Positions 1-64,000 of a stretch of 64,000 bases of DNA are shown piece by piece. Position 1 is the stretch's first letter. Each line of letters starts with the position of its first letter. The notes under the pieces are model-generated. The model had not been told where the DNA came from, ran no database searches, and saw only the letters and a list, made by a program, of their open reading frames with translations. A program made the position numbers and the translations under genes. Source of the stretch: Bacteroidota bacterium (lineage in GTDB: Bacteria > Bacteroidota > Ignavibacteria > Ignavibacteriales > Ignavibacteriaceae); NCBI GenBank assembly GCA_020161395.1, contig JAIUOE010000003.1, positions 1 through 64,000 on the forward strand. The letters run 5' to 3'.

Positions 1-782
1 ATAAAGATGCGACATTCATGCGGATGAAGGAAGATCACATGATGAACGGGCAGTTAAAAGCGGGTTATAATGTAGAGATAGCAACGAACAACCAGTTAGT
101 GGTAAGTTATGATATTTTCCAGAAACCCGGTGACACAACGACATTACCTGATGTAGTAAAGGGAATACAGCAGGAATATGGAGAGAGCCCTGAGTACTTA
201 ATTGCGGATGCCGGTTATGGGTCTGAAGAGAATTATCAGTTCCTACAGAAGGAGGGAATAAAGGGAGTAATAAAGTACAATTATTATGATGCAAAGAAGA
301 AAAGAAAAAGCAAGTATCCGTTCAGTCATGAGAATCTTTACTATAATCAAAAAGAGGATTGTTTAATCTGTCCGATGGGTCAGAGAATGGATTATGCAGG
401 AAAACGGTACAGAAAGACAGAAAATGGTTACACACTTGAGTTGAGCAGGTACAAGGCGAAGAACTGTGAGGGATGTCCACTTCGGGGAGCATGTCACAAA
501 GGTGCCGGGGAGAGAATTATAGAAATAAGTCATACAGGGAGAGAACTAAGACAGAAGGCGGAAGAGATACTCGAATCAGAGACCGGAGCAGAACTCTACA
601 GACGGAGAAAGATAGATGTGGAGCCGGTCTTCGGAAACATAAAGCAAAACATGGGATTTACGAGGTTCACACTTCGAGGAAAGAAGGGTGTGCTGACAGA
701 GTTGGGATTGGTAGCTTTTGCTCACAATTTTAGAAAGATAATATTAGGCAAAATGTTCGAATTTACCCCAAATTTTGCTTAA
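1..782 (+). CDS. IS1182-type transposase, 3' part (runs off left edge)
   Basis: The reading frame is already open at the window edge, so only the C-terminal 260 or so residues are visible. It begins with the DATFMRMKEDH block typical of IS1182-type DDE transposases. The second catalytic Asp lies in LIADAGYGSEEN, a CxxC...CxxC cluster follows (CLIC, CEGC), and the third acidic residue is the Glu of RKIDVEPVFGNIKQN. The first Asp lies upstream of the window. The reading frame shows no internal stop, so the element may be active. The closest alternative is another IS4/IS5-superfamily group, but the zinc-like cluster between the last two catalytic residues favours IS1182. Confidence 0.88.
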   Translation, partial: KDATFMRMKEDHMMNGQLKAGYNVEIATNNQLVVSYDIFQKPGDTTTLPDVVKGIQQEYGESPEYLIADAGYGSEENYQFLQKEGIKGVIKYNYYDAKKKRKSKYPFSHENLYYNQKEDCLICPMGQRMDYAGKRYRKTENGYTLELSRYKAKNCEGCPLRGACHKGAGERIIEISHTGRELRQKAEEILESETGAELYRRRKIDVEPVFGNIKQNMGFTRFTLRGKKGVLTELGLVAFAHNFRKIILGKMFEFTPNFA

Positions 783-806
783 AAAAGGGTTAATACCCTT
801 TTTTTG
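783..806 (+). terminator. Terminator after the transposase
   Basis: A short AAGGGT / ACCCTT hairpin directly follows the TAA stop and is followed by a run of seven T. It fits a Rho-independent terminator for the transposase. Confidence 0.6.
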
Positions 807-1088
807 TGATCAAAAAACACAAAAGTTACTTTGGTTAATGAACAATTACCGGTGTTATTCAAAAAAAACGAAAAATGACATAAAAAAAGAGGCTGCTGGA
901 TATTTACTATCGAGACAGCCTCTTAAAATTCATTTTTTTAAGCAGTGCGTGCATTTTAGCTCCATTTCAAATTTTTCAGGGTTAAACTTACACTTTTGTT
1001 TTATAAATTTCAAAGCATATTCAATAATTTGAATCTTTTTTTGAATATTACTATCCAACTGTAAAGAAATTATTTAATTGGAGAATAC
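783..1088. other. 306-base gap holding the probable IS right end
   Basis: This stretch has no convincing gene; an 85-codon open frame in it is AT-rich and low in complexity. It holds the transposase terminator, then at 887-924 a hairpin with the stem AAGAGGCTG / CAGCCTCTT. The motif GAGACAGCCTC in the second arm resembles terminal inverted repeats common in IS1182-type elements, so the IS may end near 924-930. The left end is outside the window, so the terminal repeat and any target duplication cannot be checked here. Confidence 0.4.
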
Positions 1089-1517
1089 ATGTCACAAGTA
1101 AAAGCTTATGTAAAACAAATAAATGGAATCAGTTTTGTCGGTAAAACCGACTCAAATCACTGGATAACAATGGATGGTCCCGAGGACTTCGGCGGAAGCA
1201 ACGCCGGAATTCGTCCAAAAGAATTGATGTTACTCGCTCTCGCTGGATGCACAGGGAGTGATGTTGTTTCAATTCTTCAGAAAAAAAGAATTGATGTCAG
1301 ATCCTTTGAAATTAACATCACAGCAGAAATGTCTGATGATCATCCGAAAGTTTACACTTCGATGAACATCGAATATATCTTTAAGGGTAAGGGAATCAAG
1401 GAGTCAGATGTGGAACGGGCAATTGAACTCTCCCAGACCAAGTATTGTGGGGTCACCAAGATGTACGAAAAAGCCATGACTATCACTCATTCCTTCCAAA
1501 TTCATAACGAAGAATAA
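1089..1517 (+). CDS. OsmC/Ohr-family redox protein
   Basis: This 142-residue protein has the OsmC-like fold signature: a Gly-rich GPEDFGGSNAGIRPKELML stretch leading into LALAGCTGSDVVSIL, with the first conserved Cys in AGCTG and the second in QTKYCGVTKMY. Family members reduce organic or fatty-acid hydroperoxides with these two cysteines; the substrate here is not known. The ATG has GGAGA seven bases upstream. It stands alone, between the IS remnant and a terminator. Its length is normal for the YhfA/OsmC subgroup. Confidence 0.88.
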   Translation: MSQVKAYVKQINGISFVGKTDSNHWITMDGPEDFGGSNAGIRPKELMLLALAGCTGSDVVSILQKKRIDVRSFEINITAEMSDDHPKVYTSMNIEYIFKGKGIKESDVERAIELSQTKYCGVTKMYEKAMTITHSFQIHNEE

Positions 1518-1535
1518 CCATTTTCAGCAAAGAAA

Positions 1536-1580
1536 CGGGAAGATTCTCGATCGATTTTCTTCCCGAATCTTTCCCTTTTT
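1536..1580 (+). terminator. Terminator after the OsmC-like gene
   Basis: An inverted repeat CGGGAAGA / TCTTCCCG (1536-1565) is followed by a pyrimidine-rich tract ending in six T. It lies 19 bases after the OsmC-like stop codon. Confidence 0.6.
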
Positions 1581-1711
1581 TAACCTTCCATCACATCATT
1601 TCAATTTTTCTCACTCCATCACTACTGTAAAAATCGCAAATTTTAGTATAATTATATTTTAGAAAATCTTTTTTAAGATATTGTTACACAAATATAAATT
1701 GGAGATTATTT

Positions 1712-2062
1712 ATGTCGCATCACCTTATCGCTCATGTTGAAATTCCGGCAACCGATGTTGAAAGATCAAAAAAGTTTTTTGAAGCCGTGTTTGGATGGGA
1801 CCTAAAAGAGTTTGGTAATGGATATCTGCTTTGCAACAGTCGTCAGGGTACTACCATTGGTGTTCGCAAAGTTAAAGAAGTTACACATGGCGATTCACCT
1901 GTATTCCACATTTTGGTTGACGATATAGAGGATACAACAAAACTGATCAAAAATAATGGCGGATCCATCTTCAAGGATAAAACTGTTATCCCTGTTTATG
2001 GCTGGTATGCTGTTATTCAAGATCCTGACGGGAATAAGATCGGGCTTTACGAAGCTCATTAA
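1712..2062 (+). CDS. VOC-family (glyoxalase/bleomycin-resistance fold) protein
   Basis: This 116-residue single-module protein starts HVEIPATDVERSKKFFEAVFGW and ends WYAVIQDPDGNKIGLYE, the classic beta-alpha-beta-beta-beta signature of vicinal-oxygen-chelate proteins. A metal-binding His (HLIAHVEIP) and Glu (IGLYE) are present, though the metal sites of this subgroup vary. The substrate cannot be told from sequence. A GGAGA ribosome site precedes the ATG. It lies 38 bases upstream of pfkA on the same strand and may be co-transcribed with it. Confidence 0.85.
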   Translation: MSHHLIAHVEIPATDVERSKKFFEAVFGWDLKEFGNGYLLCNSRQGTTIGVRKVKEVTHGDSPVFHILVDDIEDTTKLIKNNGGSIFKDKTVIPVYGWYAVIQDPDGNKIGLYEAH

Positions 2063-2100
2063 TTCGATTAATAGACAATCGAACCAAAAAGGAATGTATT

Positions 2101-3213
2101 ATGAATAATGGAGAAATAAAACGAATTGCAGTTAACACCGGTGGTGGAGATGCCCCCGGACTGAACGCCGTTATAAAGGCGGTAACAATGGCTGCAATCA
2201 AAAGAGGATGGGAAGTATATGGAATAAAAGACGGCTACAACGGCGTTTTTCTTCCGGCTCACTATCCTAACGGAGATGGATTAATCAGACTTACCCCGGA
2301 GCTCGTGAAAGATATCACAGCGATGGGTGGCACCATACTCGGCACAACAAACAGAGGGAATCCGTTAAAATTTCCTATGAAAACCGCCAATGGCACTGTT
2401 GTCGAGGTTGACAGATCAGATGAAATAGTTGATGGATTAAAAAGAAATAATATCGATGCAGTGGTTGCTATCGGCGGTGACGGCTCCCTTTCGATGGCTA
2501 ATGAATTTGCTAAAAAAGGTGTCAGAATTGTCGGTGTTCCTAAAACAATTGACAACGATCTTGACGGAACAAGCATTACTTTCGGTTTCGATACTGCAGT
2601 ATCTTTCGCGACGGAATGTATCGACAGACTTCACTACACAGCAAAAGCCCACAAGAGAATACTCGTAGTTGAAGTGATGGGAAGATATGCCGGTTGGATA
2701 GCCCTTAACTCGGGTGTTTCAGGCTCTGCAGATGTTATTCTCATACCCGAGATCCCCTATGACATCAAAAAAGTTGCAGAACATCTTCACAATTCTTTTA
2801 CTGAAGAGAAAGATTATGCAATCGTTGTTGTGGCTGAAGGTGCCTTCCCGAAAGATGGCGGTTATGCAGTTATCGAAAAAGAAGCCGGTAAAGCCGAAAG
2901 ACTCGGTGGCGCCGCTGAAAGAGTCGCAGTCCAGCTTCAGGATCTCACTAAAAAAGAAGTCAGAACTGCAATACTTGGACATTTACTGAGAGGCGGAAGC
3001 CCGACTACTTTCGACAGACTCCTCTCCCTCAGATTTGGAGCGGCTGCAGTCAGAGCTCTTGAGGAAGGTCATTCAGGCGTGATGGTCGCAAGTGCACCGC
3101 CTAGAATGACTTATATACCAATTGAGCAAGCCATAGGTAAACTCAGACTGGTGGATCCAAACGGTGATACAGTCAGAACTGCGAGAGAACTCGGTATCTG
3201 CTTCGGCGAATAA
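2101..3213 (+). CDS. pfkA: 6-phosphofructokinase (mixed-substrate, group III type)
   Basis: This 370-residue cytosolic glycolytic enzyme phosphorylates fructose 6-phosphate. The N-terminal GGGDAPGLNAVI loop binds the phosphoryl donor; GGDGS is at residues 125-129, PKTIDND at 147-153 (catalytic Asp in TIDND) and the MGRYAGW block follows. The pair Gly in GGDGS with Lys in PKTIDND is notable: ATP enzymes normally have Gly and Gly, and PPi enzymes Asp and Lys. This G/K mix is the group III pattern, where donor use (ATP or PPi) varies and must be measured. AAGGA precedes the ATG. It ends at a shared terminator. Confidence 0.95.
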   Translation: MNNGEIKRIAVNTGGGDAPGLNAVIKAVTMAAIKRGWEVYGIKDGYNGVFLPAHYPNGDGLIRLTPELVKDITAMGGTILGTTNRGNPLKFPMKTANGTVVEVDRSDEIVDGLKRNNIDAVVAIGGDGSLSMANEFAKKGVRIVGVPKTIDNDLDGTSITFGFDTAVSFATECIDRLHYTAKAHKRILVVEVMGRYAGWIALNSGVSGSADVILIPEIPYDIKKVAEHLHNSFTEEKDYAIVVVAEGAFPKDGGYAVIEKEAGKAERLGGAAERVAVQLQDLTKKEVRTAILGHLLRGGSPTTFDRLLSLRFGAAAVRALEEGHSGVMVASAPPRMTYIPIEQAIGKLRLVDPNGDTVRTARELGICFGE

Positions 3214-3230
3214 TCCCCCCTTCCATTAAA

Positions 3231-3273
3231 AAAAAGAGGCTTCCCGGTTTTCTAAATCAGGCAGCCTCTTTTT
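3231..3273. terminator. Bidirectional terminator between pfkA and the convergent nuclease-like gene
   Basis: The stem AAAAAGAGGCT / AGCCTCTTTTT has A-runs on the left and T-runs on the right, so it can stop transcription from both pfkA (plus) and 3277-4521 (minus). Its GAGGCT/AGCCTC core recurs in other terminators of this window. Confidence 0.8.
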
Positions 3274-3276
3274 ATT

Positions 3277-4521
3277 TTACTTCATCAAATTCAATTTAAC
3301 AAACTGCGAATAGCTTCCGGTTTCTGACAGAAACTCAACTCTGGCGAAATATATTCCGGATGACAATCCGCTTGCATCCCAGATATAACTTCCCTTGCCG
3401 GCAGCCGTCATGCCCATAGATTCAGTTGAAACAAGCTGTCCTAACGCATTATAAAAAGACAATTTAACCATTCCTGTTGAAGGCAGATTCCAACCGATTG
3501 TTGTTGAAGGATTGAAAGGGTTTGGATATGCATTCTCAACATAAAATGAGCCGGGAATCACCTCGTTCTCAACACTCACAGGAGTTTGCTTGAATATAAA
3601 TTTCTGATAAACCGGAATATGATCGGATGCATAGTGAATTGCATTTGCGATCGTCTGACCTACCGCCGTATTTGGAGGACGGTTGATTGAATCGTTAAAA
3701 TGCTGCCCGTCGTTTCCGTATGCAGTGTTCGAATTTCTTACATATTCGATACCACCTGTATCAGAAATCGCCTGTGAAAAAAGTATCATATCAAATCGGT
3801 CGTCCATTCCGCCTGTCGAACCGCCACCAAACTGGCGGGTTCTCGGTGATTGTGTGTGGTGGATTGCATACTGTGACTGATTGAATGTACCCGACATCAC
3901 TATCGGATCAATAAAATGCCCTTGTGTACCGGCAGTAACTGCTTTTAATTTCTGATATGCTGCCTCTGTTGAACCATAAATATTGAAATCACCGCAAACA
4001 AGGAAGTTTCTTCCGGGCGGATAATTGTTGGTTACGCCCCTTAAAACATCGACTTCCCTGCCCCGCTGTGCTTCATTTGTTGCACCGGTACTGGCCTTAA
4101 GGTGCACTGAAAAAATAAAGAGCGTATCGAGGGTAACTTTATGCCTCACCTGAAAGAGGTTTATTGTTCTTAACTCAGTCGGATAGGCTGTATTGCTCAA
4201 ATAATCAAATTTTGTGCTGTCATAAAATATCGCATTATCACTGTCAGGTCCATCAAGGAACGCACCTTTGTTATAGTTCTGCGAGAAAGTCTTCAAGACA
4301 TTTACTAAAAATCCATCAACTCCGATTTGTGAGGTTATTTCCTGAACCACCAGAATATCAGGTTTTACTGCCTGAGTTATGGTTTTGTAGTAGCCGTTTC
4401 TGGTGGAAGCATCGGTACCCGGGTAATTTAATAGATTGTAAGACATAAATATTATTGTATCCTGTGACATGATTGTCGAAAAAGATAAAATCAGGATAAA
4501 TAACATTCTTTTAATACTCAT
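3277..4521 (-). CDS. Secreted endonuclease/exonuclease/phosphatase-fold protein with T9SS sorting domain
   Basis: This 414-residue protein has an N-terminal signal peptide (hydrophobic to about residue 19, ending STIMSQ). The EEP-fold motifs follow in order: SYNLLN, LVVQE (metal Glu), FSVHLK, CGDFNIYG and a C-terminal SDHIPVY, the set seen in DNase I-like nucleases and phosphodiesterases. The last 80 or so residues are a Por/T9SS type A sorting domain starting YPNPFNPSTTIGWNLP and ending in a Lys, with SGIYFARV near the end. It should be exported to the periplasm by Sec and then to the surface by T9SS. A role in scavenging extracellular nucleic acid or phosphate is possible but unproven. Confidence 0.88.
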   Translation of the reverse strand: MSIKRMLFILILSFSTIMSQDTIIFMSYNLLNYPGTDASTRNGYYKTITQAVKPDILVVQEITSQIGVDGFLVNVLKTFSQNYNKGAFLDGPDSDNAIFYDSTKFDYLSNTAYPTELRTINLFQVRHKVTLDTLFIFSVHLKASTGATNEAQRGREVDVLRGVTNNYPPGRNFLVCGDFNIYGSTEAAYQKLKAVTAGTQGHFIDPIVMSGTFNQSQYAIHHTQSPRTRQFGGGSTGGMDDRFDMILFSQAISDTGGIEYVRNSNTAYGNDGQHFNDSINRPPNTAVGQTIANAIHYASDHIPVYQKFIFKQTPVSVENEVIPGSFYVENAYPNPFNPSTTIGWNLPSTGMVKLSFYNALGQLVSTESMGMTAAGKGSYIWDASGLSSGIYFARVEFLSETGSYSQFVKLNLMK

Positions 4522-4581
4522 GTATGATCCATTTGTTAAGGTTAATAATTAAAAACAGGAATACCGGCCGGATATTCAATT

Positions 4582-6663
4582 TTATTTTTCCATCTTAAAG
4601 AACAGTTCCTTTGCAGTCGGAACAGGCAGTTCACAGACGGAATTACTGCACAGATAGAAGAAACACCCGCCTTCTGTTACATTCATGCTCGAGGTAAAAG
4701 GGGCGATTTCTGCCAGAATTTCGCTGTTCTTCCTGTCTTTCAGTATCACAAATACATTTTCGTAAGCAGGTTTGCCCAATTCAACCAAAGCAGATCTGAT
4801 CTCGGGATGATCTGCCTCACCTGTAATCACAAGTTCGTATGAAGGGTAAATCAGAGGCTCCGTGGCATGCAGAAAATATGCATTAGCGAAGGGTGCCCGT
4901 TCGATATTTTTAGTAAATGTTGCAATCAGATCTTCTGCATGGTTCAGGAATGAAGGCTCACCCAGATAATGATACAGTGCAATCAGGACTTTAAGGGCAA
5001 CCGAATTTCCCGATGGAATCGCCCCATCGTAAACATCCTTCCATCTGGCAGGGAGGTCATCTGAAAGTTCGGATGTCTGAAAAAAGCCGCCGTTCTTCCT
5101 GTCCAAAAAGTAATTTAGCATGGTGGATACATAATTCCTTGCTCTAAGGAGATAAATAGCATCGAAAGTTGCACGATACAACTCGATTAAACCGAGCTGA
5201 TAAAACGCAAAATCGTCAAGAAAAGCAGGAATTGCCAAATCGCCCATTCTGTACCGGTGGAAAAGGAGTCCGTTTGTGACCATTTTTCTTTCTATGAAGA
5301 GATGAATTCTCTCAGCTTCCAGAATGTATTCATGCTTTTTTGAAACTCTTCCTGCGGATGCGAGGGCAGCCATCAGAAGTCCATTCCAGTCAGTAAGAAT
5401 TTTGTCATCAAGTGACGGCCGGTTTCTCTCATTTCTTACCGCAAACAGTTTTTCCCTGTATTCTTCAAATTTTAAGGAGAAATGATCCGGATCCACACCT
5501 TGTTCACCAGCCATCTTTTCAAGCGGCTCCGCCAGAAAAATAACATTTTCTCCGGTGTATCCGCCTCTTACCTTGTCGATGAAATTTCCTCTTTCATCAA
5601 TCTCGCACAAAAGGACAAAATTGTCAAATTCATCTTTAAGAATTTCTTTTAGCTCTTCCATGGTCCATACATAGAACTTTCCTTCCTCCCCGTCACTGTC
5701 TGCATCCTCAGCACTGAAGAATCCTCCCTCTTTCGATTTCATATCATTCAGAAGGTATTTTACAATTCCATCGATTGTCACCGAGTAAAAGCTGTCGCCG
5801 GTAATTTTGAGGGCTTCTGCGTAAGCCAGAATCAACATCGCCTGATCATACAGCATCTTTTCGAAATGTGGCAATCTCCATTCATCATCAGTCGAGTAGC
5901 GGTGAAATCCGTCTCCCAGATGATCGTAAATACCTCCCAATCGCATCGAAATCAGGGTCTTTTCTGCCATTTCCAATGCCTTGGGATTTCCGGAATTAAC
6001 GAAATAGTGAAGAAGGAATATCAAATTGTGGGGAGAAGGAAACTTTGGTGAAGAACCGAATCCTCCATGCACGGGATCGAATCTTTCGACGAACTGTGAA
6101 AAAGCAGTATCAAATACTTCCACCGGGATATCTGATGATTCGCTTCTGCCGGGCGTTTCATTTAACGCCTGTGTAATTTGGGCAGCGGAAGCGTTTATTT
6201 CGCTCCTTCGTTCTTTCCATAAAACGATTATTTTGTTCAGGAGATCGATAAGCCCGGTCTTGCCGTAGCGGGACTCTTTCGGGAAATAAGTACCGGCAAA
6301 AAATGGCTTTTTATCCGGTTGCAGAACCACCGTTAGAGGCCAGCCACCACTTCCGGCTATCATCTGACAGACTGCCATATATATTGAATCGATATCAGGT
6401 CTTTCTTCCCGGTCCACTTTGATGGAGATAAAACTGTCGTTTAATATCTTTGCCACTACCTCATCCTCAAACGACTCATGCTCCATTACATGGCACCAGT
6501 GGCAGGTGGAATATCCGATTGATAGAAAAACGGGTTTATCTTCTGTTTTCGCCTTTTCGAAGGCTTCATCACACCAGGGATACCAGTCAACCGGGTTGAA
6601 ACGGTGTTGAAGCAAATATGGACTTTTCTCATTTGCAAGTCGATTGGTTTTCTTCTCTGTCAT
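4582..6663 (-). CDS. YyaL/SSP411-type thioredoxin-fold protein
   Basis: This 693-residue protein starts [15 protein letters not shown]...NPVDWYPW, the hallmark of the DUF255 (YyaL, mammalian spermatogenesis-associated SSP411) family. The thioredoxin-like N-terminal domain carries CHWC at about residues 54-57 ([14 protein letters not shown]). The remainder is an alpha/alpha-barrel like those of N-acylglucosamine epimerases, with [12 protein letters not shown] and [12 protein letters not shown]. The biochemical role of the family is not settled; a redox or sugar-related function has been suggested. Full length for the family. No signal peptide was seen, so it is probably cytosolic. It lies 60 bases upstream of the T9SS gene, on the same strand. 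Confidence 0.93.
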
Positions 6664-6709
6664 GCGCTATACTCTCCTGCTAAAAAATAGCATTGTGGCT
6701 GTCAATGCG

Positions 6710-7477
6710 TTATTTTCCTGCTGTTTTTGCTAGTGGTCCGTCTTTCCTGACCAGATGTTTAATACTCGACCAGGGGAATTTGATATCTGTAGGACCAAGT
6801 GCATAAGGACCCACTTCGTAAGGATTGAAAGTAAATGTTATCGCATCCTGGGAAATGCTAAAATTTTCATTCAGTTCAAATTTATCATTCTCAAACCAGT
6901 AGCCGTAGTCGGTAAGTGTCTGATTTGCCGGTATTTCCCTTTCTTTCCTGACTATCACCTCACCCAACCTGTTTAACTCGTCCTTTGCTCCGGGAATGAA
7001 AATTTGATCGAAGGTAATTTCCTCGCCTGTCTTCACCAGGAAGTTTAGTGCCCCCATAAAATAATTAGGGTGCGCTCCACCCATATACTCGTCATGTGAG
7101 AAATAGAAGGCCATGATCTCGTCCGAAATCATCACGGGCGTAATCTGAGTGGTGAAACTCCAGTTTCCAAAAAACCAGGCTGAATCCTCTTCCTCTGAAA
7201 TAAAAGCAACCATTGAATTAAACTGCTCCATGAGACCTTCTCCCTCCTTTTGACCCATAGTAAGGTTGGATACATTCTCATTCATCTTTGTAGCACTAAT
7301 AACGAAACCATCTTTCCCGGTAAATTCAGGGTAAGTAATTTTAAACACAAAAAGAGAATCTTTATTCCCATTTTTGCCATTATAAACTTTTTCGAATGTC
7401 TTCATCTCAAAAGTCACGGGTTGTGCACTAATGAGAATTGAAAAAACGATATAAAAAAGGAACGCTTGAGCTTTCAT
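6710..7477 (-). CDS. Secreted DUF3298/RsiV-like protein
   Basis: This 255-residue protein has a Sec signal peptide (first 19 or so residues, ending ISAQP). The C-terminal part, from GGAHPNYFMGALNFLVKTGEEITFDQIF to PYALGPTDIKFPWSSIKHLV, matches the DUF3298 pattern seen in RsiV-type anti-sigma lysozyme receptors and in many stand-alone envelope proteins. There is no transmembrane or anti-sigma segment here, so a free periplasmic role is more likely than signalling. It follows yyaL's start by 46 bases and shares a divergent promoter region (7478-7547) with the next gene. Confidence 0.75.
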   Translation of the reverse strand: MKAQAFLFYIVFSILISAQPVTFEMKTFEKVYNGKNGNKDSLFVFKITYPEFTGKDGFVISATKMNENVSNLTMGQKEGEGLMEQFNSMVAFISEEEDSAWFFGNWSFTTQITPVMISDEIMAFYFSHDEYMGGAHPNYFMGALNFLVKTGEEITFDQIFIPGAKDELNRLGEVIVRKEREIPANQTLTDYGYWFENDKFELNENFSISQDAITFTFNPYEVGPYALGPTDIKFPWSSIKHLVRKDGPLAKTAGK

Positions 7478-7547
7478 TTTTTTCCTCTACAGATTGAGAA
7501 ATGATGAGTAAATTTTTATCCGGTTATCATAAGAAAGATTAAAACCG

Positions 7548-8000
7548 ATGGCTGTTAAGAATTTCATGGCATTTTGTCTTTTTTTGTTCAGTTTGTGCTT
7601 CACGGTTTCCGCTCAAAATACACCGGTTAAAGAGATTTGGAAAGAACTGTCGAAAAACAAATTTGCTGTTACCTACTACGACCTCTCTTCCCTTGCATTG
7701 GCAAAAAGCGATATTTTTGATCAGCCCGTAAAAACAGAATACAACTCTGAACAATCGTTACCGGGCATTGCCGGGAAATATTTTACTGAAGTGATAATTT
7801 ACACAGTATCTTTGAAGGAAGCAAAATATTTTATCAAAAAAGCTTCATATTTCGACAGTAAAAAGAAGGAAATCAAAGTTTTTGATTATCTCAAGGATGG
7901 AAGTGTTGACGCAAGGCAAATGTTACCGGTAACCAAAGGAAGTCCGGTTTATGAAATCGTTAAACTTCATAAATTGTTGCACAGCAAGAACGAAAATTAA
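7548..8000 (+). CDS. Secreted hypothetical protein
   Basis: I do not recognise this 150-residue protein. It has a clear signal peptide (MAVKNFMAFCLFLFSLCFTVSAQ, cleavage probably after SAQ) and a mature part of about 125 residues rich in Lys and Tyr, with no cysteines and no known motif. It is transcribed away from the DUF3298 gene and its stop codon overlaps the stop of the convergent histidine kinase by four bases, leaving no space for a terminator between them. Confidence 0.75.
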   Translation: MAVKNFMAFCLFLFSLCFTVSAQNTPVKEIWKELSKNKFAVTYYDLSSLALAKSDIFDQPVKTEYNSEQSLPGIAGKYFTEVIIYTVSLKEAKYFIKKASYFDSKKKEIKVFDYLKDGSVDARQMLPVTKGSPVYEIVKLHKLLHSKNEN

Positions 8001-9979
8001 GCCAAAGGAATTGTAAAACTAAAAGTGGTTCCTTCGCCAACACGACTCTCGACATCAAGCACACCACCGTGTCGCTTCACAAATTCATAGCACAGTAGAA
8101 GTCCCAAGCCTGTTCCCTTTTCATTCTCAGTTCCTGATGTGGTCACCAGTTCATTTATCTTAAAAAGTTTGGCAACGGTCTCGGGGGGCATTCCGACACC
8201 CGAATCACTTACAGAAAATCGAATCCGGTCACCCTCTAACTCTCCCGAAACAATAATGCTGCCCCCTCTGGGGGTAAACTTGATACTGTTGGAAATCAGG
8301 TTCCGAAAAACCGTCTGGAGCATGTCTTCATCTGCCATCACCTTTATCTCATCATCCAGATCCAGTATCAGTTCCAACCCCTTTTCAATTGTCAGAGGCA
8401 TTAGAACAGAATTTACCTTATAAAGAATGTGTGAAACAGTCACTTCATCAGGAACAAATTTTAACCTGTTCGACTGAATTCTCGACCAGTCCAAAAGATT
8501 GTTGAGCAATTCGAGAATGGCTTTTGCTGAGGAGTTGATTCTGCCGGCAAATTCACTGATCTCGTCCATACTCAAATCCGCGATATCATTGAGAAGGAAC
8601 TCGGAGAAACCGAGTATGCCCGTAAAAGGGCTCTTCAGATCGTGGGCAAGGATGGAAAAGAACCGGTCTTTTGCGTGATTGGCTTCCATCAGCTTCTGTT
8701 CACTGCTTTTCAGTTCGTCTTCAATCTTCACCCGCTCGGTAATATCGCTCAAAGTACCATTGATCAGTTTCTTGCCGTCCTCTTCAATAACACTGTTAAT
8801 TGTATGAAAATAATGGATTTCACCCTGTTTGTCATAGAGTCGTACTGTGATCGGCTGGACATCACCCTTCAGAACCTCAAGAGTATGCTTTTTGAACTTG
8901 ATCATATCTTCCTGATGGACAATATGATTCAGGTTTTTACCGGTTAATTCATCCACTGAATATCCGTAATTTGCCACTGCGGGGCTTATATAACGAAGAT
9001 TACCTTTGATATCATAGATGTAAATAATATCATTCAGATTTTCGATCAAAGAACGGTATCTGGCTTCACTTTCTTTAAGAATCTCTTCTTTTTTCTTCAA
9101 TTCAATAGCCATGGCTATCTGGTTGGAGACAAAGTTCAGTGTATCGACATCAATCTGATCATATTTTCTTGTACTGTCATCATATCTCTGAACAACAATA
9201 ACACCGATTATCTTCCCTTCATTGTTCTTCAACGGAACTCCCATCCACTCTTCGCAGTCTCCGCCGTACAGTTCAATAACCCCTAATCTCTCGAGATTGG
9301 CAAAGTCAGTTCTTCCAAAAAGGAGAGGCATCCCCTTTCTGATAACATAACTTGTTAATGTTTTTGAATCAATAGGTCTTTCAGGAAGTGAGACCGGTCT
9401 GTCAGGTGAGTCTATTTCATCCACAAAGTATGGGAACGATATCGTCTTTTTTTCTTCGTCCACGAGTGACATAAAGAAATTTTTCGCAGGCATCAAATCA
9501 GATACGATGTGATGAACGCTTTCATACAGCTTGAAAAGATCGAAGGAAACATTTGCAGCTTCAGAGATGAGGTTCGTTGCTCTTCGCAGTTTTTCCTCTC
9601 TTTTGGTTGCAGTCAGGTCCTTCAACATCACCAGATCGTAGTAATTGTCTTCATAGAAAACCGGAACAGAAAAAATTTCCACAAATTTTTCCCTTCCGCT
9701 GCTGTCTTTGAATCCGAGTGAAATGCTTCCGGCGAGGAATTTTGACTTGATTGCAATACAACTGTCGTCGGAATACTCATCACCGAGCAATATCCTTGGC
9801 AATTCCTTCCCGACAACATTTTCCTTCCCCAATCCCAAAAATTCCGCAGAGGAGCTGTTCGCCTCTTTAATCAAACACTTTTTATGAAGATCAATAATCA
9901 TCATCGGAGCAGGACTTTTATGAAATTTTTCGAAAAAAGTCCCCGATTTAGCTATTTTGATGTCGGAATTTTCGTTCAT
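7997..9979 (-). CDS. PAS-GAF-PAS hybrid sensor histidine kinase
   Basis: This 660-residue cytosolic kinase has no transmembrane segment. It has a PAS-like domain (about 10-125), a GAF domain (about 145-290, with GVIELYGGDCEEWMGVPLK), a second PAS domain (about 303-420), then HisKA with the phospho-acceptor His446 in ILAHDLKSPFTGILGF. The HATPase domain has the N box NLISNSIKF (Asn564), G1 DSGVGM and G2 GTGLGL. No receiver or output domain is attached and no response regulator is adjacent, so its partner is encoded elsewhere. The soluble form suggests it senses an internal cue, perhaps redox or a small ligand. Confidence 0.92.
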   Translation of the reverse strand: MNENSDIKIAKSGTFFEKFHKSPAPMMIIDLHKKCLIKEANSSSAEFLGLGKENVVGKELPRILLGDEYSDDSCIAIKSKFLAGSISLGFKDSSGREKFVEIFSVPVFYEDNYYDLVMLKDLTATKREEKLRRATNLISEAANVSFDLFKLYESVHHIVSDLMPAKNFFMSLVDEEKKTISFPYFVDEIDSPDRPVSLPERPIDSKTLTSYVIRKGMPLLFGRTDFANLERLGVIELYGGDCEEWMGVPLKNNEGKIIGVIVVQRYDDSTRKYDQIDVDTLNFVSNQIAMAIELKKKEEILKESEARYRSLIENLNDIIYIYDIKGNLRYISPAVANYGYSVDELTGKNLNHIVHQEDMIKFKKHTLEVLKGDVQPITVRLYDKQGEIHYFHTINSVIEEDGKKLINGTLSDITERVKIEDELKSSEQKLMEANHAKDRFFSILAHDLKSPFTGILGFSEFLLNDIADLSMDEISEFAGRINSSAKAILELLNNLLDWSRIQSNRLKFVPDEVTVSHILYKVNSVLMPLTIEKGLELILDLDDEIKVMADEDMLQTVFRNLISNSIKFTPRGGSIIVSGELEGDRIRFSVSDSGVGMPPETVAKLFKINELVTTSGTENEKGTGLGLLLCYEFVKRHGGVLDVESRVGEGTTFSFTIPLA

Positions 9980-9985
9980 AGTAAT

Positions 9986-11830
9986 CTATTGATTGTTATT
10001 CTCTTTGTCAAGTTGCCTTTGTGCAAGGCGGGCATTTTTTCTGTCCATCTCAGTAAGATATCTTTTTCTGATTCTAATGGAAGCGGGAGTAATCTCAACG
10101 AATTCATCATCGGTTATCCATTCAAGAGCCTGTTCGAGGCTTAGAATTCTTGCAGGCTCAAGTCTTATTGCATCATCAGTACCTGAAGCTCTAAAGTTCG
10201 TCAACTGTTTAGCCCTTGTGACATTTACCGGCATGTCCATTTCTCTGGAGTTTTCGCCGACCACCATTCCTTCATAGACTCTCGTTCCGGGATCTATAAA
10301 AAACACAGATCTTTCCTGAAGTTTGTTTATCGAATAGGCTGTTGCCATTCCGGTTTCCATGGAGACGAGCGCGCCGCGTGATCTGCTTTGAATTTCACCT
10401 TTATATGGTTCATAGGAGTGGAAATTATGATGAAGAATTCCTTCTCCTTTAGTGTCGGTCATGAATTCACTTCTGTAGCCAATCAAACCTCTTGAAGGGA
10501 TAAAGAACTCGAGTCTTGTGTTTTCATTGAACGGGATCATGTTTTTCATCTCTCCCTTTCTTTTACCGAGTTTCTCGATAACAGTACCTACAAATGCCTC
10601 GGGGACATCGATAATTACATGCTCTATCGGCTCACTCACAACATCAAGTATCTTCTTGAGGATAACCTCCGGTCTGCTTACCTGAAGTTCATAACCTTCC
10701 CTTCTCATGTTTTCGATAAGAATTGAAAGGTGCAGTTCTCCTCTTCCGCTTACCTTAAAAATATCCGGAGAATCTGTCATCTCCACACGAAGTCCGACAT
10801 TCGATTTCAACTCTTTCGAAAGTCTCTCACTTATGTTTCTTGTGGTAACATATTTCCCTTCCTGACCGGCAAAGGGAGAATTATTTACCATGAAATTCAT
10901 TGTAATTCGCGGTTCTTCAACTGCAAGGGATTCTATTACTTCCGGCTTTGAAGGATCGCAAAGAGTATCACCGATGTCGAGATCTTCGAGACCGGCAATA
11001 GCCACAATATCACCGGCGTATGCTGAATCGACTTCTTTTCTTTTAATGTTTTCAAATTCGTAAAGTCTGGTCACTTTAGCGTTTTGCTTTTCACCTTCAC
11101 GGGTGATATGAACAATCTGATCACCGATTTTTACCTGGCCATAGTGAATTTTACCAATTCCGATTCTGCCGAGATAGTCGTTGTAATCGATTGCGGAGAT
11201 GAGCATTCTGAATGGCTCTTCCCTTACAGCAGTTGGGACTGCAATTCTGCTAAGAATCAGATCGAGGAGGGGTTCGAGTGTTTGTGATTCATCTTCGAGA
11301 TTGACCTTTGCAATACCCTGTTTTGCAATTGCATAGACATATGCAAAATCGAGTTGCTCATCACTTGCTCCAAGAGCTACAAAAAGATCGAAAATCTCGT
11401 TAAGTACCTCATCCGGTCTGGCGTCTTTCCTGTCGATTTTATTGATTACAACAACAGGTTTAAGACCCAGTTCAAGTGATTTTTTCAGAACGAATTTAGT
11501 TTGAGGAAGTGGCCCCTCCGCTGCATCCACCAAAAGCAAAACACCATCGACCATTCGGAGTGTTCTCTCCACTTCGCCTCCGAAATCGGCGTGCCCGGGT
11601 GTATCGATAATATTTATCTTATAGTCTTTGTAATATACGCTCAAATTTTTTGCAAGAATAGTGATTCCTCTTTCTCTTTCGATGTCGTTGGAATCCATTA
11701 CTCTCCCCTGAACCTGTTGATTGTCTCTGAAGGCTCCGGTCTGTTTTAATATATAATCTACAAGTGTGGTCTTACCATGATCAACATGTGCTATAATTGC
11801 TATATTTCTTATCTTGTCAAGTGCGAACAA
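9986..11830 (-). CDS. typA: Ribosome-associated GTPase TypA/BipA
   Basis: This 614-residue translational GTPase is close to the usual 605-615. G1 is [11 protein letters not shown]2 includes the RGITILAKN block, G3 is [12 protein letters not shown] with the catalytic His, and G4 is NKIDR. EF-G-like domains III and V and the BipA-specific C-terminal domain ([24 protein letters not shown]) follow. BipA binds the 70S ribosome and helps 50S assembly, mainly at low temperature or under stress. The upstream kinase gene starts seven bases after its end, and ychF lies 16 bases before its start, so all three may be one transcript. Confidence 0.97.
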
Positions 11831-11846
11831 ATTTTTCTCCTGTTGG

Positions 11847-12911
11847 TTAACTGTGCCTGATATTTAATATATCACCATCTTTCACTATATATTCCTTACC
11901 TTCCAGTCTCCACACTCCCGCTTCTTTACATTTCGGGAATGATCCATGAGCTATGTAGTCAGTATAGTGAACAACTTCAGCACGAATGAATTTATTAAAA
12001 AAATCGGAATGGATAACACCAGCGGACTGCTGTGCTGTATATCCTTTCTTTATGGTCCATGCCCTGCACTCATCCTCACCCACTGTGAAGAATGACTGCA
12101 AACCGAGCAGTTCGTAAGAACTGCGAAGGATTCTTGTGAGGGCTGATTCTGTGATGCCGAGGTCTTCTTTGAATGCCTCAGCCTCTTCATCACTAAGTTG
12201 TGACAGTTCCATCTCAAACTGAGCGAAAAATGGAACGATATTGTGTTCAAATGAGGGGTATTTCTTCTTCACTTCTTCGAGCAAACCGGAGACTTTCTCT
12301 TTCGATTCGTCCGAAAAGTTGATCCCGATAATCATCGGTTTTAATGTCAGAAACTGAAAACCACTTAAAAGTCTGAGATCGTTCTCCTCTATATCAACCG
12401 ATCTAAGGGGTCTTTCGTTTTCAAGGTGGTCCTTAAAAGTTTCGAATATACTCATTTCTTTCATGAGTTTATCCGTCTTTGTCTTCATCAGTTCCTTCTT
12501 CAGTTTTTCTATCCTGTTCTCAACCATTGTGAGATCAGTTAACAAAAATTCTGTTTCAAGGAACGCTATGTCAGCTATGGGGTCAATTCTTCCTTCAGGG
12601 TGGGAAACGGAATCGTTTGGAAATTCCCTGACAACATGAAGGAGGAGATCATTATTTTTTACCTTATTTAAAAAATCAGAAGTGATTTTTAATTTTTCAT
12701 CGTCACCAACCTGAAGTCCCGGGATATCCACAACTTCAAGGGTTGCGTGGACTTCTTTTTTCGGATTGAAAAGCCCTGTCAGCTCATCCAGCCTGTCATC
12801 CGGCACTTTCACAACGGCACGATTCGATTCAATACCTGAAGAGCCTTCAGCGAGAGTTTTAAAGAGGGTGGTTTTACCTGAGTTTTGCAATCCGATCAAG
12901 CCAATTTGCAT
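11847..12911 (-). CDS. ychF: YchF-like (Obg-family) P-loop NTPase
   Basis: This 354-residue protein starts MQIGLIGLQNSGKTTLFKTL, has G3 DIPGL and ends in a TGS domain (SFFTVGEDECRAWTIKKGYTAQQ...EYIVKDGDILNI) like YchF/OLA1. YchF proteins prefer ATP and bind ribosomes. This copy diverges from the usual YchF: the loop after G3 lacks the KGASKGEGLGN stretch, and the usual NxxE base-recognition motif reads NFSD (TLKPMIIGINFSDES). The length and TGS domain still fit YchF; a paralogue with changed nucleotide choice is possible. The start ATG opens the gene cleanly, 16 bases upstream of typA. Confidence 0.85.
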   Translation of the reverse strand: MQIGLIGLQNSGKTTLFKTLAEGSSGIESNRAVVKVPDDRLDELTGLFNPKKEVHATLEVVDIPGLQVGDDEKLKITSDFLNKVKNNDLLLHVVREFPNDSVSHPEGRIDPIADIAFLETEFLLTDLTMVENRIEKLKKELMKTKTDKLMKEMSIFETFKDHLENERPLRSVDIEENDLRLLSGFQFLTLKPMIIGINFSDESKEKVSGLLEEVKKKYPSFEHNIVPFFAQFEMELSQLSDEEAEAFKEDLGITESALTRILRSSYELLGLQSFFTVGEDECRAWTIKKGYTAQQSAGVIHSDFFNKFIRAEVVHYTDYIAHGSFPKCKEAGVWRLEGKEYIVKDGDILNIRHS

Positions 12912-13113
12912 TGTTCAATTTTTCCTTTTTTGTAATTTTTTTCCGGTAGTAAAGCCATGGAGCAGCGAAATGAGGGGAAATCCTAAAAACTTTGTAATAC
13001 TGAATACAAATTTACAAAAAAATAATACCTTATCAGGCAGAAAAATGCTTTATGATTTGGAATTACTTTAGTATATTTCAAACATACATATGACAAAAAA
13101 AGAAGAGTAGCTT
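12912..13113. promoter_or_regulatory. Divergent promoter region ychF / glgC
   Basis: A 202-base AT-rich gap between divergent genes must hold both promoters. A TATATTTC resembling the -7 box TAnnTTTG sits at about 13072-13079, some 35 bases before the glgC start, but no clear -33 element was found. AAGAAGAG precedes the glgC ATG by about 10 bases. Confidence 0.4.
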
Positions 13114-14352
13114 ATGATTCCGGGAGCGTCAATTTTAAGAGACACCATCACCATGATTCTTGCCGGTGGTGTCGGGCAACGGTTGTTTCCACTTACAGCC
13201 TACAGAAGTAAACCTGCAGTCCCCTTCGGAGGGAAATACAGAATAATAGATTTTGCACTTTCAAACTGCCTCAACTCCGGTTTGAGAAAAATCTACATCC
13301 TCGTTCAATACAAATCTGATTCGTTGAATCAGCACATCTATGAAGCCTGGAGTATTTTTAATCCTGAACTCGGGGAATTCATTTATTCAGTTCCACCTCA
13401 GAAAAAGATGAGCAGCGACTGGTATCTTGGCACCGCAAACGCCATCTACCAGAATATGAATCTCTTCCAGGGAGACAAAAGAGGAAAATGGGTTTTGATC
13501 CTTAGCGGTGACCATATCTACAAGATGGATTATTTGAAACAACTGATCTACCACAACGATGTGAAAGCCGACCTTTCCCTCTCCTGCATGCCTGTTCCTA
13601 CAGAAGAAGCTGACAGATTTGGAATAGTGGAAACCGACGAAAATTCCAAAGTTATGAATTTCATCGAAAAACCTGATAACCCGCCTGAAATACCCGGTAA
13701 TCCCGGTTATTCCTATGTAAACATGGGAATCTATGTTTTCAATGCCAAACTCCTGAGAGAAGTACTCATCGAAATGGAATCGAAAAATATTCCAAACAAC
13801 GATTTCGGACAGGATGTAATTCCCTATATGATAAAACAGGGTTTAAATGTTGTTGCTTATCCATTCGTGGATGAGAACAAGAAAAACAAACCTTACTGGA
13901 AAGACATTGGAACAATCGAGAGTTACTACGAAGCGAGTATGGACTTGATTAATGTGGTACCTGAGTTCAACCTCTATGATATGGAATGGCCTCTTCGTAC
14001 TTATCAGTATCAGTTCCCCCCTGCGAAAACAGTTTCTCACTGGGGTGAGAGAATCGGGCGTACCCTCAACTCGCTGATCTGTGATGGCACAATCGTTTCC
14101 GGAGGTCTTATCGAGAGATCTATCATCGGAGCCAATGTGCGCGTCAACTCCTATTCTTATGTGACTGATTCCATGATCATGAACAATTGTAACATCGGAA
14201 GAAATGTAAAAATCAGAAGAGCCATTATTGACAAGAATGTACACATTCCGCCGGGAACCGAAATCGGTTTTGATCTTGAAAAAGATAAACAACGGTTTAC
14301 AGTAACTGAAACGGGAATTGTTGTTATTCCAAAAAATTATGTTTTTGCTTAA
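13114..14352 (+). CDS. glgC: Glucose-1-phosphate adenylyltransferase
   Basis: This 412-residue enzyme makes ADP-glucose from ATP and glucose 1-phosphate, the first committed step of bacterial glycogen synthesis. The N-terminal Rossmann-like domain has MILAGGVGQRLFPLTAYRSKPAVPFGGKYRIIDF (nucleotide loop GGxGxRL and the catalytic region) and SGDHIYKMDY (metal Asp). FIEKPDNP and NMGIYVF fit the sugar-phosphate site. The C-terminal left-handed beta-helix (SLICDGTIVSGG...NCNIGRNVKIRRAIIDKNV) is typical for allosteric regulation. No other glycogen gene lies next to it. It is followed by its own terminator. Confidence 0.96.
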   Translation: MIPGASILRDTITMILAGGVGQRLFPLTAYRSKPAVPFGGKYRIIDFALSNCLNSGLRKIYILVQYKSDSLNQHIYEAWSIFNPELGEFIYSVPPQKKMSSDWYLGTANAIYQNMNLFQGDKRGKWVLILSGDHIYKMDYLKQLIYHNDVKADLSLSCMPVPTEEADRFGIVETDENSKVMNFIEKPDNPPEIPGNPGYSYVNMGIYVFNAKLLREVLIEMESKNIPNNDFGQDVIPYMIKQGLNVVAYPFVDENKKNKPYWKDIGTIESYYEASMDLINVVPEFNLYDMEWPLRTYQYQFPPAKTVSHWGERIGRTLNSLICDGTIVSGGLIERSIIGANVRVNSYSYVTDSMIMNNCNIGRNVKIRRAIIDKNVHIPPGTEIGFDLEKDKQRFTVTETGIVVIPKNYVFA

Positions 14353-14366
14353 TTTTTGTGTTTTTG

Positions 14367-14397
14367 AAAAGGCTGCTCTAAAAAAGCAGCCTTTTTT
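14367..14397 (+). terminator. Terminator after glgC
   Basis: A hairpin AAAAGGCTGCT / AGCAGCCTTTT with a short A-rich loop and a T-run lies 14 bases after the glgC stop. The GGCTGC core recurs in other terminators here. Confidence 0.85.
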
Positions 14398-14418
14398 GCT
14401 TTAAAAGGAGATGATCTA

Positions 14419-15663
14419 ATGAAACATACAGTATCAATGGTTGTTTTAATAGCAATGTTCGCCGGTATATTAAATGCACAATCCGGCATAGTACCCGTTG
14501 AAAGAAGCGGCGGTTTTGCCCGTGTATTTTCGATGGGCGGTGAAGGCGGTTTAAATTATTTCATGGTCGATCCGATCAACATGAGATACAATCCTGCATT
14601 CGCTAAATATTACTCAAATTTCCTTTGGGGCAGTTTCGGCTACTCCGGAGCTTCCGTTAACGACGGAGATGGTCAGTTTGGCGGGTTTAATTACTCTCTC
14701 ACCAATAAACTGACTGTCGGTGCAATCCTTGCCAGAAACGATCACAAAGGTTTTGGTATTTCAGATGTATCGTTTGCAAACAGAATGGTAACCACTCTTA
14801 ATGGTATTGGTTCCACCTCCCGTTCTGCTGTGAAGCTCGACAACAACATGGAAATTCTCGGCGCATACGCACTTTCAGATGCAACAATTCTTGGATTCGG
14901 AGTCGCCTACTCTTCCACACAAAATGACTTTACACCTGCCTCCGGCACAGCTCAAAAAGCAAGTGCTTCACATATTGGTTTTGGCGTCGGCATTATTCAA
15001 CATTTTTCAAAGGATAATGCCATTGAAGGGAGTGTTGACATGATTTTTGCAAATGCCAAATACGAAGGTGCTGTTGTGAACAAAGTCTCAGGCACAACCC
15101 TCGGAATGAGCGCCAGATATTTTCATAATATCGGCAAGGGCTTCTCTTTTGTCCCTCATGTCTCATATTACATGGAATCGGGTACAGTTGACGCAGGAGG
15201 AACTTCGACCGACCTTACTCCCTTTTCACTCCTGACAGCCGGACTTGGGATCAATTATCGCTCGGGTAGTCTTCTTCTTGCCGGTGGTGTTTCGATGATG
15301 TATCAGTCGATGACAGAAAAGGCGACCTCAACAGCTCCTGAACTCGCAAATACCGATTTTCTCTTCCCTGTCTGGAACCTTGGTGGCGAATTCAACTTCA
15401 CGGATTGGATGAAAGCCAGAATCGGTTACCAGGTTTCGACTAACAAAGTAAAACGGGAATTTGCTGTTACCTCATCCACCAAAAATGAAGTTGTTCAAAC
15501 AGGATTCGACAGAACAGGTCTGACTCTCGGAATGGGATTCAAGCTCGGGAATTTCAATCTTGATGCAACAGTCAATGAGGAGATGCTCCGACAGGGTCTA
15601 AGAAACCTTTCTACCGGAACCGTCAATTCATTTGGTTACATCTCAGCCAGTTACGCTTTCTAA
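14419..15663 (+). CDS. Predicted outer-membrane beta-barrel protein
   Basis: This 414-residue protein has a signal peptide (MKHTVSMVVLIAMFAGILNAQ, cut after AQ), then alternating aromatic and Gly-rich strands and a terminal FGYISASYAF ending in Phe, as expected for an outer-membrane barrel. The opening mature region (ERSGGFARVFSMGGEGGLNYFMVDPINMRYNPAF) resembles the N-terminal part of FadL- or PorV-type barrels, but this is a weak likeness. AAAAGGAGATG lies before the ATG, giving a strong ribosome site. It is monocistronic, between two terminators. Confidence 0.8.
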   Translation: MKHTVSMVVLIAMFAGILNAQSGIVPVERSGGFARVFSMGGEGGLNYFMVDPINMRYNPAFAKYYSNFLWGSFGYSGASVNDGDGQFGGFNYSLTNKLTVGAILARNDHKGFGISDVSFANRMVTTLNGIGSTSRSAVKLDNNMEILGAYALSDATILGFGVAYSSTQNDFTPASGTAQKASASHIGFGVGIIQHFSKDNAIEGSVDMIFANAKYEGAVVNKVSGTTLGMSARYFHNIGKGFSFVPHVSYYMESGTVDAGGTSTDLTPFSLLTAGLGINYRSGSLLLAGGVSMMYQSMTEKATSTAPELANTDFLFPVWNLGGEFNFTDWMKARIGYQVSTNKVKREFAVTSSTKNEVVQTGFDRTGLTLGMGFKLGNFNLDATVNEEMLRQGLRNLSTGTVNSFGYISASYAF

Positions 15664-15680
15664 TTTATTTACTTCTATTT

Positions 15681-15718
15681 AAATGGCTGCTCCTTTTTAT
15701 AAAAGTGGCAGCCATTTT
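15681..15718 (+). terminator. Terminator after the barrel gene
   Basis: The stem AAATGGCTGC / GCAGCCATTT with a T-run follows the stop of 14419-15663 by 18 bases. It is the same GGCTGC/GCAGCC core as at 14367. Confidence 0.85.
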
Positions 15719-15772
15719 CTTTTTACTTCATTATTTAACCCTTTATCATTTTTAATCATACTACAATTTTAT

Positions 15773-15780
15773 TATATTTG
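15773..15780 (+). promoter_or_regulatory. Candidate -7 box for the uvrC transcript
   Basis: TATATTTG is an exact match to the Bacteroidetes-type -7 consensus TAnnTTTG, 27 bases before the uvrC ATG. No clear -33 TTG was found at the expected distance, so this is a partial match. Confidence 0.4.
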
Positions 15781-15806
15781 CTTTCTTCTAATAATTATCC
15801 TTAAGA

Positions 15807-17627
15807 ATGAAAGAAGCTCTGGAAACAGCACTGCAAAATCTTCCTGACAACCCTGGAGTGTATCAGTTTAAAGATGACACAGGGAAGGTGCTGTATGTGG
15901 GCAAAGCTAAAAATCTTAAGAACAGAGTCAAATCCTACTTTACAGGAAAGAACCCCAGCTACAGAATCGAATTGATGGTCTCGAAGGCTGCGGATGTTGA
16001 ATTTATCGTCACTACAAGTGAAATTGAGGCGCTTGTACTCGAAAACAATCTGATCAAAAAACTAAAACCCCGCTACAATATCAACCTGAAGGATGATAAA
16101 ACTTATCCTTTTATAAAAGTAACCGCGGAACAATTTCCCAGAATTTATCCAACCAGAAAAGTCTACAAGGATGGCTCACAATATTTTGGACCATATACCG
16201 ATGTAAAAAGTATGCGTGCAGCCCTGAGGATGATCACCCAGATTTTTAAGATTCGAAGCTGCAAACTGCCATTGACCACCGAATCGATTCAAAACTCAAA
16301 GTATAAGGTTTGCCTCGACTATCACATCAAAAAATGCGATGGACCCTGTGTGGGATATCAATCTCTCGCAGAATACAATCTTATGGTAAATCAGGTCATC
16401 AAACTTCTTAAGGGAAGAATAGATGATTTGATCAGGGATTTTAAGTCTTCAATGAGCGAGGCCGCAGCGAATCTTGAGTTTGAAAAAGCTGCTGACTACA
16501 GAGACAGACTCGAAAAAATTCAGGCATTTTCAGAAAAGCAGAAGATTGTAAGTGAAGATGAAGTCGACAGGGATATCATAGCAATTGCAAATGAAGCAAA
16601 GGATGCCGCTTGTTCCGTCCTGAATATCCGTGCGGGAAAACTGATCGGGAAAAAGGAATTTCACCTCCAAAATGCATCAGAAGGTGACCTTACAGAGATT
16701 TATGCCGCATTCATCAAACAGTTTTACAACGATTTCATCGATATACCTTCTGAACTTATTACAGGTGTGGAGCCTGCTGAACTGGAAGAAATTACTTCTC
16801 TCCTTCAGTATCGTTCAGGAAAAAAGATCAGAATTTTTACTCCAAAAAGAGGTGATTTGAAATCTCTTGTGGAGATGAGCGGAGAAAATGCAGCACTTCA
16901 ACTGAAAGAAATTCAGCTCCAAAAAGTCAAAAAGGAAGGGAATATCCCGTTCACTCTCGCTGCACTTCAAAGAGATTTATATCTCAAAAAGATACCGAGA
17001 CATATAGAGTGCTTTGACATCTCCAACCTGCAGGGTACTGATACAGTTGCGAGCATGGTGGTGTTTGTTGACGGAAAACCAAAAAAATCACTCTACAGAA
17101 AGTTTGCGATTAAAACTGTAAGCGGACCTGACGATTTTGCCAGCATGGAAGAGGTTATTACCCGCAGATATTCCAGATTGATAAAGGAAAAGGAACAACT
17201 TCCCGATCTTATTATGGTGGACGGAGGAAAAGGTCAACTTTCGACTGCTGTTTATGCTCTCAGATTACTCGGGCTAAAGAATTTTGAAATTATTGGACTG
17301 GCAAAAAGACTTGAAGAGGTCTTCCTTCCAAAAGACCCTGACCCGGTGATTATACCCAAAACTTCCTCCGCTCTCAAACTGTTGCAACAGGTGAGAGATG
17401 AAGCACATCGTTTTGCAATAACTTTTCATAGATTAAAGAGGAGTAAAAGAACTTTTACTACTCAACTGCTCGAAATCGACGGAATTGGTGAAAAACTTGC
17501 TACCAGACTCTTATCAGAACTTGGCAGTGTAAAAGAAATTGAAAAAGCCAGCCTTGACTCACTCGCCAGAGTTGTCGGCGACAAGAAGGCCGGACTGGTC
17601 TATAACTATTTTCGGGAAACAAAATGA
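15807..17627 (+). CDS. uvrC: Excinuclease ABC subunit C
   Basis: This 606-residue protein makes the two incisions in nucleotide excision repair with UvrA and UvrB. It has the N-terminal GIY-YIG nuclease (PGVYQFKDDTGKVLYVGKAKNL), the UvrB-binding UVR motif (FEKAADYRDRLEKIQ), the RNase H-like 5' nuclease (HIECFDISNLQGTD and IMVDGGKGQL), and paired helix-hairpin-helix motifs at the end (LLEIDGIGEKLATRLLSELGSV). Full length for the family. Its stop overlaps the ATG of the next gene by four bases (ATGA), so the genes are coupled. Confidence 0.97.
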   Translation: MKEALETALQNLPDNPGVYQFKDDTGKVLYVGKAKNLKNRVKSYFTGKNPSYRIELMVSKAADVEFIVTTSEIEALVLENNLIKKLKPRYNINLKDDKTYPFIKVTAEQFPRIYPTRKVYKDGSQYFGPYTDVKSMRAALRMITQIFKIRSCKLPLTTESIQNSKYKVCLDYHIKKCDGPCVGYQSLAEYNLMVNQVIKLLKGRIDDLIRDFKSSMSEAAANLEFEKAADYRDRLEKIQAFSEKQKIVSEDEVDRDIIAIANEAKDAACSVLNIRAGKLIGKKEFHLQNASEGDLTEIYAAFIKQFYNDFIDIPSELITGVEPAELEEITSLLQYRSGKKIRIFTPKRGDLKSLVEMSGENAALQLKEIQLQKVKKEGNIPFTLAALQRDLYLKKIPRHIECFDISNLQGTDTVASMVVFVDGKPKKSLYRKFAIKTVSGPDDFASMEEVITRRYSRLIKEKEQLPDLIMVDGGKGQLSTAVYALRLLGLKNFEIIGLAKRLEEVFLPKDPDPVIIPKTSSALKLLQQVRDEAHRFAITFHRLKRSKRTFTTQLLEIDGIGEKLATRLLSELGSVKEIEKASLDSLARVVGDKKAGLVYNYFRETK

Positions 17628-18553
17628 CGACTCTTACTAAATTACTTGTTTTTCTCTCTTTCTTCTCAATCCTGATTGCACTCTCGATGGCTGAGATACC
17701 AAAGCCCGTGTATCAAAAACCTCTTCACAGAAAAGTGGACATAAGTTATCTCCGGTATCTCGATAAGAAAATCAAGGATACTCTATATACCACCAGAAAG
17801 TCATATATAGAAATTGACTTGAAAACCCAGCATGCGGCTGTGATTATGAAAACAGGTGAAAGATTCAATTTTCCTGTGTCCACAGGCACGAACACCATTT
17901 CCCAGGGCGTTCTAACGAACGAGGGTGTATTTGCCATTTTCTCAAAACAGGATGTGGCAGTCTCAAAAGATTTTAACTGTAACCTCTACTACTGGATGCA
18001 GTTCAACTACGGAATCGGACTCCACGGTCTTGATGGAAACGGATACTATATTTTCCTCGGGAAACAACCAAGCTCACACGGATGTGTAAGAACTTCCAAT
18101 GAAGATATTAAGATTGCTTATTCTTTAGTTGAGTTCGGCTCCCCCGTGCTCGTTAAAACCGGCGATAACAACGCCATTACCATTTCATTTGTGGAACCAA
18201 ATGACCCTTATATCTATACTCCGTCGGCAAAAGAGATACCTGCACTCGTTCAAAACAGACTGAGCGACCTCTATAGCGGCAATTTTGACAGATTGTTCTC
18301 ACGAAAAATTGTAATTGACAACGTGAATCTCGGAATGGCAGGAGTTCCGATTGGTGACATTTCAAGAATCCCCGATTCAAAATTACTGCTCTATAAAACC
18401 ACTTTTGAAGACAATACACTGACAAAAGATTTTATGCCTAAATCCCCTGTCTTTGAACCGGCAGAAGTCCAGCCCGTAAAAGATACGGCTAAATCCGGTC
18501 CAGCAGATACACTAAAACCAAAACCAGATGAAAAAATCCAACTTAAGCCTTAG
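17624..18553 (+). CDS. Periplasmic L,D-transpeptidase (YkuD family)
   Basis: This 309-residue protein has an N-terminal signal or anchor (about residues 5-23). The YkuD catalytic site is LHGLDGNG with His134, then SHGCVR with the nucleophile Cys154. These enzymes make 3-3 crosslinks in peptidoglycan or attach lipoproteins to it. The C-terminal tail is Pro- and Lys-rich, which may help wall binding. It begins inside uvrC by four bases and its end overlaps the next gene by 26 bases. Confidence 0.9.
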   Translation: MTTLTKLLVFLSFFSILIALSMAEIPKPVYQKPLHRKVDISYLRYLDKKIKDTLYTTRKSYIEIDLKTQHAAVIMKTGERFNFPVSTGTNTISQGVLTNEGVFAIFSKQDVAVSKDFNCNLYYWMQFNYGIGLHGLDGNGYYIFLGKQPSSHGCVRTSNEDIKIAYSLVEFGSPVLVKTGDNNAITISFVEPNDPYIYTPSAKEIPALVQNRLSDLYSGNFDRLFSRKIVIDNVNLGMAGVPIGDISRIPDSKLLLYKTTFEDNTLTKDFMPKSPVFEPAEVQPVKDTAKSGPADTLKPKPDEKIQLKP

Positions 18554-19685
18554 TATATTAAGTCTTTTCTTTGTAATTGCATCGTTATTTTCGGGGTGTG
18601 GTAAACCGGAGCCCAAACATGAGGTAAAAAGAGTTTCCGGGAAAGAGATTATTGCTCTATTTGACAGTTACATAAATGGTGATGAAAGGGCCGAAGCAAG
18701 ATTAAGAGACCCCTTCGAATTTAACATTCTCGATGCGAAATATTATCGCAAGACGGAAATTGACAGTATGATTCTGGATGGTAAAACATACTACGCTGTC
18801 ACACTCCAGCATAAAAATGCAGACCATAACAAGTTTCTGATATACAACGACACTCTTGGGCTTTTGCTGCACGATAAAAATGTACCCGGTTCACTCAACT
18901 ACAAAAAACTTTTCGTTGATGACAAAGAATTTTTTGCAGTCCTTCAGAAGTACTCGGTTAAAAGTATCGTAAATGTGGAATACCTGAAAATTTATGACAT
19001 TAAAAACGGGAAGGCATCCCTCGCTTTCGAAAATTATATCGAGGTTTCTTCTCCTTCCCTGCTGGCAAAAATGTCCTTCAATGCTGTGAAAGGGCAACCC
19101 GCTTCTCTTTCATTTAAACTTTACGGCAATAAGTCAGATTTCAAACCTGTGAAAATCGACTACACCGATCAGGGAGAGTTTTCGTCTAAGGCAACCAAAT
19201 GGCAGGAGTTTTTATCGGGCTACCTTAACGGTTTTCAGACAAAAGAAAAAATTGCCGAAATCAGCGAGGAACTGCCAAAATATTACAACACCAGATTTGA
19301 TTTAATGCGAATGTACCTCCCTGAGAAGTGGGAAATAAAGAACGGTATCGAGATAAAGTCACTCTTTGATGGAAAAGTCACCGGGACGATGGCAACACGG
19401 GAGAAAAAAGATATTCAGGTATTTATTTTCGATCTCGAGAAAAACAGCCCTGTGAGAGTTTTCATCAAAGATATCAATTTTTCACTGTTAAGCAATGAAT
19501 TCAATTATTCACTGTACAACTCCAAACTGATTAAACAAGAAGATCAGGTGATTCAACACTTACTGGTTAAATGCGAAAATGAGGAATTTCTGGTTACGAT
19601 CAAGTGCAATGAGTCGTTCTATAACAACAACTATCCGCTCATCTACTACATGATTAACTCCGTTAATCTTAATTGTTTCCAGTAA
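18528..19685 (+). CDS. Predicted lipoprotein of unknown function
   Basis: This 385-residue protein has a lipoprotein signal with lipobox LFSGC (lipidated Cys24) and is otherwise unrecognised. The mature part is Lys- and acidic-rich with many beta-strand-like stretches and few cysteines. It starts 26 bases before the L,D-transpeptidase stop, so the two are probably translated together and may both act on the cell envelope. The start is taken because of the clear lipobox. Confidence 0.75.
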   Translation: MKKSNLSLSILSLFFVIASLFSGCGKPEPKHEVKRVSGKEIIALFDSYINGDERAEARLRDPFEFNILDAKYYRKTEIDSMILDGKTYYAVTLQHKNADHNKFLIYNDTLGLLLHDKNVPGSLNYKKLFVDDKEFFAVLQKYSVKSIVNVEYLKIYDIKNGKASLAFENYIEVSSPSLLAKMSFNAVKGQPASLSFKLYGNKSDFKPVKIDYTDQGEFSSKATKWQEFLSGYLNGFQTKEKIAEISEELPKYYNTRFDLMRMYLPEKWEIKNGIEIKSLFDGKVTGTMATREKKDIQVFIFDLEKNSPVRVFIKDINFSLLSNEFNYSLYNSKLIKQEDQVIQHLLVKCENEEFLVTIKCNESFYNNNYPLIYYMINSVNLNCFQ

Positions 19686-19698
19686 TCAGGAATTACGA

Positions 19699-20178
19699 AT
19701 GAACCTTTATATAATTAGACACACAGAGGCAGAATATTTGGGCACCGGTCCCGGAGGTGATAGACAGATCACTCCGGAAGGAAAGGCTCAATTCACTTCA
19801 ACGATAGAAGGATTGTCAAATTCAATTCCGGAACTCGACCTTATCATATCATCCCCGGCACTAAGAACGAGACAGACCATGGATATTCTGGCAGAACTAT
19901 CGGACAATGGAGTAAAAAAGGAAGTGGCAGCGGAATTGCGAAGTGGAGCGCCGATAGCCGATATTTATGCGATGGTAAACTCATTCAAAGAAGAAAATGT
20001 AGCAATAATAATGCATGAACCGGAAACTTCACTACTGGTTATGAATTCCACCGGATCAGGATCGATGGATATCTACTTTAAACCCGGTACCATTGCCAAA
20101 GTTGTCTTCCCTGGCAAGATGCGACCCGGCACAGGCAGACTTCATTTTATCGTTCCACCTGATATCTTTGAAAAATAA
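19699..20178 (+). CDS. sixA: SixA-type phosphohistidine phosphatase
   Basis: This 159-residue protein of the histidine-phosphatase superfamily opens with MNLYIIRHTEAEYLG, the RHG motif as RHT, with the nucleophile His in RHTEA. A second Arg/His set is seen later (ISSPALRTRQT and IIMHEP). SixA in E. coli dephosphorylates phosphohistidines on HPt and phosphotransferase proteins. The match is by motif and length; a broader phosphatase role is possible. It lies 13 bases after the lipoprotein gene and ends five bases before the SRP RNA 3' end on the other strand. Confidence 0.85.
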   Translation: MNLYIIRHTEAEYLGTGPGGDRQITPEGKAQFTSTIEGLSNSIPELDLIISSPALRTRQTMDILAELSDNGVKKEVAAELRSGAPIADIYAMVNSFKEENVAIIMHEPETSLLVMNSTGSGSMDIYFKPGTIAKVVFPGKMRPGTGRLHFIVPPDIFEK

Positions 20179-20182
20179 AAAA

Positions 20183-20264
20183 GGCTCTGGCTACACAAGA
20201 TACATGCTTACCGCTGCTTCCTTCCGGACCTGACGGGGTTGGGCACTCACCTGTTAGCAGAGCC
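20183..20264 (-). ncRNA. ffs: Signal recognition particle RNA (small bacterial type)
   Basis: On the minus strand the 82-nt sequence carries the conserved apical loop CAGGTCCGGAAGGAAGCAGC of domain IV, the site bound by Ffh. The ends pair (GGCTCT / AGAGCC), closing the molecule. The short form without an Alu domain fits Bacteroidetes-type and gamma-proteobacterial 4.5S RNAs. It lies tail to tail with sixA, and downstream on the minus strand a run of six T with an A/T-rich continuation follows the closing stem, giving termination. The start follows a near-consensus promoter (see 20288-20316). Confidence 0.93.
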
Positions 20265-20287
20265 AAAATCAATAAAAATCAGACCCC

Positions 20288-20316
20288 AATATAACCATTA
20301 TTTTTTATTCTGTCAA
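20288..20316 (-). promoter_or_regulatory. Promoter of the SRP RNA gene
   Basis: Read on the minus strand, TTGACA (20311-20316) and TATATT (20288-20293) are separated by 17 bases. This is a near-perfect sigma-70 match, with predicted start near 20280, so about 16 nt of leader precede the mature RNA end. The strong match suits a stable RNA gene. Confidence 0.75.
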
Positions 20317-20411
20317 AACCGATAAATCAATAAAACCCTCCCCTTCTTTCCCCTGTCAACTCCTGATTCAAAACTCACAATTAATAACTCCTGAAGGGGA
20401 ACTGTTTTTCT

Positions 20412-20440
20412 TTGGCACTTACACTTTTAAAGGTTAATTT
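20412..20440 (+). promoter_or_regulatory. Candidate promoter of the P5C dehydrogenase gene
   Basis: TTGGCA (20412-20417), 17 bases, then TAATTT (20435-20440). The predicted start falls near 20447, which excludes the ATG at 20446 and supports the downstream start at 20476 with its AGGAG site. Confidence 0.5.
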
Positions 20441-20475
20441 TAAAAATGGAAAAATATTTTTTCACAGGAGATCAA

Positions 20476-22026
20476 ATGAATATTCCCCCCTTTAAAAATG
20501 AATCTTATATAGACTTCACAAAAAAAGAAAACTTCGACTTGCAGAAGAATGCAATTAATGAAGTGAAGAAACAACTCGGCAAATCGTATCCGTTGATTAT
20601 CGGCGGAAAAGAAGTGGTTACCGAGAGAACTTTTAACTCATTCAGTCCATCAAACACAGATGAACTTATCGCAACCTTTAGCAAAGGTGATGTGGATCTG
20701 GCTAACCAGGCAGTGGATGAAGCTCTGAAGGCTTTCGAAACCTGGAAATATGTGGAACCTGCTGAAAGAGCAGCACTTCTCTTTAGAGCTGCTGAAATAA
20801 CTCGCAGAAGGAAACTTGAAATCAACGCCTGGATGGTACTCGAAGCCGGTAAAAATTACGGCGAGGCTGATGCTGACACCGCTGAAGCAATAGACTTCAT
20901 GGAATTCTACGGTCGCGAAATGCTTAGATATGCAGAAAAGCAGCCAATTACCCCCATGCCCGGTGAAGCAAATGAACTTGTGTATATTCCACTTGGTGTT
21001 GGTGTGATCATTCCACCATGGAATTTCCCGTTTGCTATTCTCGCCGGCATGTCTTCAGCAGCCATTGTATCGGGTAATACAATAGTTCTGAAGCCTTCAT
21101 CCGATACCCCGATGATGGGACGGCTTTACTATGAAATTATGAAAGAAGCGGGTGTCCCCGATGGCGTTCTCAACTTCCTCCCGGGTTCCGGCGGAGAAGT
21201 TGGCGATACACTTGTCGCACATCCGAAAGTTAGATTTATCTCATTTACCGGTTCTATGGAAGTCGGTATTCACATCTATGAGCTGGCAGCTAAAGTTCAA
21301 CCGGGACAAATCTGGCTGAAAAGAGTTGTCGCCGAGATGGGTGGAAAAGACAGTATTGTCATCGATGCGGATTGTAATCTTGATGACGCTGCTGACGGTA
21401 TTGTTGCTGCAGCATTTGGATATCAGGGTCAGAAATGCAGCGCCTGTTCAAGAGCCATCATCGACGAAAAAGTTTATGATGTCATGGTTCAAAAGATTAA
21501 AGAGCGCGTAGACACCATTAAAATAGGACCGGCTGAAGATAATTTCAGAATGGGTCCAGTAGCCAGTGCTTCGGCTGAAAGAGGAATCCTTAAGTATATC
21601 GAAATCGGTAAAACTGAAGGCAGACTTATTGCCGGCGGTGAAAAAGCTGAAGGTAACGGCTATTACATAAAACCAACAGTCTTTGCTGATATCGATCCGA
21701 TGGCTCGTATATCGCAGGAAGAAATCTTCGGACCTGTTCTTGCACTGATTAAATCACCGAATTTCGATGAATCACTTAAGATTTGCAATAATACCATTTA
21801 CGGTCTGACAGGCGCGGTCTATTCAAACGATCGCGAGAAACTGAATCGTGCTAAAAAGGAACTCCTGATAGGAAACCTTTACCTGAACAGAAAATGTACA
21901 GGTGCCATGGTCGGCGGACATCCTTTTGGTGGATTTAACATGTCGGGAACCGACTCGAAAGCCGGCGGCAGAGATTACCTGCTCCTCTTCCTCCAGGCTA
22001 AAACAATGAGTGAAAAAATTGGATAA
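20476..22026 (+). CDS. pruA: 1-pyrroline-5-carboxylate dehydrogenase
   Basis: This 516-residue enzyme oxidises glutamate gamma-semialdehyde (P5C) to glutamate, using NAD. It has the N-terminal arm typical of the RocA-type group, the aldehyde-dehydrogenase block PPWNFPFAILAGM, the general base Glu in VAEMGGKDSIV and the catalytic Cys in GQKCSACS (around residue 310-320). FTGSMEVG and EEIFGPVLALI are also standard. The start at 20476 is chosen over an upstream ATG (20446) because AGGAG lies at the right spacing and the predicted transcription start coincides with 20446. No proline dehydrogenase gene is adjacent, so it acts with one elsewhere. Confidence 0.94.
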   Translation: MNIPPFKNESYIDFTKKENFDLQKNAINEVKKQLGKSYPLIIGGKEVVTERTFNSFSPSNTDELIATFSKGDVDLANQAVDEALKAFETWKYVEPAERAALLFRAAEITRRRKLEINAWMVLEAGKNYGEADADTAEAIDFMEFYGREMLRYAEKQPITPMPGEANELVYIPLGVGVIIPPWNFPFAILAGMSSAAIVSGNTIVLKPSSDTPMMGRLYYEIMKEAGVPDGVLNFLPGSGGEVGDTLVAHPKVRFISFTGSMEVGIHIYELAAKVQPGQIWLKRVVAEMGGKDSIVIDADCNLDDAADGIVAAAFGYQGQKCSACSRAIIDEKVYDVMVQKIKERVDTIKIGPAEDNFRMGPVASASAERGILKYIEIGKTEGRLIAGGEKAEGNGYYIKPTVFADIDPMARISQEEIFGPVLALIKSPNFDESLKICNNTIYGLTGAVYSNDREKLNRAKKELLIGNLYLNRKCTGAMVGGHPFGGFNMSGTDSKAGGRDYLLLFLQAKTMSEKIG

Positions 22027-22031
22027 TTGGC

Positions 22032-22054
22032 GGGGAGTGACTCACTCCCCTTTT
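22032..22054 (+). terminator. Terminator between the P5C dehydrogenase gene and sucC
   Basis: The hairpin GGGGAGTG / CACTCCCC with a three-base loop is followed by TTTT. An almost identical stem follows the gene at 57872-58204. Confidence 0.8.
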
Positions 22055-22078
22055 GTTAAATTAATCACAGGTTTATAA

Positions 22079-23251
22079 ATGAAAATTCATGAATATCAGG
22101 CAAAAGAAATCCTGAGAAAATTTAATGTTGCGGTTCCTAAAGGTTTCCCCGTCTTCACCCCTGAAGAAGCCGTCAAAGTTGCCAAAGAAGAACTTGGTGG
22201 AAGTGTATGGGTTGTGAAAGCACAGATTCACGCAGGCGGAAGAGGAAAAGGCGGTGGTGTGAAGGTTGCGAAATCACTGCATGAGGTTTATGAATATTCA
22301 AAAGCCATGCTTGGAATGAACCTGATTACCCACCAGACAGGTCCCGAAGGCAGAATCGTTAAAAGACTGCTCGTTGAACAAGGGATAAACATAGAAAAAG
22401 AACTCTATATCGGAATCACTCTCGACCGTGCCATTTCAAAGAATGTTCTTATGGCATCAACCGAAGGTGGTATGGAAATTGAAAAGGTGGCTGAAGAATC
22501 TCCCGAAAAAATTATCAAGGAGACCATCGAACCGTCTATCGGACTTCGTCCTTATCAGGCAAGAAAGATTGCATTTGCTCTCGGATTAAGCGGAGTGCAA
22601 CACAAAAATGCTGTCAATTTCCTCCTTGCACTCTATAAGGCTTACGATTCTACTGATGCTTCACTTGCAGAGATCAACCCGCTGGTTGTCACCAAAGAAG
22701 GTGATGTAATGGCTCTTGATGCAAAAATGAACTTTGATGACAATGCCCTTTTCCGTCACCGCGACATAATGGAATATCGCGATATCGACGAAGAAGATCC
22801 GCTTGAGGTTGAAGCTTCAAGATACAACCTGAATTACATCAAACTCGATGGAAATGTCGGTTGCATGGTCAATGGTGCTGGGCTGGCGATGGGTACAATG
22901 GATATCATTAAACTTGCCGGTGGCGAACCTGCCAACTTCCTTGATGTCGGTGGCGGTGCCAACAAAGAAACAGTTTCCAACGGGTTTAAGATCATCCTTT
23001 CAGATCCGAATGTGAAGGCAATTCTTATCAATATCTTTGGTGGTATTGTAAGATGTGACCGTGTTGCTGAGGGTGTTATCAATGCTGCAAAGGAAATTGA
23101 AATTTCGCTGCCAATAGTTGTTCGTCTCGAAGGAACAAATGCCAAAGAAGCAAGAGAAATGCTCGCAAAATCAGGTCTCAGCCTGATTCCTGCTTCCACT
23201 CTCGCAGATGCGGCAGAGAAAATTACCCGTGTTTTGGCAATGAATAATTAA
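22079..23251 (+). CDS. sucC: Succinyl-CoA ligase (ADP/GDP-forming) beta subunit
   Basis: This 390-residue subunit carries the ATP-grasp nucleotide site ([17 protein letters not shown], then [17 protein letters not shown]) and the C-terminal CoA-ligase lobe ([27 protein letters not shown], then [14 protein letters not shown]). It forms a heterodimer with the alpha subunit, makes succinate with substrate-level phosphorylation in the TCA cycle, and resides in the cytosol. The usual sucD partner is not adjacent, so the pair is split in this genome. Confidence 0.96.
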
Positions 23252-23300
23252 TATTTATTGCGTATCTTTTATTTGTATCGTTATTTTGAAAAGGATTTGA

Positions 23301-24734
23301 ATGTCAGATTTTGAGAGAAACAGTTATGATTTTGAACGGGATGATTTCAGCGAGAATTTCCTGAAAGAGATCATTGAAAAGTGCAAACTCATGCTCTCTG
23401 GCGATCTCAAGGAAGAGGCTATTGAATATATCGACAATTCAATCGAAATTCTTCTTGATAATTACCGCTACGAGGAAGTACTCGAGCTTGTTAAAGATTT
23501 GATTGCTGCCAATCCTTTCAACTATGAAAACTATTACAGAGCGGGTTTTTGTCTGTTCAGGATGAATGAACCCGCTTTGGCTTATCGCAGTTTGAGTAAA
23601 GCACTGTCGCTTAACCCGAATAATACTTCCATCCTGATCGAAAAGGCAATGGTTTGTATCAATCTCAACAGATTGAAGGAAGCCACCGGGTACCTTAAGA
23701 CTGCCTATGAGGTCGATAAAAACGACTCCAGAACATTTTTCTCTTATGGCATCATTTACAAGAGAATCGGGAAATATCACAAAGCGATAAAATTCCTTAA
23801 AAAAGCAGTTTCTCTCGACCCTGAAGATCCGGATATCCTTTTTCTTCTGGCACACTGCTATCGTGATATCAACAATCAGGCATTTGCGATGGACACGATA
23901 GAAAAATATCTCGAACTGGAACCTAAATGTTCCGATGGCTGGATGTTTAAAGGACAGATTCTGGAAAGGCTTAACCGGGTTGAAAGAGCGCTGAATGCAT
24001 TCAGCACTTCCATGGCTCTCGATCCGCTAAACCTCTCTTCCCTATTTTCGTTCGTTGAATTAAACATCGGCTTGCGCAAATACAAAATTGCTCTTGAATC
24101 GTTGAATACCGCCCTCCTGTTTCACCCGGAGAACTTCACAATTCTGTTTAAACTGGGAGAAATCTCAATCCTGAAACAGGACTTTTTTGCAGCCGCAGAA
24201 TTTTTTACCAAGGCTATTGAAGCTGACAGAAAGTTTTCTGCAGCTTATATCGAAAGAGCTTACTGCTACCTGAAAACCGGCGACTACCAGGATTCCTTAA
24301 GAGACTTCAGGGATGCGCTCGTTTATTCCACGAAAGACGGAAAAGGACTGTGGGGCAGCTTTGGCAAGTGGGGATTCAGACTCGGTGATGATGACAAAGA
24401 GTACATCTCTCACTTTGAGGATATCCTCTCAATCGATGCGGAAAACGCTCTTACCTGGCACCAGCTCGCTGAAATCAAGCTTGACTATAAGAATCCGCAC
24501 CATGCTTTTCTTTGTGTAGTAAAATCGCTCTCTCACAAACCAATGAATGGCAGATCATTTTTCCTCCTGTCGCGACTCGCCTATAAACTTGGAAATAATA
24601 AACAGGGTCTCGCCTACCTGCGGACTGCATTCAAGTTTGACAGGTCGTTGCTGGCTGATTTTAAGAAAAAGAATCCCATCGTCTACTATTCGAGGGTATT
24701 CCAAAGCCTGTTTGGCGATTTGATAGAGAAATAG
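23301..24734 (+). CDS. Tetratricopeptide-repeat protein
   Basis: This 477-residue protein is built from about ten TPR-type helix pairs with small residues at the standard positions, for example NYYRAGFCLFRMNEPALAYR and SLSKALSLNPNNTSIL. The first 50 residues are acidic and precede the repeats. No signal peptide or enzyme domain is seen, so it probably mediates cytosolic protein contacts. It shares one base with the start of aroE (TAGTG), which points to co-translation. Confidence 0.88.
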   Translation: MSDFERNSYDFERDDFSENFLKEIIEKCKLMLSGDLKEEAIEYIDNSIEILLDNYRYEEVLELVKDLIAANPFNYENYYRAGFCLFRMNEPALAYRSLSKALSLNPNNTSILIEKAMVCINLNRLKEATGYLKTAYEVDKNDSRTFFSYGIIYKRIGKYHKAIKFLKKAVSLDPEDPDILFLLAHCYRDINNQAFAMDTIEKYLELEPKCSDGWMFKGQILERLNRVERALNAFSTSMALDPLNLSSLFSFVELNIGLRKYKIALESLNTALLFHPENFTILFKLGEISILKQDFFAAAEFFTKAIEADRKFSAAYIERAYCYLKTGDYQDSLRDFRDALVYSTKDGKGLWGSFGKWGFRLGDDDKEYISHFEDILSIDAENALTWHQLAEIKLDYKNPHHAFLCVVKSLSHKPMNGRSFFLLSRLAYKLGNNKQGLAYLRTAFKFDRSLLADFKKKNPIVYYSRVFQSLFGDLIEK

Positions 24735-25600
24735 TGGGAAATTCTTCATTCACCCCGGATACTGTTCTGACCGGTTTGCTTTCGCATCCTTCGAAGCACT
24801 CTTTTTCACCGTCAATCCATAATACCGCAGCGAAGATTCTGGGGCTCGACTTTGCTTACCATGCTTTCGATGTGCTGCCCGAAAATCTTGAAGCGGCACT
24901 TTCCGGGATGAGGGCGTTAAATATTAGAGGTTTTAACCTTTCATTACCCCATAAAAGAAGGATTCTGCCATTCCTCGATGAACTCAGTCTCGAAGTGAAA
25001 TACACCGGTGCTGCAAACACAATAGTAAACAGAAACGGTTTATTAAAGGGATTCAACACCGATATTACAGGCTTTTCAAAGTCATTGGAGCTCTATTCAG
25101 ACCTCTTTACGGGACAACCGGCTCTGGTTCTGGGTGCGGGTGGATCAGCCTCGGCTGTAATCTATTCTCTGATCGTGGATTTCAAAATCAAAGATATTAT
25201 CATCACAAACCGTACTCTTCAAAACGCCTCTCTACTCGTTTTAAATTACTTGACCCTGTTCAAAGGTGTAAAGTTTCGCGTAATTCCCTTCGATGATAAA
25301 CATATGAAGGAAGCGATAAATAATTCAGGAATTATCATTAATACCACTTCGATTGGAATGCATCCAGATGTGAATGAGATAGTGGATATCCCCCTTGAGG
25401 CGCTCAACAGGGAGACTGTGGTTTTTGATTTGATTTATAATCCGGCGAAAACAAAATTCCTTGAAGTCGCTGAAAAGGCAGGTTGTCTCACACTTAACGG
25501 GTTGTACATGCTGTTATTCCAGGCAGCAGAATCGTTCAAAATCTGGACAGGCAAGGATATGCCTGTGGAAGAAGTAAAAAAACTCCTTCCACAGTTTTAA
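24734..25600 (+). CDS. aroE: Shikimate 5-dehydrogenase
   Basis: This 288-residue enzyme reduces 3-dehydroshikimate to shikimate with NADPH in aromatic amino-acid synthesis. The substrate site is seen as GLLSHPSKHSFSPSIHN and FNLSLPHKRRILPFLDELS (catalytic Lys in PHK and Asp downstream), and FNTDITGF. The nucleotide loop is GAGGSASAVIY. Translation begins at a GTG that shares its G with the TAG stop of the TPR gene, so its expression depends on the upstream gene. The ATG alternative lies far inside the fold and is rejected. Confidence 0.94.
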   Translation: MGNSSFTPDTVLTGLLSHPSKHSFSPSIHNTAAKILGLDFAYHAFDVLPENLEAALSGMRALNIRGFNLSLPHKRRILPFLDELSLEVKYTGAANTIVNRNGLLKGFNTDITGFSKSLELYSDLFTGQPALVLGAGGSASAVIYSLIVDFKIKDIIITNRTLQNASLLVLNYLTLFKGVKFRVIPFDDKHMKEAINNSGIIINTTSIGMHPDVNEIVDIPLEALNRETVVFDLIYNPAKTKFLEVAEKAGCLTLNGLYMLLFQAAESFKIWTGKDMPVEEVKKLLPQF

Positions 25601-25605
25601 TATTG

Positions 25606-26799
25606 TTATTTTAGATTTGCCAGCCCGGCTTTCAACCGTCTGATTCCTTCCAGAATATTTGCATCTGAACAGGCAAAAGACATTCTGACACAGTCATCAT
25701 TTCCGAAGGCATCTCCCGGTACAAGTCCGATATTCACTTCAGCAAGAAGATAGGTACACATGTCTGAAGATGAGTCAATTGCAGTACCATTATACTGCCT
25801 GCCGTAATACTCTGAAACATCGAAGAAAACATAGAACGCCCCTCCCGGTGTCGGACATTTGACCCCGGGAATTTTAACCATCTCGCTCATTATGAGATTT
25901 CTTCTCTCTTCAAATTTTTTCGCCATCATTTCGAGATCATCAGTCGGTCCGTTCAATGCAGCCGTGGCAGCTTTCTGAGAGACAGAACATGCGTTGGATG
26001 TACTGTGACTCTGAATTTTTGCAGCCTCATCAATGATATACTTCGGTCCCGCAGCATATCCTATTCTCCACCCGGTCATCGAGTAGGCTTTTGACAGTCC
26101 GTTCACAACCACAGTTTTATCTTTCAATCCGGGATATTGAGCAATGGAATAATGCTTTATGCCATCGAAGATGATCTTCTCATAGATTTCATCCGACAGA
26201 ATCAGAATATTTTTGTCTGCCAGCACTTCACCCAAAGCCATAATTTCTTCCGGTGTGTAAGTAGCCCCTGTGGGATTGGAAGGAGAATTGAAAATAAACA
26301 CTTTGGTTTTTGGAGTGATTGCAGATCTCAATTGATCGGGGGTGATTTTATATCCACTCTCTGTCCCGGCATGAATCACAACCGAGACCCCCTGAACAAG
26401 TTTAACCATCTCAGGATAACTTACCCAGTAGGGTGACTGGTAAATGACCTCATCTCCTGGATTGCAGACCGCCATCAGGACATTATAAAGTGAATGTTTC
26501 GCACCGTTGGATACAAGTATCTCCTGAGGTGTGTATTCAAGATCATTGTCTTTTTTAAATTTTGAAACAATCGCGGCAAGCAGATCAGGTGTGCCAACAT
26601 TAGGTGTGTAATATGTAAAATTTTTATTTATTGCATCTATTGCAGCTTCTTTTATAAATGATGGAGTCGGAAAATCAGGTTCACCGGCGCTGAAACTTAG
26701 AACATCCTTTCCTTCCGCTTTTAATTTTTTAACCAGTGCTGTAATGGCAAGTGTTGCACTGCCTTCAACAGTCGAGATTAATTTAGACAATTCAAACAC
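25606..26799 (-). CDS. Class I aminotransferase (aspartate aminotransferase type)
   Basis: This 397-residue PLP enzyme has the motif GLSKAYSMTGWRIGY containing the Schiff-base Lys, FNSPSNPTGATYTPEE, SFSAGEPDFPTP and VRMSFACSDANI (Arg binding the substrate carboxylate). It fits the Igamma/Ib aspartate aminotransferases used by many bacteria for aspartate/glutamate exchange; some members also act on prephenate or aromatic amino acids. It converges on aroE with a five-base gap, and coaD precedes it by 15 bases on the same strand, so the two are probably one transcript. Confidence 0.92.
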   Translation of the reverse strand: MFELSKLISTVEGSATLAITALVKKLKAEGKDVLSFSAGEPDFPTPSFIKEAAIDAINKNFTYYTPNVGTPDLLAAIVSKFKKDNDLEYTPQEILVSNGAKHSLYNVLMAVCNPGDEVIYQSPYWVSYPEMVKLVQGVSVVIHAGTESGYKITPDQLRSAITPKTKVFIFNSPSNPTGATYTPEEIMALGEVLADKNILILSDEIYEKIIFDGIKHYSIAQYPGLKDKTVVVNGLSKAYSMTGWRIGYAAGPKYIIDEAAKIQSHSTSNACSVSQKAATAALNGPTDDLEMMAKKFEERRNLIMSEMVKIPGVKCPTPGGAFYVFFDVSEYYGRQYNGTAIDSSSDMCTYLLAEVNIGLVPGDAFGNDDCVRMSFACSDANILEGIRRLKAGLANLK

Positions 26800-26814
26800 A
26801 ATAAGCTCCCGTGT

Positions 26815-27309
26815 TTATTTGGAAAATTTCTGCCGAAGTGCGTCCTGCACCGGAGAAGGAACAAAATCTGAAACATCCTGCCCCAACATGGCAAGGTTTC
26901 TTATTAATGAAGAGTTCACATAGGTGTATTTCTCATGTGGCATTAAAAAAACAGTGCTGATATCTTCTGCAAGCTTTCTGTTCATGAGAGCGAGCTGAAA
27001 CTCATATTCAAAATCCGAGAGTGCCCTTAATCCTCTAATCACCGCCACAGCCCCTTTTTCAAGAGCATGTGCCACGAGCAGACCGGAGTAGGTACTCGTC
27101 TCTACACGATCCACACCTTGAAGACTCCGGTTTAACAGCTCCAGTCGCTCATCAACTGTGAAAAGAGGTGTTTTTGCCGGATTGATTCCAATACTAACAT
27201 ACACTTTGTCAAATATTTCAATTGCACGCAGCACGATGTCGAGATGACCGTTTGTAACCGGGTCAAAAGTGCCCGGGTATATCGCTATTTTACTCTTTTT
27301 TGAAGACAT
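26815..27309 (-). CDS. coaD: Phosphopantetheine adenylyltransferase
   Basis: This 164-residue enzyme catalyses the penultimate step of CoA synthesis. The nucleotidyl-transferase signature is YPGTFDPVTNGHLDIV (T/HxGH-type site), with RGLRALSDFEYEFQLALMN and SSLIRNLAMLGQDVSDFVP further on. The chosen ATG gives MSSKKSKIAIYPGTF, the usual length; a longer open frame reaching 27417 would add 36 unlike residues and overlap the promoter. The 13-bp prophage repeat lies 90 bases upstream (27399-27411), so the phage inserted just beyond the promoter of an essential gene without breaking it. Confidence 0.96.
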   Translation of the reverse strand: MSSKKSKIAIYPGTFDPVTNGHLDIVLRAIEIFDKVYVSIGINPAKTPLFTVDERLELLNRSLQGVDRVETSTYSGLLVAHALEKGAVAVIRGLRALSDFEYEFQLALMNRKLAEDISTVFLMPHEKYTYVNSSLIRNLAMLGQDVSDFVPSPVQDALRQKFSK

Positions 27310-27342
27310 TATGATCTTTTTTTCTAAACTTTTTGTTGATCT

Positions 27343-27350
27343 CAAATATA
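27343..27350 (-). promoter_or_regulatory. Candidate -7 box for coaD
   Basis: On the minus strand this reads TATATTTG, an exact TAnnTTTG, 34 bases before the coaD ATG. It lies on the chromosomal side of the proposed prophage end, so coaD should keep its own -7 element after integration. Confidence 0.45.
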
Positions 27351-27398
27351 GTAGTTTGACCCTTCGGAAACCGTTACATCTAAATAATTTAGGTATGG

Positions 27399-27411
27399 CG
27401 GTACTCAAAAA
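27399..27411. repeat. Candidate attL core
   Basis: CGGTACTCAAAAA matches 57669-57681 exactly. It lies between the coaD promoter and the last phage gene (27531-28919). Confidence 0.55.
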
Positions 27412-27530
27412 GCTCAACTTATGCTCATTTTATCCATTTCTTAGGCAAGAAAAGTGCCATTAATTGGGGTCAAATATACGAAATATGAACGAAATCAGGT
27501 CTAAACTTGAGTAAATTGTACACAAGTTCT

Positions 27531-28919
27531 TCAACATTCCACGAGCTCGAGCTCGGTTACATTCTCAAAAAAATCTTCTTTACTGTTCAATATTCTGTAT
27601 GTTCTTGAAGGATCGTGCTCAAGCTGGTAATATTTGTACGGAGGATAATTAAGCCCGGATACTGTCAGTCTTACCGTTCGTTTATTTTGTGAGAGCAGAT
27701 TATAGAGAATTGTTTTACTGTGATTCCAGAAGTTGTTTGCTCCCGTATATGCTCCGTTAACATAGAACTTTATCGAATCGGTTCTCACCCGTCTCACCAG
27801 ATCATTGGCGTCCCCCGAATACCAGGCGGCAAGATTCTTACTCAAACTGGTTCCCAGGTAACTCACCATATCAGTCGGACTGCAGGGAGTGGCGATATAC
27901 AGATCTCTTTGGTCGCTGCTGTCTGCAATGTTCCAGGTCTCCTCATCAGGATAAAAATCGTACCCGTCAAACGAAGTGGCGCCGGTTTCATTCATCTCGT
28001 GCACTTTCAACGCCTTTATCGGTTTCTTAAATTTTGTCTCCGGAAGCGAAAGATAGTTGTGTTTGTAGATTGTCGTAACAATGTCAATTACTCCACCGGC
28101 AGAGTATCCCCTGTAATACATCGGTAATAGATACGCTTTCCCCCTGTAAACCACCAAGCCACTGCAGAGCGTAATCATTAAGCTTTTGATCACATCCTTG
28201 TAGTTTTTGAAAGCACCATTAAAGAAATTGACAATAGGAACATAAAGCCAGCTTATTATCCCCGCTCCGCTGTCCTGTGTGATGAAATCGGATGGAGGCA
28301 TATAACCGGTTGCACTGATAAAGGTTCTCGTGAGGTCGTAATCTTTATATCCGGGTCCCGTGACAGTCCCCGGGAGTTCCGTTCTGTTGATCAAATCGTT
28401 CAAAAACCGGGTGATATTTATCCAGACATTCTCGTCACCTATTGCGGGATCCACCCATGCACGCCCGTTTAAAGTGTTGGGTAGTATTCCCATGTAAGTA
28501 GTGTTCCAGTCCGGATCCCACTCCTTCATCAGAGCCATCAGATCGTAAACCTTCACCTCAATCGTCTGCTCAAAATCGGTATAAATCACATTGTACTTGT
28601 CAACTTTGCTGTGGTGAATTACTGTGTAGCTTGTACCGGTATAAAACCGTACTGAAACCCTGGCATCATATCCGCTGAATAAATTAACATAGTCGCTGTA
28701 TAGCGTTTTATCCGCAATCCTGACCTTAAAAGTGTAGTTCCCGGGCATGATACTAATGATATCAGTATCATCCCCTCCGTAGCTGAACGAGGATGCTTCC
28801 AGCAGATCAGCTTCCAGATCACTGCTCCACGGGTCACTAAAGGAGATATAATACAGTAGCTTCATCGGAGATGAGGGTGAACCGCCCGGTATTTGTCCCG
28901 TCGCTTTAAGTATGCTCAT
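27531..28919 (-). CDS. Phage tail hub/baseplate-like protein
   Basis: This 462-residue protein has no motif I can name with certainty. It comes directly after the tape-measure gene (ATGA overlap of four bases), the place usually taken by distal-tail or tail-hub proteins, and its beta-rich, Tyr/Asp-rich composition fits that fold. It opens SILKATGQIPGGSPSSPMKL with a Dit-like start. It is the last gene before the left end of the phage, and no separate long tail fibre gene follows, so this protein or the one at 32778-34322 probably meets the host surface. Confidence 0.6.
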   Translation of the reverse strand: MSILKATGQIPGGSPSSPMKLLYYISFSDPWSSDLEADLLEASSFSYGGDDTDIISIMPGNYTFKVRIADKTLYSDYVNLFSGYDARVSVRFYTGTSYTVIHHSKVDKYNVIYTDFEQTIEVKVYDLMALMKEWDPDWNTTYMGILPNTLNGRAWVDPAIGDENVWINITRFLNDLINRTELPGTVTGPGYKDYDLTRTFISATGYMPPSDFITQDSGAGIISWLYVPIVNFFNGAFKNYKDVIKSLMITLCSGLVVYRGKAYLLPMYYRGYSAGGVIDIVTTIYKHNYLSLPETKFKKPIKALKVHEMNETGATSFDGYDFYPDEETWNIADSSDQRDLYIATPCSPTDMVSYLGTSLSKNLAAWYSGDANDLVRRVRTDSIKFYVNGAYTGANNFWNHSKTILYNLLSQNKRTVRLTVSGLNYPPYKYYQLEHDPSRTYRILNSKEDFFENVTELELVEC

Positions 28920-31900
28920 ATTGCCAGCCCGTCCCGGTAATTTATTCGCTCCAAGGATCCTTTAAGACTGTCAAGTCCAAGATCAAACCTTACCTTATAA
29001 GGCCACTCTTTGAGAGCTCGCATCAGATCGGAATTGCTCCCTGAAATCATCAAACCGTCTTTCTGCAACATCGCCCTTTGAACCGCGTTTGCTGTCTCTG
29101 TTGCAAGGAGAACCTGTCCGGATGCATAGTCCTGCATCGGTGTGATTATTTCAGGTCCGTTCTCCCCAACAACTGCCCCGCCTTTTGCATAACCGGGCAC
29201 TTCGGTTGCTATGATGTTTGCCACCTGACCGAGTCCTGCGGCGATAATAGTTCCCATAAGAATTGGTCCTAATATCGGACCTGCCTTCAGAGCCGTCACA
29301 GCAGCTTCATAGGTGCCGATGGTAGCATTAGCTATCGCAAATGCTTTATATGCCACAGTATTCTCGGCAAAAATACCTTTCATATTAGAGAGTATCTCCC
29401 TTGTTTTTCCAAGCCGGTACTCGCTTTCCTTTTCATTTACCTCGGAGTTCTTCTCTTCATGCGTTCTGTAGAGCTCGGCCCTTTGCTGTTCGGTGAGTTC
29501 ATATTCTTTCAGTTTTTCGCTCAACCATTCATCATTCTTCTGCCTCATAACATCAAATTGTTTTGCCTCGCTCATTACTTGAGAATCAAAAAGCATCTTT
29601 TCAAAATCATCTTTTTTCTTTAAGTCTTCTTTTTCTTTTTCAATCCTCGCATTCTTTGTTTTAAGCAAATTTAAAGCGATCTCATGCTCGATGTCAGAAA
29701 CATCCTTGCCATATTGCCGGTAGAGAGCGAGCTTCTGTTCCAGATGCAGCTTCTCATTTTCCAATTCCTGAAGTCTGGTGAGGTCTTTACCATCTGATTC
29801 CGCTTCCTCCAGATCCTGTTTTCTTTTTAGAGCTTCGGCATCTGCCTTGAATTGTTTATCAAGTGCCTCTTTGCCGTGCTTTATTTCAGATTCGAGTATC
29901 TGTTTATGCAAGTCCAGGGAAGCAAGTTCGAGACGGTTCTTTTCATCCTGAGTGAGACCGGTCAATTTCATTGCCTGATCTGCGAGATCTTTTTTCTTTT
30001 TCAGGTAAGCGAGTTCTATTTGGTACTTGGTCTCTTCATCCGACTTAATGTTTTCAATGTCGGTTTTTCTTCTCTCTTCTTCAAGATCGGAAAGGTTTTG
30101 TTCATATCCCTTAAGTACCGAGGGTTTTTCCTTGCTCCCGCCCCCTGCCCCTGAAGGGCCTGAGGAACCTGTCACCACCGTAGCTTTCATTGCGTCTGCT
30201 TTTTTAGTGATATCTTCCAAAAGTTTGTTTTTGTCACTGAGTTCGTTCTGGATATTCGAAATTTTCTTATCTATTTCTAAATTGTTATTTTTTGCATATG
30301 CAATGTCAGCTTTATTATAGTTTCCGTAAAAGCCATAAACCGGAGTTGGAACATCTACTTTGCTTTTGGGGAGGTCAATTAGTTCGAGTTCCTTCTTAGC
30401 GATATCCTCTGTTACCAGAGCCGCCTTCTTTTCTAGAATCATTAACTTGATTCTCATGTCAAACTGCTTGTTGACCCAATCTTTCCAAATTCCCAGTTCC
30501 TTTTCAGATGCCGTATTAAGATTGATATTTTTAATCAGATCGGGGTACTCCTTCGATATCCTTGATGCGAGGACATTCCTCTCTTCACTCTTGGCATTCG
30601 TCTTCGAAAGCTCATTTGCCAACAAATTATATCCAACCTTTTTCGCCTGCAAAGCAACAACCTCTGTGTTATCGGTGGTTGCCTTTCTTTCAAGTGTTTT
30701 CTCATAATCTTCCGTCTTTTGTTTTGCCTCGTCAATATTTTCGCTGAGAGTTGCCCAGATGGTGGCAACCGCACTCAAACCCAACATGATCCATCCTATC
30801 GGACCCAAAGACGCGAAGAACGCTTTCACTGACATACCCGCCGCAGTCATCGCTCCTGCAAACAATCTGCCTTCCATCGCAGCCAATTTTAGTTGTACCC
30901 TTGCAAGACCAAGAGATGTTGACATTTTTGAAAGGTTAAATACCCATCCGTGTGCCATGCTTATAAAAGATGTTCTCAATATCATAACTGATACACCAAG
31001 AGCAGCGACCAGTGAAGAAAGAAACGCTATTACCGGTTTACCCTCTCGTAATGCTGTCATCAGCGTTATCACTGCCCCGGTAACCAGGGTAACCATATAA
31101 AACTTTGTACTCAGTGTGTTTCCGAGAAGAAGAAAAGCAGTAGTAACAAACCCTATTACACCTATTGCAACTCTCAAGCTTGCTGACAAACCTTGTACCC
31201 AGTTGTTAAAAGCGATTATAATTTCTCCGACAGTTTTTATAACGGGTAAAAATCCCTCGGCTATTTTTTCTTTTACACCCTGAAAACTTACCCCCATCTC
31301 TTCAAGTGTATCGGCGTTGTCTCTCTGTTTTTTAGCCACATCATCAAGCGTCTGCCCGGTAAGTTCAATTACAGCTCTAACCCTCAGTCGCTTTTCCGCT
31401 TCGCCGTCAAGCTGATCAACCGTTTTCCCTTCGGCAGCCGCCAGATCGGAGAGTTTCTTTTCATATACATCCTTCTGGATTCCGAGATTTTTTAATGCTC
31501 TTGTAGCTCCCTCAGTGGTGAATACCAGAGCCTTGAAATTGTCGTCAGTACTTCCACCGAATTTGTCAGCGGCATCCTCTGCAATGTTGAAGAGTACTGC
31601 CTGATCTTGAAGAGTGACCCCGAGTTCCGTTGCCTGATTGCTCAGTTCAAGAAGTGTTGCCTCTTTCACAGTCCCAGCCGTCGCCTGCTGAAACAGTTTG
31701 ATATCTTCGGCAGTCCCCTTAAAGTTATCCCTTAACACCCCTAAAGTAGCAGATGCTTTCACATCGTCACTAAAACCGAGTATAAGACTCTTTGCCACTT
31801 CAAGACTCTGATTAAGAGCAATCACACGCCCCGCAAAATTATCAAACATATTCGAAGTTCGTTTTATGTTTGCTTCGGCGGTTCGGGTGGATATCGCCAC

Positions 31901-32014
31901 TTCAACTCTTTTCGACGCCGATTTCAATAAATTGGAAAAGGCGTTACCCGCCTTCTCCAATTCCTTTTCAAGTCTTTCAGCATTACTTTTTAAGGTGATT
32001 ACCACTTCGTTCAT
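28916..32014 (-). CDS. Tail tape-measure protein
   Basis: This 1032-residue protein sets tail length. It has a helical start (residues 1-60), hydrophobic segments around 270-420 (for example VAIGVIGFVTTAFLLLG and GPIGWIMLGLSAVATI), a long charged coiled-coil (about 640-860) and the familiar end AGLGQVANIIATEVPGYAKGGAVVGENGPEII. The rule of about 0.15 nm per residue suggests a tail near 150 nm (an estimate). It overlaps the chaperone gene by four bases. No lysozyme-like domain was seen in it. Confidence 0.92.
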   Translation of the reverse strand: MNEVVITLKSNAERLEKELEKAGNAFSNLLKSASKRVEVAISTRTAEANIKRTSNMFDNFAGRVIALNQSLEVAKSLILGFSDDVKASATLGVLRDNFKGTAEDIKLFQQATAGTVKEATLLELSNQATELGVTLQDQAVLFNIAEDAADKFGGSTDDNFKALVFTTEGATRALKNLGIQKDVYEKKLSDLAAAEGKTVDQLDGEAEKRLRVRAVIELTGQTLDDVAKKQRDNADTLEEMGVSFQGVKEKIAEGFLPVIKTVGEIIIAFNNWVQGLSASLRVAIGVIGFVTTAFLLLGNTLSTKFYMVTLVTGAVITLMTALREGKPVIAFLSSLVAALGVSVMILRTSFISMAHGWVFNLSKMSTSLGLARVQLKLAAMEGRLFAGAMTAAGMSVKAFFASLGPIGWIMLGLSAVATIWATLSENIDEAKQKTEDYEKTLERKATTDNTEVVALQAKKVGYNLLANELSKTNAKSEERNVLASRISKEYPDLIKNINLNTASEKELGIWKDWVNKQFDMRIKLMILEKKAALVTEDIAKKELELIDLPKSKVDVPTPVYGFYGNYNKADIAYAKNNNLEIDKKISNIQNELSDKNKLLEDITKKADAMKATVVTGSSGPSGAGGGSKEKPSVLKGYEQNLSDLEEERRKTDIENIKSDEETKYQIELAYLKKKKDLADQAMKLTGLTQDEKNRLELASLDLHKQILESEIKHGKEALDKQFKADAEALKRKQDLEEAESDGKDLTRLQELENEKLHLEQKLALYRQYGKDVSDIEHEIALNLLKTKNARIEKEKEDLKKKDDFEKMLFDSQVMSEAKQFDVMRQKNDEWLSEKLKEYELTEQQRAELYRTHEEKNSEVNEKESEYRLGKTREILSNMKGIFAENTVAYKAFAIANATIGTYEAAVTALKAGPILGPILMGTIIAAGLGQVANIIATEVPGYAKGGAVVGENGPEIITPMQDYASGQVLLATETANAVQRAMLQKDGLMISGSNSDLMRALKEWPYKVRFDLGLDSLKGSLERINYRDGLAI

Positions 32015-32319
32015 TTACTGCTCTTTTCCAATTGTTCTACAGATGAAATTAATTCGTTAAGTTTGTTTTCTCTCTTGCGGTAGTAAAACTTGTAGATGAG
32101 TTCCATGTTGGTTTCATCCATTTCCCGGCACCTGGTGGGGTCACCGTCACTCAAATAAAACTCCATGTCTTCTATCTCATCCAAATAATTCAGTTTGAAG
32201 TATCTTGCTTCATCCTTCACTATTCGTTTTAGTTTTGCAAGCTCAGTCCGCTCTCTCCCTGAAAGCTTTCGAATCTTTGAGTGAAACTCTCCATCAACTT
32301 CATCTTTGAGTCGAAAAAA
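32011..32319 (-). CDS. Tail-assembly chaperone, -1 frameshift extension (T-like part)
   Basis: This segment is in the -1 frame relative to 32229-32552. That frame is closed by a TGA just upstream of TTTTTTC (32313-32319) and then stays open for about 100 codons to the stop at 32011-32013. Slippage at T TTT TTC would join the first 80 residues of the upstream protein to it, giving a fused protein of 180 residues. An internal GTG at 32220 could also start a 69-residue product but lacks a good ribosome site. This is the lambda G/GT arrangement. Confidence 0.75.
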   Translation of the reverse strand, partial: FFRLKDEVDGEFHSKIRKLSGRERTELAKLKRIVKDEARYFKLNYLDEIEDMEFYLSDGDPTRCREMDETNMELIYKFYYRKRENKLNELISSVEQLEKSSK

Positions 32320-32552
32320 TCAGTAACAATCCTCACCAGGGTTTCGTCATCGATCTCCTCAAAAAGTGTTTTGTCAGTCTCTTCAAATATCACGCAAAGC
32401 ACCTCTTCTATCAGATCGTTATCCAACAGAAAGAGCAGTTCATTCTTAAGATCTTCCCCGGGCAATTTCCCCAGAAGTTTCCTCAGTTTCTTGTACTGCT
32501 TCAGCTTTATCTTTTCAATTTTAGGGTAGGTCCGCTCGCCAATCGCGTACAT
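32229..32552 (-). CDS. Tail-assembly chaperone, short form (G-like)
   Basis: This 107-residue acidic, helical protein lies immediately upstream of the tape-measure gene, where lambda G, and analogues in nearly all long-tailed phages, lie. It starts MYAIGERTYPKIEKIKLKQY. Codons for residues Phe79-Phe80 form the slippery sequence. The family binds the tape measure during tail polymerisation; the long form adds the domain that recruits tail-tube subunits. The role is inferred from position and the frameshift signal. Confidence 0.75.
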   Translation of the reverse strand: MYAIGERTYPKIEKIKLKQYKKLRKLLGKLPGEDLKNELLFLLDNDLIEEVLCVIFEETDKTLFEEIDDETLVRIVTDFFDSKMKLMESFTQRFESFQGESGLSLQN

Positions 32553-32553
32553 T

Positions 32554-32778
32554 TTATTCCTCTATTATTGGTTGTTCTGGTAATTCTGTGTTTGGTACAT
32601 ACTCTATTTTTTCGCAGATCACTTCAACTGTAAAGTTCTTCTCAAAGAACTCAGGTGGCAGATTCGCGATGAAACCAACTCCTTTGCTCATGGGTACTAC
32701 AATGTCACCCGCGCGGAATTCTTTCCCCCGGGTGTTGCTGACTTCGATCGTACCGGTTTCTTTGGTTATTGTTACCAT
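32554..32778 (-). CDS. Small phage protein, unknown
   Basis: This 74-residue protein (start MVTITKETGTIEVSN) is beta-rich and unrecognised. It lies in the tail operon between the 514-residue protein (one-base overlap) and the chaperone (one-base gap), so it is most likely structural or a tail accessory. Confidence 0.65.
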   Translation of the reverse strand: MVTITKETGTIEVSNTRGKEFRAGDIVVPMSKGVGFIANLPPEFFEKNFTVEVICEKIEYVPNTELPEQPIIEE

Positions 32779-34322
32779 TATTTCCTCATAACTATTCTGT
32801 TTGTCAAATCCATGTTTACGGCAGAGAGATTGTTCCCATATCCGGAATAATCCTGCAACATATTAGCTATACTGCTTCCATTTTTCGGGTCTAACCAGAG
32901 TACCACCTCCGCTCCACCGCCTGTAATAGGTTGACCTATTTTGTAGGTGGTTGGATTGAAGTCGCTTTGAGATATGTTGTTGAAACGGATTATTTGCTTA
33001 GCTCCTAATAATCCAGCAAATTTTTCAGCGTTTGCATTATTTGCCCCTAGGTTTGTTTTTAATGTGTAAATTATTTTCCCTACACCACTACAAACAACTC
33101 CCGCATCGGTAACACCGTTTTTGGTGATTTTTAATTTATCGGTTCTATTTTTTGAAACAAATACATTTGAAAATGTATTTGCTGTGTAAGTGGTTAGAAC
33201 ATTATTTACCGCTAGATTTCCTGTAACACCAATATTGGTTCTTATATATCCATCTGAGCGAAGTTCTGTGTAATTGAAACCATCATGATTAAGTATTGTT
33301 TGAGTTGCCAGAGTATTAGGTTTAATCGTATATGCTTCAACGGAATCATAAGCCTGTGTAAGTGAAATCCCATCAACATAGCAATTACCAGCGCCAGACA
33401 GATACATTTTTGGAACTTCACCTGCGTTTAAAGCTGTTGCGTCTGCTGTTTCCCATAAAAAATTAAGTACAACTTTTGTCCATGCCGTAGTACTTATTAT
33501 TGTACTTGTTACAGTTTTTGTACCAATACGAAAACTTAAAGTTCTACTTGCTGTATCGCTTTTAAGAAATTTTTCCCAAGTGTATTTATTCCCCACAGCG
33601 AGGCTCTCAAATGCCGTAATGGGTAACGAAACATAGTTTGTCGTAAAATCCCCTGCTCCACTTGCTGAGATGAGAAGTGAAGCTACACCTTCGTACTTAT
33701 CGACAGTACTTCTTGCTGCGGAATGGTTTCCACTTCCAACCCAATCAATTGCAGTATCGGCAAAAGTGCGGTTATTCGAGTGCTTGATTAACTCCCAACT
33801 TTCGTTCAGATCGAGCTTCCAGTCAGGAGTGAAGTTGAAGAAATCGATGTATCCCGTGCCGGAGGCAATGCCGAAAGAGATACTGGTACTCACAGCGGTA
33901 AATGTTACAATAACCGTGTTCCACTGGGTGGTGGCGGCGATAATAAAGTAGTCTCCGGATCCTGCAACCGAACCGATATTCAAGGCGGAATCACCATACC
34001 ATCGGATCCGCATCTTATATTTCTGGCCGATCGTCAGTCCACCGTAGATAGCGCGGGCAGAAGACCCGGCAAGCTTCAGCACCATCGAAGTTGTCGAGCC
34101 GGATATCCCCACCTGATTCCATGTTTCCCCTGAACCTTCCAACCATCCTGCTGGTCGGGATCCTGCGGGGTAGAAATCATTCTGATTGCCTGTAAGCAGG
34201 TTGGTCGGTAGCTCCCTGGTCAGATATTCGTCAGTTCCATTGAACTGGAGCGCGTACTGATGCAGAAGCGGAAGATACTTCTTCCGCTTCAGCTTCGGGG
34301 TGTTATGGTCCCGTGAGTTCAT
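32778..34322 (-). CDS. Tail-associated protein with carbohydrate-binding-type beta domains
   Basis: This 514-residue protein opens YALQFNGTDEYLTRE, the start of a LamG/concanavalin-like sandwich, followed by repeated Gly/Ser/Thr-rich strands such as LTIGQKYKMRIRWYG and AVGNKYTWEKFLKSD, which look like two carbohydrate-binding-module-type beta sandwiches. The end again resembles a LamG part (NGSSIANMLQDYSGYGNNLSAVN). It lies between tail tube and chaperone genes, an odd place for a host-binding protein; it may decorate the tail tube. A role in surface-glycan binding is an inference from fold likeness. It overlaps its neighbours by one base on each side. Confidence 0.6.
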   Translation of the reverse strand: MNSRDHNTPKLKRKKYLPLLHQYALQFNGTDEYLTRELPTNLLTGNQNDFYPAGSRPAGWLEGSGETWNQVGISGSTTSMVLKLAGSSARAIYGGLTIGQKYKMRIRWYGDSALNIGSVAGSGDYFIIAATTQWNTVIVTFTAVSTSISFGIASGTGYIDFFNFTPDWKLDLNESWELIKHSNNRTFADTAIDWVGSGNHSAARSTVDKYEGVASLLISASGAGDFTTNYVSLPITAFESLAVGNKYTWEKFLKSDTASRTLSFRIGTKTVTSTIISTTAWTKVVLNFLWETADATALNAGEVPKMYLSGAGNCYVDGISLTQAYDSVEAYTIKPNTLATQTILNHDGFNYTELRSDGYIRTNIGVTGNLAVNNVLTTYTANTFSNVFVSKNRTDKLKITKNGVTDAGVVCSGVGKIIYTLKTNLGANNANAEKFAGLLGAKQIIRFNNISQSDFNPTTYKIGQPITGGGAEVVLWLDPKNGSSIANMLQDYSGYGNNLSAVNMDLTNRIVMRK

Positions 34323-34615
34323 TAAACTGCCCTCCTGCAGGTTATATGCCCGGCAGGTGAACTTGCGTGTATCTTCACGCCAACAATCTTCCCATAGAGC
34401 GTCTTACCCTGATAATGGGTAATGCAGTTACCGATGGTAGAGTCGGCGTTCTTCTTTGTTGCAGCTTCACCGGAGCCAACAGGATAGCCGGTCTTGTATT
34501 CGATCTCGGCAAGTATCGTATCTTCATTGAACTCGATGCACCACCAGTATTGTCCTGCAGGTGGGGTGTACTTCACATTCTTTGTCGATATGTTATCAAC
34601 ACCTATGTCAGTCAT
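34322..34615 (-). CDS. Small phage structural protein, unknown
   Basis: This 97-residue protein starts MTDIGVDNISTKNVKYTPP and is beta-rich with three Cys and the segment WWCIEFNEDTILAEIEYKTG. I do not recognise it. It overlaps the next gene by one base and follows the 166-residue protein by three, suggesting a multi-part tail accessory. Confidence 0.6.
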   Translation of the reverse strand: MTDIGVDNISTKNVKYTPPAGQYWWCIEFNEDTILAEIEYKTGYPVGSGEAATKKNADSTIGNCITHYQGKTLYGKIVGVKIHASSPAGHITCRRAV

Positions 34616-34618
34616 ATT

Positions 34619-35119
34619 TTATGCTCCATTGAAGATTGTTTTCCATTCGTTGTCATCCTTAAGTTTAAGATCATTCGTCGAGGGATCATAAAGCAGATCA
34701 CCATTTTCGTAATCACTTAGACTTGCGGTTGTTTCCGCGTCTTTGTAGTATATGCTTTTTTTTTGACCGAGCACAGGTATTACCGCTTCAGTGGGTGTGC
34801 CACTGGCGAGGGTACCTCCGAACATAGCAGTGGTTTCACCATCGGTCATTTTGAAAAGCTTGTAGGTAAGGTTCCCTTTTGCCGCCATTGTCTGACAGTC
34901 ATCTACAGTGAATTTCATGATATAACTCGTTCCGTCTTTTACCTCTATTTCGGTATCACTACCATTCAAAGCAGAAGACTTTTTGGAAAGAAGTGCAATT
35001 CCCTGTGTGTAAACCACGGCAATCATCTTGTCGGCAAGTACCGCCCCGGTATCATCGATTTCGAATGATTGTGCTGATGAACCGTCAATCACGGGTGTTG
35101 AAAAATTTTCAGTTGTCAT
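34619..35119 (-). CDS. Phage tail/baseplate-type structural protein
   Basis: This 166-residue protein has a beta-sandwich-like segment (VKDGTSYIMKFTVDDCQTM...KGNLTYKLFKMTDGET) of the sort found at the N-terminus of baseplate upper proteins, then a Tyr/Asp-rich end (SIYYKDAETTASLSDYENGDLLY). The likeness is weak. It lies nine bases after the tube gene. Confidence 0.5.
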   Translation of the reverse strand: MTTENFSTPVIDGSSAQSFEIDDTGAVLADKMIAVVYTQGIALLSKKSSALNGSDTEIEVKDGTSYIMKFTVDDCQTMAAKGNLTYKLFKMTDGETTAMFGGTLASGTPTEAVIPVLGQKKSIYYKDAETTASLSDYENGDLLYDPSTNDLKLKDDNEWKTIFNGA

Positions 35120-35128
35120 TTCTCTCTC

Positions 35129-36076
35129 CTATATGTAATAAGTGTATTTACTGCCATAGCTGCCGGTTGCCTTGTCAATCAGAGTAACCGGTACATCTCC
35201 TGCAAGTACGATCTTCACTTCCCGTTTCTCATCCGAAATCTCGAAGTCGGATTTAAGGGAAAGAACTTTCGCATTGAAGATGTGCTCCTCATACTTCCCG
35301 CCACCGTTATTCTGTTTGATAACAATTCGGGGATTTGCGTCAAGAAGATTCTCCCATGCCTGCAACTTGTCTTTGTTCGCCTCGGCAACAGTGAACTGCC
35401 CTTCAACTGAAATGAAGTCACAGATTGTTCTGTCGTAGATTGATTTTCTCCCCTTGGTCTTCATGGTGAAATTCATGTCGAGAAGATTCTCTATATCAAA
35501 CAGAACCGTGCCTGATCCCTCCCCAAACTTCACACTGTCAAGGTATGGACTGTTCATCTGTGAAGGTGAATATTCATCCAGCCCGATAAAACTTAACGGT
35601 TCATTTGTTACAGCATCGTCGAGCAGGAGCTGGCTAAGTACTTTCGGCATTTTCACTTCAAATGAAAGCTTCGCAATCCTTTCATCCTTTGTCATCTGAT
35701 ACTCTACATCCAGTCCCATGAACCTCTGTCCGTCGAATCTGAAGCATCCGCCGAATGTCCGTGTAAGCGGATCGAAATCGGTTACAGCCGTAGCCTCGGC
35801 AAGGAACTCACAATCAACACCATTTCTCCTAAGGTGCTCCAAAAGGTAATACCAGAGTGGTCTGTCGATGTTATACGACTCAACCTCTGCCTTATACCTT
35901 GCCCAGTTTTTAAGGTCCCTTCCCTTGGTATCTTTCACGGTTTCATCTGTCTTCACCAGGTTTGATGATTTTCTCACATCAAGTGAGATCGCTGCAAGTG
36001 CGGGATCCGAATAGGGTGGCACTACCCCTTTCTTCCAAAGCATGATTCTTTTTAAGCCAACAATACTTGTACTCAT
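35129..36076 (-). CDS. Major tail tube-like protein
   Basis: This 315-residue protein is placed as the tail tube because it follows the connector genes and precedes the chaperone and tape measure by a few genes, and its beta-rich sequence (DVRKSSNLVKTDETVKDTKG...RTFGGCFRFDGQRFMGLDVEY...FSVEGQFTVAEA-like strands) fits tube proteins. It is larger than the usual 200-250 residues, so an extra domain is likely. AGGAG lies upstream of its ATG. The assignment is positional. Confidence 0.55.
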   Translation of the reverse strand: MSTSIVGLKRIMLWKKGVVPPYSDPALAAISLDVRKSSNLVKTDETVKDTKGRDLKNWARYKAEVESYNIDRPLWYYLLEHLRRNGVDCEFLAEATAVTDFDPLTRTFGGCFRFDGQRFMGLDVEYQMTKDERIAKLSFEVKMPKVLSQLLLDDAVTNEPLSFIGLDEYSPSQMNSPYLDSVKFGEGSGTVLFDIENLLDMNFTMKTKGRKSIYDRTICDFISVEGQFTVAEANKDKLQAWENLLDANPRIVIKQNNGGGKYEEHIFNAKVLSLKSDFEISDEKREVKIVLAGDVPVTLIDKATGSYGSKYTYYI

Positions 36077-36089
36077 TTTCTAACTCCTG

Positions 36090-36386
36090 TCAGGTTTTTT
36101 GTCCAAATCTCAAAACGACAATGTCGGTCTGTTCATTAATTATTTCTTTGATTTTATACTCTTTCCCTCTAACTGTCACGGTGTCACCCAGGGCAACTTT
36201 ACTTAAGTCGGCACTCTGAATAAAGCAGGTGATCTCGTATGTCTCCATCTTCCCCAGGGCGTTCTTAAACCCGCCGTTACTGCCGATGTAGTCGACATCT
36301 ATAATCCCCTTGATCTTCGTCAGTTCAATAAATATCTCTTCTTCAAGACCCGAATTAAAGGCACAGCTCAAGTCAATCACAATCAA
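36090..36386 (-). CDS. Head-tail connector-type protein
   Basis: This 98-residue protein has the beta-rich end VALGDTVTVRGKEYKIKEIINEQTDIVVLRF seen in lambda FII-type head-tail joining proteins, and an IDLSCAFNSGLEEE start. It lies between the tail-terminator-like gene (ATGA overlap) and the tube gene. Confidence 0.6.
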   Translation of the reverse strand: MIVIDLSCAFNSGLEEEIFIELTKIKGIIDVDYIGSNGGFKNALGKMETYEITCFIQSADLSKVALGDTVTVRGKEYKIKEIINEQTDIVVLRFGQKT

Positions 36387-36865
36387 TCTCCTTCCGGTAC
36401 AACGGGTGGTGGCAAAGGAACTGCCGGTGAGTAGAGCTCGTAATATCCAAGCATCATCCCGACAATTCCAACTCCGGCAATAATATCCTCTTCGAACACT
36501 TCCATGTCGTCACCTGTGAAATTCATTTTCACGCTGCCGTAAGTGGTGATGAGATACTCCCTGTTGTTTATCAAAACTCTGTAAATATCATCCATTGCCT
36601 TCCTGATCAGCTCGGGTGTGTCGGTTCCCGAAGCACAAAACACGACAATATTGAGACTCAATTTGATCTCGAGGTTAGGCAGATTTATCCTGTCACCCAA
36701 CTCACTGGAGGCATCCTGAACCTCAACCCAGAGATCTGTCCCCTGTGCTATCTGTCCGGGTTTCCAGCTATAGACACAATTCGAGAAATCGCTGTAGTAA
36801 CCGTTCTCAACAGTCACAGTTTTCAGCTTGTCGATGATGCTCGATACTATGTTATGCCGCTTCAT
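36383..36865 (-). CDS. Tail terminator/completion-type protein
   Basis: This 160-residue protein (start MKRHNIVSSIIDKLKTV) resembles by size and order the tail-terminator proteins (lambda U type) placed after portal and connectors: helix, then strands LWVEVQDASSELGDRINLPNLEIKLSLNIVVF-like and a Pro-rich end. It overlaps the portal stop by 14 bases, so translation may be coupled. Confidence 0.5.
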   Translation of the reverse strand: MKRHNIVSSIIDKLKTVTVENGYYSDFSNCVYSWKPGQIAQGTDLWVEVQDASSELGDRINLPNLEIKLSLNIVVFCASGTDTPELIRKAMDDIYRVLINNREYLITTYGSVKMNFTGDDMEVFEEDIIAGVGIVGMMLGYYELYSPAVPLPPPVVPEGD

Positions 36866-38291
36866 TTGGTGCCTGCAGAAGGTTTGTCGTGGCAGGGATA
36901 ATTCCCTTTTCGATCATGTAACTGTTCTCCTTCGCAATCTCATCCATCACTTCGTAGAAGTCCCTTCCATTTTCGGCAATCACTTCCGATCTGCTTTTGA
37001 TCCCCGCATTGATGGCGTTGATATTTGCGTTAATTTCTTTCAGCGGGTCGACCCACTGCCACCTTGGTCCCACAAACGACGGTTGATTCAATCTCTCAAA
37101 ATTCCTCAATCCAAGATTCATTTTCCCGAGAGTAAGGGACATCTTCAACCACTCTTCAAAAACTCTGGTAACGAATTTTTCAATAATCATTTCCTGAGCA
37201 TCTTTGAAATTTTCCCGCTCCTCTTGTGTACCGTATCGAATGGAGCTGTAATTCACAGCTTCAAGATCCTGCGAGAGAGATACATAAGAGATGTTGAGCC
37301 CGGATGCAATAAGCATCATGATTCTTTTTGTGAATGGAGCAAACTGTGCCTGAGGGTATTCAGGATTGTAGCCGATAAATTTGACACCGACAGGTAATAC
37401 TTCTATCGTACCCGGTTCCGTCTTTGTTGTCTCAACCGTCGCATCCTCCTCACCGAGTCCGAGTACTTTCGGATCCTCTGTCTGATAGAAACCCATCTTG
37501 GCAGCACCTGCCCGTGAATTCACCAGCGCCCCTTCAATGTAGCCGTTCAAAATTCTAAGCGCAAGCATAACCGGTGCAAGCCAGCTCCATCCTCTGGTCT
37601 GGTCAGGTCTGTGCATCTTATAGAGATGAATTATCTCTTCGGCAGGAACTCGCACTCTCACACGCGTATCGAGAGACATCCCCATCATTTCAGCACGGGG
37701 ATTTTTTTCGGTGACATAGTAGGCAACCGGTTTTCTGAATCCATCCATTTCAATGCCAAGGCGAACTATGTTGCCGTTAGGGAGAACTTCGTTGTACTGG
37801 TCGTCGATCAGGGCGGGATCTATCACTTGCAGACTTATTCCGTAAGGATTTCTTTCGGTGTCCTTAACAATTCTCACAAAGAACTCACCGTCCCTTGGTA
37901 TCCCTCTTGCAGCCGCTTTACAGATTTCTCTGAAACTCATACGCCCGTCAACACTGGAAGAACGACACCATTTTTTCCATTGAGCTTCAATCTCTCTGTT
38001 GGTTGCTTCATCGAAGACATCCCCCTTTTTAATCTTCATTTGAAGCATGTATCCGTTGGTACCGACAAGATTCGTCTCGAGGATGCCAAAGTATCTCGAA
38101 GCAATCTCCGAATTCTTTTCGAGATCCCTCGCTCTCATTCTGATCTTTGCTATGTCACCTTTAAGATCGGCATCAATTGACTTGTAAGAGACAAGCCAGT
38201 CGGATACAAATCTGGTTGCGGCGGCGGCAGCGAAATTGCGGGTTTTCCCGATTGTTTTGCGAAATCTGTTTTTAATCCAGGAGAACATCAT
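36852..38291 (-). CDS. Portal protein (lambda family)
   Basis: This 479-residue protein is a lambda gpB-type portal, the dodecameric ring through which DNA enters the head. Visible blocks are VGTNGYMLQMKIKKGD, AARGIPRDGEFFVRIVKD, IHLYKMHRPDQTRGWSWLAPVM and the helical EERENFKDAQEMIIEKFV. Two ATGs stand in tandem (38291 and 38288) after GACAGGTAA; either fits. It lies after the lysis genes and overlaps them, not between terminase and capsid as is usual. Confidence 0.9.
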   Translation of the reverse strand: MMFSWIKNRFRKTIGKTRNFAAAAATRFVSDWLVSYKSIDADLKGDIAKIRMRARDLEKNSEIASRYFGILETNLVGTNGYMLQMKIKKGDVFDEATNREIEAQWKKWCRSSSVDGRMSFREICKAAARGIPRDGEFFVRIVKDTERNPYGISLQVIDPALIDDQYNEVLPNGNIVRLGIEMDGFRKPVAYYVTEKNPRAEMMGMSLDTRVRVRVPAEEIIHLYKMHRPDQTRGWSWLAPVMLALRILNGYIEGALVNSRAGAAKMGFYQTEDPKVLGLGEEDATVETTKTEPGTIEVLPVGVKFIGYNPEYPQAQFAPFTKRIMMLIASGLNISYVSLSQDLEAVNYSSIRYGTQEERENFKDAQEMIIEKFVTRVFEEWLKMSLTLGKMNLGLRNFERLNQPSFVGPRWQWVDPLKEINANINAINAGIKSRSEVIAENGRDFYEVMDEIAKENSYMIEKGIIPATTNLLQAPNEAA

Positions 38292-38785
38292 TTACCTGTC
38301 AATATTAAGGTTATGCCTGCACCGGCTGTAACTAACGATCCAAACCACCAGGATTCATACCATGCAGGTTCAATTACTGTTTCCCTGGTGATCACAAGGG
38401 TGTCAACCCTGGTAAGCTTTACAGTGTCAACCCTCACAATCTCCCGGTTTACTGTGAGTAACTCTATATCAAATTTTAGGGAATCGACAGCAGGGTAAGT
38501 GGTAACCCCGAGATCAATCTCACCATCCTGAAGAGAGAATGTGGTATCTACTTTTGAACTGTCGCTGCCGTACCTGATTATTTTTTCGACAGGTACATGA
38601 ACGATCTTTTCAAACACACGGGAAAAGAAAACGGTATCAGGTTTGCCCTGGACAAATACAGTGTCCTGCTTGCCTGTCTTAAATTCTTTTGTTTCCTTCC
38701 CGGGCACTCGTTTTACTTTCGTAAAAACCAGTACTGCCACAATCAGAGCGATAAGCATAAGCACCACCCAAAATCCTTTATCCAT
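38288..38785 (-). CDS. Two-span membrane protein of the lysis cassette (spanin-like)
   Basis: This 165-residue protein has one N-terminal hydrophobic span (GFWVVLMLIALIVAVLVF), a long periplasmic-type segment rich in VDTV repeats (EIVRVDTVKLTRVDTLVI) and a second span at the end (WWFGSLVTAGAGITLI). The start at 38785 is preferred because GGCAGGTCAGG precedes it, rather than an open frame reaching 38830. Position after the holin-like gene suggests a role in envelope disruption or holin regulation; no Rz motif was recognised. Confidence 0.6.
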   Translation of the reverse strand: MDKGFWVVLMLIALIVAVLVFTKVKRVPGKETKEFKTGKQDTVFVQGKPDTVFFSRVFEKIVHVPVEKIIRYGSDSSKVDTTFSLQDGEIDLGVTTYPAVDSLKFDIELLTVNREIVRVDTVKLTRVDTLVITRETVIEPAWYESWWFGSLVTAGAGITLILTGK

Positions 38786-38990
38786 CCTGACCTGCCTTTT
38801 TTGAAAGTACATTGCCGGCATAGAATGCACCGGTAACGGATGCGATCCCTACGCCAAGCTGAAAAGCAAAAGTCGGTACCTCGGGAGAATTAATTTTGCC
38901 GGTGATCACGACCGTCAGGAACAGTATCACATACACGAATAGTGAAAGGAGAAAAGCTGCAAACTTTCTGAATCCGATTTTAGGAATCAT
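38778..38990 (-). CDS. Holin-like small membrane protein
   Basis: This 70-residue protein has two hydrophobic spans (FAAFLLSLFVYVILFLTVVI and GVGIASVTGAFYAGNVL) and a charged tail, the layout of a small holin. The start at 38990 has GGAAAGGAA upstream; a longer frame to 39044 lacks one. It overlaps both neighbours by a few bases. Confidence 0.65.
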   Translation of the reverse strand: MIPKIGFRKFAAFLLSLFVYVILFLTVVITGKINSPEVPTFAFQLGVGIASVTGAFYAGNVLSKKAGQDG

Positions 38991-39423
38991 GTATGTTCCT
39001 TTCCATTTGGGACTTTGCCCAGTTGAGCACCGGTAACCATTCATTCCTAAATTCCCGGTCAGCGTTATTCCTGTTTATCTCGTTTTGCATCACCCGGTTT
39101 TTCATCTTCTGTACATCGTCTGATATTGCAGTAAGTTTCTCTACAATCTCGGTATGCCGGGAAAAAAAATGGTTTTCCAACACCCCTTTTAATTCATCAA
39201 ACCTTTCCTCAAATCTCCTGCCAAGAGTATCGATGTCTGTGTTTACCGTAGCAAATCTGTTGAGATAATCTTTTTGAATCTCGGTCTGATCGTTTTTTAC
39301 TTTTTCAATAACACTGCTATATTTTTCCGCTTTATCCCACATGAACTTCAGGAAGAAAGCGAGCATCGCTGTGATCAATACTACAGCGCCGCTCAAAACG
39401 GATAAGATAAATGATTCTGTCAT
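38980..39423 (-). CDS. Membrane-anchored coiled-coil phage protein
   Basis: This 147-residue protein has an N-terminal span (ILSVLSGAVVLITAMLAFFLKFM) followed by a long coiled-coil (about 30-130). It lies between amidase (ATGA overlap) and holin genes. This is the shape of a spanin-type or antiholin protein; I cannot tell which. Confidence 0.6.
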   Translation of the reverse strand: MTESFILSVLSGAVVLITAMLAFFLKFMWDKAEKYSSVIEKVKNDQTEIQKDYLNRFATVNTDIDTLGRRFEERFDELKGVLENHFFSRHTEIVEKLTAISDDVQKMKNRVMQNEINRNNADREFRNEWLPVLNWAKSQMERNIHDS

Positions 39424-40073
39424 TTGCCTGCCTCCGCTTTTAACCGGTTATATTCAGCGTCAAAATAGATTTTAAACCGGTTCCAGTCCCATGCCGGCCC
39501 GATGTCATACTTATCTTTGCGAAAATGCGTGTGCGTCGTGATTCCAACGAGCTTTTCATTGTTCTCAACATAGTCCAGATTAGTGTTGATTATTGGCGGG
39601 ATCCCGAATGCCAAACAACGCTCAGCCGCCCATTTTCCCACATTCTCGTATTGAGCTTCGGTGAAAGTCGCCCAGTGAAAAACTCCTTTGAATGGAGTCT
39701 TAAAACTGACATACTCACCCTTGTATATATTCCCGTAGCAATCCACCATAACACCGTTTCTGTTCCAGAGTGGCCCGATGTTTTGAATCTCTATCCCAAT
39801 CGTTCGCATCTCATTAAAGAGAGTTGAACCCAAATGAAACGCCCAATACGCAGGTGCAAATAATTCCGCAATCACTCCGTCACGCCCGCAGGCATAGGTA
39901 GTTGCGACTTTTCCGGGTTGCTGATCGAAGTAGTTACCGGTTGCTATGGCATCTCCGTAACCCGCAGTAAAGTGAAATGTGAGAGCGTTTTTCTTTGTTA
40001 TCTGGTCAACATATTCACCATATTTTAAATATCTGCCGACTAACTTGTAAGCGATTCTTTTTAATAAATTCAT
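39420..40073 (-). CDS. N-acetylmuramoyl-L-alanine amidase (endolysin)
   Basis: This 217-residue protein is an Amidase_2/PGRP-type zinc amidase that cuts the bond between muramic acid and the stem peptide. The zinc and catalytic region is seen as LTFHFTAGYGD, WAFHLGST and GIEIQNIGPLW, and THTHFRKDKYDIGPAWDWNRF near the end with the last His and Asp. The start at 40073 is chosen because GGTGGAG lies seven bases upstream and the stop of the upstream gene lies just before it; the open frame to 40136 is spurious. No cell-wall-binding domain is attached. Confidence 0.88.
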   Translation of the reverse strand: MNLLKRIAYKLVGRYLKYGEYVDQITKKNALTFHFTAGYGDAIATGNYFDQQPGKVATTYACGRDGVIAELFAPAYWAFHLGSTLFNEMRTIGIEIQNIGPLWNRNGVMVDCYGNIYKGEYVSFKTPFKGVFHWATFTEAQYENVGKWAAERCLAFGIPPIINTNLDYVENNEKLVGITTHTHFRKDKYDIGPAWDWNRFKIYFDAEYNRLKAEAGK

Positions 40074-40074
40074 A

Positions 40075-40422
40075 TCAACTCCACCTCTTGTTTTCAATGT
40101 GATATCTAACCGTGAAGCCCAAGCTGAAAACAACATAAAAAATGATGACGGTAATCAAATCAAACTCCGATGCCACCAGACAAAGCAGAAGAATACCTGC
40201 AGATTTTGTTAAGTGGAAACCATCTTTGAACGGAGCTGCGAGATACTTCATCACGAAATCCAAAATTTTATTTTCATATTTCCAGTTATTCGAGATGTAC
40301 CATTTTGAATTTGGGAACCATACCGAGTTGTGTCCGCCAAGCTTGTAAATATTCCTGTATATCTTTTCTGATTCTGCAATGAGTATGCCACCCAAAAAGA
40401 GTATCGCAAGATCAATAAACAT
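40075..40422 (-). CDS. Phage membrane protein, first gene of the lysis cassette
   Basis: This 115-residue protein has a hydrophobic start (MFIDLAILFLGGILIAES), a Trp/Tyr/Asn-rich middle and two hydrophobic spans near the end (AGILLLCLVASEF and LITVIIFYVVFSLGF). It resembles small membrane proteins found beside endolysins in phages of Bacteroidetes. Function not recognised. It ends one base before the amidase start. Confidence 0.6.
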   Translation of the reverse strand: MFIDLAILFLGGILIAESEKIYRNIYKLGGHNSVWFPNSKWYISNNWKYENKILDFVMKYLAAPFKDGFHLTKSAGILLLCLVASEFDLITVIIFYVVFSLGFTVRYHIENKRWS

Positions 40423-40444
40423 TTTATATTCCTGTTTTCGTTAA

Positions 40445-40490
40445 TAAAAACCGTCCGGCAGTTCCGGGTGCGTCAGACCACCGGACGGTA
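40445..40490 (-). terminator. Terminator after the protease-capsid gene
   Basis: On the minus strand a stem of at least nine pairs (ACCGTCCGG / CCGGACGGT) is followed by TTTTTATT. It lies 12 bases after the capsid stop and separates the capsid from the lysis genes. Confidence 0.8.
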
Positions 40491-40501
40491 GCGGTATGAT
40501 A

Positions 40502-42292
40502 TTAGCTTATGTCATCTGCCCATGCAAACGATTCCTCGTGTGCAAAAGCGATGTCAGTATCGGCGTTCATTGTGAGTCTTACGAGACCCTCAGTGTCCTT
40601 GATGTAAGGGTTCGTCAATATCTCGTATGGTCCCCATGTGCCTATATAGACATTCTCATAGTTGCCATAAAAGAGGTGTCCGTCTGAAATAGGTGAGAAT
40701 TCAAGGGCATCGCGGGAAATAATCTTGTTGTCATCCGAACAAAGGAATATCGCCTGCCCTTCTACAACCGGTCTGCTTTGAAGTGTCGCCATAACATTAC
40801 TGTTCCCTACCCAGTACATTCTCAGCCCCGATGCGTTAAGTTGCTTCACAGCGGCTTTGAACTGAATCAGCTTGTTTCTGTTGGTGTCTGCGGCAGTTAC
40901 CTTGGTTGCATTCACTAAATCTTTAATGCCCGAGATGGTGGCAGATCCTTCGTGAAGAACTTTGGCGAGAGTATTCTCAAGCGATCTGAAAATTGAATTT
41001 CTTACAATCAGCTCGATGTTGAGATCAGACTGATTCAAAAGTCTTCTCGAAAGCTCGGTGAAAACACCCCCCTTTTTGGGTGACATCTGAACCTGTCCGT
41101 CATCAAGTGTTCCCTCGGCTACAGCAGCTATTTCACTTGCTGCCCAGCCAAATCCGAGATCACTGTTCAGTTTCGGGATCTCGATGTTGCCAACAAGTCC
41201 GTTCATCATGTTTACGCCAATGAGGTCGAGAATGTTTTCAGGTGCGAGAGCATCAATGAAAAGATCACCTCTGAAATCGGTACCTACAAATTTGTTGCCT
41301 GTTGCAACTGCTGCTCTTTTCCCTCTTTTGGATGTGAAAAGATTTTGTGGCACGAGAAGACCTTTTGATCTTTTGTCAAATTTCTTCGAGAGCTCGTTGT
41401 GTACTTCTTTCTCGAAGCAATCATCACCATTAAGGATTGATCTGATACCTCTCGAAAGTGAATATTCCCTCAGGTTCTCTTCATCAAGATGAGCCTCGGT
41501 GCTCAATGGTTTCGAACTGGGAATGTGTTGAAGCACATACCCTCTGTACTGTTCAATTGTGTAGTTTCCCTGGATTGCAAAATCGTAGGGCAGATTGTGT
41601 GAAGTGCCAAGAGCTCGAATTTCTTCGGTTGTTTTTTGTCTCTCTTCGGCGGCTATATCAATATCTGGCATTGTTATCTCCGGTTTATTTAATTCGTTAT
41701 TGTTTGTAAAATCTTGTTCTTTCGTATCCGGTTCTTCCCCGGTTGATATGTCACCGGTATTAATTGATCTGCCTACTCCGACTGTATGATCTGCCGGCAC
41801 CGATACGATGCTCACTTCCAGAGGAGTCCATCTGAATATCCTGAATAAAGGTGAGTCGCTCTTTTTCGCATCGGGGTGTTCCGACACTTCCTCATAATCG
41901 TCATATCCGAAGTCATATCCAATTGAAACATTCCTGCGGATCCCGTCAATCACATCATTGAACACCTCTTCACCGAGAGATCCTTTACTGAATCTTACGG
42001 TTGCATACAGTCTTTTGTCATCGCCGATGAAGGCATCTTCAACCACTCCTATCAGGTTGTTAGCCTGGTGGTTCAAGAGCACATTTGCTCCATCCTTCAG
42101 CCGTTCGAGGTTTACTGATTCCTGATCGTGTACCAGTATCTCTCTGTACCATCCAAAATCAATTTCTCTCTCGGAGGAAACAGGCATCGTTATGGTCCTG
42201 TTTTCCCTGTCGATCTTTGATTCGTTTAGCTCGGCTCTTTGTCCGTGTGACCTTTGAGGTTTGCCGACAAGGTCTTTGAAATTTTTATTCAT
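40502..42292 (-). CDS. Fused prohead protease and HK97-fold major capsid protein
   Basis: This 596-residue protein holds two HK97 proteins in one frame. Residues about 25-185 are an HK97 prohead protease: His75 in VLLNHQ and Ser123 in NVSIGYDF form the catalytic set, with LEVSIVSVPADHTVG closing the domain. After a charged linker (190-290) come the capsid parts, including the LLVPQNLF stretch and the E-loop-like region around residues 330-430, followed by ALEFSPISDGHLFYGNY near the end. The fusion implies that each subunit brings its own protease, which must cleave itself off. A GAGAAATG start precedes the ORF. Confidence 0.9.
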   Translation of the reverse strand: MNKNFKDLVGKPQRSHGQRAELNESKIDRENRTITMPVSSEREIDFGWYREILVHDQESVNLERLKDGANVLLNHQANNLIGVVEDAFIGDDKRLYATVRFSKGSLGEEVFNDVIDGIRRNVSIGYDFGYDDYEEVSEHPDAKKSDSPLFRIFRWTPLEVSIVSVPADHTVGVGRSINTGDISTGEEPDTKEQDFTNNNELNKPEITMPDIDIAAEERQKTTEEIRALGTSHNLPYDFAIQGNYTIEQYRGYVLQHIPSSKPLSTEAHLDEENLREYSLSRGIRSILNGDDCFEKEVHNELSKKFDKRSKGLLVPQNLFTSKRGKRAAVATGNKFVGTDFRGDLFIDALAPENILDLIGVNMMNGLVGNIEIPKLNSDLGFGWAASEIAAVAEGTLDDGQVQMSPKKGGVFTELSRRLLNQSDLNIELIVRNSIFRSLENTLAKVLHEGSATISGIKDLVNATKVTAADTNRNKLIQFKAAVKQLNASGLRMYWVGNSNVMATLQSRPVVEGQAIFLCSDDNKIISRDALEFSPISDGHLFYGNYENVYIGTWGPYEILTNPYIKDTEGLVRLTMNADTDIAFAHEESFAWADDIS

Positions 42293-42299
42293 TTCTCTT

Positions 42300-42752
42300 T
42301 TAGTCTCTTCTGTATGCGTAGAACCAAAGTTTCAAAGTGGCATCTTTCCTGTTGCCGGTGTAGCCAATAATCTTAAACCGGTAGTAAGGATATTTCCCCT
42401 TGTTCAGATTTGCAGTACTCTTCGTGAATGTTTCCGCAGAGTCCGCAAAGAGTGTGTCCACTATAAACCAGGTAGAGTTATCGTAGCTTCCTTCCACCTT
42501 GGTCCGTATGTACGGTTTGCCTGATGCTGATGCAAGCAGATAGCTGAAGCTGAAGGGATAAGTGTCCCAGTCGTAATTCTGGAAATTACCCAAGCCGAAA
42601 GCTTTCGTGCTCAAGGTATCCGTTGAATCAACGGAAGCTGTGACCGTGATCAGTCTGCCACCGGTTATATTTTCAACTTTCATTGTCTGGGCATTTACCA
42701 GGGCAATTGTCGGGATGAAAAACAGCAGCGTGAAGATTAATATTCGTTTCAT
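42300..42752 (-). CDS. Signal-peptide-bearing phage protein in the head operon
   Basis: This 150-residue protein starts MKRILIFTLLFFIPTIALVNAQ, a classical Sec signal with a probable cut after NAQ. The mature part is beta-rich and Tyr/Phe-rich (FGLGNFQNYDWDTYPFSFSYLL). The start at 42752 has AAAGG at good spacing; a frame extending to 42836 lacks one. A secreted product in a head-gene cluster is unexpected. It may act at the host envelope, or may be a head-decoration protein in which the leader is only a coincidence. Confidence 0.7.
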   Translation of the reverse strand: MKRILIFTLLFFIPTIALVNAQTMKVENITGGRLITVTASVDSTDTLSTKAFGLGNFQNYDWDTYPFSFSYLLASASGKPYIRTKVEGSYDNSTWFIVDTLFADSAETFTKSTANLNKGKYPYYRFKIIGYTGNRKDATLKLWFYAYRRD

Positions 42753-42765
42753 CTTGAAACCTTTC

Positions 42766-43251
42766 TTAGAATTGAATGTAGATTTTTTTTGTTCCAAAGC
42801 TTTGCTTCCCGTTCTCCTGTCTTGCTTCTGCATCAACCAGTGCCTGCAACTTCGCTCTCGAGGTTATAAGCTGATCGTGTGTCATGTACTCAATCTGGGT
42901 TTTGCCGACATACACTTTCAACTGCTCTCTCGATGCCTGCCTTAGAAGTGCTGCCTCGATAGCTTCAAGCGCAATTTTGTTGTTGCTCTTCTGACCGAGT
43001 ACTTTGATGAAGAATGATCCTTCGAGCACAGTGGTCTTGTCGGAACCGACAGTCACATAGGCACGGTAGAAATATTCTCCGGCAGTAAGGGAGTTGGTCT
43101 GGGAAGTAGTAAGGGTAAGGGAATATCCGCCGGCAGATGGAGATGCCGTCTTTTCAGTGATGGCGGTGGGTCCGCTAAACTGGAAGTTGCAGGTACCAAC
43201 AAGGTCTGTTGGCACCTCGAGCGATATGCTGTCGCCGGGGTAAAACTTCAT
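42766..43251 (-). CDS. gpW-like head-tail protein with an Ig-like N-terminal domain
   Basis: This 161-residue protein has a beta-sandwich-like start (TAGEYFYRAYVTVGSDKTTV) followed by a helix-helix end (VYVGKTQIEYMTHDQLITSRAKLQALVDAEARQ) that resembles lambda gpW-type head-tail joining proteins. GpW normally sits beside terminase, as here. The N-terminal addition is unusual; the match is by pattern only. Confidence 0.55.
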   Translation of the reverse strand: MKFYPGDSISLEVPTDLVGTCNFQFSGPTAITEKTASPSAGGYSLTLTTSQTNSLTAGEYFYRAYVTVGSDKTTVLEGSFFIKVLGQKSNNKIALEAIEAALLRQASREQLKVYVGKTQIEYMTHDQLITSRAKLQALVDAEARQENGKQSFGTKKIYIQF

Positions 43252-43507
43252 TAATTATTCTTTCAAAATTCTACCCACTAAAATATAGTGCAAAAACATC
43301 AATTTAAATGCAGTAGTACTGCAGTAAATTGGCAGTTTACTACAGTAAACGGGTTACTAAAAAGGGGACAATTTACCAATTTTTTTAGATTTTCGGGGCA
43401 AAAAGGAAGCGGAAAGAAAACGGGGTAATTTTGAGGAAATTTGAAACACGAAAAAAATATTTTTTGCGGGATTTTTAGAAAAGTGTATCGTTATGATACA
43501 TTTTTCT
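43252..43507. promoter_or_regulatory. Non-coding segment with three perfect dyads
   Basis: This 256-base AT-rich gap between two minus-strand genes holds GCAGTAGTACTGC (43310-43322), GTTTACTACAGTAAAC (43335-43350) and TGTATC-GTTAT-GATACA (43484-43500), all perfect inverted repeats. On the minus strand a TATATTTT lies at about 43281-43290, between the dyads and the gpW-like start. This is the best candidate for a regulated promoter feeding the head genes. Confidence 0.45.
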
Positions 43508-43885
43508 TTAAGGAGGGAAAGTTGGTCTTTCCTCATTTTTGTAATCTTTCTCTCCCAATTTTGCTTTCCAATGTGCTTCAGATTCCAACACGGATTCAAT
43601 TTTTATTATCTCATCAAAATCTTCATGGAAGCTGTAATAGGCAAAGAAAGCTGCAACTGCAAGATCAAGGAATTCTTTTGCAACATGATCCTTTGGGTAA
43701 TGTTTCCATATGGCATCCATTACTTCATGTAGTTCCTCGGCACAGATACCGTAAGCTTCATGCAAGCTGACGAGAGGTCTGGTGCCGTGTTTCGCATTTC
43801 GCTTAAGAAAAGCAAGCTTGAAGGCGGGATAGAACTGATCTAAAACCTCGTTTGTAAATTGAGATATCTGTTTGTCTTTAGTCAT
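43508..43885 (-). CDS. MazG-like NTP pyrophosphatase-type protein
   Basis: This 125-residue helical protein has CAEELHEVMDAI then KEFLDLAVAAF, fitting the EExxE ... ExxD metal-binding pattern of all-alpha NTP pyrophosphatases (MazG, dUTPase-like). Members hydrolyse NTPs or alarmone-type nucleotides and are often carried by phages. The pattern is short, so this is a candidate. It lies two bases from the preceding gene on the same strand. Confidence 0.55.
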   Translation of the reverse strand: MTKDKQISQFTNEVLDQFYPAFKLAFLKRNAKHGTRPLVSLHEAYGICAEELHEVMDAIWKHYPKDHVAKEFLDLAVAAFFAYYSFHEDFDEIIKIESVLESEAHWKAKLGEKDYKNEERPTFPP

Positions 43886-43886
43886 C

Positions 43887-44144
43887 TTATTGCTTTAAAT
43901 AATTATTTGTAAATATAATTTCGTTAGGCATTTTGACATCCAATATCCTGCCTAATACTAAGGATACATTAAACTTCTTTTTTACATCAAACCCTTCATA
44001 CAGCCACATATTATTACAAAACCTTACTTGAAGAGGAATGATGAATCTTGTTTGCAGCTCTGCTTCTTCAGTCAAGTAAAGTATTTCTGCAATCTGTGAT
44101 ACGGCGGTGTCCAACATTTGATTAGATACTTCATATCTTTTCAT
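43887..44144 (-). CDS. Small phage protein, unknown
   Basis: This 85-residue protein (start MKRYEVSNQMLDTAVS) is unrecognised. It is mostly helical at the start, with a beta-rich end (FNVSLVLGRILDVKMPNEIIF). A weak ribosome site precedes it. It lies two bases upstream of the MazG-like gene. Confidence 0.55.
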   Translation of the reverse strand: MKRYEVSNQMLDTAVSQIAEILYLTEEAELQTRFIIPLQVRFCNNMWLYEGFDVKKKFNVSLVLGRILDVKMPNEIIFTNNYLKQ

Positions 44145-44318
44145 TTTTTTTTGCTCACGGATATAACGGGCGGTGTTCGTCGGAAAAAATAAATGTCACC
44201 ACCGCCCAAAATTGTTAGTTAGTTCGAGTACCGGGCGGTACCCGTAAATCATTTGGCTGACTGATAAATCTTATCCCTTCGTTGTGAGACCCTTTCTGTT
44301 TGTTGCTGATCCTGTTAA
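44145..44318. other. 174-base gap with GC-rich hairpins
   Basis: No gene was seen. A perfect GGGCGGTG / CACCGCCC inverted repeat (44170-44209) and a GTACC-GGGC-GGTAC dyad (44227-44242) stand between two minus-strand genes. The A/T-rich loop and lack of a T-run suggest a regulatory stem or mRNA end rather than a classical terminator. Confidence 0.35.
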
Positions 44319-44531
44319 TTACTTGTTTAGAAAATTTGCATCCCATGTGCTGCCGCCTGATTTCCGTTTAACTTTCGGTGATGGTTTAGTGATTACGAGC
44401 TTCTGTTGTTTCGGCTCTTCAACCTCGATATTATCGAGCAGGTAACAGATATACTGGGTAGGACTCATACCCATCCTCTGTGCATCCTGCAGAAGCTTTT
44501 CATCATGCGGTTCTTTAATATCAATCCTCAT
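44319..44531 (-). CDS. Small phage protein, possibly ribbon-helix-helix
   Basis: This 70-residue protein starts MRIDIKEPHDEKLLQDAQRM and has MSPTQYICYLLDNIE, which resembles the helix-helix part of a ribbon-helix-helix fold, followed by a basic tail (KPSPKVKRKSGG). It lies ten bases after terL. A DNA-binding or packaging-accessory role is possible. Confidence 0.5.
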   Translation of the reverse strand: MRIDIKEPHDEKLLQDAQRMGMSPTQYICYLLDNIEVEEPKQQKLVITKPSPKVKRKSGGSTWDANFLNK

Positions 44532-44541
44532 ACCATCCCAT

Positions 44542-46473
44542 TTACCAGTTGTTCACAAATCCACCTTGACGACGGGGTAATATCCGTTGCACAGGTTTCG
44601 GTTTAACTTCCTTTTTTGCAAGGTCTGCTTTCACTTCTTCTGTCTCTTCGGAAGGAAGTTTTCCCCGCTTCAGTTCAATTCTCTTTTTTAACGCATTCCA
44701 GTTAACCGGTTGTATGCTGATCGCTGCATAGTTAAGCAACCAGGTATCAAGAGCTTCATTCCGTTTTTCACCATCCTTCTTCACATAAACCGTGTAGGTG
44801 ACCATGCCGCTTTTCCGGATGATGCCAACCTCGGAAGCAAGTTGTTTGAAGTATTCATCATCGCAGTACTCTTCTGTAAAGTGGATATACTTCGGTCCCG
44901 GTTCCGTAATTTTCAATCTTGTTTCATAGAGATGCGACTTCGCCTCGTTGGTACCAACTCTCACCAGAGTCAGTCTGTCATCATAAACCTTGCTTGACGA
45001 TGTCAGGGGCGCCGCGTAACGACCGACACCCTTGCTCGGTCTTACTCCGTCAAAGCGTCTCCGGAAGCAGTAGTCATAAACCATCTTCATCTTTCCCTGG
45101 TATCCTGAGTCGATCAGGGTGAGGGATATTTTCAGGAGCATTCCATCAGCTCTTTTCCAGGTCTGCTTCCTCAAATTATCCAGCTCGTCATACACTTTCC
45201 GGTCATCTATGTCACCGTAAATCTTGAAGTATCCAAGCACCCAGCATTCCTCCCCTTCCCCCCATCCGCAAACCTGTGCTTCAAGACGGTCAACCTGAAC
45301 ATCCACACCCATCGTAAGGACAAGCACACCCTCGGGAACGAAAGGATTTTCATCGGTCATATAGTTTTCAATTCTCTCCATCAACTGATCGGAGTCATAC
45401 TCAACTTCGTGTTTCACCTCATACGATTCACCAAGTGTGGTATTCACAAAAGCTTCATAGCTCTCTTCATTTCCCTGTGCCTTTATGTAACTGTTCACAA
45501 TCGTTTTAAGCGAGCTCAGGGTGCTGCTCAGCTCGTTGATATGGAAGGAAAGATGTGATGTCACCTTCGGATTATCAGCAACCCAGGTTCCCCGTTTCAG
45601 CATCTGCTGCCGTTCCCCTTCGGTGATCCCGTGCCCGCAATCGATACACTTGATACGGGCTGTCTCCGGAAAGTGTTCAACCGGTTCCCCGAACATGTCA
45701 AGCTCTTTCTCCCAGGTTACATTTTCCCACTTCAATATCTGCATGGTACCACACTTTGGACACGGCACATGGTACTTGTGCTGGCTTCCCTGCTTGTAGA
45801 ATTTTTCAATCCTGTCGATGTTCTTTCTCGTCGGTGTGCTGCAGCGGATCTTTTTGCGTCTCCCCTCAAAGGTCTGTGCACGCTTCTCAGCTCTAAGTAT
45901 CGGATCCCCTTCCCTCTGTTGTCCCGGTTCAAGAGAGTTGATATCGTCAGAGATGATGATCGGGATCGACATCTGTCTCAAACCGTGAGGTGAATTGCCT
46001 CCCACCATCTTCAGATAACCGCCCGGATAGAGCATGAAAAGTTTATTCCCCTCTTCACCTCTCCCCCTTTTTGCCCTTACTTTTTGCTTCAGTACCGGAG
46101 TATCATCGATGGTTTCACGGAGCTTTGTATCAGAGAAGCTGCGGGCTACATCCAAAGTCGGAAGGAGCATAAGCACCGGCTGGGGAATGATGTCGATGGT
46201 GTAGCCAATAATGATCAGAAGAAAGCTTGTCTTACCGATCTGTGCCGAACCCATCACCGTGATCTCCTCTACTTCGGGATTCACATAGCTGTCCATAATG
46301 AACTTCAGGTGAGGAGTGTTATCGGTTCTCCATGGTCCCGGCATGTTCGAGGTTTCAGGAAGAATATAATTCCTGTCTGCCCACTCGCTCGGCAAGAGAT
46401 CAGGTGGCAGTTGAAGGGATTTCTGAAACTCAGAAATTAAGTTCGTTATCTTCTGTCTCTGATCCGCTATCAT
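44542..46473 (-). CDS. Terminase large subunit (GpA type)
   Basis: This ATPase-nuclease translocates phage DNA into the capsid. It begins near LPSEWADRNYILPETSNMPG, has the ATPase block VMGSAQIGKTSF (Walker A variant) with IIISDDIN as Walker B, a CxxC pair (CPKCG, CIDCG) in the middle and the nuclease region around LTMGVDVQVDRLEAQVCGWG. Two starts are possible: ATG 46473 with a weak GAAG site, and GTG 46527 with none. 46473 gives 643 residues and overlaps terS by 44 bases, against 98 for the longer form. GpA-type terminases usually make cohesive ends. Confidence 0.92.
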   Translation of the reverse strand: MIADQRQKITNLISEFQKSLQLPPDLLPSEWADRNYILPETSNMPGPWRTDNTPHLKFIMDSYVNPEVEEITVMGSAQIGKTSFLLIIIGYTIDIIPQPVLMLLPTLDVARSFSDTKLRETIDDTPVLKQKVRAKRGRGEEGNKLFMLYPGGYLKMVGGNSPHGLRQMSIPIIISDDINSLEPGQQREGDPILRAEKRAQTFEGRRKKIRCSTPTRKNIDRIEKFYKQGSQHKYHVPCPKCGTMQILKWENVTWEKELDMFGEPVEHFPETARIKCIDCGHGITEGERQQMLKRGTWVADNPKVTSHLSFHINELSSTLSSLKTIVNSYIKAQGNEESYEAFVNTTLGESYEVKHEVEYDSDQLMERIENYMTDENPFVPEGVLVLTMGVDVQVDRLEAQVCGWGEGEECWVLGYFKIYGDIDDRKVYDELDNLRKQTWKRADGMLLKISLTLIDSGYQGKMKMVYDYCFRRRFDGVRPSKGVGRYAAPLTSSSKVYDDRLTLVRVGTNEAKSHLYETRLKITEPGPKYIHFTEEYCDDEYFKQLASEVGIIRKSGMVTYTVYVKKDGEKRNEALDTWLLNYAAISIQPVNWNALKKRIELKRGKLPSEETEEVKADLAKKEVKPKPVQRILPRRQGGFVNNW

Positions 46474-46975
46474 CTTCGTCTTCAATGTCTGTAAAATATC
46501 CGGGTTTAAGTTTCGATATGTCCTCACGAATCAGGTTGATTTCTTCATGGATTGCTGCAAGGGTGATGCTGTCTCCGTTCACCCGCCGGTTTATTTTCAC
46601 AGCGAGACCCTCAAGAAACTTAACGATTACTTTCCCCATCGTCACCCAGGTGCTCTTCACCAGCTCCACTTCGATGTACTCACCCCGAAGTTTCTTCAGC
46701 TTGATCTCTCTTTCTTCGTTCCTCATTTCCTGCTCAACTTTGCGAAGCCGGCTGAGAGTCTGATCACCTGATTTTAACTCTTCGTTTTCCTGCCTCAACT
46801 CCCTGATCAGCCACCTGGTGCAGGCTACAAGATCGTAATTTCCACGCTGCTCACGAGGCATTCCCTTCTGTACCCAAAGCTGGATAGTGCGTTCATCTCT
46901 GTCAAAGAAGTTTGAAATGAACAGAAGATCGACAGGAAGACTGATCTTGTTTATATTTTTATTGTCATCACTCAT
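46430..46975 (-). CDS. Terminase small subunit (Nu1 type)
   Basis: This 181-residue protein has an N-terminal winged-helix segment (ISNFFDRDERTIQLWVQKGMP, then GNYDLVACTRWLI) of the Nu1 kind, which binds the packaging site, a coiled-coil (about 60-100) and an acidic end that contacts the large subunit. It sits directly upstream of terL and overlaps its 5' end. Confidence 0.85.
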   Translation of the reverse strand: MSDDNKNINKISLPVDLLFISNFFDRDERTIQLWVQKGMPREQRGNYDLVACTRWLIRELRQENEELKSGDQTLSRLRKVEQEMRNEEREIKLKKLRGEYIEVELVKSTWVTMGKVIVKFLEGLAVKINRRVNGDSITLAAIHEEINLIREDISKLKPGYFTDIEDEDDSGSETEDNELNF

Positions 46976-47100
46976 GATTTAGTACTTCACTTTTAATTAA
47001 AAACCGCTAAAACGAAGCGAAAACGAACTATTTCGTATTGAAAATTTACAAATGTTGCGGTTGAGCGTCCCCGCTAATGAAAACCTGTGGAAGTACCTTG

Positions 47101-47709
47101 TCAATTTCCCGACTCCTTTAGCAGGCGATCGAGTTCTTTAACATAGTTTTCCTGAAACTTTGCTGTCAGTTCATCCATTGCTATCCTGCTGCTGATCAGA
47201 CCTGCCACCGAACCCATACCGTACTCTTTGATGCCGAGTCTTTTCTTCCCGATGCGGTAGAACACTCCGAGGTGTCCGCTCTTCATCTTTGCGATGAAGG
47301 GTTTCATGCCGCCCGGTTGCTTCACCTCTTCACGCCTGCCACGAATGTATTCGATTGTAGTTCTGTCTACGAAATCCCTGTTTCGCTTTTGCACACCGCT
47401 CTCCTTAAGTTTCTTTTTGTTCCCCGCACCTGTTACAAATTTCTTACGCTCACCTGAGCTATAGGTTTGTACCGGTCGAAAGAGTGAAGCGGACACAGGC
47501 AATGCCGGCATAATGATCCTGAATGTGTCGTCATCTTTGATGCTGGTTCTTAGTCGGGTCTTGTTGTTAAGATCAGAGAGTCTCATGTTGAATCTGCTCA
47601 TCACAAGGTTTTGCACTTCCCTCAGTGCTTTACGACCGGCACGGTTCATAGCTCGCCTGTTTGCCTGCTTCACCGTGATCTCCAGTTGTTTGAATAGTGG
47701 TTGACTCAT
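47101..47709 (-). CDS. Minor tail protein Z (GPZ)-like protein
   Basis: This 202-residue very basic protein starts LFKQLEITVKQANRRAMNRAGRKALREVQNL and has a Gly-rich middle. It matches the pattern of the lambda Z family, which acts at head-tail joining. Its position upstream of terminase is atypical, because Z-type genes lie with the connectors. The call is by pattern; a DNA-binding or nuclease-like role is an alternative. Confidence 0.55.
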   Translation of the reverse strand: MSQPLFKQLEITVKQANRRAMNRAGRKALREVQNLVMSRFNMRLSDLNNKTRLRTSIKDDDTFRIIMPALPVSASLFRPVQTYSSGERKKFVTGAGNKKKLKESGVQKRNRDFVDRTTIEYIRGRREEVKQPGGMKPFIAKMKSGHLGVFYRIGKKRLGIKEYGMGSVAGLISSRIAMDELTAKFQENYVKELDRLLKESGN

Positions 47710-47771
47710 TATGATTTCTCTTTCTTTATTTTCATTTGTTTAAGATTCTGATTCGTTATCTGCTTTTCAAT

Positions 47772-47956
47772 TGTTACAGATGTTACAGTTTTAAAGTATG
47801 TTTTAAACTTATACTTATATATAGTTTGAACCCTGTATTTTTGTTGTAATATCTGTAATATCTGTAACAACGGATTAACCCCTTGTAAATAAAGAGGTTA
47901 GTTTTTGATAAATCTGTAACATTCATTACAGATTCATCAAGTAATCTGTAATATTT
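47772..47956. repeat. Iteron-like ATCTGTAAYA cluster, possible replication origin
   Basis: The 10-base motif ATCTGTAAYA, on either strand, occurs repeatedly: TGTTACAGATGTTACAG (47772-47788), three tandem copies at 47845-47870, a perfect inverted pair AATCTGTAA-N6-TTACAGATT (47911-47934) and AATCTGTAATATT (47943-47955). The cluster lies just after the vapE stop in an otherwise A/T-rich gap with no gene. Iterons beside a helicase/primase gene suggest a replication start or an early-gene control site. Confidence 0.6.
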
Positions 47957-47957
47957 G

Positions 47958-49229
47958 CTAAAATGTCGTTATTGTTTCATCCGTTCTCCTTACATAAGCA
48001 GATTGATTCTTCATCACTTTGTAACCCCGTGCATGCTTTTTAATGCCGGGTATCCACTTGACAGAGCTTTCAAACCCCAGCTTATTCATTATCATCCCTA
48101 TCCTTTTGGTTGTAACTTCGTTCATGTTCACCTTACCGCCGAGCTTTTCGAGAAGAAGTTGATTGATCTCAGTTACAGTCATGAAGTCGGTATAGAACAT
48201 GTCACTCGGGTCAGGTATGCTGAGCCACTGGGTGATAAGGTCCTCTTCTATACTTACCTTCCGGAAGTTATCATTCTGTTCCTCAATCTTCTTGATGTCT
48301 TCCCCGTTGAACCAAAACCTGAAACCCGCCTTAAAGAGTGCATAGGCTTGAGCGTAGAGGGCAGAGACATCAAACTGCCTGAAGTTGATACCTTTAACCT
48401 TGTGCACGATAAACCTCCTGTTACCTGTCTCATCTGCAAGAAAGTACTGCTGGTTAATGCTCCCGCAGAAAGAAGCCCGCCGTGTCCAGCAACTGTCAAA
48501 GGCGGCATAAGCCTGTCTTAAAGTGACCGTGGGTGAAGTAAGTGCACTCTTCAATTGGTTCATGTCCGCTCTGTCATAGCTGCTCATTTCATCCAGGTTG
48601 ATCAGCATCTTTTGCCCGAGATACTTTTGATGATCCTTGTTATGAAAATCAAACGGTTGAGAGTACAGATAGTCATCCCGCAAGTGTTCAGGCACAATCG
48701 AGTTTAGCCAGGTGGTCTTGAATATCCCCTGTTCCCCCTGAATCACAAAGCACTGATGATTCACCACCTTATCGTCTATCAGACCCGCCACCAAAGCAAC
48801 CATCCACTTGGTAAAGTTGTTTTCAAAACTCTCTCTCGATTCAGCCTCATCAAGCACCACCATCGAAAGGAAGTCGTTGATGTATTCCTTACCGTCCCAC
48901 TTCGGGAGAGAGAGGATATAGTCATTAAACGGATTGAAGTCCTGCGCCAACTCCCCTTGTATAACCGCCTTAAGAACATCCTTTGCTATCCGGATGTCCG
49001 CTATCATCAGCTTACTGTAAATCTTGTCAAAGTCCCGTGCCTGAAAAAACTTCCATGGAGATTTCCCGTCAGTAAACTCGACCATCTGCATCACTGTGTT
49101 ATACCTGAACCCGTACACACTTTCAAGATATTCTTTTACATCGAGGTTCACATTCCGTTTAGTCGGTTGCAGTGAGAGTGTCACCTTCTTTTCCGGAATT
49201 GCCTCGAGCGCCTGTTTTGCGTTATCCAT
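47958..49229 (-). CDS. VapE-type superfamily 3 helicase/primase-associated protein
   Basis: This 423-residue protein belongs to the virulence-associated E (VapE) family, which takes the place of the replicative helicase in many phages and phage islands. The Walker A loop is FVIQGEQGIFKTTWLNSI, where Phe replaces the usual Gly before Lys; Walker B and sensor regions fall in MLINLDEMSSYDRADMN and FCGSINQQYFLADETGNRRF. It overlaps the primase by eight bases and is followed by the iteron cluster, so the three probably form the replication unit. Confidence 0.85.
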   Translation of the reverse strand: MDNAKQALEAIPEKKVTLSLQPTKRNVNLDVKEYLESVYGFRYNTVMQMVEFTDGKSPWKFFQARDFDKIYSKLMIADIRIAKDVLKAVIQGELAQDFNPFNDYILSLPKWDGKEYINDFLSMVVLDEAESRESFENNFTKWMVALVAGLIDDKVVNHQCFVIQGEQGIFKTTWLNSIVPEHLRDDYLYSQPFDFHNKDHQKYLGQKMLINLDEMSSYDRADMNQLKSALTSPTVTLRQAYAAFDSCWTRRASFCGSINQQYFLADETGNRRFIVHKVKGINFRQFDVSALYAQAYALFKAGFRFWFNGEDIKKIEEQNDNFRKVSIEEDLITQWLSIPDPSDMFYTDFMTVTEINQLLLEKLGGKVNMNEVTTKRIGMIMNKLGFESSVKWIPGIKKHARGYKVMKNQSAYVRRTDETITTF

Positions 49230-50352
49230 ATTGCACCACGAAATCTGTTATATCCTTGTTCGGCAGAGCTTTAATAGCTACCTGTTTGCCAAGCTCTGCG
49301 AAGCGTTTAATTAATTTTGCCTGTAACTTCTTACCCGGTTCATCCGAGTCGACCATTATAACAACCTCGAAACCGGTAAGTCTGTCAAGCTTTTCCAGAT
49401 TGACAGTGCCGGTACCCGGGACGCCGATACAGTTATAACCCATCTGTGCCATAACCATTGTATCGAATTCCCCTTCAACTATATAAAGCTTTTCTCCTTT
49501 ACCCATCGAAGCAACCACATCCCAGTTGTAGAATCTTCGCGGAGTATTCACGCCCAGACCGTCATCCCTTAGTCCTATGTACTTGCTTGCATCGGATGGT
49601 GCTTTCTCCTTTTCACCATCAACGCCGTAATACCTGCCACGAAGATAAACGATTTTACCCATGTGCAGGTAACTGATCATAATCCTGTGACGGAAGAAGA
49701 TTAGGTTTACTTTCTCATTAAACAACCCGCTTCTTATAAGCCGGTCTTTCCCAAATTTCTGTTTAAGGTACTCTGATACCCTCTTGTAATCTTTTATGAA
49801 GAAGCATTTGAACTGTTGCAGAGTTTCAGCACACAGTTTCCTTCTTTCATTCATGTAGAGCTTTGCATCGAGTTCCCATCCGATCTGCAGGCAGAAAGAG
49901 TAGAGAGCCTCAAACACCTCTTTGTTTTGCTCCATCCTGTGATGCTTCACCTGGTTAAGTGCATAGGTGCCGTCATCCGTCATACCAAAACGCTCGTAAT
50001 AGATTTCCTTTTCTTCATCGGAAAGAATTACATTCAAATCGAGCTCCATACGCTTTTTTAGCTGATTAGGAGGCAATTGGGGTGCAGGTGAATACTTTCC
50101 GCCAATCATGCTGAATAACTCTGCTATGCCCTGTTTCCGCTCTTTATTGTATAGCAAACAGTAAAGATCAATAACATCACCACCTTTGGAGGTGGAGAAG
50201 TCATAAAAACTGTCACTCTTCGGATAGATCTTGCAACTCGGCGTTTTCTCTTCACGACCGGGAGAAGAAATAAACCCGCCACGGTTTACAGGGACACCGC
50301 AGCGGGATAACAGTTCGAGGATACGCAAACTTGATTTTATCTGTTCAATCAC
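49222..50352 (-). CDS. DnaG-like primase with degenerate CHC2 and TOPRIM domains
   Basis: This 376-residue protein opens with a CHC2-like fold whose zinc ligands are changed (RCGVPVNRGGFISSPGREEKTPSCKIYP and FYDFSTSKGGDVIDLYC), then a linker and a TOPRIM domain with EGEFDTMVMAQMGYNCIG and IMVDSDEPGKKLQAKL, the conserved Glu and DxD. It makes RNA primers for phage replication. The start GTG 50352 is preferred, with AGGGG seven bases before; a longer open frame to 50409 is an artefact. It overlaps the small ORF at 50345-50446. Confidence 0.85.
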   Translation of the reverse strand: MIEQIKSSLRILELLSRCGVPVNRGGFISSPGREEKTPSCKIYPKSDSFYDFSTSKGGDVIDLYCLLYNKERKQGIAELFSMIGGKYSPAPQLPPNQLKKRMELDLNVILSDEEKEIYYERFGMTDDGTYALNQVKHHRMEQNKEVFEALYSFCLQIGWELDAKLYMNERRKLCAETLQQFKCFFIKDYKRVSEYLKQKFGKDRLIRSGLFNEKVNLIFFRHRIMISYLHMGKIVYLRGRYYGVDGEKEKAPSDASKYIGLRDDGLGVNTPRRFYNWDVVASMGKGEKLYIVEGEFDTMVMAQMGYNCIGVPGTGTVNLEKLDRLTGFEVVIMVDSDEPGKKLQAKLIKRFAELGKQVAIKALPNKDITDFVVQYG

Positions 50353-50446
50353 GGACAGACCCCTGATAAGAAACCACAAACACGATAAACAGAATAACAC
50401 AGGTAACAATTACCCCAAGAAGAAAACCGAGTATATATTCATTCAT
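50345..50446 (-). CDS. 33-residue membrane-type small ORF
   Basis: The frame encodes MNEYILGFLLGVIVTCVILF and a short tail, a single membrane span. GGAGA lies before the ATG. It overlaps the primase start by eight bases and the upstream 22-codon frame by four (ATGA), so it is likely translated as part of the early operon. Function unknown. Confidence 0.5.
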   Translation of the reverse strand: MNEYILGFLLGVIVTCVILFIVFVVSYQGSVRD

Positions 50447-50511
50447 TCGGCAATCTCCGCCATTTCGTAAACAAATTTATCTGTCCAGGGCGGAGTGCTC
50501 AATGTGCTCAT
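50443..50511 (-). CDS. 22-codon ORF, possible leader peptide
   Basis: The frame encodes MSTLSTPPWTDKFVYEMAEI and two more residues. GAGG precedes the ATG by three bases, closer than usual. Its TGA overlaps the next ATG (ATGA), so it may mainly couple translation. Low confidence as a real protein. Confidence 0.3.
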   Translation of the reverse strand: MSTLSTPPWTDKFVYEMAEIAE

Positions 50512-50525
50512 TAACCTCAAAGATA

Positions 50526-50666
50526 TCAAAGATCAGGATTATGTTTCCTGTCGTAAAGCTTTTGTTCGAGGATCCTGGTGTATTCATATGATGATGCCCC
50601 TTTAAGGAAGGCAAGCACCAGTCCGTTAAATACAAGCACCAAAGCGATTATCAAAAAAACTTCCAT
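50526..50666 (-). CDS. 46-residue membrane-type small ORF
   Basis: The frame encodes MEVFLIIALVLVFNGLVLAF followed by a charged tail: one span. AAGGA lies upstream, and the ATG follows the stop of the preceding gene by one base (TGAAATG), a coupled start. Function unknown. Confidence 0.55.
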   Translation of the reverse strand: MEVFLIIALVLVFNGLVLAFLKGASSYEYTRILEQKLYDRKHNPDL

Positions 50667-50667
50667 T

Positions 50668-50898
50668 TCAGTTGTTCCTTTCTTTTACAGGAAAAATATC
50701 TTCACATGAAGCTGTAAGAATGTCACCATCGAACGATTTAACAGAGTATGAGATACTCAGCTTGAAGTGATCCAGTGACATATTAACTCCAAGGATCTCA
50801 CCAAAGGTATATTTGTAGCAAATGAGATTCCCGTTGGTATCGGTGATTTTCTCTTTTACCTTCACCGGTTTGTGCAGGTCGTAAAATTCAATTCGCAT
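50668..50898 (-). CDS. Early phage protein, unknown
   Basis: This 76-residue beta-rich protein starts MRIEFYDLHKPVKVKEKITD. It is unrecognised. It overlaps the upstream gene by 11 bases and runs into a coupled small ORF downstream. Confidence 0.55.
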   Translation of the reverse strand: MRIEFYDLHKPVKVKEKITDTNGNLICYKYTFGEILGVNMSLDHFKLSISYSVKSFDGDILTASCEDIFPVKERNN

Positions 50899-51154
50899 TA
50901 CCCACCTCGTTTAACCAGGTGTCGCATACCCTTTTGATGGAAGAAAACGGATAGATACTTCCCTGAACAAACTGCGGATTGCTGCACTGGTTACCCGAGA
51001 GGAGCTTGTAGTCTCTGTCACCCGTTTCCCTGAAAATAAATGACTTCGAGGGCATCATGTGCAAATAGGGAGTATAAAAGAGGACCGTCAGATAATCCTT
51101 GGAAACTTCTATCCGGTAGTCAAACCTGAATGCTTTGTCAGAATTTCGTGTCAT
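50888..51154 (-). CDS. Early phage protein, unknown
   Basis: This 88-residue protein starts MTRNSDKAFRFDYRIEVSKDY, with beta-rich sequence and two Cys near the end. It is unrecognised. It overlaps the HTH-like gene upstream by 17 bases. Confidence 0.55.
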   Translation of the reverse strand: MTRNSDKAFRFDYRIEVSKDYLTVLFYTPYLHMMPSKSFIFRETGDRDYKLLSGNQCSNPQFVQGSIYPFSSIKRVCDTWLNEVGNAN

Positions 51155-51530
51155 TTACCAAATTCTCCTCTAATTTGTTCAGCTTCTCTTTTATGTCGCG
51201 GATCTCTTTAAGGATGTGCCGCTTCTCCCTTTCATCAATCACGGAATCTGATTCGGCATTGATGATATCACCCTGCAATTTCACGATGTTTTCATTGATC
51301 CGGTTACATTTCCCCACAAGATTTAGACGGGGAGCCGGCTGATCAACATCCACACCCATCTCGTTGAGAGCTTTCATAATGTCAGTATAGACATTGTGAC
51401 TTATCTTTGTCCCGTGATTCAGGATGTAGTAAAGCTTTTGCGGATACATCCCGTGCATATTCCGGCACAGATCTGTCGGCGATATGCCGTTCTCCCACAA
51501 TATGTTTCTGATCTCTTCAAGTGCTGTCAT
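51138..51530 (-). CDS. HTH-like regulator with coiled-coil end
   Basis: This 130-residue protein starts with a helix-turn-helix-like stretch (ISPTDLCRNMHGMYPQKLYYIL) of about 65 residues and ends in a charged coiled-coil (about 80-125) suited to dimerisation. It may regulate early genes or act like a Cox/CII protein. The HTH assignment is by pattern only. Confidence 0.5.
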   Translation of the reverse strand: MTALEEIRNILWENGISPTDLCRNMHGMYPQKLYYILNHGTKISHNVYTDIMKALNEMGVDVDQPAPRLNLVGKCNRINENIVKLQGDIINAESDSVIDEREKRHILKEIRDIKEKLNKLEENLVNDTKF

Positions 51531-51531
51531 G

Positions 51532-51807
51532 TTAAATATCCAGATTGTAATAGTTTTCTCCCTTTATCCACTTGTTAAGCAGGGAGGGATAACTGTAGTT
51601 TTTGCCGCCTTTTTTGAAGACAGGAAGTTCACCGGTATGAATTTTATTGTACACGGTTTGCTTCTTCATCTTCAGGTACTTCGCCATGCCTTCAATATCG
51701 AGGGGTTCCTCGGATTCAAGTTTCTCCAGCAGGAGATCCTTCACTTCAAGCATTAAGGATAGAAGGGTCTTGTTATCGACCCAGCGATCTTCAAGTTTCT
51801 TTTTCAT
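51532..51807 (-). CDS. HTH excisionase-like protein
   Basis: This 91-residue protein contains an excisionase/MerR-type winged HTH: LDIEGMAKYLKMKKQTVYNK, followed by GELPVFKKGGKNYSYPSLLNKWI. This pattern fits phage Xis proteins or Bacteroidetes HTH-17 regulators. The ATG at 51807 lies one base after the upstream stop; a GTG at 51816 is the alternative. It could direct excision by the integrase at 56565-57581. Confidence 0.7.
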   Translation of the reverse strand: MKKKLEDRWVDNKTLLSLMLEVKDLLLEKLESEEPLDIEGMAKYLKMKKQTVYNKIHTGELPVFKKGGKNYSYPSLLNKWIKGENYYNLDI

Positions 51808-51808
51808 G

Positions 51809-52225
51809 TTATGCACCCGGTTTAAAATAAAAAACCGGCAGCTCCGTCGAGGTCTTTACCGGGTTCTCGCTTGTTTGGAGACCGGTTGCCTCGCGGCTAA
51901 ACTGCCGGCGATTTGGTGTGATTTTTATTTCATTAAGTGTCGATATGATTCTCGTTATCAGATCATCCGACTGTAATTTATCGCTTGTGAACTCGCATGT
52001 CATTCCGTTTGGGAATCTCAACCGCAGATGGTAAACTCCGCGCCTGATCAGGATCCTGAGTATCTTTATCCCGTTCCTCTTCAAAATCGAAAACAAGGAA
52101 CTTTCATCACTCACCAAAATAGTTTCAGCTACGGGAATATATTTTAGATTAAGTGTTTTTTGATGGTTATGGTATCTGCAAATCATCACTAAATTCTTTC
52201 TTTCAAAATTCGGGTGGTGGGACAA
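51809..52225 (-). CDS. Early phage protein, unknown
   Basis: This 138-residue basic protein starts MSHHPNFERKNLVMICRYHN and has a stretch ISILKRNGIKILRILIRRGVYHLRLRF-type pattern without known motif. It reads into the HTH gene with a one-base gap. Its start lies about 80 bases from the first plus-strand leader. Confidence 0.5.
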   Translation of the reverse strand: MSHHPNFERKNLVMICRYHNHQKTLNLKYIPVAETILVSDESSLFSILKRNGIKILRILIRRGVYHLRLRFPNGMTCEFTSDKLQSDDLITRIISTLNEIKITPNRRQFSREATGLQTSENPVKTSTELPVFYFKPGA

Positions 52226-52303
52226 TTAAGAGTGCTAACAACTTAATAATCCACTCTCACCACCCATTATTTAAGGGGCATTAACTCCCCATTGAACTCT
52301 GTA

Positions 52304-52371
52304 TAACTTCCCCGGGATTTGTATTTTTGTGATGCACAATTTTCACAAAACAAACCCCGGAGGAAAAAATG
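52304..52371 (+). promoter_or_regulatory. Dyad leader, copy 1
   Basis: A 68-base unit ending at the ATG of 52369-52584. Arms 52312-52332 and 52343-52360 pair as CCGGG, TTTGT and TTTGTGA blocks with one mismatch and a three-base bulge. The right arm ends in the GG of the GGAGG ribosome site. TATTTTTG (52322-52329) in the left arm is an exact TAnnTTTG -7 box. It is identical to copy 2 at 63 of 68 positions. Confidence 0.75.
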
Positions 52372-52584
52372 AACGATGAACAATTTCAGGAACTTAAAGA
52401 CCTGCAACAGGAACTGATCGATAAAGTGTCTGATACTAACACGATCCTTATGAAAATGATCGAATATCAGATTTGTTCTTTGAATATCGACCCAAAATTA
52501 TACTTTGAGATTTCTAAAGATTTCAAAAAGTTTTCTTCTGATATTGGATACACCCCCGATGCCGGACTAATAGAAGGTATTTAA
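52369..52584 (+). CDS. Small acidic helical protein behind dyad leader 1
   Basis: This 71-residue protein (MNDEQFQELKDLQQELIDKV) is helical, with one Cys, and is not recognised. GGAGG precedes the ATG. It is on the strand opposite to the surrounding early operon, and its stop overlaps the stop of the convergent gene by four bases, so the two transcripts would form an antisense overlap. Confidence 0.6.
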   Translation: MNDEQFQELKDLQQELIDKVSDTNTILMKMIEYQICSLNIDPKLYFEISKDFKKFSSDIGYTPDAGLIEGI

Positions 52585-52808
52585 CTTCCCCAACTCAGGG
52601 TGATTGTATCTTCTTCAATTTTAATTCCACGGCGACCATCCAATGGTAAAAGCATTTTACCTTTTAACATGAATAGTCTGCCTTCAATTTTGACTACTTT
52701 TACACCCAGTTCGGGGACATCAACGATATCATACGATATCGATTTCCCCGGCTGGGCATCTGTCTCCACCAGTTCAGGTAAAGATTCATAAATGTTTTCA
52801 TCTTCCAT
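52581..52808 (-). CDS. Small acidic phage protein, unknown
   Basis: This 75-residue protein starts MEDENIYESLPELVETDAQP and is beta-rich afterwards (GVKVVKIEGRLFMLKGKMLL). It is not recognised. It is convergent with 52369-52584. Confidence 0.5.
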   Translation of the reverse strand: MEDENIYESLPELVETDAQPGKSISYDIVDVPELGVKVVKIEGRLFMLKGKMLLPLDGRRGIKIEEDTITLSWGS

Positions 52809-52830
52809 GACGCTACTTCCTTTATGTTTT

Positions 52831-52898
52831 TAACTTCCCCGGGATTTGTATCTTTGTGATAGCTAATTTTCACAAAACAAACCCCGGAGGAAAAAATG
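52831..52898 (+). promoter_or_regulatory. Dyad leader, copy 2
   Basis: The second copy of the 68-base unit, ending at the ATG of 52896-53324. The -7 box reads TATCTTTG (52849-52856), again TAnnTTTG. The differences from copy 1 fall in the bulge and loop, while the arms are unchanged. Confidence 0.75.
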
Positions 52899-53324
52899 GA
52901 TATTCTACCAGAACAGAAAGTTGTTAAAAGTATCTGGTCTTTTATTTGGTGGTTATTTCAAAACCGTAAAATGCTTTATAGCTTCACAAACCTTCTCACT
53001 AATGTTCATGAACGCATGCTAAAAATTGAACTACTTCAGAATGACCCGGGATATCATTGCACCAATTGTAGAACTGAAACAAGAGTGCTTTTAGCTACTC
53101 GTTACATCAAGGACCAATTAACAGGTATTTATTACTGTACTGTTTGTGAACGAGTATCTGAACGACCAGCTCTTGAAAAAGTCATACTGCAAAACGCAGA
53201 GACTATGGAAATTATCAATAAATTAAAAGAACGAGGTTGTAATTTTGAAGACACCGGCTCCAAAAAAGTATCTATAAACAGGCCTAACGATCAGCGTTGG
53301 GATTCAAACCCTTTGAATAGATAG
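52896..53324 (+). CDS. Zinc-ribbon-like protein behind dyad leader 2
   Basis: This 142-residue protein has an N-terminal aromatic-rich helix (VKSIWSFIWWLFQNRKMLYS) that may touch the membrane, a CxxC pair (HCTNCRTE) and a second one (YYCTVCERVS), fitting a zinc ribbon, and a charged tail. It is not recognised. It is on the plus strand, with a 41-base overlap at its 3' end with the convergent 53284-53538. Confidence 0.6.
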   Translation: MDILPEQKVVKSIWSFIWWLFQNRKMLYSFTNLLTNVHERMLKIELLQNDPGYHCTNCRTETRVLLATRYIKDQLTGIYYCTVCERVSERPALEKVILQNAETMEIINKLKERGCNFEDTGSKKVSINRPNDQRWDSNPLNR

Positions 53325-53538
53325 CTACGATCTGATCCATCATGGTGTCTTTAGACTTATCTAATATCAGTTTTTCAATATTGCCGAGTTTATTATAGAG
53401 TGCTACATATTTTTCATGAAGTTCAACGATTTCTCGAACTCCATCAAAAAAAAGATATTTAATAGATAATATTTTTATTACGATACTTACAAATACATAT
53501 ATGGTAATTAATACAGCTAAATATGACTCTCCCATCAC
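53284..53538 (-). CDS. Membrane-anchored small phage protein
   Basis: This 84-residue protein starts MMGESYLAVLITIYVFVSIV, one span, followed by a helical cytosolic part. It is not recognised. It overlaps the RHH-like gene upstream by four bases. Confidence 0.55.
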   Translation of the reverse strand: MMGESYLAVLITIYVFVSIVIKILSIKYLFFDGVREIVELHEKYVALYNKLGNIEKLILDKSKDTMMDQIVAIYSKGLNPNADR

Positions 53539-53753
53539 GCTACCTCCTCTTGTTCCACTTCCCCTTTTAACACGCTTGTTTCTACTCCAAGCTGACTCAA
53601 TCCTGCCTCGAGGAAATGGGTGATCAAGTCCTTTACCTTTAACCGTCGCTTCGCTGCTTCCACAGAAACCAAATAATGCAACTCCCTGCTGATCGCCACC
53701 TGGATACGGCTGTCCTTTGTCAGTGACGATGATTTTGTTATTTCTGTCTGCAT
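53535..53753 (-). CDS. Ribbon-helix-helix-like protein, first early gene
   Basis: This 72-residue protein (start MQTEITKSSSLTKDSRIQVA) has RIQVAISRELHYLVSVEAAKR, which fits a ribbon-helix-helix strand and helix. The open frame continues upstream to 53903, but that would cross the operator region and overlap the repressor, so the ATG at 53753 is chosen. It is the first gene of the minus-strand lytic transcript and is likely a Cro-type or other early regulator. Confidence 0.6.
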   Translation of the reverse strand: MQTEITKSSSLTKDSRIQVAISRELHYLVSVEAAKRRLKVKDLITHFLEAGLSQLGVETSVLKGEVEQEEVA

Positions 53754-53789
53754 TCTTATATTGTCTCTTTGTTTGTTGATTTGTATTAC

Positions 53790-53817
53790 ATAATAAATGT
53801 CAAGAATCTGGTTGCAA
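53790..53817 (-). promoter_or_regulatory. Candidate early (lytic) promoter
   Basis: On the minus strand TTGCAA (53812-53817) and TATTAT (53790-53795) are 16 bases apart. Operator O1 (53801-53811) lies in the spacer, so a bound repressor would block it. Confidence 0.5.
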
Positions 53818-53853
53818 TAATAAACAAGATTCTTGAGAAAAACAAGAACTTTG
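53801..53853. promoter_or_regulatory. Three-site repressor operator
   Basis: Three copies of an 11-base near-palindrome CAAGAWTCTTG: O1 CAAGAATCTGG (53801-53811), O2 CAAGATTCTTG (53825-53835, perfect) and O3 CAAGAACTTTG (53843-53853). Centres are 24 and 18 bases apart, all between the repressor and the first lytic gene. This recalls lambda OR1-3. Confidence 0.75.
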
Positions 53854-53860
53854 TTAAAAT
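53833..53860 (+). promoter_or_regulatory. Candidate repressor promoter
   Basis: TTGAGA (53833-53838), 16 bases, TAAAAT (53855-53860). O3 lies in the spacer, allowing autorepression. The predicted start is about 53867 and the ATG is at 53872, so the mRNA would be almost leaderless; no ribosome site is seen. Confidence 0.5.
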
Positions 53861-53871
53861 AAATTAAATTA

Positions 53872-54546
53872 ATGTCAAATATTGACCATTTAAATGAACG
53901 CATAAAAAGAATCAGAGAAATATTGGGTGTGAATCAAGAAGAATTTGCATCCATAACTGGAATATCAAGAAGTTCCATCGGCAATTATGAAACAAATGTC
54001 AGCAAGCCGAAATATCCTGATCTTATAAAAATTGCCAAGATAGGCAATGTCACTCTTGACTGGTTGCTTACAGGCGAGGAGAGCAGTTTTACACCACCGG
54101 TAACCGATTTGAAGACCTTAAAAGGGAGTGATGCAAAGCCGGCACATGCAGTGCTCTACCCGCTGATCGACAAGGTAACGGCGGGAGATTTTTCGGCGAA
54201 TGCTCACCAGGAGAACATAGTGGAGTATTACCCCGTCAACTTTGTGAGGAAAAACTGTTTTCTCGTGGAAGTTGAGGGAGACAGCATGACCTGCGACGAC
54301 CCCGATCAGAGCATTCAGGCAGGAGACTTGCTTTTAGTTGACCCCGTGGAGACCGTCACCCCGGGAGATCTTGTTGTGGTGAAGCTTACTTCAACCCGCC
54401 ACATGGTAAAACAGTTCTTCATCTCAAAAGACGGTATCGAACTTAGATCACTTAACCCTTCGCACCCTTCCATCTTCATCACCCCCGATCAGCTTGAATA
54501 CATCTTTCGGGTGGTTTACCATCAACCCAGGGGACGGAGGAAATAA
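53872..54546 (+). CDS. S24 (LexA/CI-type) phage repressor
   Basis: This 224-residue protein has an N-terminal HTH_3 domain (LGVNQEEFASITGISRSSIG and NYETNVSKP) and a C-terminal S24 peptidase domain. The self-cleavage pair is Ala104-Gly105 (VTAGDF), Ser138 is in VEGDSMT and Lys180 in RHMVKQF, so RecA-stimulated self-cleavage after DNA damage is likely. It should bind the operators at 53801-53853, keep the lytic genes off and control its own promoter. It is divergent from the early operon. Confidence 0.93.
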   Translation: MSNIDHLNERIKRIREILGVNQEEFASITGISRSSIGNYETNVSKPKYPDLIKIAKIGNVTLDWLLTGEESSFTPPVTDLKTLKGSDAKPAHAVLYPLIDKVTAGDFSANAHQENIVEYYPVNFVRKNCFLVEVEGDSMTCDDPDQSIQAGDLLLVDPVETVTPGDLVVVKLTSTRHMVKQFFISKDGIELRSLNPSHPSIFITPDQLEYIFRVVYHQPRGRRK

Positions 54547-54568
54547 AAAACCAAACAGGAGAGTAAAA

Positions 54569-54898
54569 ATGAATAAGAAACCAAGACTTGAAGACCAGGA
54601 TAAACCCCTTTTATTGGAAACTCCAGAAACCATCATTGACACACTGGCAACACTCAAGTATGTCGTAGTATTTTTGTTCATCATAGCAGTATCTGTCCCC
54701 TTCATGTTAAACCGCTCGGGCGGCGTCGAGTTATTCCCGATTGTGATACTGATTATTGCAGGAGCATTTTTAGTCCTGTCTATCGCAGCCGTAGAAAAGC
54801 TCTTCATATTCCTTTTCCAGATCCGTGAAGCACTGTACCACCAAACCTTTGATAATTATGGTGACGAAGACGAGGAGAAGACCAAGACCGGGGAGTGA
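54569..54898 (+). CDS. Two-span membrane protein downstream of the repressor
   Basis: This 109-residue protein starts MNKKPRLEDQDKPLLLETPE and has two hydrophobic spans (YVVVFLFIIAVSVPFML and LFPIVILIIAGAFLVLSIAA) with an acidic tail. AGGAG precedes the ATG at good spacing; a frame reaching 54494 overlaps the repressor and is rejected. It follows the repressor by 22 bases and is likely co-transcribed in the lysogen. Unknown function. Confidence 0.7.
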   Translation: MNKKPRLEDQDKPLLLETPETIIDTLATLKYVVVFLFIIAVSVPFMLNRSGGVELFPIVILIIAGAFLVLSIAAVEKLFIFLFQIREALYHQTFDNYGDEDEEKTKTGE

Positions 54899-54900
54899 AG

Positions 54901-54984
54901 ATGAATAAGAAATCAAGACTTAAAGAGCAGGATATGCCACTCTTACTTAAAATCAACTACATATTTACCGGAGTGAAAATTTGA
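54901..54984 (+). pseudogene. Truncated second copy of the preceding gene's start
   Basis: The 27-residue frame starts MNKKSRLKEQDMPLLL, close to MNKKPRLEDQDKPLLL of 54569-54898, then diverges and stops. The stop TGA overlaps the ATG of the next gene by one base. It could be a remnant of a tandem duplication or a short leader peptide that couples translation to the next gene. Confidence 0.55.
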
Positions 54985-55853
54985 TGGTGCCGAATAAGAT
55001 AGTTTATAAATTTAATTATTTCCTACTTCAAACAAATGATGAAGACAATATTCTGGATTTGTTCAAATCGACCAATCTGCCAAACAGTAAAACCGAAACA
55101 GGATTTGCATCGCTTCTGGAGATAAATCACACTGAAAAGTATATCACCGGCATTATGGGACTGATTTATGATCAAAATTTACCCGGGAAATATAATCTCA
55201 CAAATCGTCAGCGAGGTCCTCTTGACTTAAATACGGATGAGGGGGTTGTATATGGATCAGCGTTTTTATATGACATTGAAAGGAATGTATTTGTTTACCA
55301 AGGTACGAGACCAGGCGTTTCACCACTGGGATGCATTGGTTACCTCGCAGAACACAACAAAGTCACTGTTGATCCCATTGTGATTTTAGATGTTAATCTT
55401 ATGCAAAAAAATTTAGCAGGAAAAGACATCTCAAACATGGAGATCAAATTATCCAATTCAGGGACACACCTTTTTTCAAAAGATATGTCAGCTAAAGAAC
55501 TTTCTAAAGCTGCTGAAAAGTTCGGTGCAGCCACATTGGATGTTAAGTTTTCTGCAGATAGAGGAAAATCGCTCACCAGAAAAAGTGTAATTAAATTTAT
55601 CAAAGAAGTGATGAGTGATCGCGACACTTATAAAAATCAAATAAAGTCATTGCATCTAACCTATAAAGATGGTGAAGGTAAATCACAATTAGTTGATCTT
55701 ATTTCACATAAGATGACTTTTGACCTTGACTATTTGCGTGGGAGAAATAATATTAGTACCTTATTACGAGAAGATTTTTTAAAACAAGTCATCGACAAAT
55801 ATGAGGAGAACTTACCACGACTAATTCAAAATCTAAACCTACAAAAAACCTGA
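54984..55853 (+). CDS. Soluble protein of unknown function, possible lysogenic cargo
   Basis: This 289-residue protein (start MVPNKIVYKFNYFLL) has the block GVVYGSAFLYDIERNVFVYQ and a helical end (RDTYKNQIKSLHLTY, FLKQVIDKYEENL). The pattern reminds me of DUF6731-type proteins, but I am not certain. No catalytic motif is seen. It is a plus-strand gene between the repressor and integrase, a usual place for cargo. The stop lies beside an A6 run; see the next entry. The ATG overlaps the upstream stop by one base. Confidence 0.6.
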   Translation: MVPNKIVYKFNYFLLQTNDEDNILDLFKSTNLPNSKTETGFASLLEINHTEKYITGIMGLIYDQNLPGKYNLTNRQRGPLDLNTDEGVVYGSAFLYDIERNVFVYQGTRPGVSPLGCIGYLAEHNKVTVDPIVILDVNLMQKNLAGKDISNMEIKLSNSGTHLFSKDMSAKELSKAAEKFGAATLDVKFSADRGKSLTRKSVIKFIKEVMSDRDTYKNQIKSLHLTYKDGEGKSQLVDLISHKMTFDLDYLRGRNNISTLLREDFLKQVIDKYEENLPRLIQNLNLQKT

Positions 55854-55885
55854 TAATTGAGAGGTATTTACCCTATCTTTTAACA

Positions 55886-56290
55886 TTGGTTGGTTTAATT
55901 CTTGTACTTTCATTCCAATTCGATTTTGGAAAAACTTTCAATACAAAAGTACTGGATCAACTTCTCAATACGAGTGCAATCTTTTCAGGTTTCCTGCTGA
56001 CACTCTACGGAATGATTAGCAGTTTGAACACTTTACGAGTTGCAAGACTTGAACTGTTTAAGTCTATCAAAAAAGATTTGAAAAAATATCTGATAGAGGC
56101 GGTAGTTTGGAACATTAGCCTGCATCTGATAATATTAGTGTACTATATTTTACAAATAAAAGATGCTTCATTAAACTGGACGATGCACCTATTTATTTTC
56201 AGTCTTACCGTTCTTGCATTTTCAACAACTATAAGATTTGCTAAAATATTTATTCATCTTGCCGGTGGTAAAGAGATCGATGAAAAATAA
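55886..56290 (+). CDS. Multi-span membrane protein, start uncertain
   Basis: This 134-residue frame begins at TTG 55886 and holds about four hydrophobic spans (LVGLILVLSFQFDF, ILLHLIILVYYILQ-type and LFIFSLTVLAFSTTI). No ATG exists in the frame, which is open from 55805. The natural N-terminus therefore may lie upstream (LIIERYLPYLLTLVG precedes the TTG codon in frame), or it may be the C-terminal part of the preceding gene, joined by -1 slippage or by an extra A in the A6 run at 55843-55848. Function unknown. Confidence 0.5.
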   Translation: MVGLILVLSFQFDFGKTFNTKVLDQLLNTSAIFSGFLLTLYGMISSLNTLRVARLELFKSIKKDLKKYLIEAVVWNISLHLIILVYYILQIKDASLNWTMHLFIFSLTVLAFSTTIRFAKIFIHLAGGKEIDEK

Positions 56291-56349
56291 CCTGAAACTG
56301 ATCTCGAAATTTGATCATGGCGGAAATGACAAGATAGAAGAGTGAACCA

Positions 56350-56562
56350 ATGAACTACTCAGAAATAGCAGCAATACTCGCATTTTTATTTACCGGGATT
56401 TTCTGGCTGGGTGCAATCTTTATGAAGTACCGCCTGAAGGAGAGTGACCCGCCGGTAATTGTACCGAAGTTCAGAACTGAATCGAAGGCAGCTCTCACCA
56501 TTATCTCGTGGGTAACAACATTCATTTTGTTTAACCTGTTCTTCGACTGGATCCGTTCCTGA
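56350..56562 (+). CDS. Small two-span membrane protein
   Basis: This 70-residue protein has spans IAAILAFLFTGIFWLGAIF and ALTIISWVTTFILFNLFF with a short charged loop. It ends two bases before the convergent integrase stop. Unknown function; it completes the plus-strand run behind the repressor. Confidence 0.6.
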   Translation: MNYSEIAAILAFLFTGIFWLGAIFMKYRLKESDPPVIVPKFRTESKAALTIISWVTTFILFNLFFDWIRS

Positions 56563-56564
56563 TC

Positions 56565-57581
56565 TCACTCGAAACTCGGGAACTTCTTCATGTCCTCTAT
56601 CTTTGCTTCATCCAACAGGCGTGCATAGATCTTTGTTGTCTTTAGATCGCTGTGCCCCAGTACCGAGCTGACAACCTCCAAACGCATATTGGCATTCAGT
56701 GCCAGGGTTGCAAATGTATGCCTTGCACAATGAAATGTGACATCCTCAATCCCCGCACTACGAGTCCAGTACCGCACAATTTTTGACATCACCGTTCTAT
56801 TCGGCAGATTAAACAACCTGCCTGTTTCGGGTCTCCCCTCCAGCAGATTCAGAGCATCGGGACCCAAAGGAATTGTAACAAGGTTCTTCGTCTTCTTCTG
56901 GATGATTCTGATACTCCCCTCCCTGATATCACTTCTTGTCAGTCGCTCGATGTCGGAAAGTCTGAGACCGGTATAGCAGCTAAAGAGGAATGCATCTTTT
57001 ATTTCAGGGTTTTCAAAGCAGTCGGTTGCACGGAGTTTCGCCACTTCCTTGAATGTGAGGAACCGTCTGTCGCTCTGATAGACTTTCCCCTTCACACCCT
57101 TGAGCGGGTTCGACGGAATATACTTGCTCTTTACTGCCTGATTAAGAACGAACTTCAGGATGTAGAGCGTGTGAGTGATCGTATTCGGTTTTAGCTCTTT
57201 CATCTCCATGAATCTTTTGAATCGTTTCCAGAATTCTTCATCGATCTCATGGAAAAGCAATTTTCCGTAAGTAAATTTTTGTAAATTTAGAAGTGCATAT
57301 TTTTTGAATTTGTGTTCCGGGTGATCAGCAATCAACTTGGAAAAGAATTCAAGGAAATTCTGTCCGTTCCTTTTGATACTGTTAAGATTGAAATCGTTCT
57401 CCGACAATTTTATCGTCATCATAGCCGCAGTCTTTTCTGCCTGCTGCATGATTTTTTTGTCGACAGAACTGTTTCCGGTCAGCTTGAAACCGGTTGCTTT
57501 GGTGGTTCTTTGCCGTTTATAGTAGATATCGAGGTAGAGATATACACCATTTTTCCGTTTTCTTTGGATTACCTTTATCAT
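56565..57581 (-). CDS. Phage tyrosine recombinase (integrase)
   Basis: This 338-residue integrase has an N-terminal arm-binding segment (MIKVIQRKRKNGVYLYLDIY), a SAM-like core-binding domain and the catalytic domain with Arg in YTGLRLSDIERL, the Lys region TKNLVTIPLG, His-x-x-Arg in FHCARHTFATLAL, His/Trp position in VLGHSDLKTT and the nucleophile Tyr in KIYARLLD. It resembles Bacteroidetes-type phage integrases. The start at 57581 is taken because the longer frame to 57665 runs across the att-type direct repeats. The right candidate att lies 88 bases upstream. Confidence 0.93.
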   Translation of the reverse strand: MIKVIQRKRKNGVYLYLDIYYKRQRTTKATGFKLTGNSSVDKKIMQQAEKTAAMMTIKLSENDFNLNSIKRNGQNFLEFFSKLIADHPEHKFKKYALLNLQKFTYGKLLFHEIDEEFWKRFKRFMEMKELKPNTITHTLYILKFVLNQAVKSKYIPSNPLKGVKGKVYQSDRRFLTFKEVAKLRATDCFENPEIKDAFLFSCYTGLRLSDIERLTRSDIREGSIRIIQKKTKNLVTIPLGPDALNLLEGRPETGRLFNLPNRTVMSKIVRYWTRSAGIEDVTFHCARHTFATLALNANMRLEVVSSVLGHSDLKTTKIYARLLDEAKIEDMKKFPSFE

Positions 57582-57611
57582 ACAACGCACCTGTATTTCG
57601 GGTTGAAAAAT

Positions 57612-57681
57612 CCGGTACTCAATGTACCTGTTTGAAAATGTCCGGTACTCAACTATTGTGCTCAATGCCGGTACTCAAAAA
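57612..57681. repeat. Three direct CCGGTACTCAA repeats at the integrase end, with candidate attR core
   Basis: CCGGTACTCAA occurs at 57612-57622, 57642-57652 and 57668-57678, about 26-30 bases apart. The last copy includes the 13-bp match to 27399-27411. The others look like integrase arm-binding sites. The spacing of about 10 bases per turn over three turns suits a wound complex. Confidence 0.6.
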
Positions 57682-57871
57682 TACGAAAAAGACGGGAAAT
57701 AATGGTAATAAATAGCATGTTGAAATAGTTGCACTTGCAAGCTAAATAGCATAAAAAACAACAATTTAGAGGATTTGAGGCGGGTTTACACAGCTTAAGT
57801 TAGCTTCAAATATAATAAATATTTATGTAATACACTTTCTTTTAATTTCGGAACAACACGGGAGACCCCAA
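57682..57871. other. 190-base gap at the right phage junction
   Basis: The sequence is AT-rich, with no gene and no strong hairpin. GGGAGA lies about 9-14 bases upstream of the DUF4286-like ATG. Its promoter is expected here but no clear match was found. Confidence 0.3.
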
Positions 57872-58204
57872 ATGATTTATTATTATGTTCAAATTTCTGT
57901 GAATACTTCAGTTCAGACCGACTGGATTCAGTGGATGATGGAAACCCATATTCCTGATGTGGTTAAGACAGGTCACTTTAAAAATTGTTACTTCCAGCAG
58001 ATTATCGATCCAATGCCGACAAATCAAAAAGTTGAGTTTCTCGTTGTTTACGAATGTGAATCTGTGGAGACACTCAGGAAATACCGTGAAAACGATGCAC
58101 CCGGTTTGATGGCAGAGCATGAAAAAAAATTCGGCGGTTCCTTTGAAGCCAAAAGATTCGTCGGAGCTCCTCTCAGAATACCTGAAGGCAAAGTAAAATT
58201 CTAA
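57872..58204 (+). CDS. DUF4286-family protein
   Basis: This 110-residue protein starts MIYYYVQISVNTSVQTDWIQ and has WMMETHIPDVVKTGHF and FLVVYECES, the DUF4286 pattern common in Bacteroidetes/Ignavibacteria. It has a ferredoxin-like, antibiotic-monooxygenase-like look, but no enzyme activity is known. It is a single gene with its own terminator. Confidence 0.8.
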   Translation: MIYYYVQISVNTSVQTDWIQWMMETHIPDVVKTGHFKNCYFQQIIDPMPTNQKVEFLVVYECESVETLRKYRENDAPGLMAEHEKKFGGSFEAKRFVGAPLRIPEGKVKF

Positions 58205-58211
58205 TGACAAC

Positions 58212-58245
58212 GGGGAGTGATGAAAAACACCACTCCCCTTTTTTC
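58212..58245 (+). terminator. Terminator after the DUF4286-like gene
   Basis: The stem GGGGAGTG / CACTCCCC with an 11-base loop is followed by six T. The stem is identical to the one at 22032-22050. Confidence 0.85.
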
Positions 58246-58301
58246 CGCTGATTTCATCTATTTATTCGCTATTTTGCGGATTAATACTTTTAATATTTCC
58301 G

Positions 58302-59414
58302 ATGCTTTTAAAAATCCGGACTCTCATGCGCTACTTTAAAATATTTCTGTTTTTGTGTCTTCCTATGCTGGCATTTGCTCAGCAGGCTACAGATTACTTT
58401 CCTGCTACCAATGGATTCAAATGGTACACTAAAACTGCGATTCTCGACTCATTGAACCGGGAAATAGATTCTCTTACAACCTTTTCGATCGATTCCCTTG
58501 CCGGTGAAACCAGCTACAAAGGATTTCAATCAAAATATATTCTCGGGAAAACGGGAATCTACCTGACCGTCCCGTTCCAACCATACATCGATACTTCTTA
58601 TGTTTCGCTGCAAGGTACCGAGGGTAAAACTTATTTTGGGATAGGTAATCTAGGCAGTCTTTTAGGCTTGGCTGATACAACCCTTTTAGACAGCAATCTG
58701 GCGGGTTTCCTTGGACTGCTTTCATCTCTCGAAGGCTGGTATTCCACATATAAATTCGCTAACTCTTTAAACACCAACTATACGCTGTTTCAGAAAGATA
58801 CCAATATCACCATCGATTCCGTTTCTGTCCCGCTCAGATTTCAGGTAAGAGCAAAACGGGTGGCAGATGGACCGGTATCGACTGAAATTGGTGATTTCAA
58901 TTGTAAAAAATTCGTTCTTTCGTATTCGGTGAGTTACATCCTTATCCCGATACTTCCCATAACCCTGATTTCAATCCCTGATACCCACTATGTAGCCCCC
59001 GGAAACTGGGTGGTTAAAACTTTTGCACCATCATCGCGGCTTGATCTCTCTGTGATCGGACAAGGTTCTTTCACTTTCCCCGGCAGGTTTGAGGTGGTGA
59101 TTCCGCCAATTTCTCCGGTTTCTGTCGAAGATGAGAATTCCGGTGAAATTCGTGGTTTTGAGCTTCTACAAAATTTCCCTAACCCGTTCAATCCGGTGAC
59201 AACCATTAAATTCTTCATTCCTAAAGACGCAGCAGTAACTCTAAAGGTGTATGATAATCTTGGAAATGAGGTTTCAGTTTTGCTGAATGAGTACAGGCAG
59301 GTAGGTGAGCACAGGATCAGTTTTGACGGGACCAACCTGTCGAGTGGTGTATATTTTTACAGGCTTGAAGCAGCAGGTACCTCAAAAACTGGACGAATGG
59401 TTTTGTTGAAATAG
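58302..59414 (+). CDS. Secreted protein with T9SS sorting domain
   Basis: This 370-residue protein has a signal peptide (MRYFKIFLFLCLPMLAFAQ from residue 9), a central region without known motif and a C-terminal T9SS type A domain (LLQNFPNPFNPVTTIKF, LSSGVYFYRLE). The first ATG is at 58302; a second at 58326 fits the signal peptide better. It should be exported and anchored or released at the surface. The function of the central part is not recognised. Confidence 0.85.
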   Translation: MLLKIRTLMRYFKIFLFLCLPMLAFAQQATDYFPATNGFKWYTKTAILDSLNREIDSLTTFSIDSLAGETSYKGFQSKYILGKTGIYLTVPFQPYIDTSYVSLQGTEGKTYFGIGNLGSLLGLADTTLLDSNLAGFLGLLSSLEGWYSTYKFANSLNTNYTLFQKDTNITIDSVSVPLRFQVRAKRVADGPVSTEIGDFNCKKFVLSYSVSYILIPILPITLISIPDTHYVAPGNWVVKTFAPSSRLDLSVIGQGSFTFPGRFEVVIPPISPVSVEDENSGEIRGFELLQNFPNPFNPVTTIKFFIPKDAAVTLKVYDNLGNEVSVLLNEYRQVGEHRISFDGTNLSSGVYFYRLEAAGTSKTGRMVLLK

Positions 59415-59504
59415 TAATGTGAAAAGTTTTCCGGACGGGAAGAGAAAAACAACCCGGTCTCCGAATGTTGTTCATTTTCACTTCCCGTGCGACTAAACTC
59501 GAAG

Positions 59505-60005
59505 TTAGATTATCCCAAGTTCTTTTTGAAGTTGAAGTTTTGTGTTCAACAAATCCTGTGATAGAACCTTCACACTTCCTATGACCGGCATGAAATTGGT
59601 ATCCCCGTTCCATCTCGGTACTATATGAAAATGGATGTGATCCGCAATTCCCGCACCTGAAACTTTACCCAGATTGGCTCCAATATTAAATCCTTCAGGA
59701 TTACTCGTTGCTCGCAAAGCCCCAACCAGCCTTTGTATTGTTGCTAATACTTCGGTCATCTCCTCCATTGTCAATTCTGCGATATCTGAAATATGTCTGT
59801 AAGGCACCACCATCAGATGACCGTTATTGTAAGGGTAGAGATTCAAAACAGTAAAAGTTTTTTCTCCTTTGAAAACAACCAGTGACTGGTCATCATCCAG
59901 ACTCTCATTCATCGATCCGCAAAATACACACCCCTTTGCATCACTCTTCTTATCCTTGAAAGATTCAATATATTGTGAACGCCATGGAGACCACATCTTT
60001 TCCAT
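59505..60005 (-). CDS. HIT-family nucleotide hydrolase/transferase
   Basis: This 166-residue protein has the CVFC zinc-type start (GCVFCGSMNE), the HMVVPYRHIS block and the histidine triad IADHIHFHIVPRW. Its layout fits AP4A-phosphorylase-like and HIT hydrolases acting on adenosine polyphosphates or AMP derivatives. The ATG at 60005 has GAGG six bases upstream; a TTG three bases earlier is ignored. Confidence 0.92.
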   Translation of the reverse strand: MEKMWSPWRSQYIESFKDKKSDAKGCVFCGSMNESLDDDQSLVVFKGEKTFTVLNLYPYNNGHLMVVPYRHISDIAELTMEEMTEVLATIQRLVGALRATSNPEGFNIGANLGKVSGAGIADHIHFHIVPRWNGDTNFMPVIGSVKVLSQDLLNTKLQLQKELGII

Positions 60006-60081
60006 CAATTACCTCATTTAATTTATATTAAAGCACAAAAATAGTGATATTGAAACCATTTCCACCATTGATTCCCGGGCA

Positions 60082-60110
60082 TAAAAAAAGGCTGCCCGAA
60101 TGAACAGCCT
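60082..60110 (-). terminator. Terminator after the EF-G-like gene
   Basis: On the minus strand AGGCTG / CAGCCT with a 10-base loop is followed by seven T. It lies about 27 bases after the stop of 60137-62227. Confidence 0.75.
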
Positions 60111-60136
60111 CTTCAGAATGACTGTAAGGTTGAAGT

Positions 60137-62227
60137 TTAATCTTCTTCCTGTCGTGACTTGTTGTATTCTTCGATAATCTTGACTTCCTGTTCTTTCGGG
60201 ACTTCCTCATAGAATGAGAATCTCTCTTTATGAGTGCCTCTTCCGGCAGTGATACCGCGAAGATCGACTGAATACTTGTAGAGGGACGAAAGCGGTACAT
60301 TTGCCTTCAGAATCTGGAAATGTCCGTCTGATTCCATCCCGAGAATTCTTCCGCGTCTCGAAGTGAAATCGCTCATTACATCACCCATGAACTCCTCGGG
60401 CACCTTAACCGTAACTTCGTAAATAGGCTCAAGCAGTACAGGTTTTGCAGTCGCAAAAGCTTTTTTGAAGCATTGCGAAGAAGCGAGTTTGAATGACATT
60501 TCATCAGAATCCACATCGTGGAATTTACCATCAAAAAGTGTCACTTTAACATCGACTACATTGTAACCGGCTATTACACCTTTTTCCATCTGTTCGACGA
60601 TACCTTTTTCAACCGCAGGAATGAATCTGCCCGGAACAACACCACCAACAATGGCGTTTACGAATTCGAATCCCTTGCCTCTTTCGACGGGTTCCATCTT
60701 AAAGAATACATGAGCAAACTGTCCGCGACCACCTGATTGCTTTTTATGGCGGTAATCGACGCTGTCAACTCTTCCTTTGATTGTTTCTCTGTAAGGGATT
60801 CTTGGCTGAACCAGATCCACTTCAACATTATATCTCTCTTTTAGTCTTTTTACTGCAAGAGTAAGCTGGGTCTGACCCTGACCGGTGATTATAGTCTGTC
60901 CAATTTCAGGATCAAATCTCACATTGAAAGAAGGGTCTTCTTCATGAAGTGCATGAAGACATGCAGCAATTTTATCTTCATCTCCTTTTGCTTTCGGGAT
61001 GATAGCTCCTCTGATCGAAGGTTCCTGGAACTCGATCGGTTTAACCTTAACCGAATAATTCTTTGAGCTAAGAGTATTATTTGTGTGCGAGTCTTTCAAT
61101 TTAACAACTGCACCAATGTCGCCGCATACCAGATTTGGAATTTCTTTTCTGTTGTGACCATTTAACATGAAAAACTGGTTTAGTCTTTCAGGTTTACCGC
61201 TGTTCTGGTTGATCAAATCCATACCGGGTTTCAAAGTACCCGAATACACTCTGAACAGGGAAAGTTCACCGACATGTTGCTCGGCAATGATCTTAAAGAT
61301 AAATAATACAGGCTCACCATCTTTATTGGCGACAATTTCAACTTCCTTGCCATCACCAAGCAAACCTTTTGCAGGTGGCATTTCAGCAGGTGAAGGGAAG
61401 TAATCAACTGCAAAATCGAGAAAATTGTTGATACCGATGCCCTTGGTTGCTGCTGTAGCAAAGACAGGTACGAGATCACCATTTCTGATTGCTATTTTTA
61501 AACCTTTTGTTGCCTCTTCGGGGGTAAGATCCCCGTTCTCGAAATAATTATTCATTAAATCTTCGTCAGCTTCGGCAACTTTTTCTATAAGTATTGTCCT
61601 GTACTCCTCTGCCTGAGCTTTTACATCGGCAGGGATGTCAATTTCAGTTACTGATTTTGAACCGGGCGCACCATATTTGTACGCTTTCATTTTCAGCACA
61701 TCAACTACAGTGTCGAACTGAAGTCCTTCCTTGGCAGGGAAAGTGACGACCACCACTCCGTGCGAAAGTCTGTCATTTGCCTGTTCTACTATTCTCTTAA
61801 AATCCGATCTTTCATGATCAATCTTATTTATAACAACTGCTGCGGGTTTGCCGTCTGCCTTCAGATATTCCCAGGCATGTTCGGTCCCTACTTCAACACC
61901 TTCAACTGCTTTTACAAAAATGACACCCGTATCGACAACCTTGGCACCTGCAAGCACTTCGCCTTCGAAATCTGATGTGCCAGGCACATCTATGATATTC
62001 AATTTTGTGTTTTTCCATTCGAGGTGGCATGCTGACAGAGAGATGGAAATTTTTCTTTCGACTTCATTAGCTGTGTAGTCTGAGATTGTATTTCCTTCTT
62101 CGATTTTGCCGATACGGGTGGTTTCACCGCCAATAAACAATGCCAGTTCGTTAAATGTTGTCTTTCCGGCACTGGCATGACCAAAAAGACCGATGTTCCG
62201 GAGGACTTCCGGAGTATAATCTTTCAC
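60137..62227 (-). CDS. Elongation factor G-like GTPase (EF-G paralogue)
   Basis: This 696-residue protein has the EF-G domain order: G domain with G1 GHASAGKTT, G4 NKIDH and G5-like segment, then domains II-V to GITAGRGTHKERFSFYEE. G3 reads DVPGTSDFEGEV, where the usual His of DTPGH is Thr. That His normally positions the attacking water, so GTP hydrolysis is probably slow or differently triggered. Genomes of this group have a canonical EF-G elsewhere; this belongs to the FusA2-type paralogues, whose role in translation is not settled. Confidence 0.9.
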   Translation of the reverse strand: MKDYTPEVLRNIGLFGHASAGKTTFNELALFIGGETTRIGKIEEGNTISDYTANEVERKISISLSACHLEWKNTKLNIIDVPGTSDFEGEVLAGAKVVDTGVIFVKAVEGVEVGTEHAWEYLKADGKPAAVVINKIDHERSDFKRIVEQANDRLSHGVVVVTFPAKEGLQFDTVVDVLKMKAYKYGAPGSKSVTEIDIPADVKAQAEEYRTILIEKVAEADEDLMNNYFENGDLTPEEATKGLKIAIRNGDLVPVFATAATKGIGINNFLDFAVDYFPSPAEMPPAKGLLGDGKEVEIVANKDGEPVLFIFKIIAEQHVGELSLFRVYSGTLKPGMDLINQNSGKPERLNQFFMLNGHNRKEIPNLVCGDIGAVVKLKDSHTNNTLSSKNYSVKVKPIEFQEPSIRGAIIPKAKGDEDKIAACLHALHEEDPSFNVRFDPEIGQTIITGQGQTQLTLAVKRLKERYNVEVDLVQPRIPYRETIKGRVDSVDYRHKKQSGGRGQFAHVFFKMEPVERGKGFEFVNAIVGGVVPGRFIPAVEKGIVEQMEKGVIAGYNVVDVKVTLFDGKFHDVDSDEMSFKLASSQCFKKAFATAKPVLLEPIYEVTVKVPEEFMGDVMSDFTSRRGRILGMESDGHFQILKANVPLSSLYKYSVDLRGITAGRGTHKERFSFYEEVPKEQEVKIIEEYNKSRQEED

Positions 62228-62239
62228 AGATGATCTCCT

Positions 62240-62626
62240 TTATTTCTTTACAAAAAAAGCTCTGAAGATGGCAGAAATGCCACCTCTCAGAGCCGTTAAA
62301 TTAGATAATAACTTTTCAACAGGAGACTCAAGGCTTTCCTTGACCTTCTCTTCGAAACCAAAAAGACTTTCCAGTCTCATTTTGACCTGATCCACTATCC
62401 AACCCGTTTTATCAAGTTGTTGCTGTATTTCACTTGAAGTCTGATTCAACGAGTCAGAGAGTGTTTTCACTGAGTCAATTAAAGGTTCCATTCTGTCCTT
62501 CAACTGTCCGATATCTTCCTGCATCTGCTGAACACTTACGGTCAGCTTTTTCAAATAGATGATAAGAGCGATACACAGAGCCGAAGCACACAAATAAAGG
62601 ATTACCTGAAAAATCTCCGTTAACAT
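62240..62626 (-). CDS. Membrane-anchored coiled-coil protein
   Basis: This 128-residue protein has an N-terminal span (LTEIFQVILYLCASALCIALII) and a long helical part with heptads (VQQMQEDIGQLKDRMEPLID), like DUF948-type general-stress envelope proteins. It precedes the EF-G-like gene by 12 bases and follows the YtxH-like gene by 23, so it is probably co-transcribed with both. Confidence 0.7.
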   Translation of the reverse strand: MLTEIFQVILYLCASALCIALIIYLKKLTVSVQQMQEDIGQLKDRMEPLIDSVKTLSDSLNQTSSEIQQQLDKTGWIVDQVKMRLESLFGFEEKVKESLESPVEKLLSNLTALRGGISAIFRAFFVKK

Positions 62627-62649
62627 AAGCTAATCTTTCAAATTAATTG

Positions 62650-62988
62650 TTAGGCGTGTTCAGTTTCCTGTTCTGCTGCCGGTTTTTCCTTTGCACCTTT
62701 CATCAGTTTTTCAGCATCGGATTTGATTTCCTCTGCTTTTTTCTTTGCATCTTCAATTATCTGCTGACCTTTTTTCTTGCCTTCGTTCAGCACTTCCTGT
62801 GCTTTTTCCTTGGCTTTTACCAACTGGTTTTCAGCTTCTTTTTTGAAGTCATCCGCCTTGTCTTGAATGTCCTTGCGGAGTTCTTTGCCACTCTTGGGAG
62901 CGAAAAGCAGAGCTAACGAAGCGCCTACCAATCCACCGGCCAATAAGCCCAAAAGTAATCCTTTGCTTAGATCTTTGTCACTTGACAT
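62650..62988 (-). CDS. YtxH-domain protein
   Basis: This 112-residue protein has the YtxH start: LLLGLLAGGLVGASLALLFAPKSGKELR, a Gly-rich membrane segment, then a Lys/Glu-rich helical tail. YtxH members are small general-stress proteins of unknown function. The ATG at 62988 is chosen because GGAGG lies six bases before it; an ATG at 63000 overlaps that site. Confidence 0.85.
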   Translation of the reverse strand: MSSDKDLSKGLLLGLLAGGLVGASLALLFAPKSGKELRKDIQDKADDFKKEAENQLVKAKEKAQEVLNEGKKKGQQIIEDAKKKAEEIKSDAEKLMKGAKEKPAAEQETEHA

Positions 62989-63147
62989 TGCTACCTCCAA
63001 TTTTTTTATGGGTTTACAACAATTTTTTAATTGTATTATAATATACTTCCATTTTGAAATAAAATCAAAGACATTCTTTGATGTTCCTTAAAAATAAAAA
63101 TATATAATACTGTCAAAAATAATAGTTATTAAGATACCGTCAAATAA

Positions 63148-63173
63148 AAAAAGGAGACCGAAGCCTCCTTTTT
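63148..63173 (-). terminator. Terminator after icd
   Basis: A stem AAAGGAG / CTCCTTT with a seven-base loop and a T-run on the minus strand. It lies 58 bases after the icd stop. Confidence 0.75.
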
Positions 63174-63230
63174 GAAAAAATAGTGTGATTAATGGATTTA
63201 AGGGTTCAGAAGGATCCTCGAATCCGGAAA

Positions 63231-64000
63231 TCAACCCATGTTTTTTACTATTTCGTTTGCGAATTCGCTGGTTTTCACTTCCCTGGCACCATCCATCAGT
63301 CTTGCAAAGTCGTAGGTAACCACTTTGCTCGAAATGGTTTTTTGAAGTGCTGATTCGATAAGTCTGGCAACTTCAGTCCAACCAAGATAATCAAACATCA
63401 TCACACCGGAAAGAATAACTGAACCGGGATTGATCTTGTCGAGATTTGCATATTTTGGTGCAGTACCGTGTGTGGCTTCAAACAGTCCGATCGAGTAGCT
63501 GAGATTTGCGCCCGGAGCTATGCCGAGTCCGCCAACCTGCGCTGCAGCCGCATCCGAAAGGTAATCACCATTAAGGTTTGGAGTAGCTACCACATCATAC
63601 TCATCTGGTCTCAGAAGAACCTGCTGGAACATGCTGTCAGCTATTCTGTCCTTAATTAGCAGTTTGCCTTCAGGTACTTTACCACCATAAGTTGACCATA
63701 CTTCATCTTCTGTCACGGTCACATTTCCGAATTCTTCCTTGGCAACTTCATAACCCCACTCTTTGAATGAGCCTTCGGTAAATTTCATGATATTACCTTT
63801 GTGCACGAGGGTTACACTTTTTCTGCCATGATCAAGTGCGTATTCAATGGCTTTCTTTATTAACCTTTTTGAACCAAAAGCTGACATTGGTTTTACGCCG
63901 ATTCCTGATTCAGGACGAATATTTTTTCCGAACTTTTTATTAATAAGTTCGATTATTTCATTCGCTTCAGGTGAGCCCGCTTTGAATTCAACTCCGGCAT
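63231..64000 (-). CDS. icd: NADP-type isocitrate dehydrogenase, C-terminal part (runs off right edge)
   Basis: The frame is open to the edge, giving about 255 visible residues. It holds [94 protein letters not shown] and [25 protein letters not shown]. These include the metal-binding Asp and Asn-Gly-Asp segment, and the [14 protein letters not shown] block that binds the cofactor. The enzyme decarboxylates isocitrate to 2-oxoglutarate. An apparent ATG at 63887 is internal. Confidence 0.93.

Follow-up and report, generated by a model that had tools for sequence, protein, structure and literature searches.

What is the role of a 68-nt leader that stands, nearly unchanged, in front of two different genes of one prophage? 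The leaders lie in the 64,000-nucleotide stretch of contig JAIUOE010000003.1 that was analyzed here (the window), within a prophage that spans ~26.8 to 57.7 kb (ends estimated) and carries terminase, capsid, primase, CI-like repressor, and integrase genes. Its minus-strand early genes point away from the repressor, which starts at 53872 on the plus strand; within this early region lie two small plus-strand genes, each preceded by one copy of the 68-nt unit (Table 1). The interval of ~2 kb from gene C (53535), the first early gene, to the CII-like gene (51530) holds gene B, gene 2, gene A, gene 1, ORF X, and an HTH gene. Between gene C and the repressor lies a 14-bp inverted repeat, a probable CI-type operator.

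Table 1. The two leader units, the genes that they precede, and the surrounding regulatory genes (window coordinates)
Feature	Position	Strand	Basis
Unit 1, putative promoter-hairpin leader through ATG of gene 1	52304..52371	+	sequence, repeat search, fold
Unit 1 left arm (columns 5-29): -7 box and RBS complement	52308..52332	+	predicted structure
Unit 1 -7 box TATTTTTG, TAHHTTTG type	52322..52329	+	box scan, published consensus
Unit 1 predicted transcription start, in loop 52333-52342	52334	+	box at -12..-5, prediction
Unit 1 right arm (columns 40-62), GGAGG at 52359-52363	52343..52365	+	fold
Unit 2, second leader copy through ATG of gene 2	52831..52898	+	sequence, repeat search, fold
Unit 2 -7 box TATCTTTG; predicted start 52861, loop 52860-52869	52849..52856	+	
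Unit 2 right arm, GGAGG at 52886-52890	52870..52892	+	fold
Gene 1, 71 aa, no family	52369..52584	+	helical in single-sequence AF2 model (pLDDT 86.7)
Gene A, 75 aa, convergent with gene 1; AGGAAGTAGCGTC before start	52581..52808	-	
Gene 2, 142 aa, hydrophobic N-terminal part, two CxxC pairs, no family	52896..53324	+	
Gene B, 83 aa, convergent with gene 2; AGGAGGTAGCGTG before start	53284..53535	-	
Gene C, 72 aa, Arc-like (weak, E 0.016, phrog_582), first gene of minus-strand early region	53535..53753	-	
CI-like repressor (HTH + S24 peptidase)	53872..54546	+	family matches
CII-like regulator	51138..51530	-	family matches
14-bp inverted repeat TCAAGAATCT...AAGATTCTTGA, between gene C and repressor	53800..53836	.	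repeat search

Other structured or accessory features flank the cassettes. A DUF6731 protein is encoded 3′ of the repressor (54981-55853, +) with small unknown plus-strand ORFs around it; together these are possible further lysogeny genes. On the minus strand, a hairpin at 51824-51909 (-41.4 kcal/mol, z -4.73), followed by TTTTTTATTTT, lies in the 3′ portion of ORF X, immediately ahead of the HTH_17 gene, and looks like an early-operon terminator or attenuator. A second long dyad, directly 5′ of ORF X (52213-52265; -22.9 kcal/mol, z -3.18, minus strand), differs in sequence from the units. The minus-strand stretch of ORF X as a whole (51815-52295; frame read from 52186) has a more stable fold than its shuffles (z -4.74), and ORF X has no convincing family match; the stretch may be a structured RNA instead of, or in addition to, a gene.

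The two units lie 527 nt apart and, as a sequence-only reading of this DNA had reported, are identical at 63 of 68 positions (93%; sequence comparison and repeat search). The RNA of each is predicted to fold at -24.9 kcal/mol (z -5.12 and -5.68; 0 of 200 shuffles as stable) into a stem of 21 pairs, in blocks split by a 3-nt bulge and single-base bulges, closed by a 10-nt loop. The right arm terminates in GGAGG plus AA. The ribosome site had been described as lying partly inside this arm; it lies wholly inside, with all four G of GGAGG paired. The exact TAnnTTTG box, present in both copies as described, occupies columns 19-26 of the left arm, and its A-H-H forms the 3-nt bulge. Since the 21 pairs need this AHH bulge, the pairing is natural for RNA and odd for a two-fold DNA site. 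When searched across the window with up to three mismatches, each arm pattern is found twice, against 0.01 (left arm) and 0.00 (right arm) expected. Unit 2 adjoins gene A, just upstream of it.

The five differences between the copies fall, as had been noted, in the bulge and the loop: at column 22, the second N of the box within the 3-nt bulge, and at columns 31, 32, 33, and 34 of the 10-nt loop, all of them positions that neither the box nor the ribosome-site pairing constrains. The unchanged arms had been described as what selection on structure would produce. The identity of the arms stands, but the argument is weaker than it appears: avoidance of the arms has a P of 0.001 (within the hairpin) or 0.006 (over the 68 columns) if there were five independent changes, and of 0.065 if the four adjacent loop changes were one event (two events in total). 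The sparing of the arms is only suggestive of selection.

To place the box in its genomic context we extended the window by 400 kb of its contig, to 464 kb with 369 predicted genes, counted boxes for the genes with at least 100 nt of free upstream space (n = 152), and took expectations from Markov shuffles. Of the 152 genes, 25 (gene 2 among them) have TAnnTTTG in the 100 nt before their start, against 11.65 (sd 3.2) expected; the form TATnTTTG, which both units have, occurs 20 times against 5.6 expected. TTGACA and TATAAT are not enriched upstream (9 vs. 9.0 and 17 vs. 16.5). The box peaks 60-30 nt before the gene start, and both units carry it at -47 from the ATG, so that a host-type box stands at the usual distance in each. 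The literature gives TAHHTTTG as the consensus of the -7 box (PMC6847099) and its position as -12 to -5 (PMC9723704). With the box at -12 to -5, transcription is predicted to start at column 31, in the 10-nt loop (52334 and 52861), leaving a 35-nt UTR; these loop starts are predictions from the published -7 geometry. A TTG 18-22 nt before the box is found upstream of the genome's own genes eight times against 1.5 expected and is absent in both units; the -33 motif is described as much less evident in general (PMC6847099). The repeat itself extends from about -30 to the ATG and holds no promoter upstream of the hairpin, and the 60 nt that precede each unit contain no exact TAnnTTTG box.

The position of the predicted start matters for the ribosome site. 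Opening the segment from GGAGG to AUG is calculated to cost 10.3-11.0 kcal/mol (unit 1) and 11.7-12.7 kcal/mol (unit 2) in an RNA started at or upstream of the unit, vs. 2.0-2.1 and 2.9-3.1 kcal/mol, respectively, in an RNA started in the loop; in the loop-start RNA the computed SD is unpaired just 36-51% of the time. Across 370 leaders of the same genome, removal of the left arm brings a mean gain of 0.3 (sd 1.7); unit 1 reaches 8.2 and unit 2 reaches 9.6, which places genes 1 and 2 at ranks 3 and 2 in a ranking whose 34-nt cut was taken from the unit's own geometry. SD-like sites are uncommon in this genome (63 of the 370 leaders). Rank 1 (10.8) belongs to the leader of an IS110-family transposase (L063:13225-14280; own contig C3:257225-258283), the left arm of which carries AAATTTTG, one base off the promoter box.

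The reading that we favor, and hold to be slightly more probable than not, is that each unit is a self-shielding leader of an accessory gene that runs opposite to the early region. The left arm would then be a dual code, serving both as -7 promoter element and as complement of the ribosome site. Polymerase at the unit's own promoter would start in the loop and produce an RNA without the left arm, in which the RBS is fairly open; an RNA started upstream would contain both arms, fold, and hide GGAGG. Any read-through RNA would thus be silenced in the cell, and translation of genes 1 and 2 would be tied to their own promoters. For unit 2 the proposed source of read-through is transcription from gene 1 across gene A; this named source covers unit 2 alone, and no plus-strand source is indicated for unit 1. 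Points against the reading are also the partial exposure of the SD in loop-start RNA, the missing TTG before both boxes, the scarcity of SD-like sites in the genome, and the derivation of the ranking cut from the unit itself. The cassettes would occupy an accessory stretch between the Arc-like and HTH/CII-like genes, the leader having been copied from one cassette to the other, in whichever direction. The sequence-only reading had posed an either/or, in which an upstream start would mean an RNA stem and a loop start a DNA element; that choice omits the self-shielding leader, for which both starts matter, the unit's own leaving the site open and read-through locking it.

How readily such an arrangement arises by chance depends on the measure; the two copies count as one event. 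Hairpins that enclose the box, carry an SD in their 3′ arm, and are followed by an ATG number five in the 464 kb at any energy, against one to seven per shuffle (24 shuffles). At ≤ -20 kcal/mol such hairpins comprise the two units, and one occurs in 7 of 24 shuffles of the 464 kb; at ≤ -24.6 kcal/mol the figure is 2 of 24 shuffles. By stability alone, the hairpin architecture is unremarkable. The scan gain of the units is 9.2 and 10.8, and 2 of 60 shuffles of the 464 kb have any site of at least 8 (maximum 9.3); when judged by their proposed function, the read-through gain, the units are rarer by chance.

We then looked for the unit elsewhere. The genome itself (4.07 Mb) contains two copies, both in this prophage. 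A search of other phages for the 68-base unit in front of unrelated genes, which the earlier reading had suggested, returned no sequence copy in phages, and three exact patterns found no copy of the unit in viral contigs. The single match in genome contigs (L045, a Muribaculum MAG; one exact pattern) was attributed to chance, its hairpin being different. Among the matches listed for 79 other genomes of the family there were short pieces only (best E 4.0e-4). A covariance model of the units (R1), run on 390 other genomes of the class with filters that lose weak matches, gave matches in six of them (21.7-29.4 bits). Four of these (L049, L050, L051, and L053) were rejected, having no box and either no terminal start codon or an ORF of at most 19 aa, as was L052, which has the inner stem only and lacks a plus-strand ORF of 40 aa within ~100 nt. 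An own-genome match (L047, 25.1 bits) was set aside too: a 117-aa ORF follows its stem and GGAGG, but the TAnnTTTG box is missing. A second model that included the look-alike described below (R2) gave no additional match at E ≤ 1 across 763 kb. In Rfam, no match over 50000-56000 exceeded the gathering score, the best over the units reaching 22.2 bits vs. 63, on the minus strand.

These searches divide the earlier proposal of a moving regulatory cassette. Promoter, dyad, and RBS do form one unit common to two unrelated genes; movement between phages is unsupported, no sequence copy having been found in the genomes, phages, and contigs searched. Where a MITE-like element would have several copies in unrelated places, the unit has two in one prophage, and its mobility rests on one duplication. 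As the unit sequence was found nowhere else, it offers no compensatory changes within a family. A viral contig (L033, IMGVR_UViG_3300003770_000021) has a primase end that is 100% identical over 52 residues and is probably a metagenomic copy of this phage or of a close relative; because its sequence starts within the primase, the cassette region is not covered.

The best R1 match (L048; G277:C1:136206-136260; 29.4 bits) lies in another family of the class. Its E value is 2.5e-4 for one genome, with ~0.1 such matches expected by chance over 391 genomes. Its left arm carries TATTTTTG with the same three-base AHH bulge, its right arm has every base of GGAG paired, and an ATG follows; the fold is predicted at -17.7 kcal/mol (z -5.03), and opening costs 13.7 in the long RNA vs. 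2.1 in the own-start RNA. With a scan gain of 12.3 it is the largest of six such sites in its 214-kb contig (next 5.8), and 0 of 40 shuffles of that contig reach a gain of 11, in a shuffle test done after the discovery. Of 68 aligned columns, it has 34 in common with both units. The likeness may reflect descent or convergence, with neither favored, or may be due to chance. The leader starts 35 nt after the stop of a co-directional gene for a TPR protein, a position at which read-through is plausible and a guard against it would make sense.

Behind the look-alike is a 216-aa ORF, unrelated to genes 1 and 2 and assigned to no family, that heads a row of minus-strand ORFs (L084:4489-10261, G277:C1). 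One ORF of this row has partial-length matches to virion-protein families (E 9.5e-5), and another, as we take it, resembles the end of a tail tape measure; the row is possibly a phage-derived particle operon. A search for relatives of this gene and leader gave none with the leader and no phage match, the taxonomic family of its host genome being represented by that one genome. One viral contig (L097) has a 27-residue stretch in common with the protein, located in a long tail-type ORF without such a leader, and was discarded. The design of RNA plus promoter may recur, though the letters do not. The case for self-shielding leaders is slightly strengthened, because the look-alike holds up and because the gain-based shuffles are stricter.

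The genes behind the two leaders were compared next to their convergent partners. As previously noted, the proteins of genes 1 and 2 are unrelated (no similarity), and both genes converge on a minus-strand ORF with which they overlap, by 4 nt (52581-52584) and 41 nt (53284-53324), respectively. Genes A and B have no significant similarity to one another. Codon-usage scoring backs genes 1, A, and B as genes and does not back gene 2, which is unlike host genes; the scoring has little power, as gene C fails too. Gene 1 has no homologs in the 390 other genomes of the class; for gene 2 there are weak matches at E ≤ 0.1 in 9 of 145 other relatives, mostly in interrupted frames. One gene 2 match in the 390 genomes (L078) was judged to be chance; by eye it is a lipoprotein-like ORF beside a sigma-54-type regulator. 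Viral contigs, Pfam, PHROGs, PADLOC, and solved structures yielded nothing convincing for either gene, a fold search with gene 1 gave nothing at E ≤ 0.001, and the structure model of gene 2 (pLDDT 53.2) is too poor for use.

The starts of genes A and B are both preceded by AGGARGTAGCGTSATG, which the genome contains nowhere else, even when two mismatches are allowed; control patterns gave six and five matches. A third TAACTTCCCC, at 52582, was considered as a recombination mark and dropped, 0.47 such 10-mer matches being expected in the local 2.5 kb. The two modules are thus alike at their edges and unlike in their cores. Exchange of cores between fixed ends would leave such edges and is one possible history among others. 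A broader proposal, which we regard as speculative and rather unlikely in full, is that mobile-element genes in the group that uses TAnnTTTG recurrently employ a leader with promoter and anti-RBS in the same letters (AHH bulged, TTTG paired), so that any gene behind it would be deaf to read-through; here the leader would be portable, in two tandem modules (leader, plus-strand gene, convergent minus-strand gene, and shared minus-strand RBS patch) with cores swapped between fixed ends.

A related prophage in a genome of the same genus (G076) provides a comparison. Its repressor is 47% identical and its CII-like protein 25% identical (E 7e-9), and its Arc-like and CII-like genes lie ~20 nt apart, vs. 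the ~2 kb with both cassettes here. The Arc-like link on which this comparison of spacing depends is weak (E 0.026; both proteins match phrog_582 at E 0.016), the HTH proteins of the two prophages do not align, and their HTH and CII-like genes come in reverse order. Neither the covariance model nor the hairpin scan detected such a leader in the G076 prophage. We infer that the cassettes are accessory to the present prophage. A prophage of G070 (L040) was rejected as a further comparison, since its protein at the CII position has no match to ours, though it matches that of G076 (E 1e-6). At the DNA level, a 625-bp patch is 86.7% identical between the window (39450-40072) and L083 (8167-8789), near the G076 prophage repressor, and there are just two further short DNA matches between this prophage and the G076 region; the patch is a mosaic exchange.

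Other readings of the hairpin were weighed against the same observations. The main rival, itself unlikely, treats the unit as a DNA operator, at which a phage or host regulator would repress both genes together by binding the inner dyad TTTGTGA-N10-TCACAAA, which spans the -7 box and the start. This dyad is perfect, centered near the predicted start, and kept in both copies despite the loop changes, and several small DNA-binding proteins are encoded nearby. The core TTGTGA-N8-12-TCACAA, however, occurs at just one further place in the 4.07 Mb, without a clear promoter, and the reversed control also occurs once; moreover, the dyad is unlike the inverted repeat at the repressor (53800-53836), and an operator leaves unexplained the outer arms, which pair only across the 3-nt bulge and end on GGAGG. 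An RNA switch or thermometer, in which upstream-started transcripts contain the full hairpin and the RBS is freed by a ligand, by a protein, or by temperature, would account for the complete hiding of the RBS in such RNA. We consider it improbable: the repeat brings no upstream promoter and there is no exact box within 60 nt upstream, the box in the left arm is left unexplained, and matches to Rfam are all below threshold.

Two readings assign the hairpin to other transcripts. It folds on the minus strand as well, and unit 2 is just upstream of gene A, as would suit a stabilizer or processing site between cistrons of the early mRNA with an incidental plus-strand box; we give this still less credence than the switch, as it explains neither why the unit ends exactly at two plus-strand ATGs nor the geometry of box and RBS. 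Least probable in our view are pRE-like establishment promoters, activated by the CII-like protein and yielding an RNA that is antisense to genes A, B, and C and reaches the repressor. Plus-strand promoters within the early region that point at the repressor, the presence of a CII-like gene, and a terminator scan without a plus-strand site between 53324 and 53872 are in line with this idea, but that scan performed no better than shuffles (10 vs. 9.2), the units resemble mRNA leaders in ending with GGAGG and the ATG of small ORFs, and the G076 prophage, with its related repressor and CII-like gene, yielded no such unit to the covariance model or the hairpin scan.

Set beside known systems, self-shielding leaders have partial counterparts of several kinds. 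Temperate phages have CI/CII operators, which are dyads near the immunity region; the units share that location and differ in a sequence unlike the repressor repeat, in their long bulged arms, and in the RBS inside. Prophage morons are accessory genes with their own promoter. The cassettes resemble them in the candidate promoter box of their own, the orientation against the neighbors, the atypical codon usage of gene 2, and their being extra relative to G076, where they are absent from the corresponding place (as far as the weak Arc-like link defines it); they differ in that no terminator was found behind gene 1 or gene 2 in a low-power scan. Fold-back inhibition in IS10/Tn10 protects the transposase from read-through. 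In ISPpu9, of the IS110/IS492 family, the 5′-UTR structure likely includes the RBS, and weakening it raised translation (PMC8450116). Common to these IS leaders and the units is a 5′-UTR structure that covers an RBS, in the former that of a transposase, and the rank-1 leader of this genome is itself of the IS110 family; unlike the units, IS leaders guard transposases and ISPpu9 works with small RNAs, while the cassette genes match no transposase family.

The closest design is known from phage T4, contrary to the earlier statement that no named system is like it. T4 genes e, soc, 49, and I-TevI have helices that hide the RBS, and e and I-TevI have the promoter placement that is predicted here (PMC3014915 and PMC2988022). 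For e, upstream RNA gives ~100-fold less lysozyme, whereas RNA from late promoters close to the RBS is translated well, its 5′ portion being absent (PMC3014915); I-TevI behaves likewise, with similar arrangements in I-TevII, I-TevIII, segB, and Aeh1 mobE (PMC2988022). The structure of T4 e is reported to be kept in related phages. Among the listed titles and opening lines of abstracts on RBS-hiding hairpins and read-through in phages and prophages, no such leader is named for the present group. In silico, the units share with e and I-TevI an SD held in a stable helix that forms only on upstream-started RNA; from the predicted loop start, the unit's own RNA would lack the 5′ strand. The T4 leaders serve early/late timing in a lytic phage and use T4 late promoters; the units would use a host-type sigma box, lie in a prophage, precede two unrelated genes, and form a copied 68-nt module. 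If the favored reading is correct, a compact part would tie translation to the RNA start site. This would account for accessory genes that escape chance expression although they face a busy early operon or follow a host gene; the design makes a clear prediction, that transcripts start in the loop at 52334 and 52861. A timing device known from T4 would then extend to temperate phages with a different sigma factor, as a copied and small reusable part.
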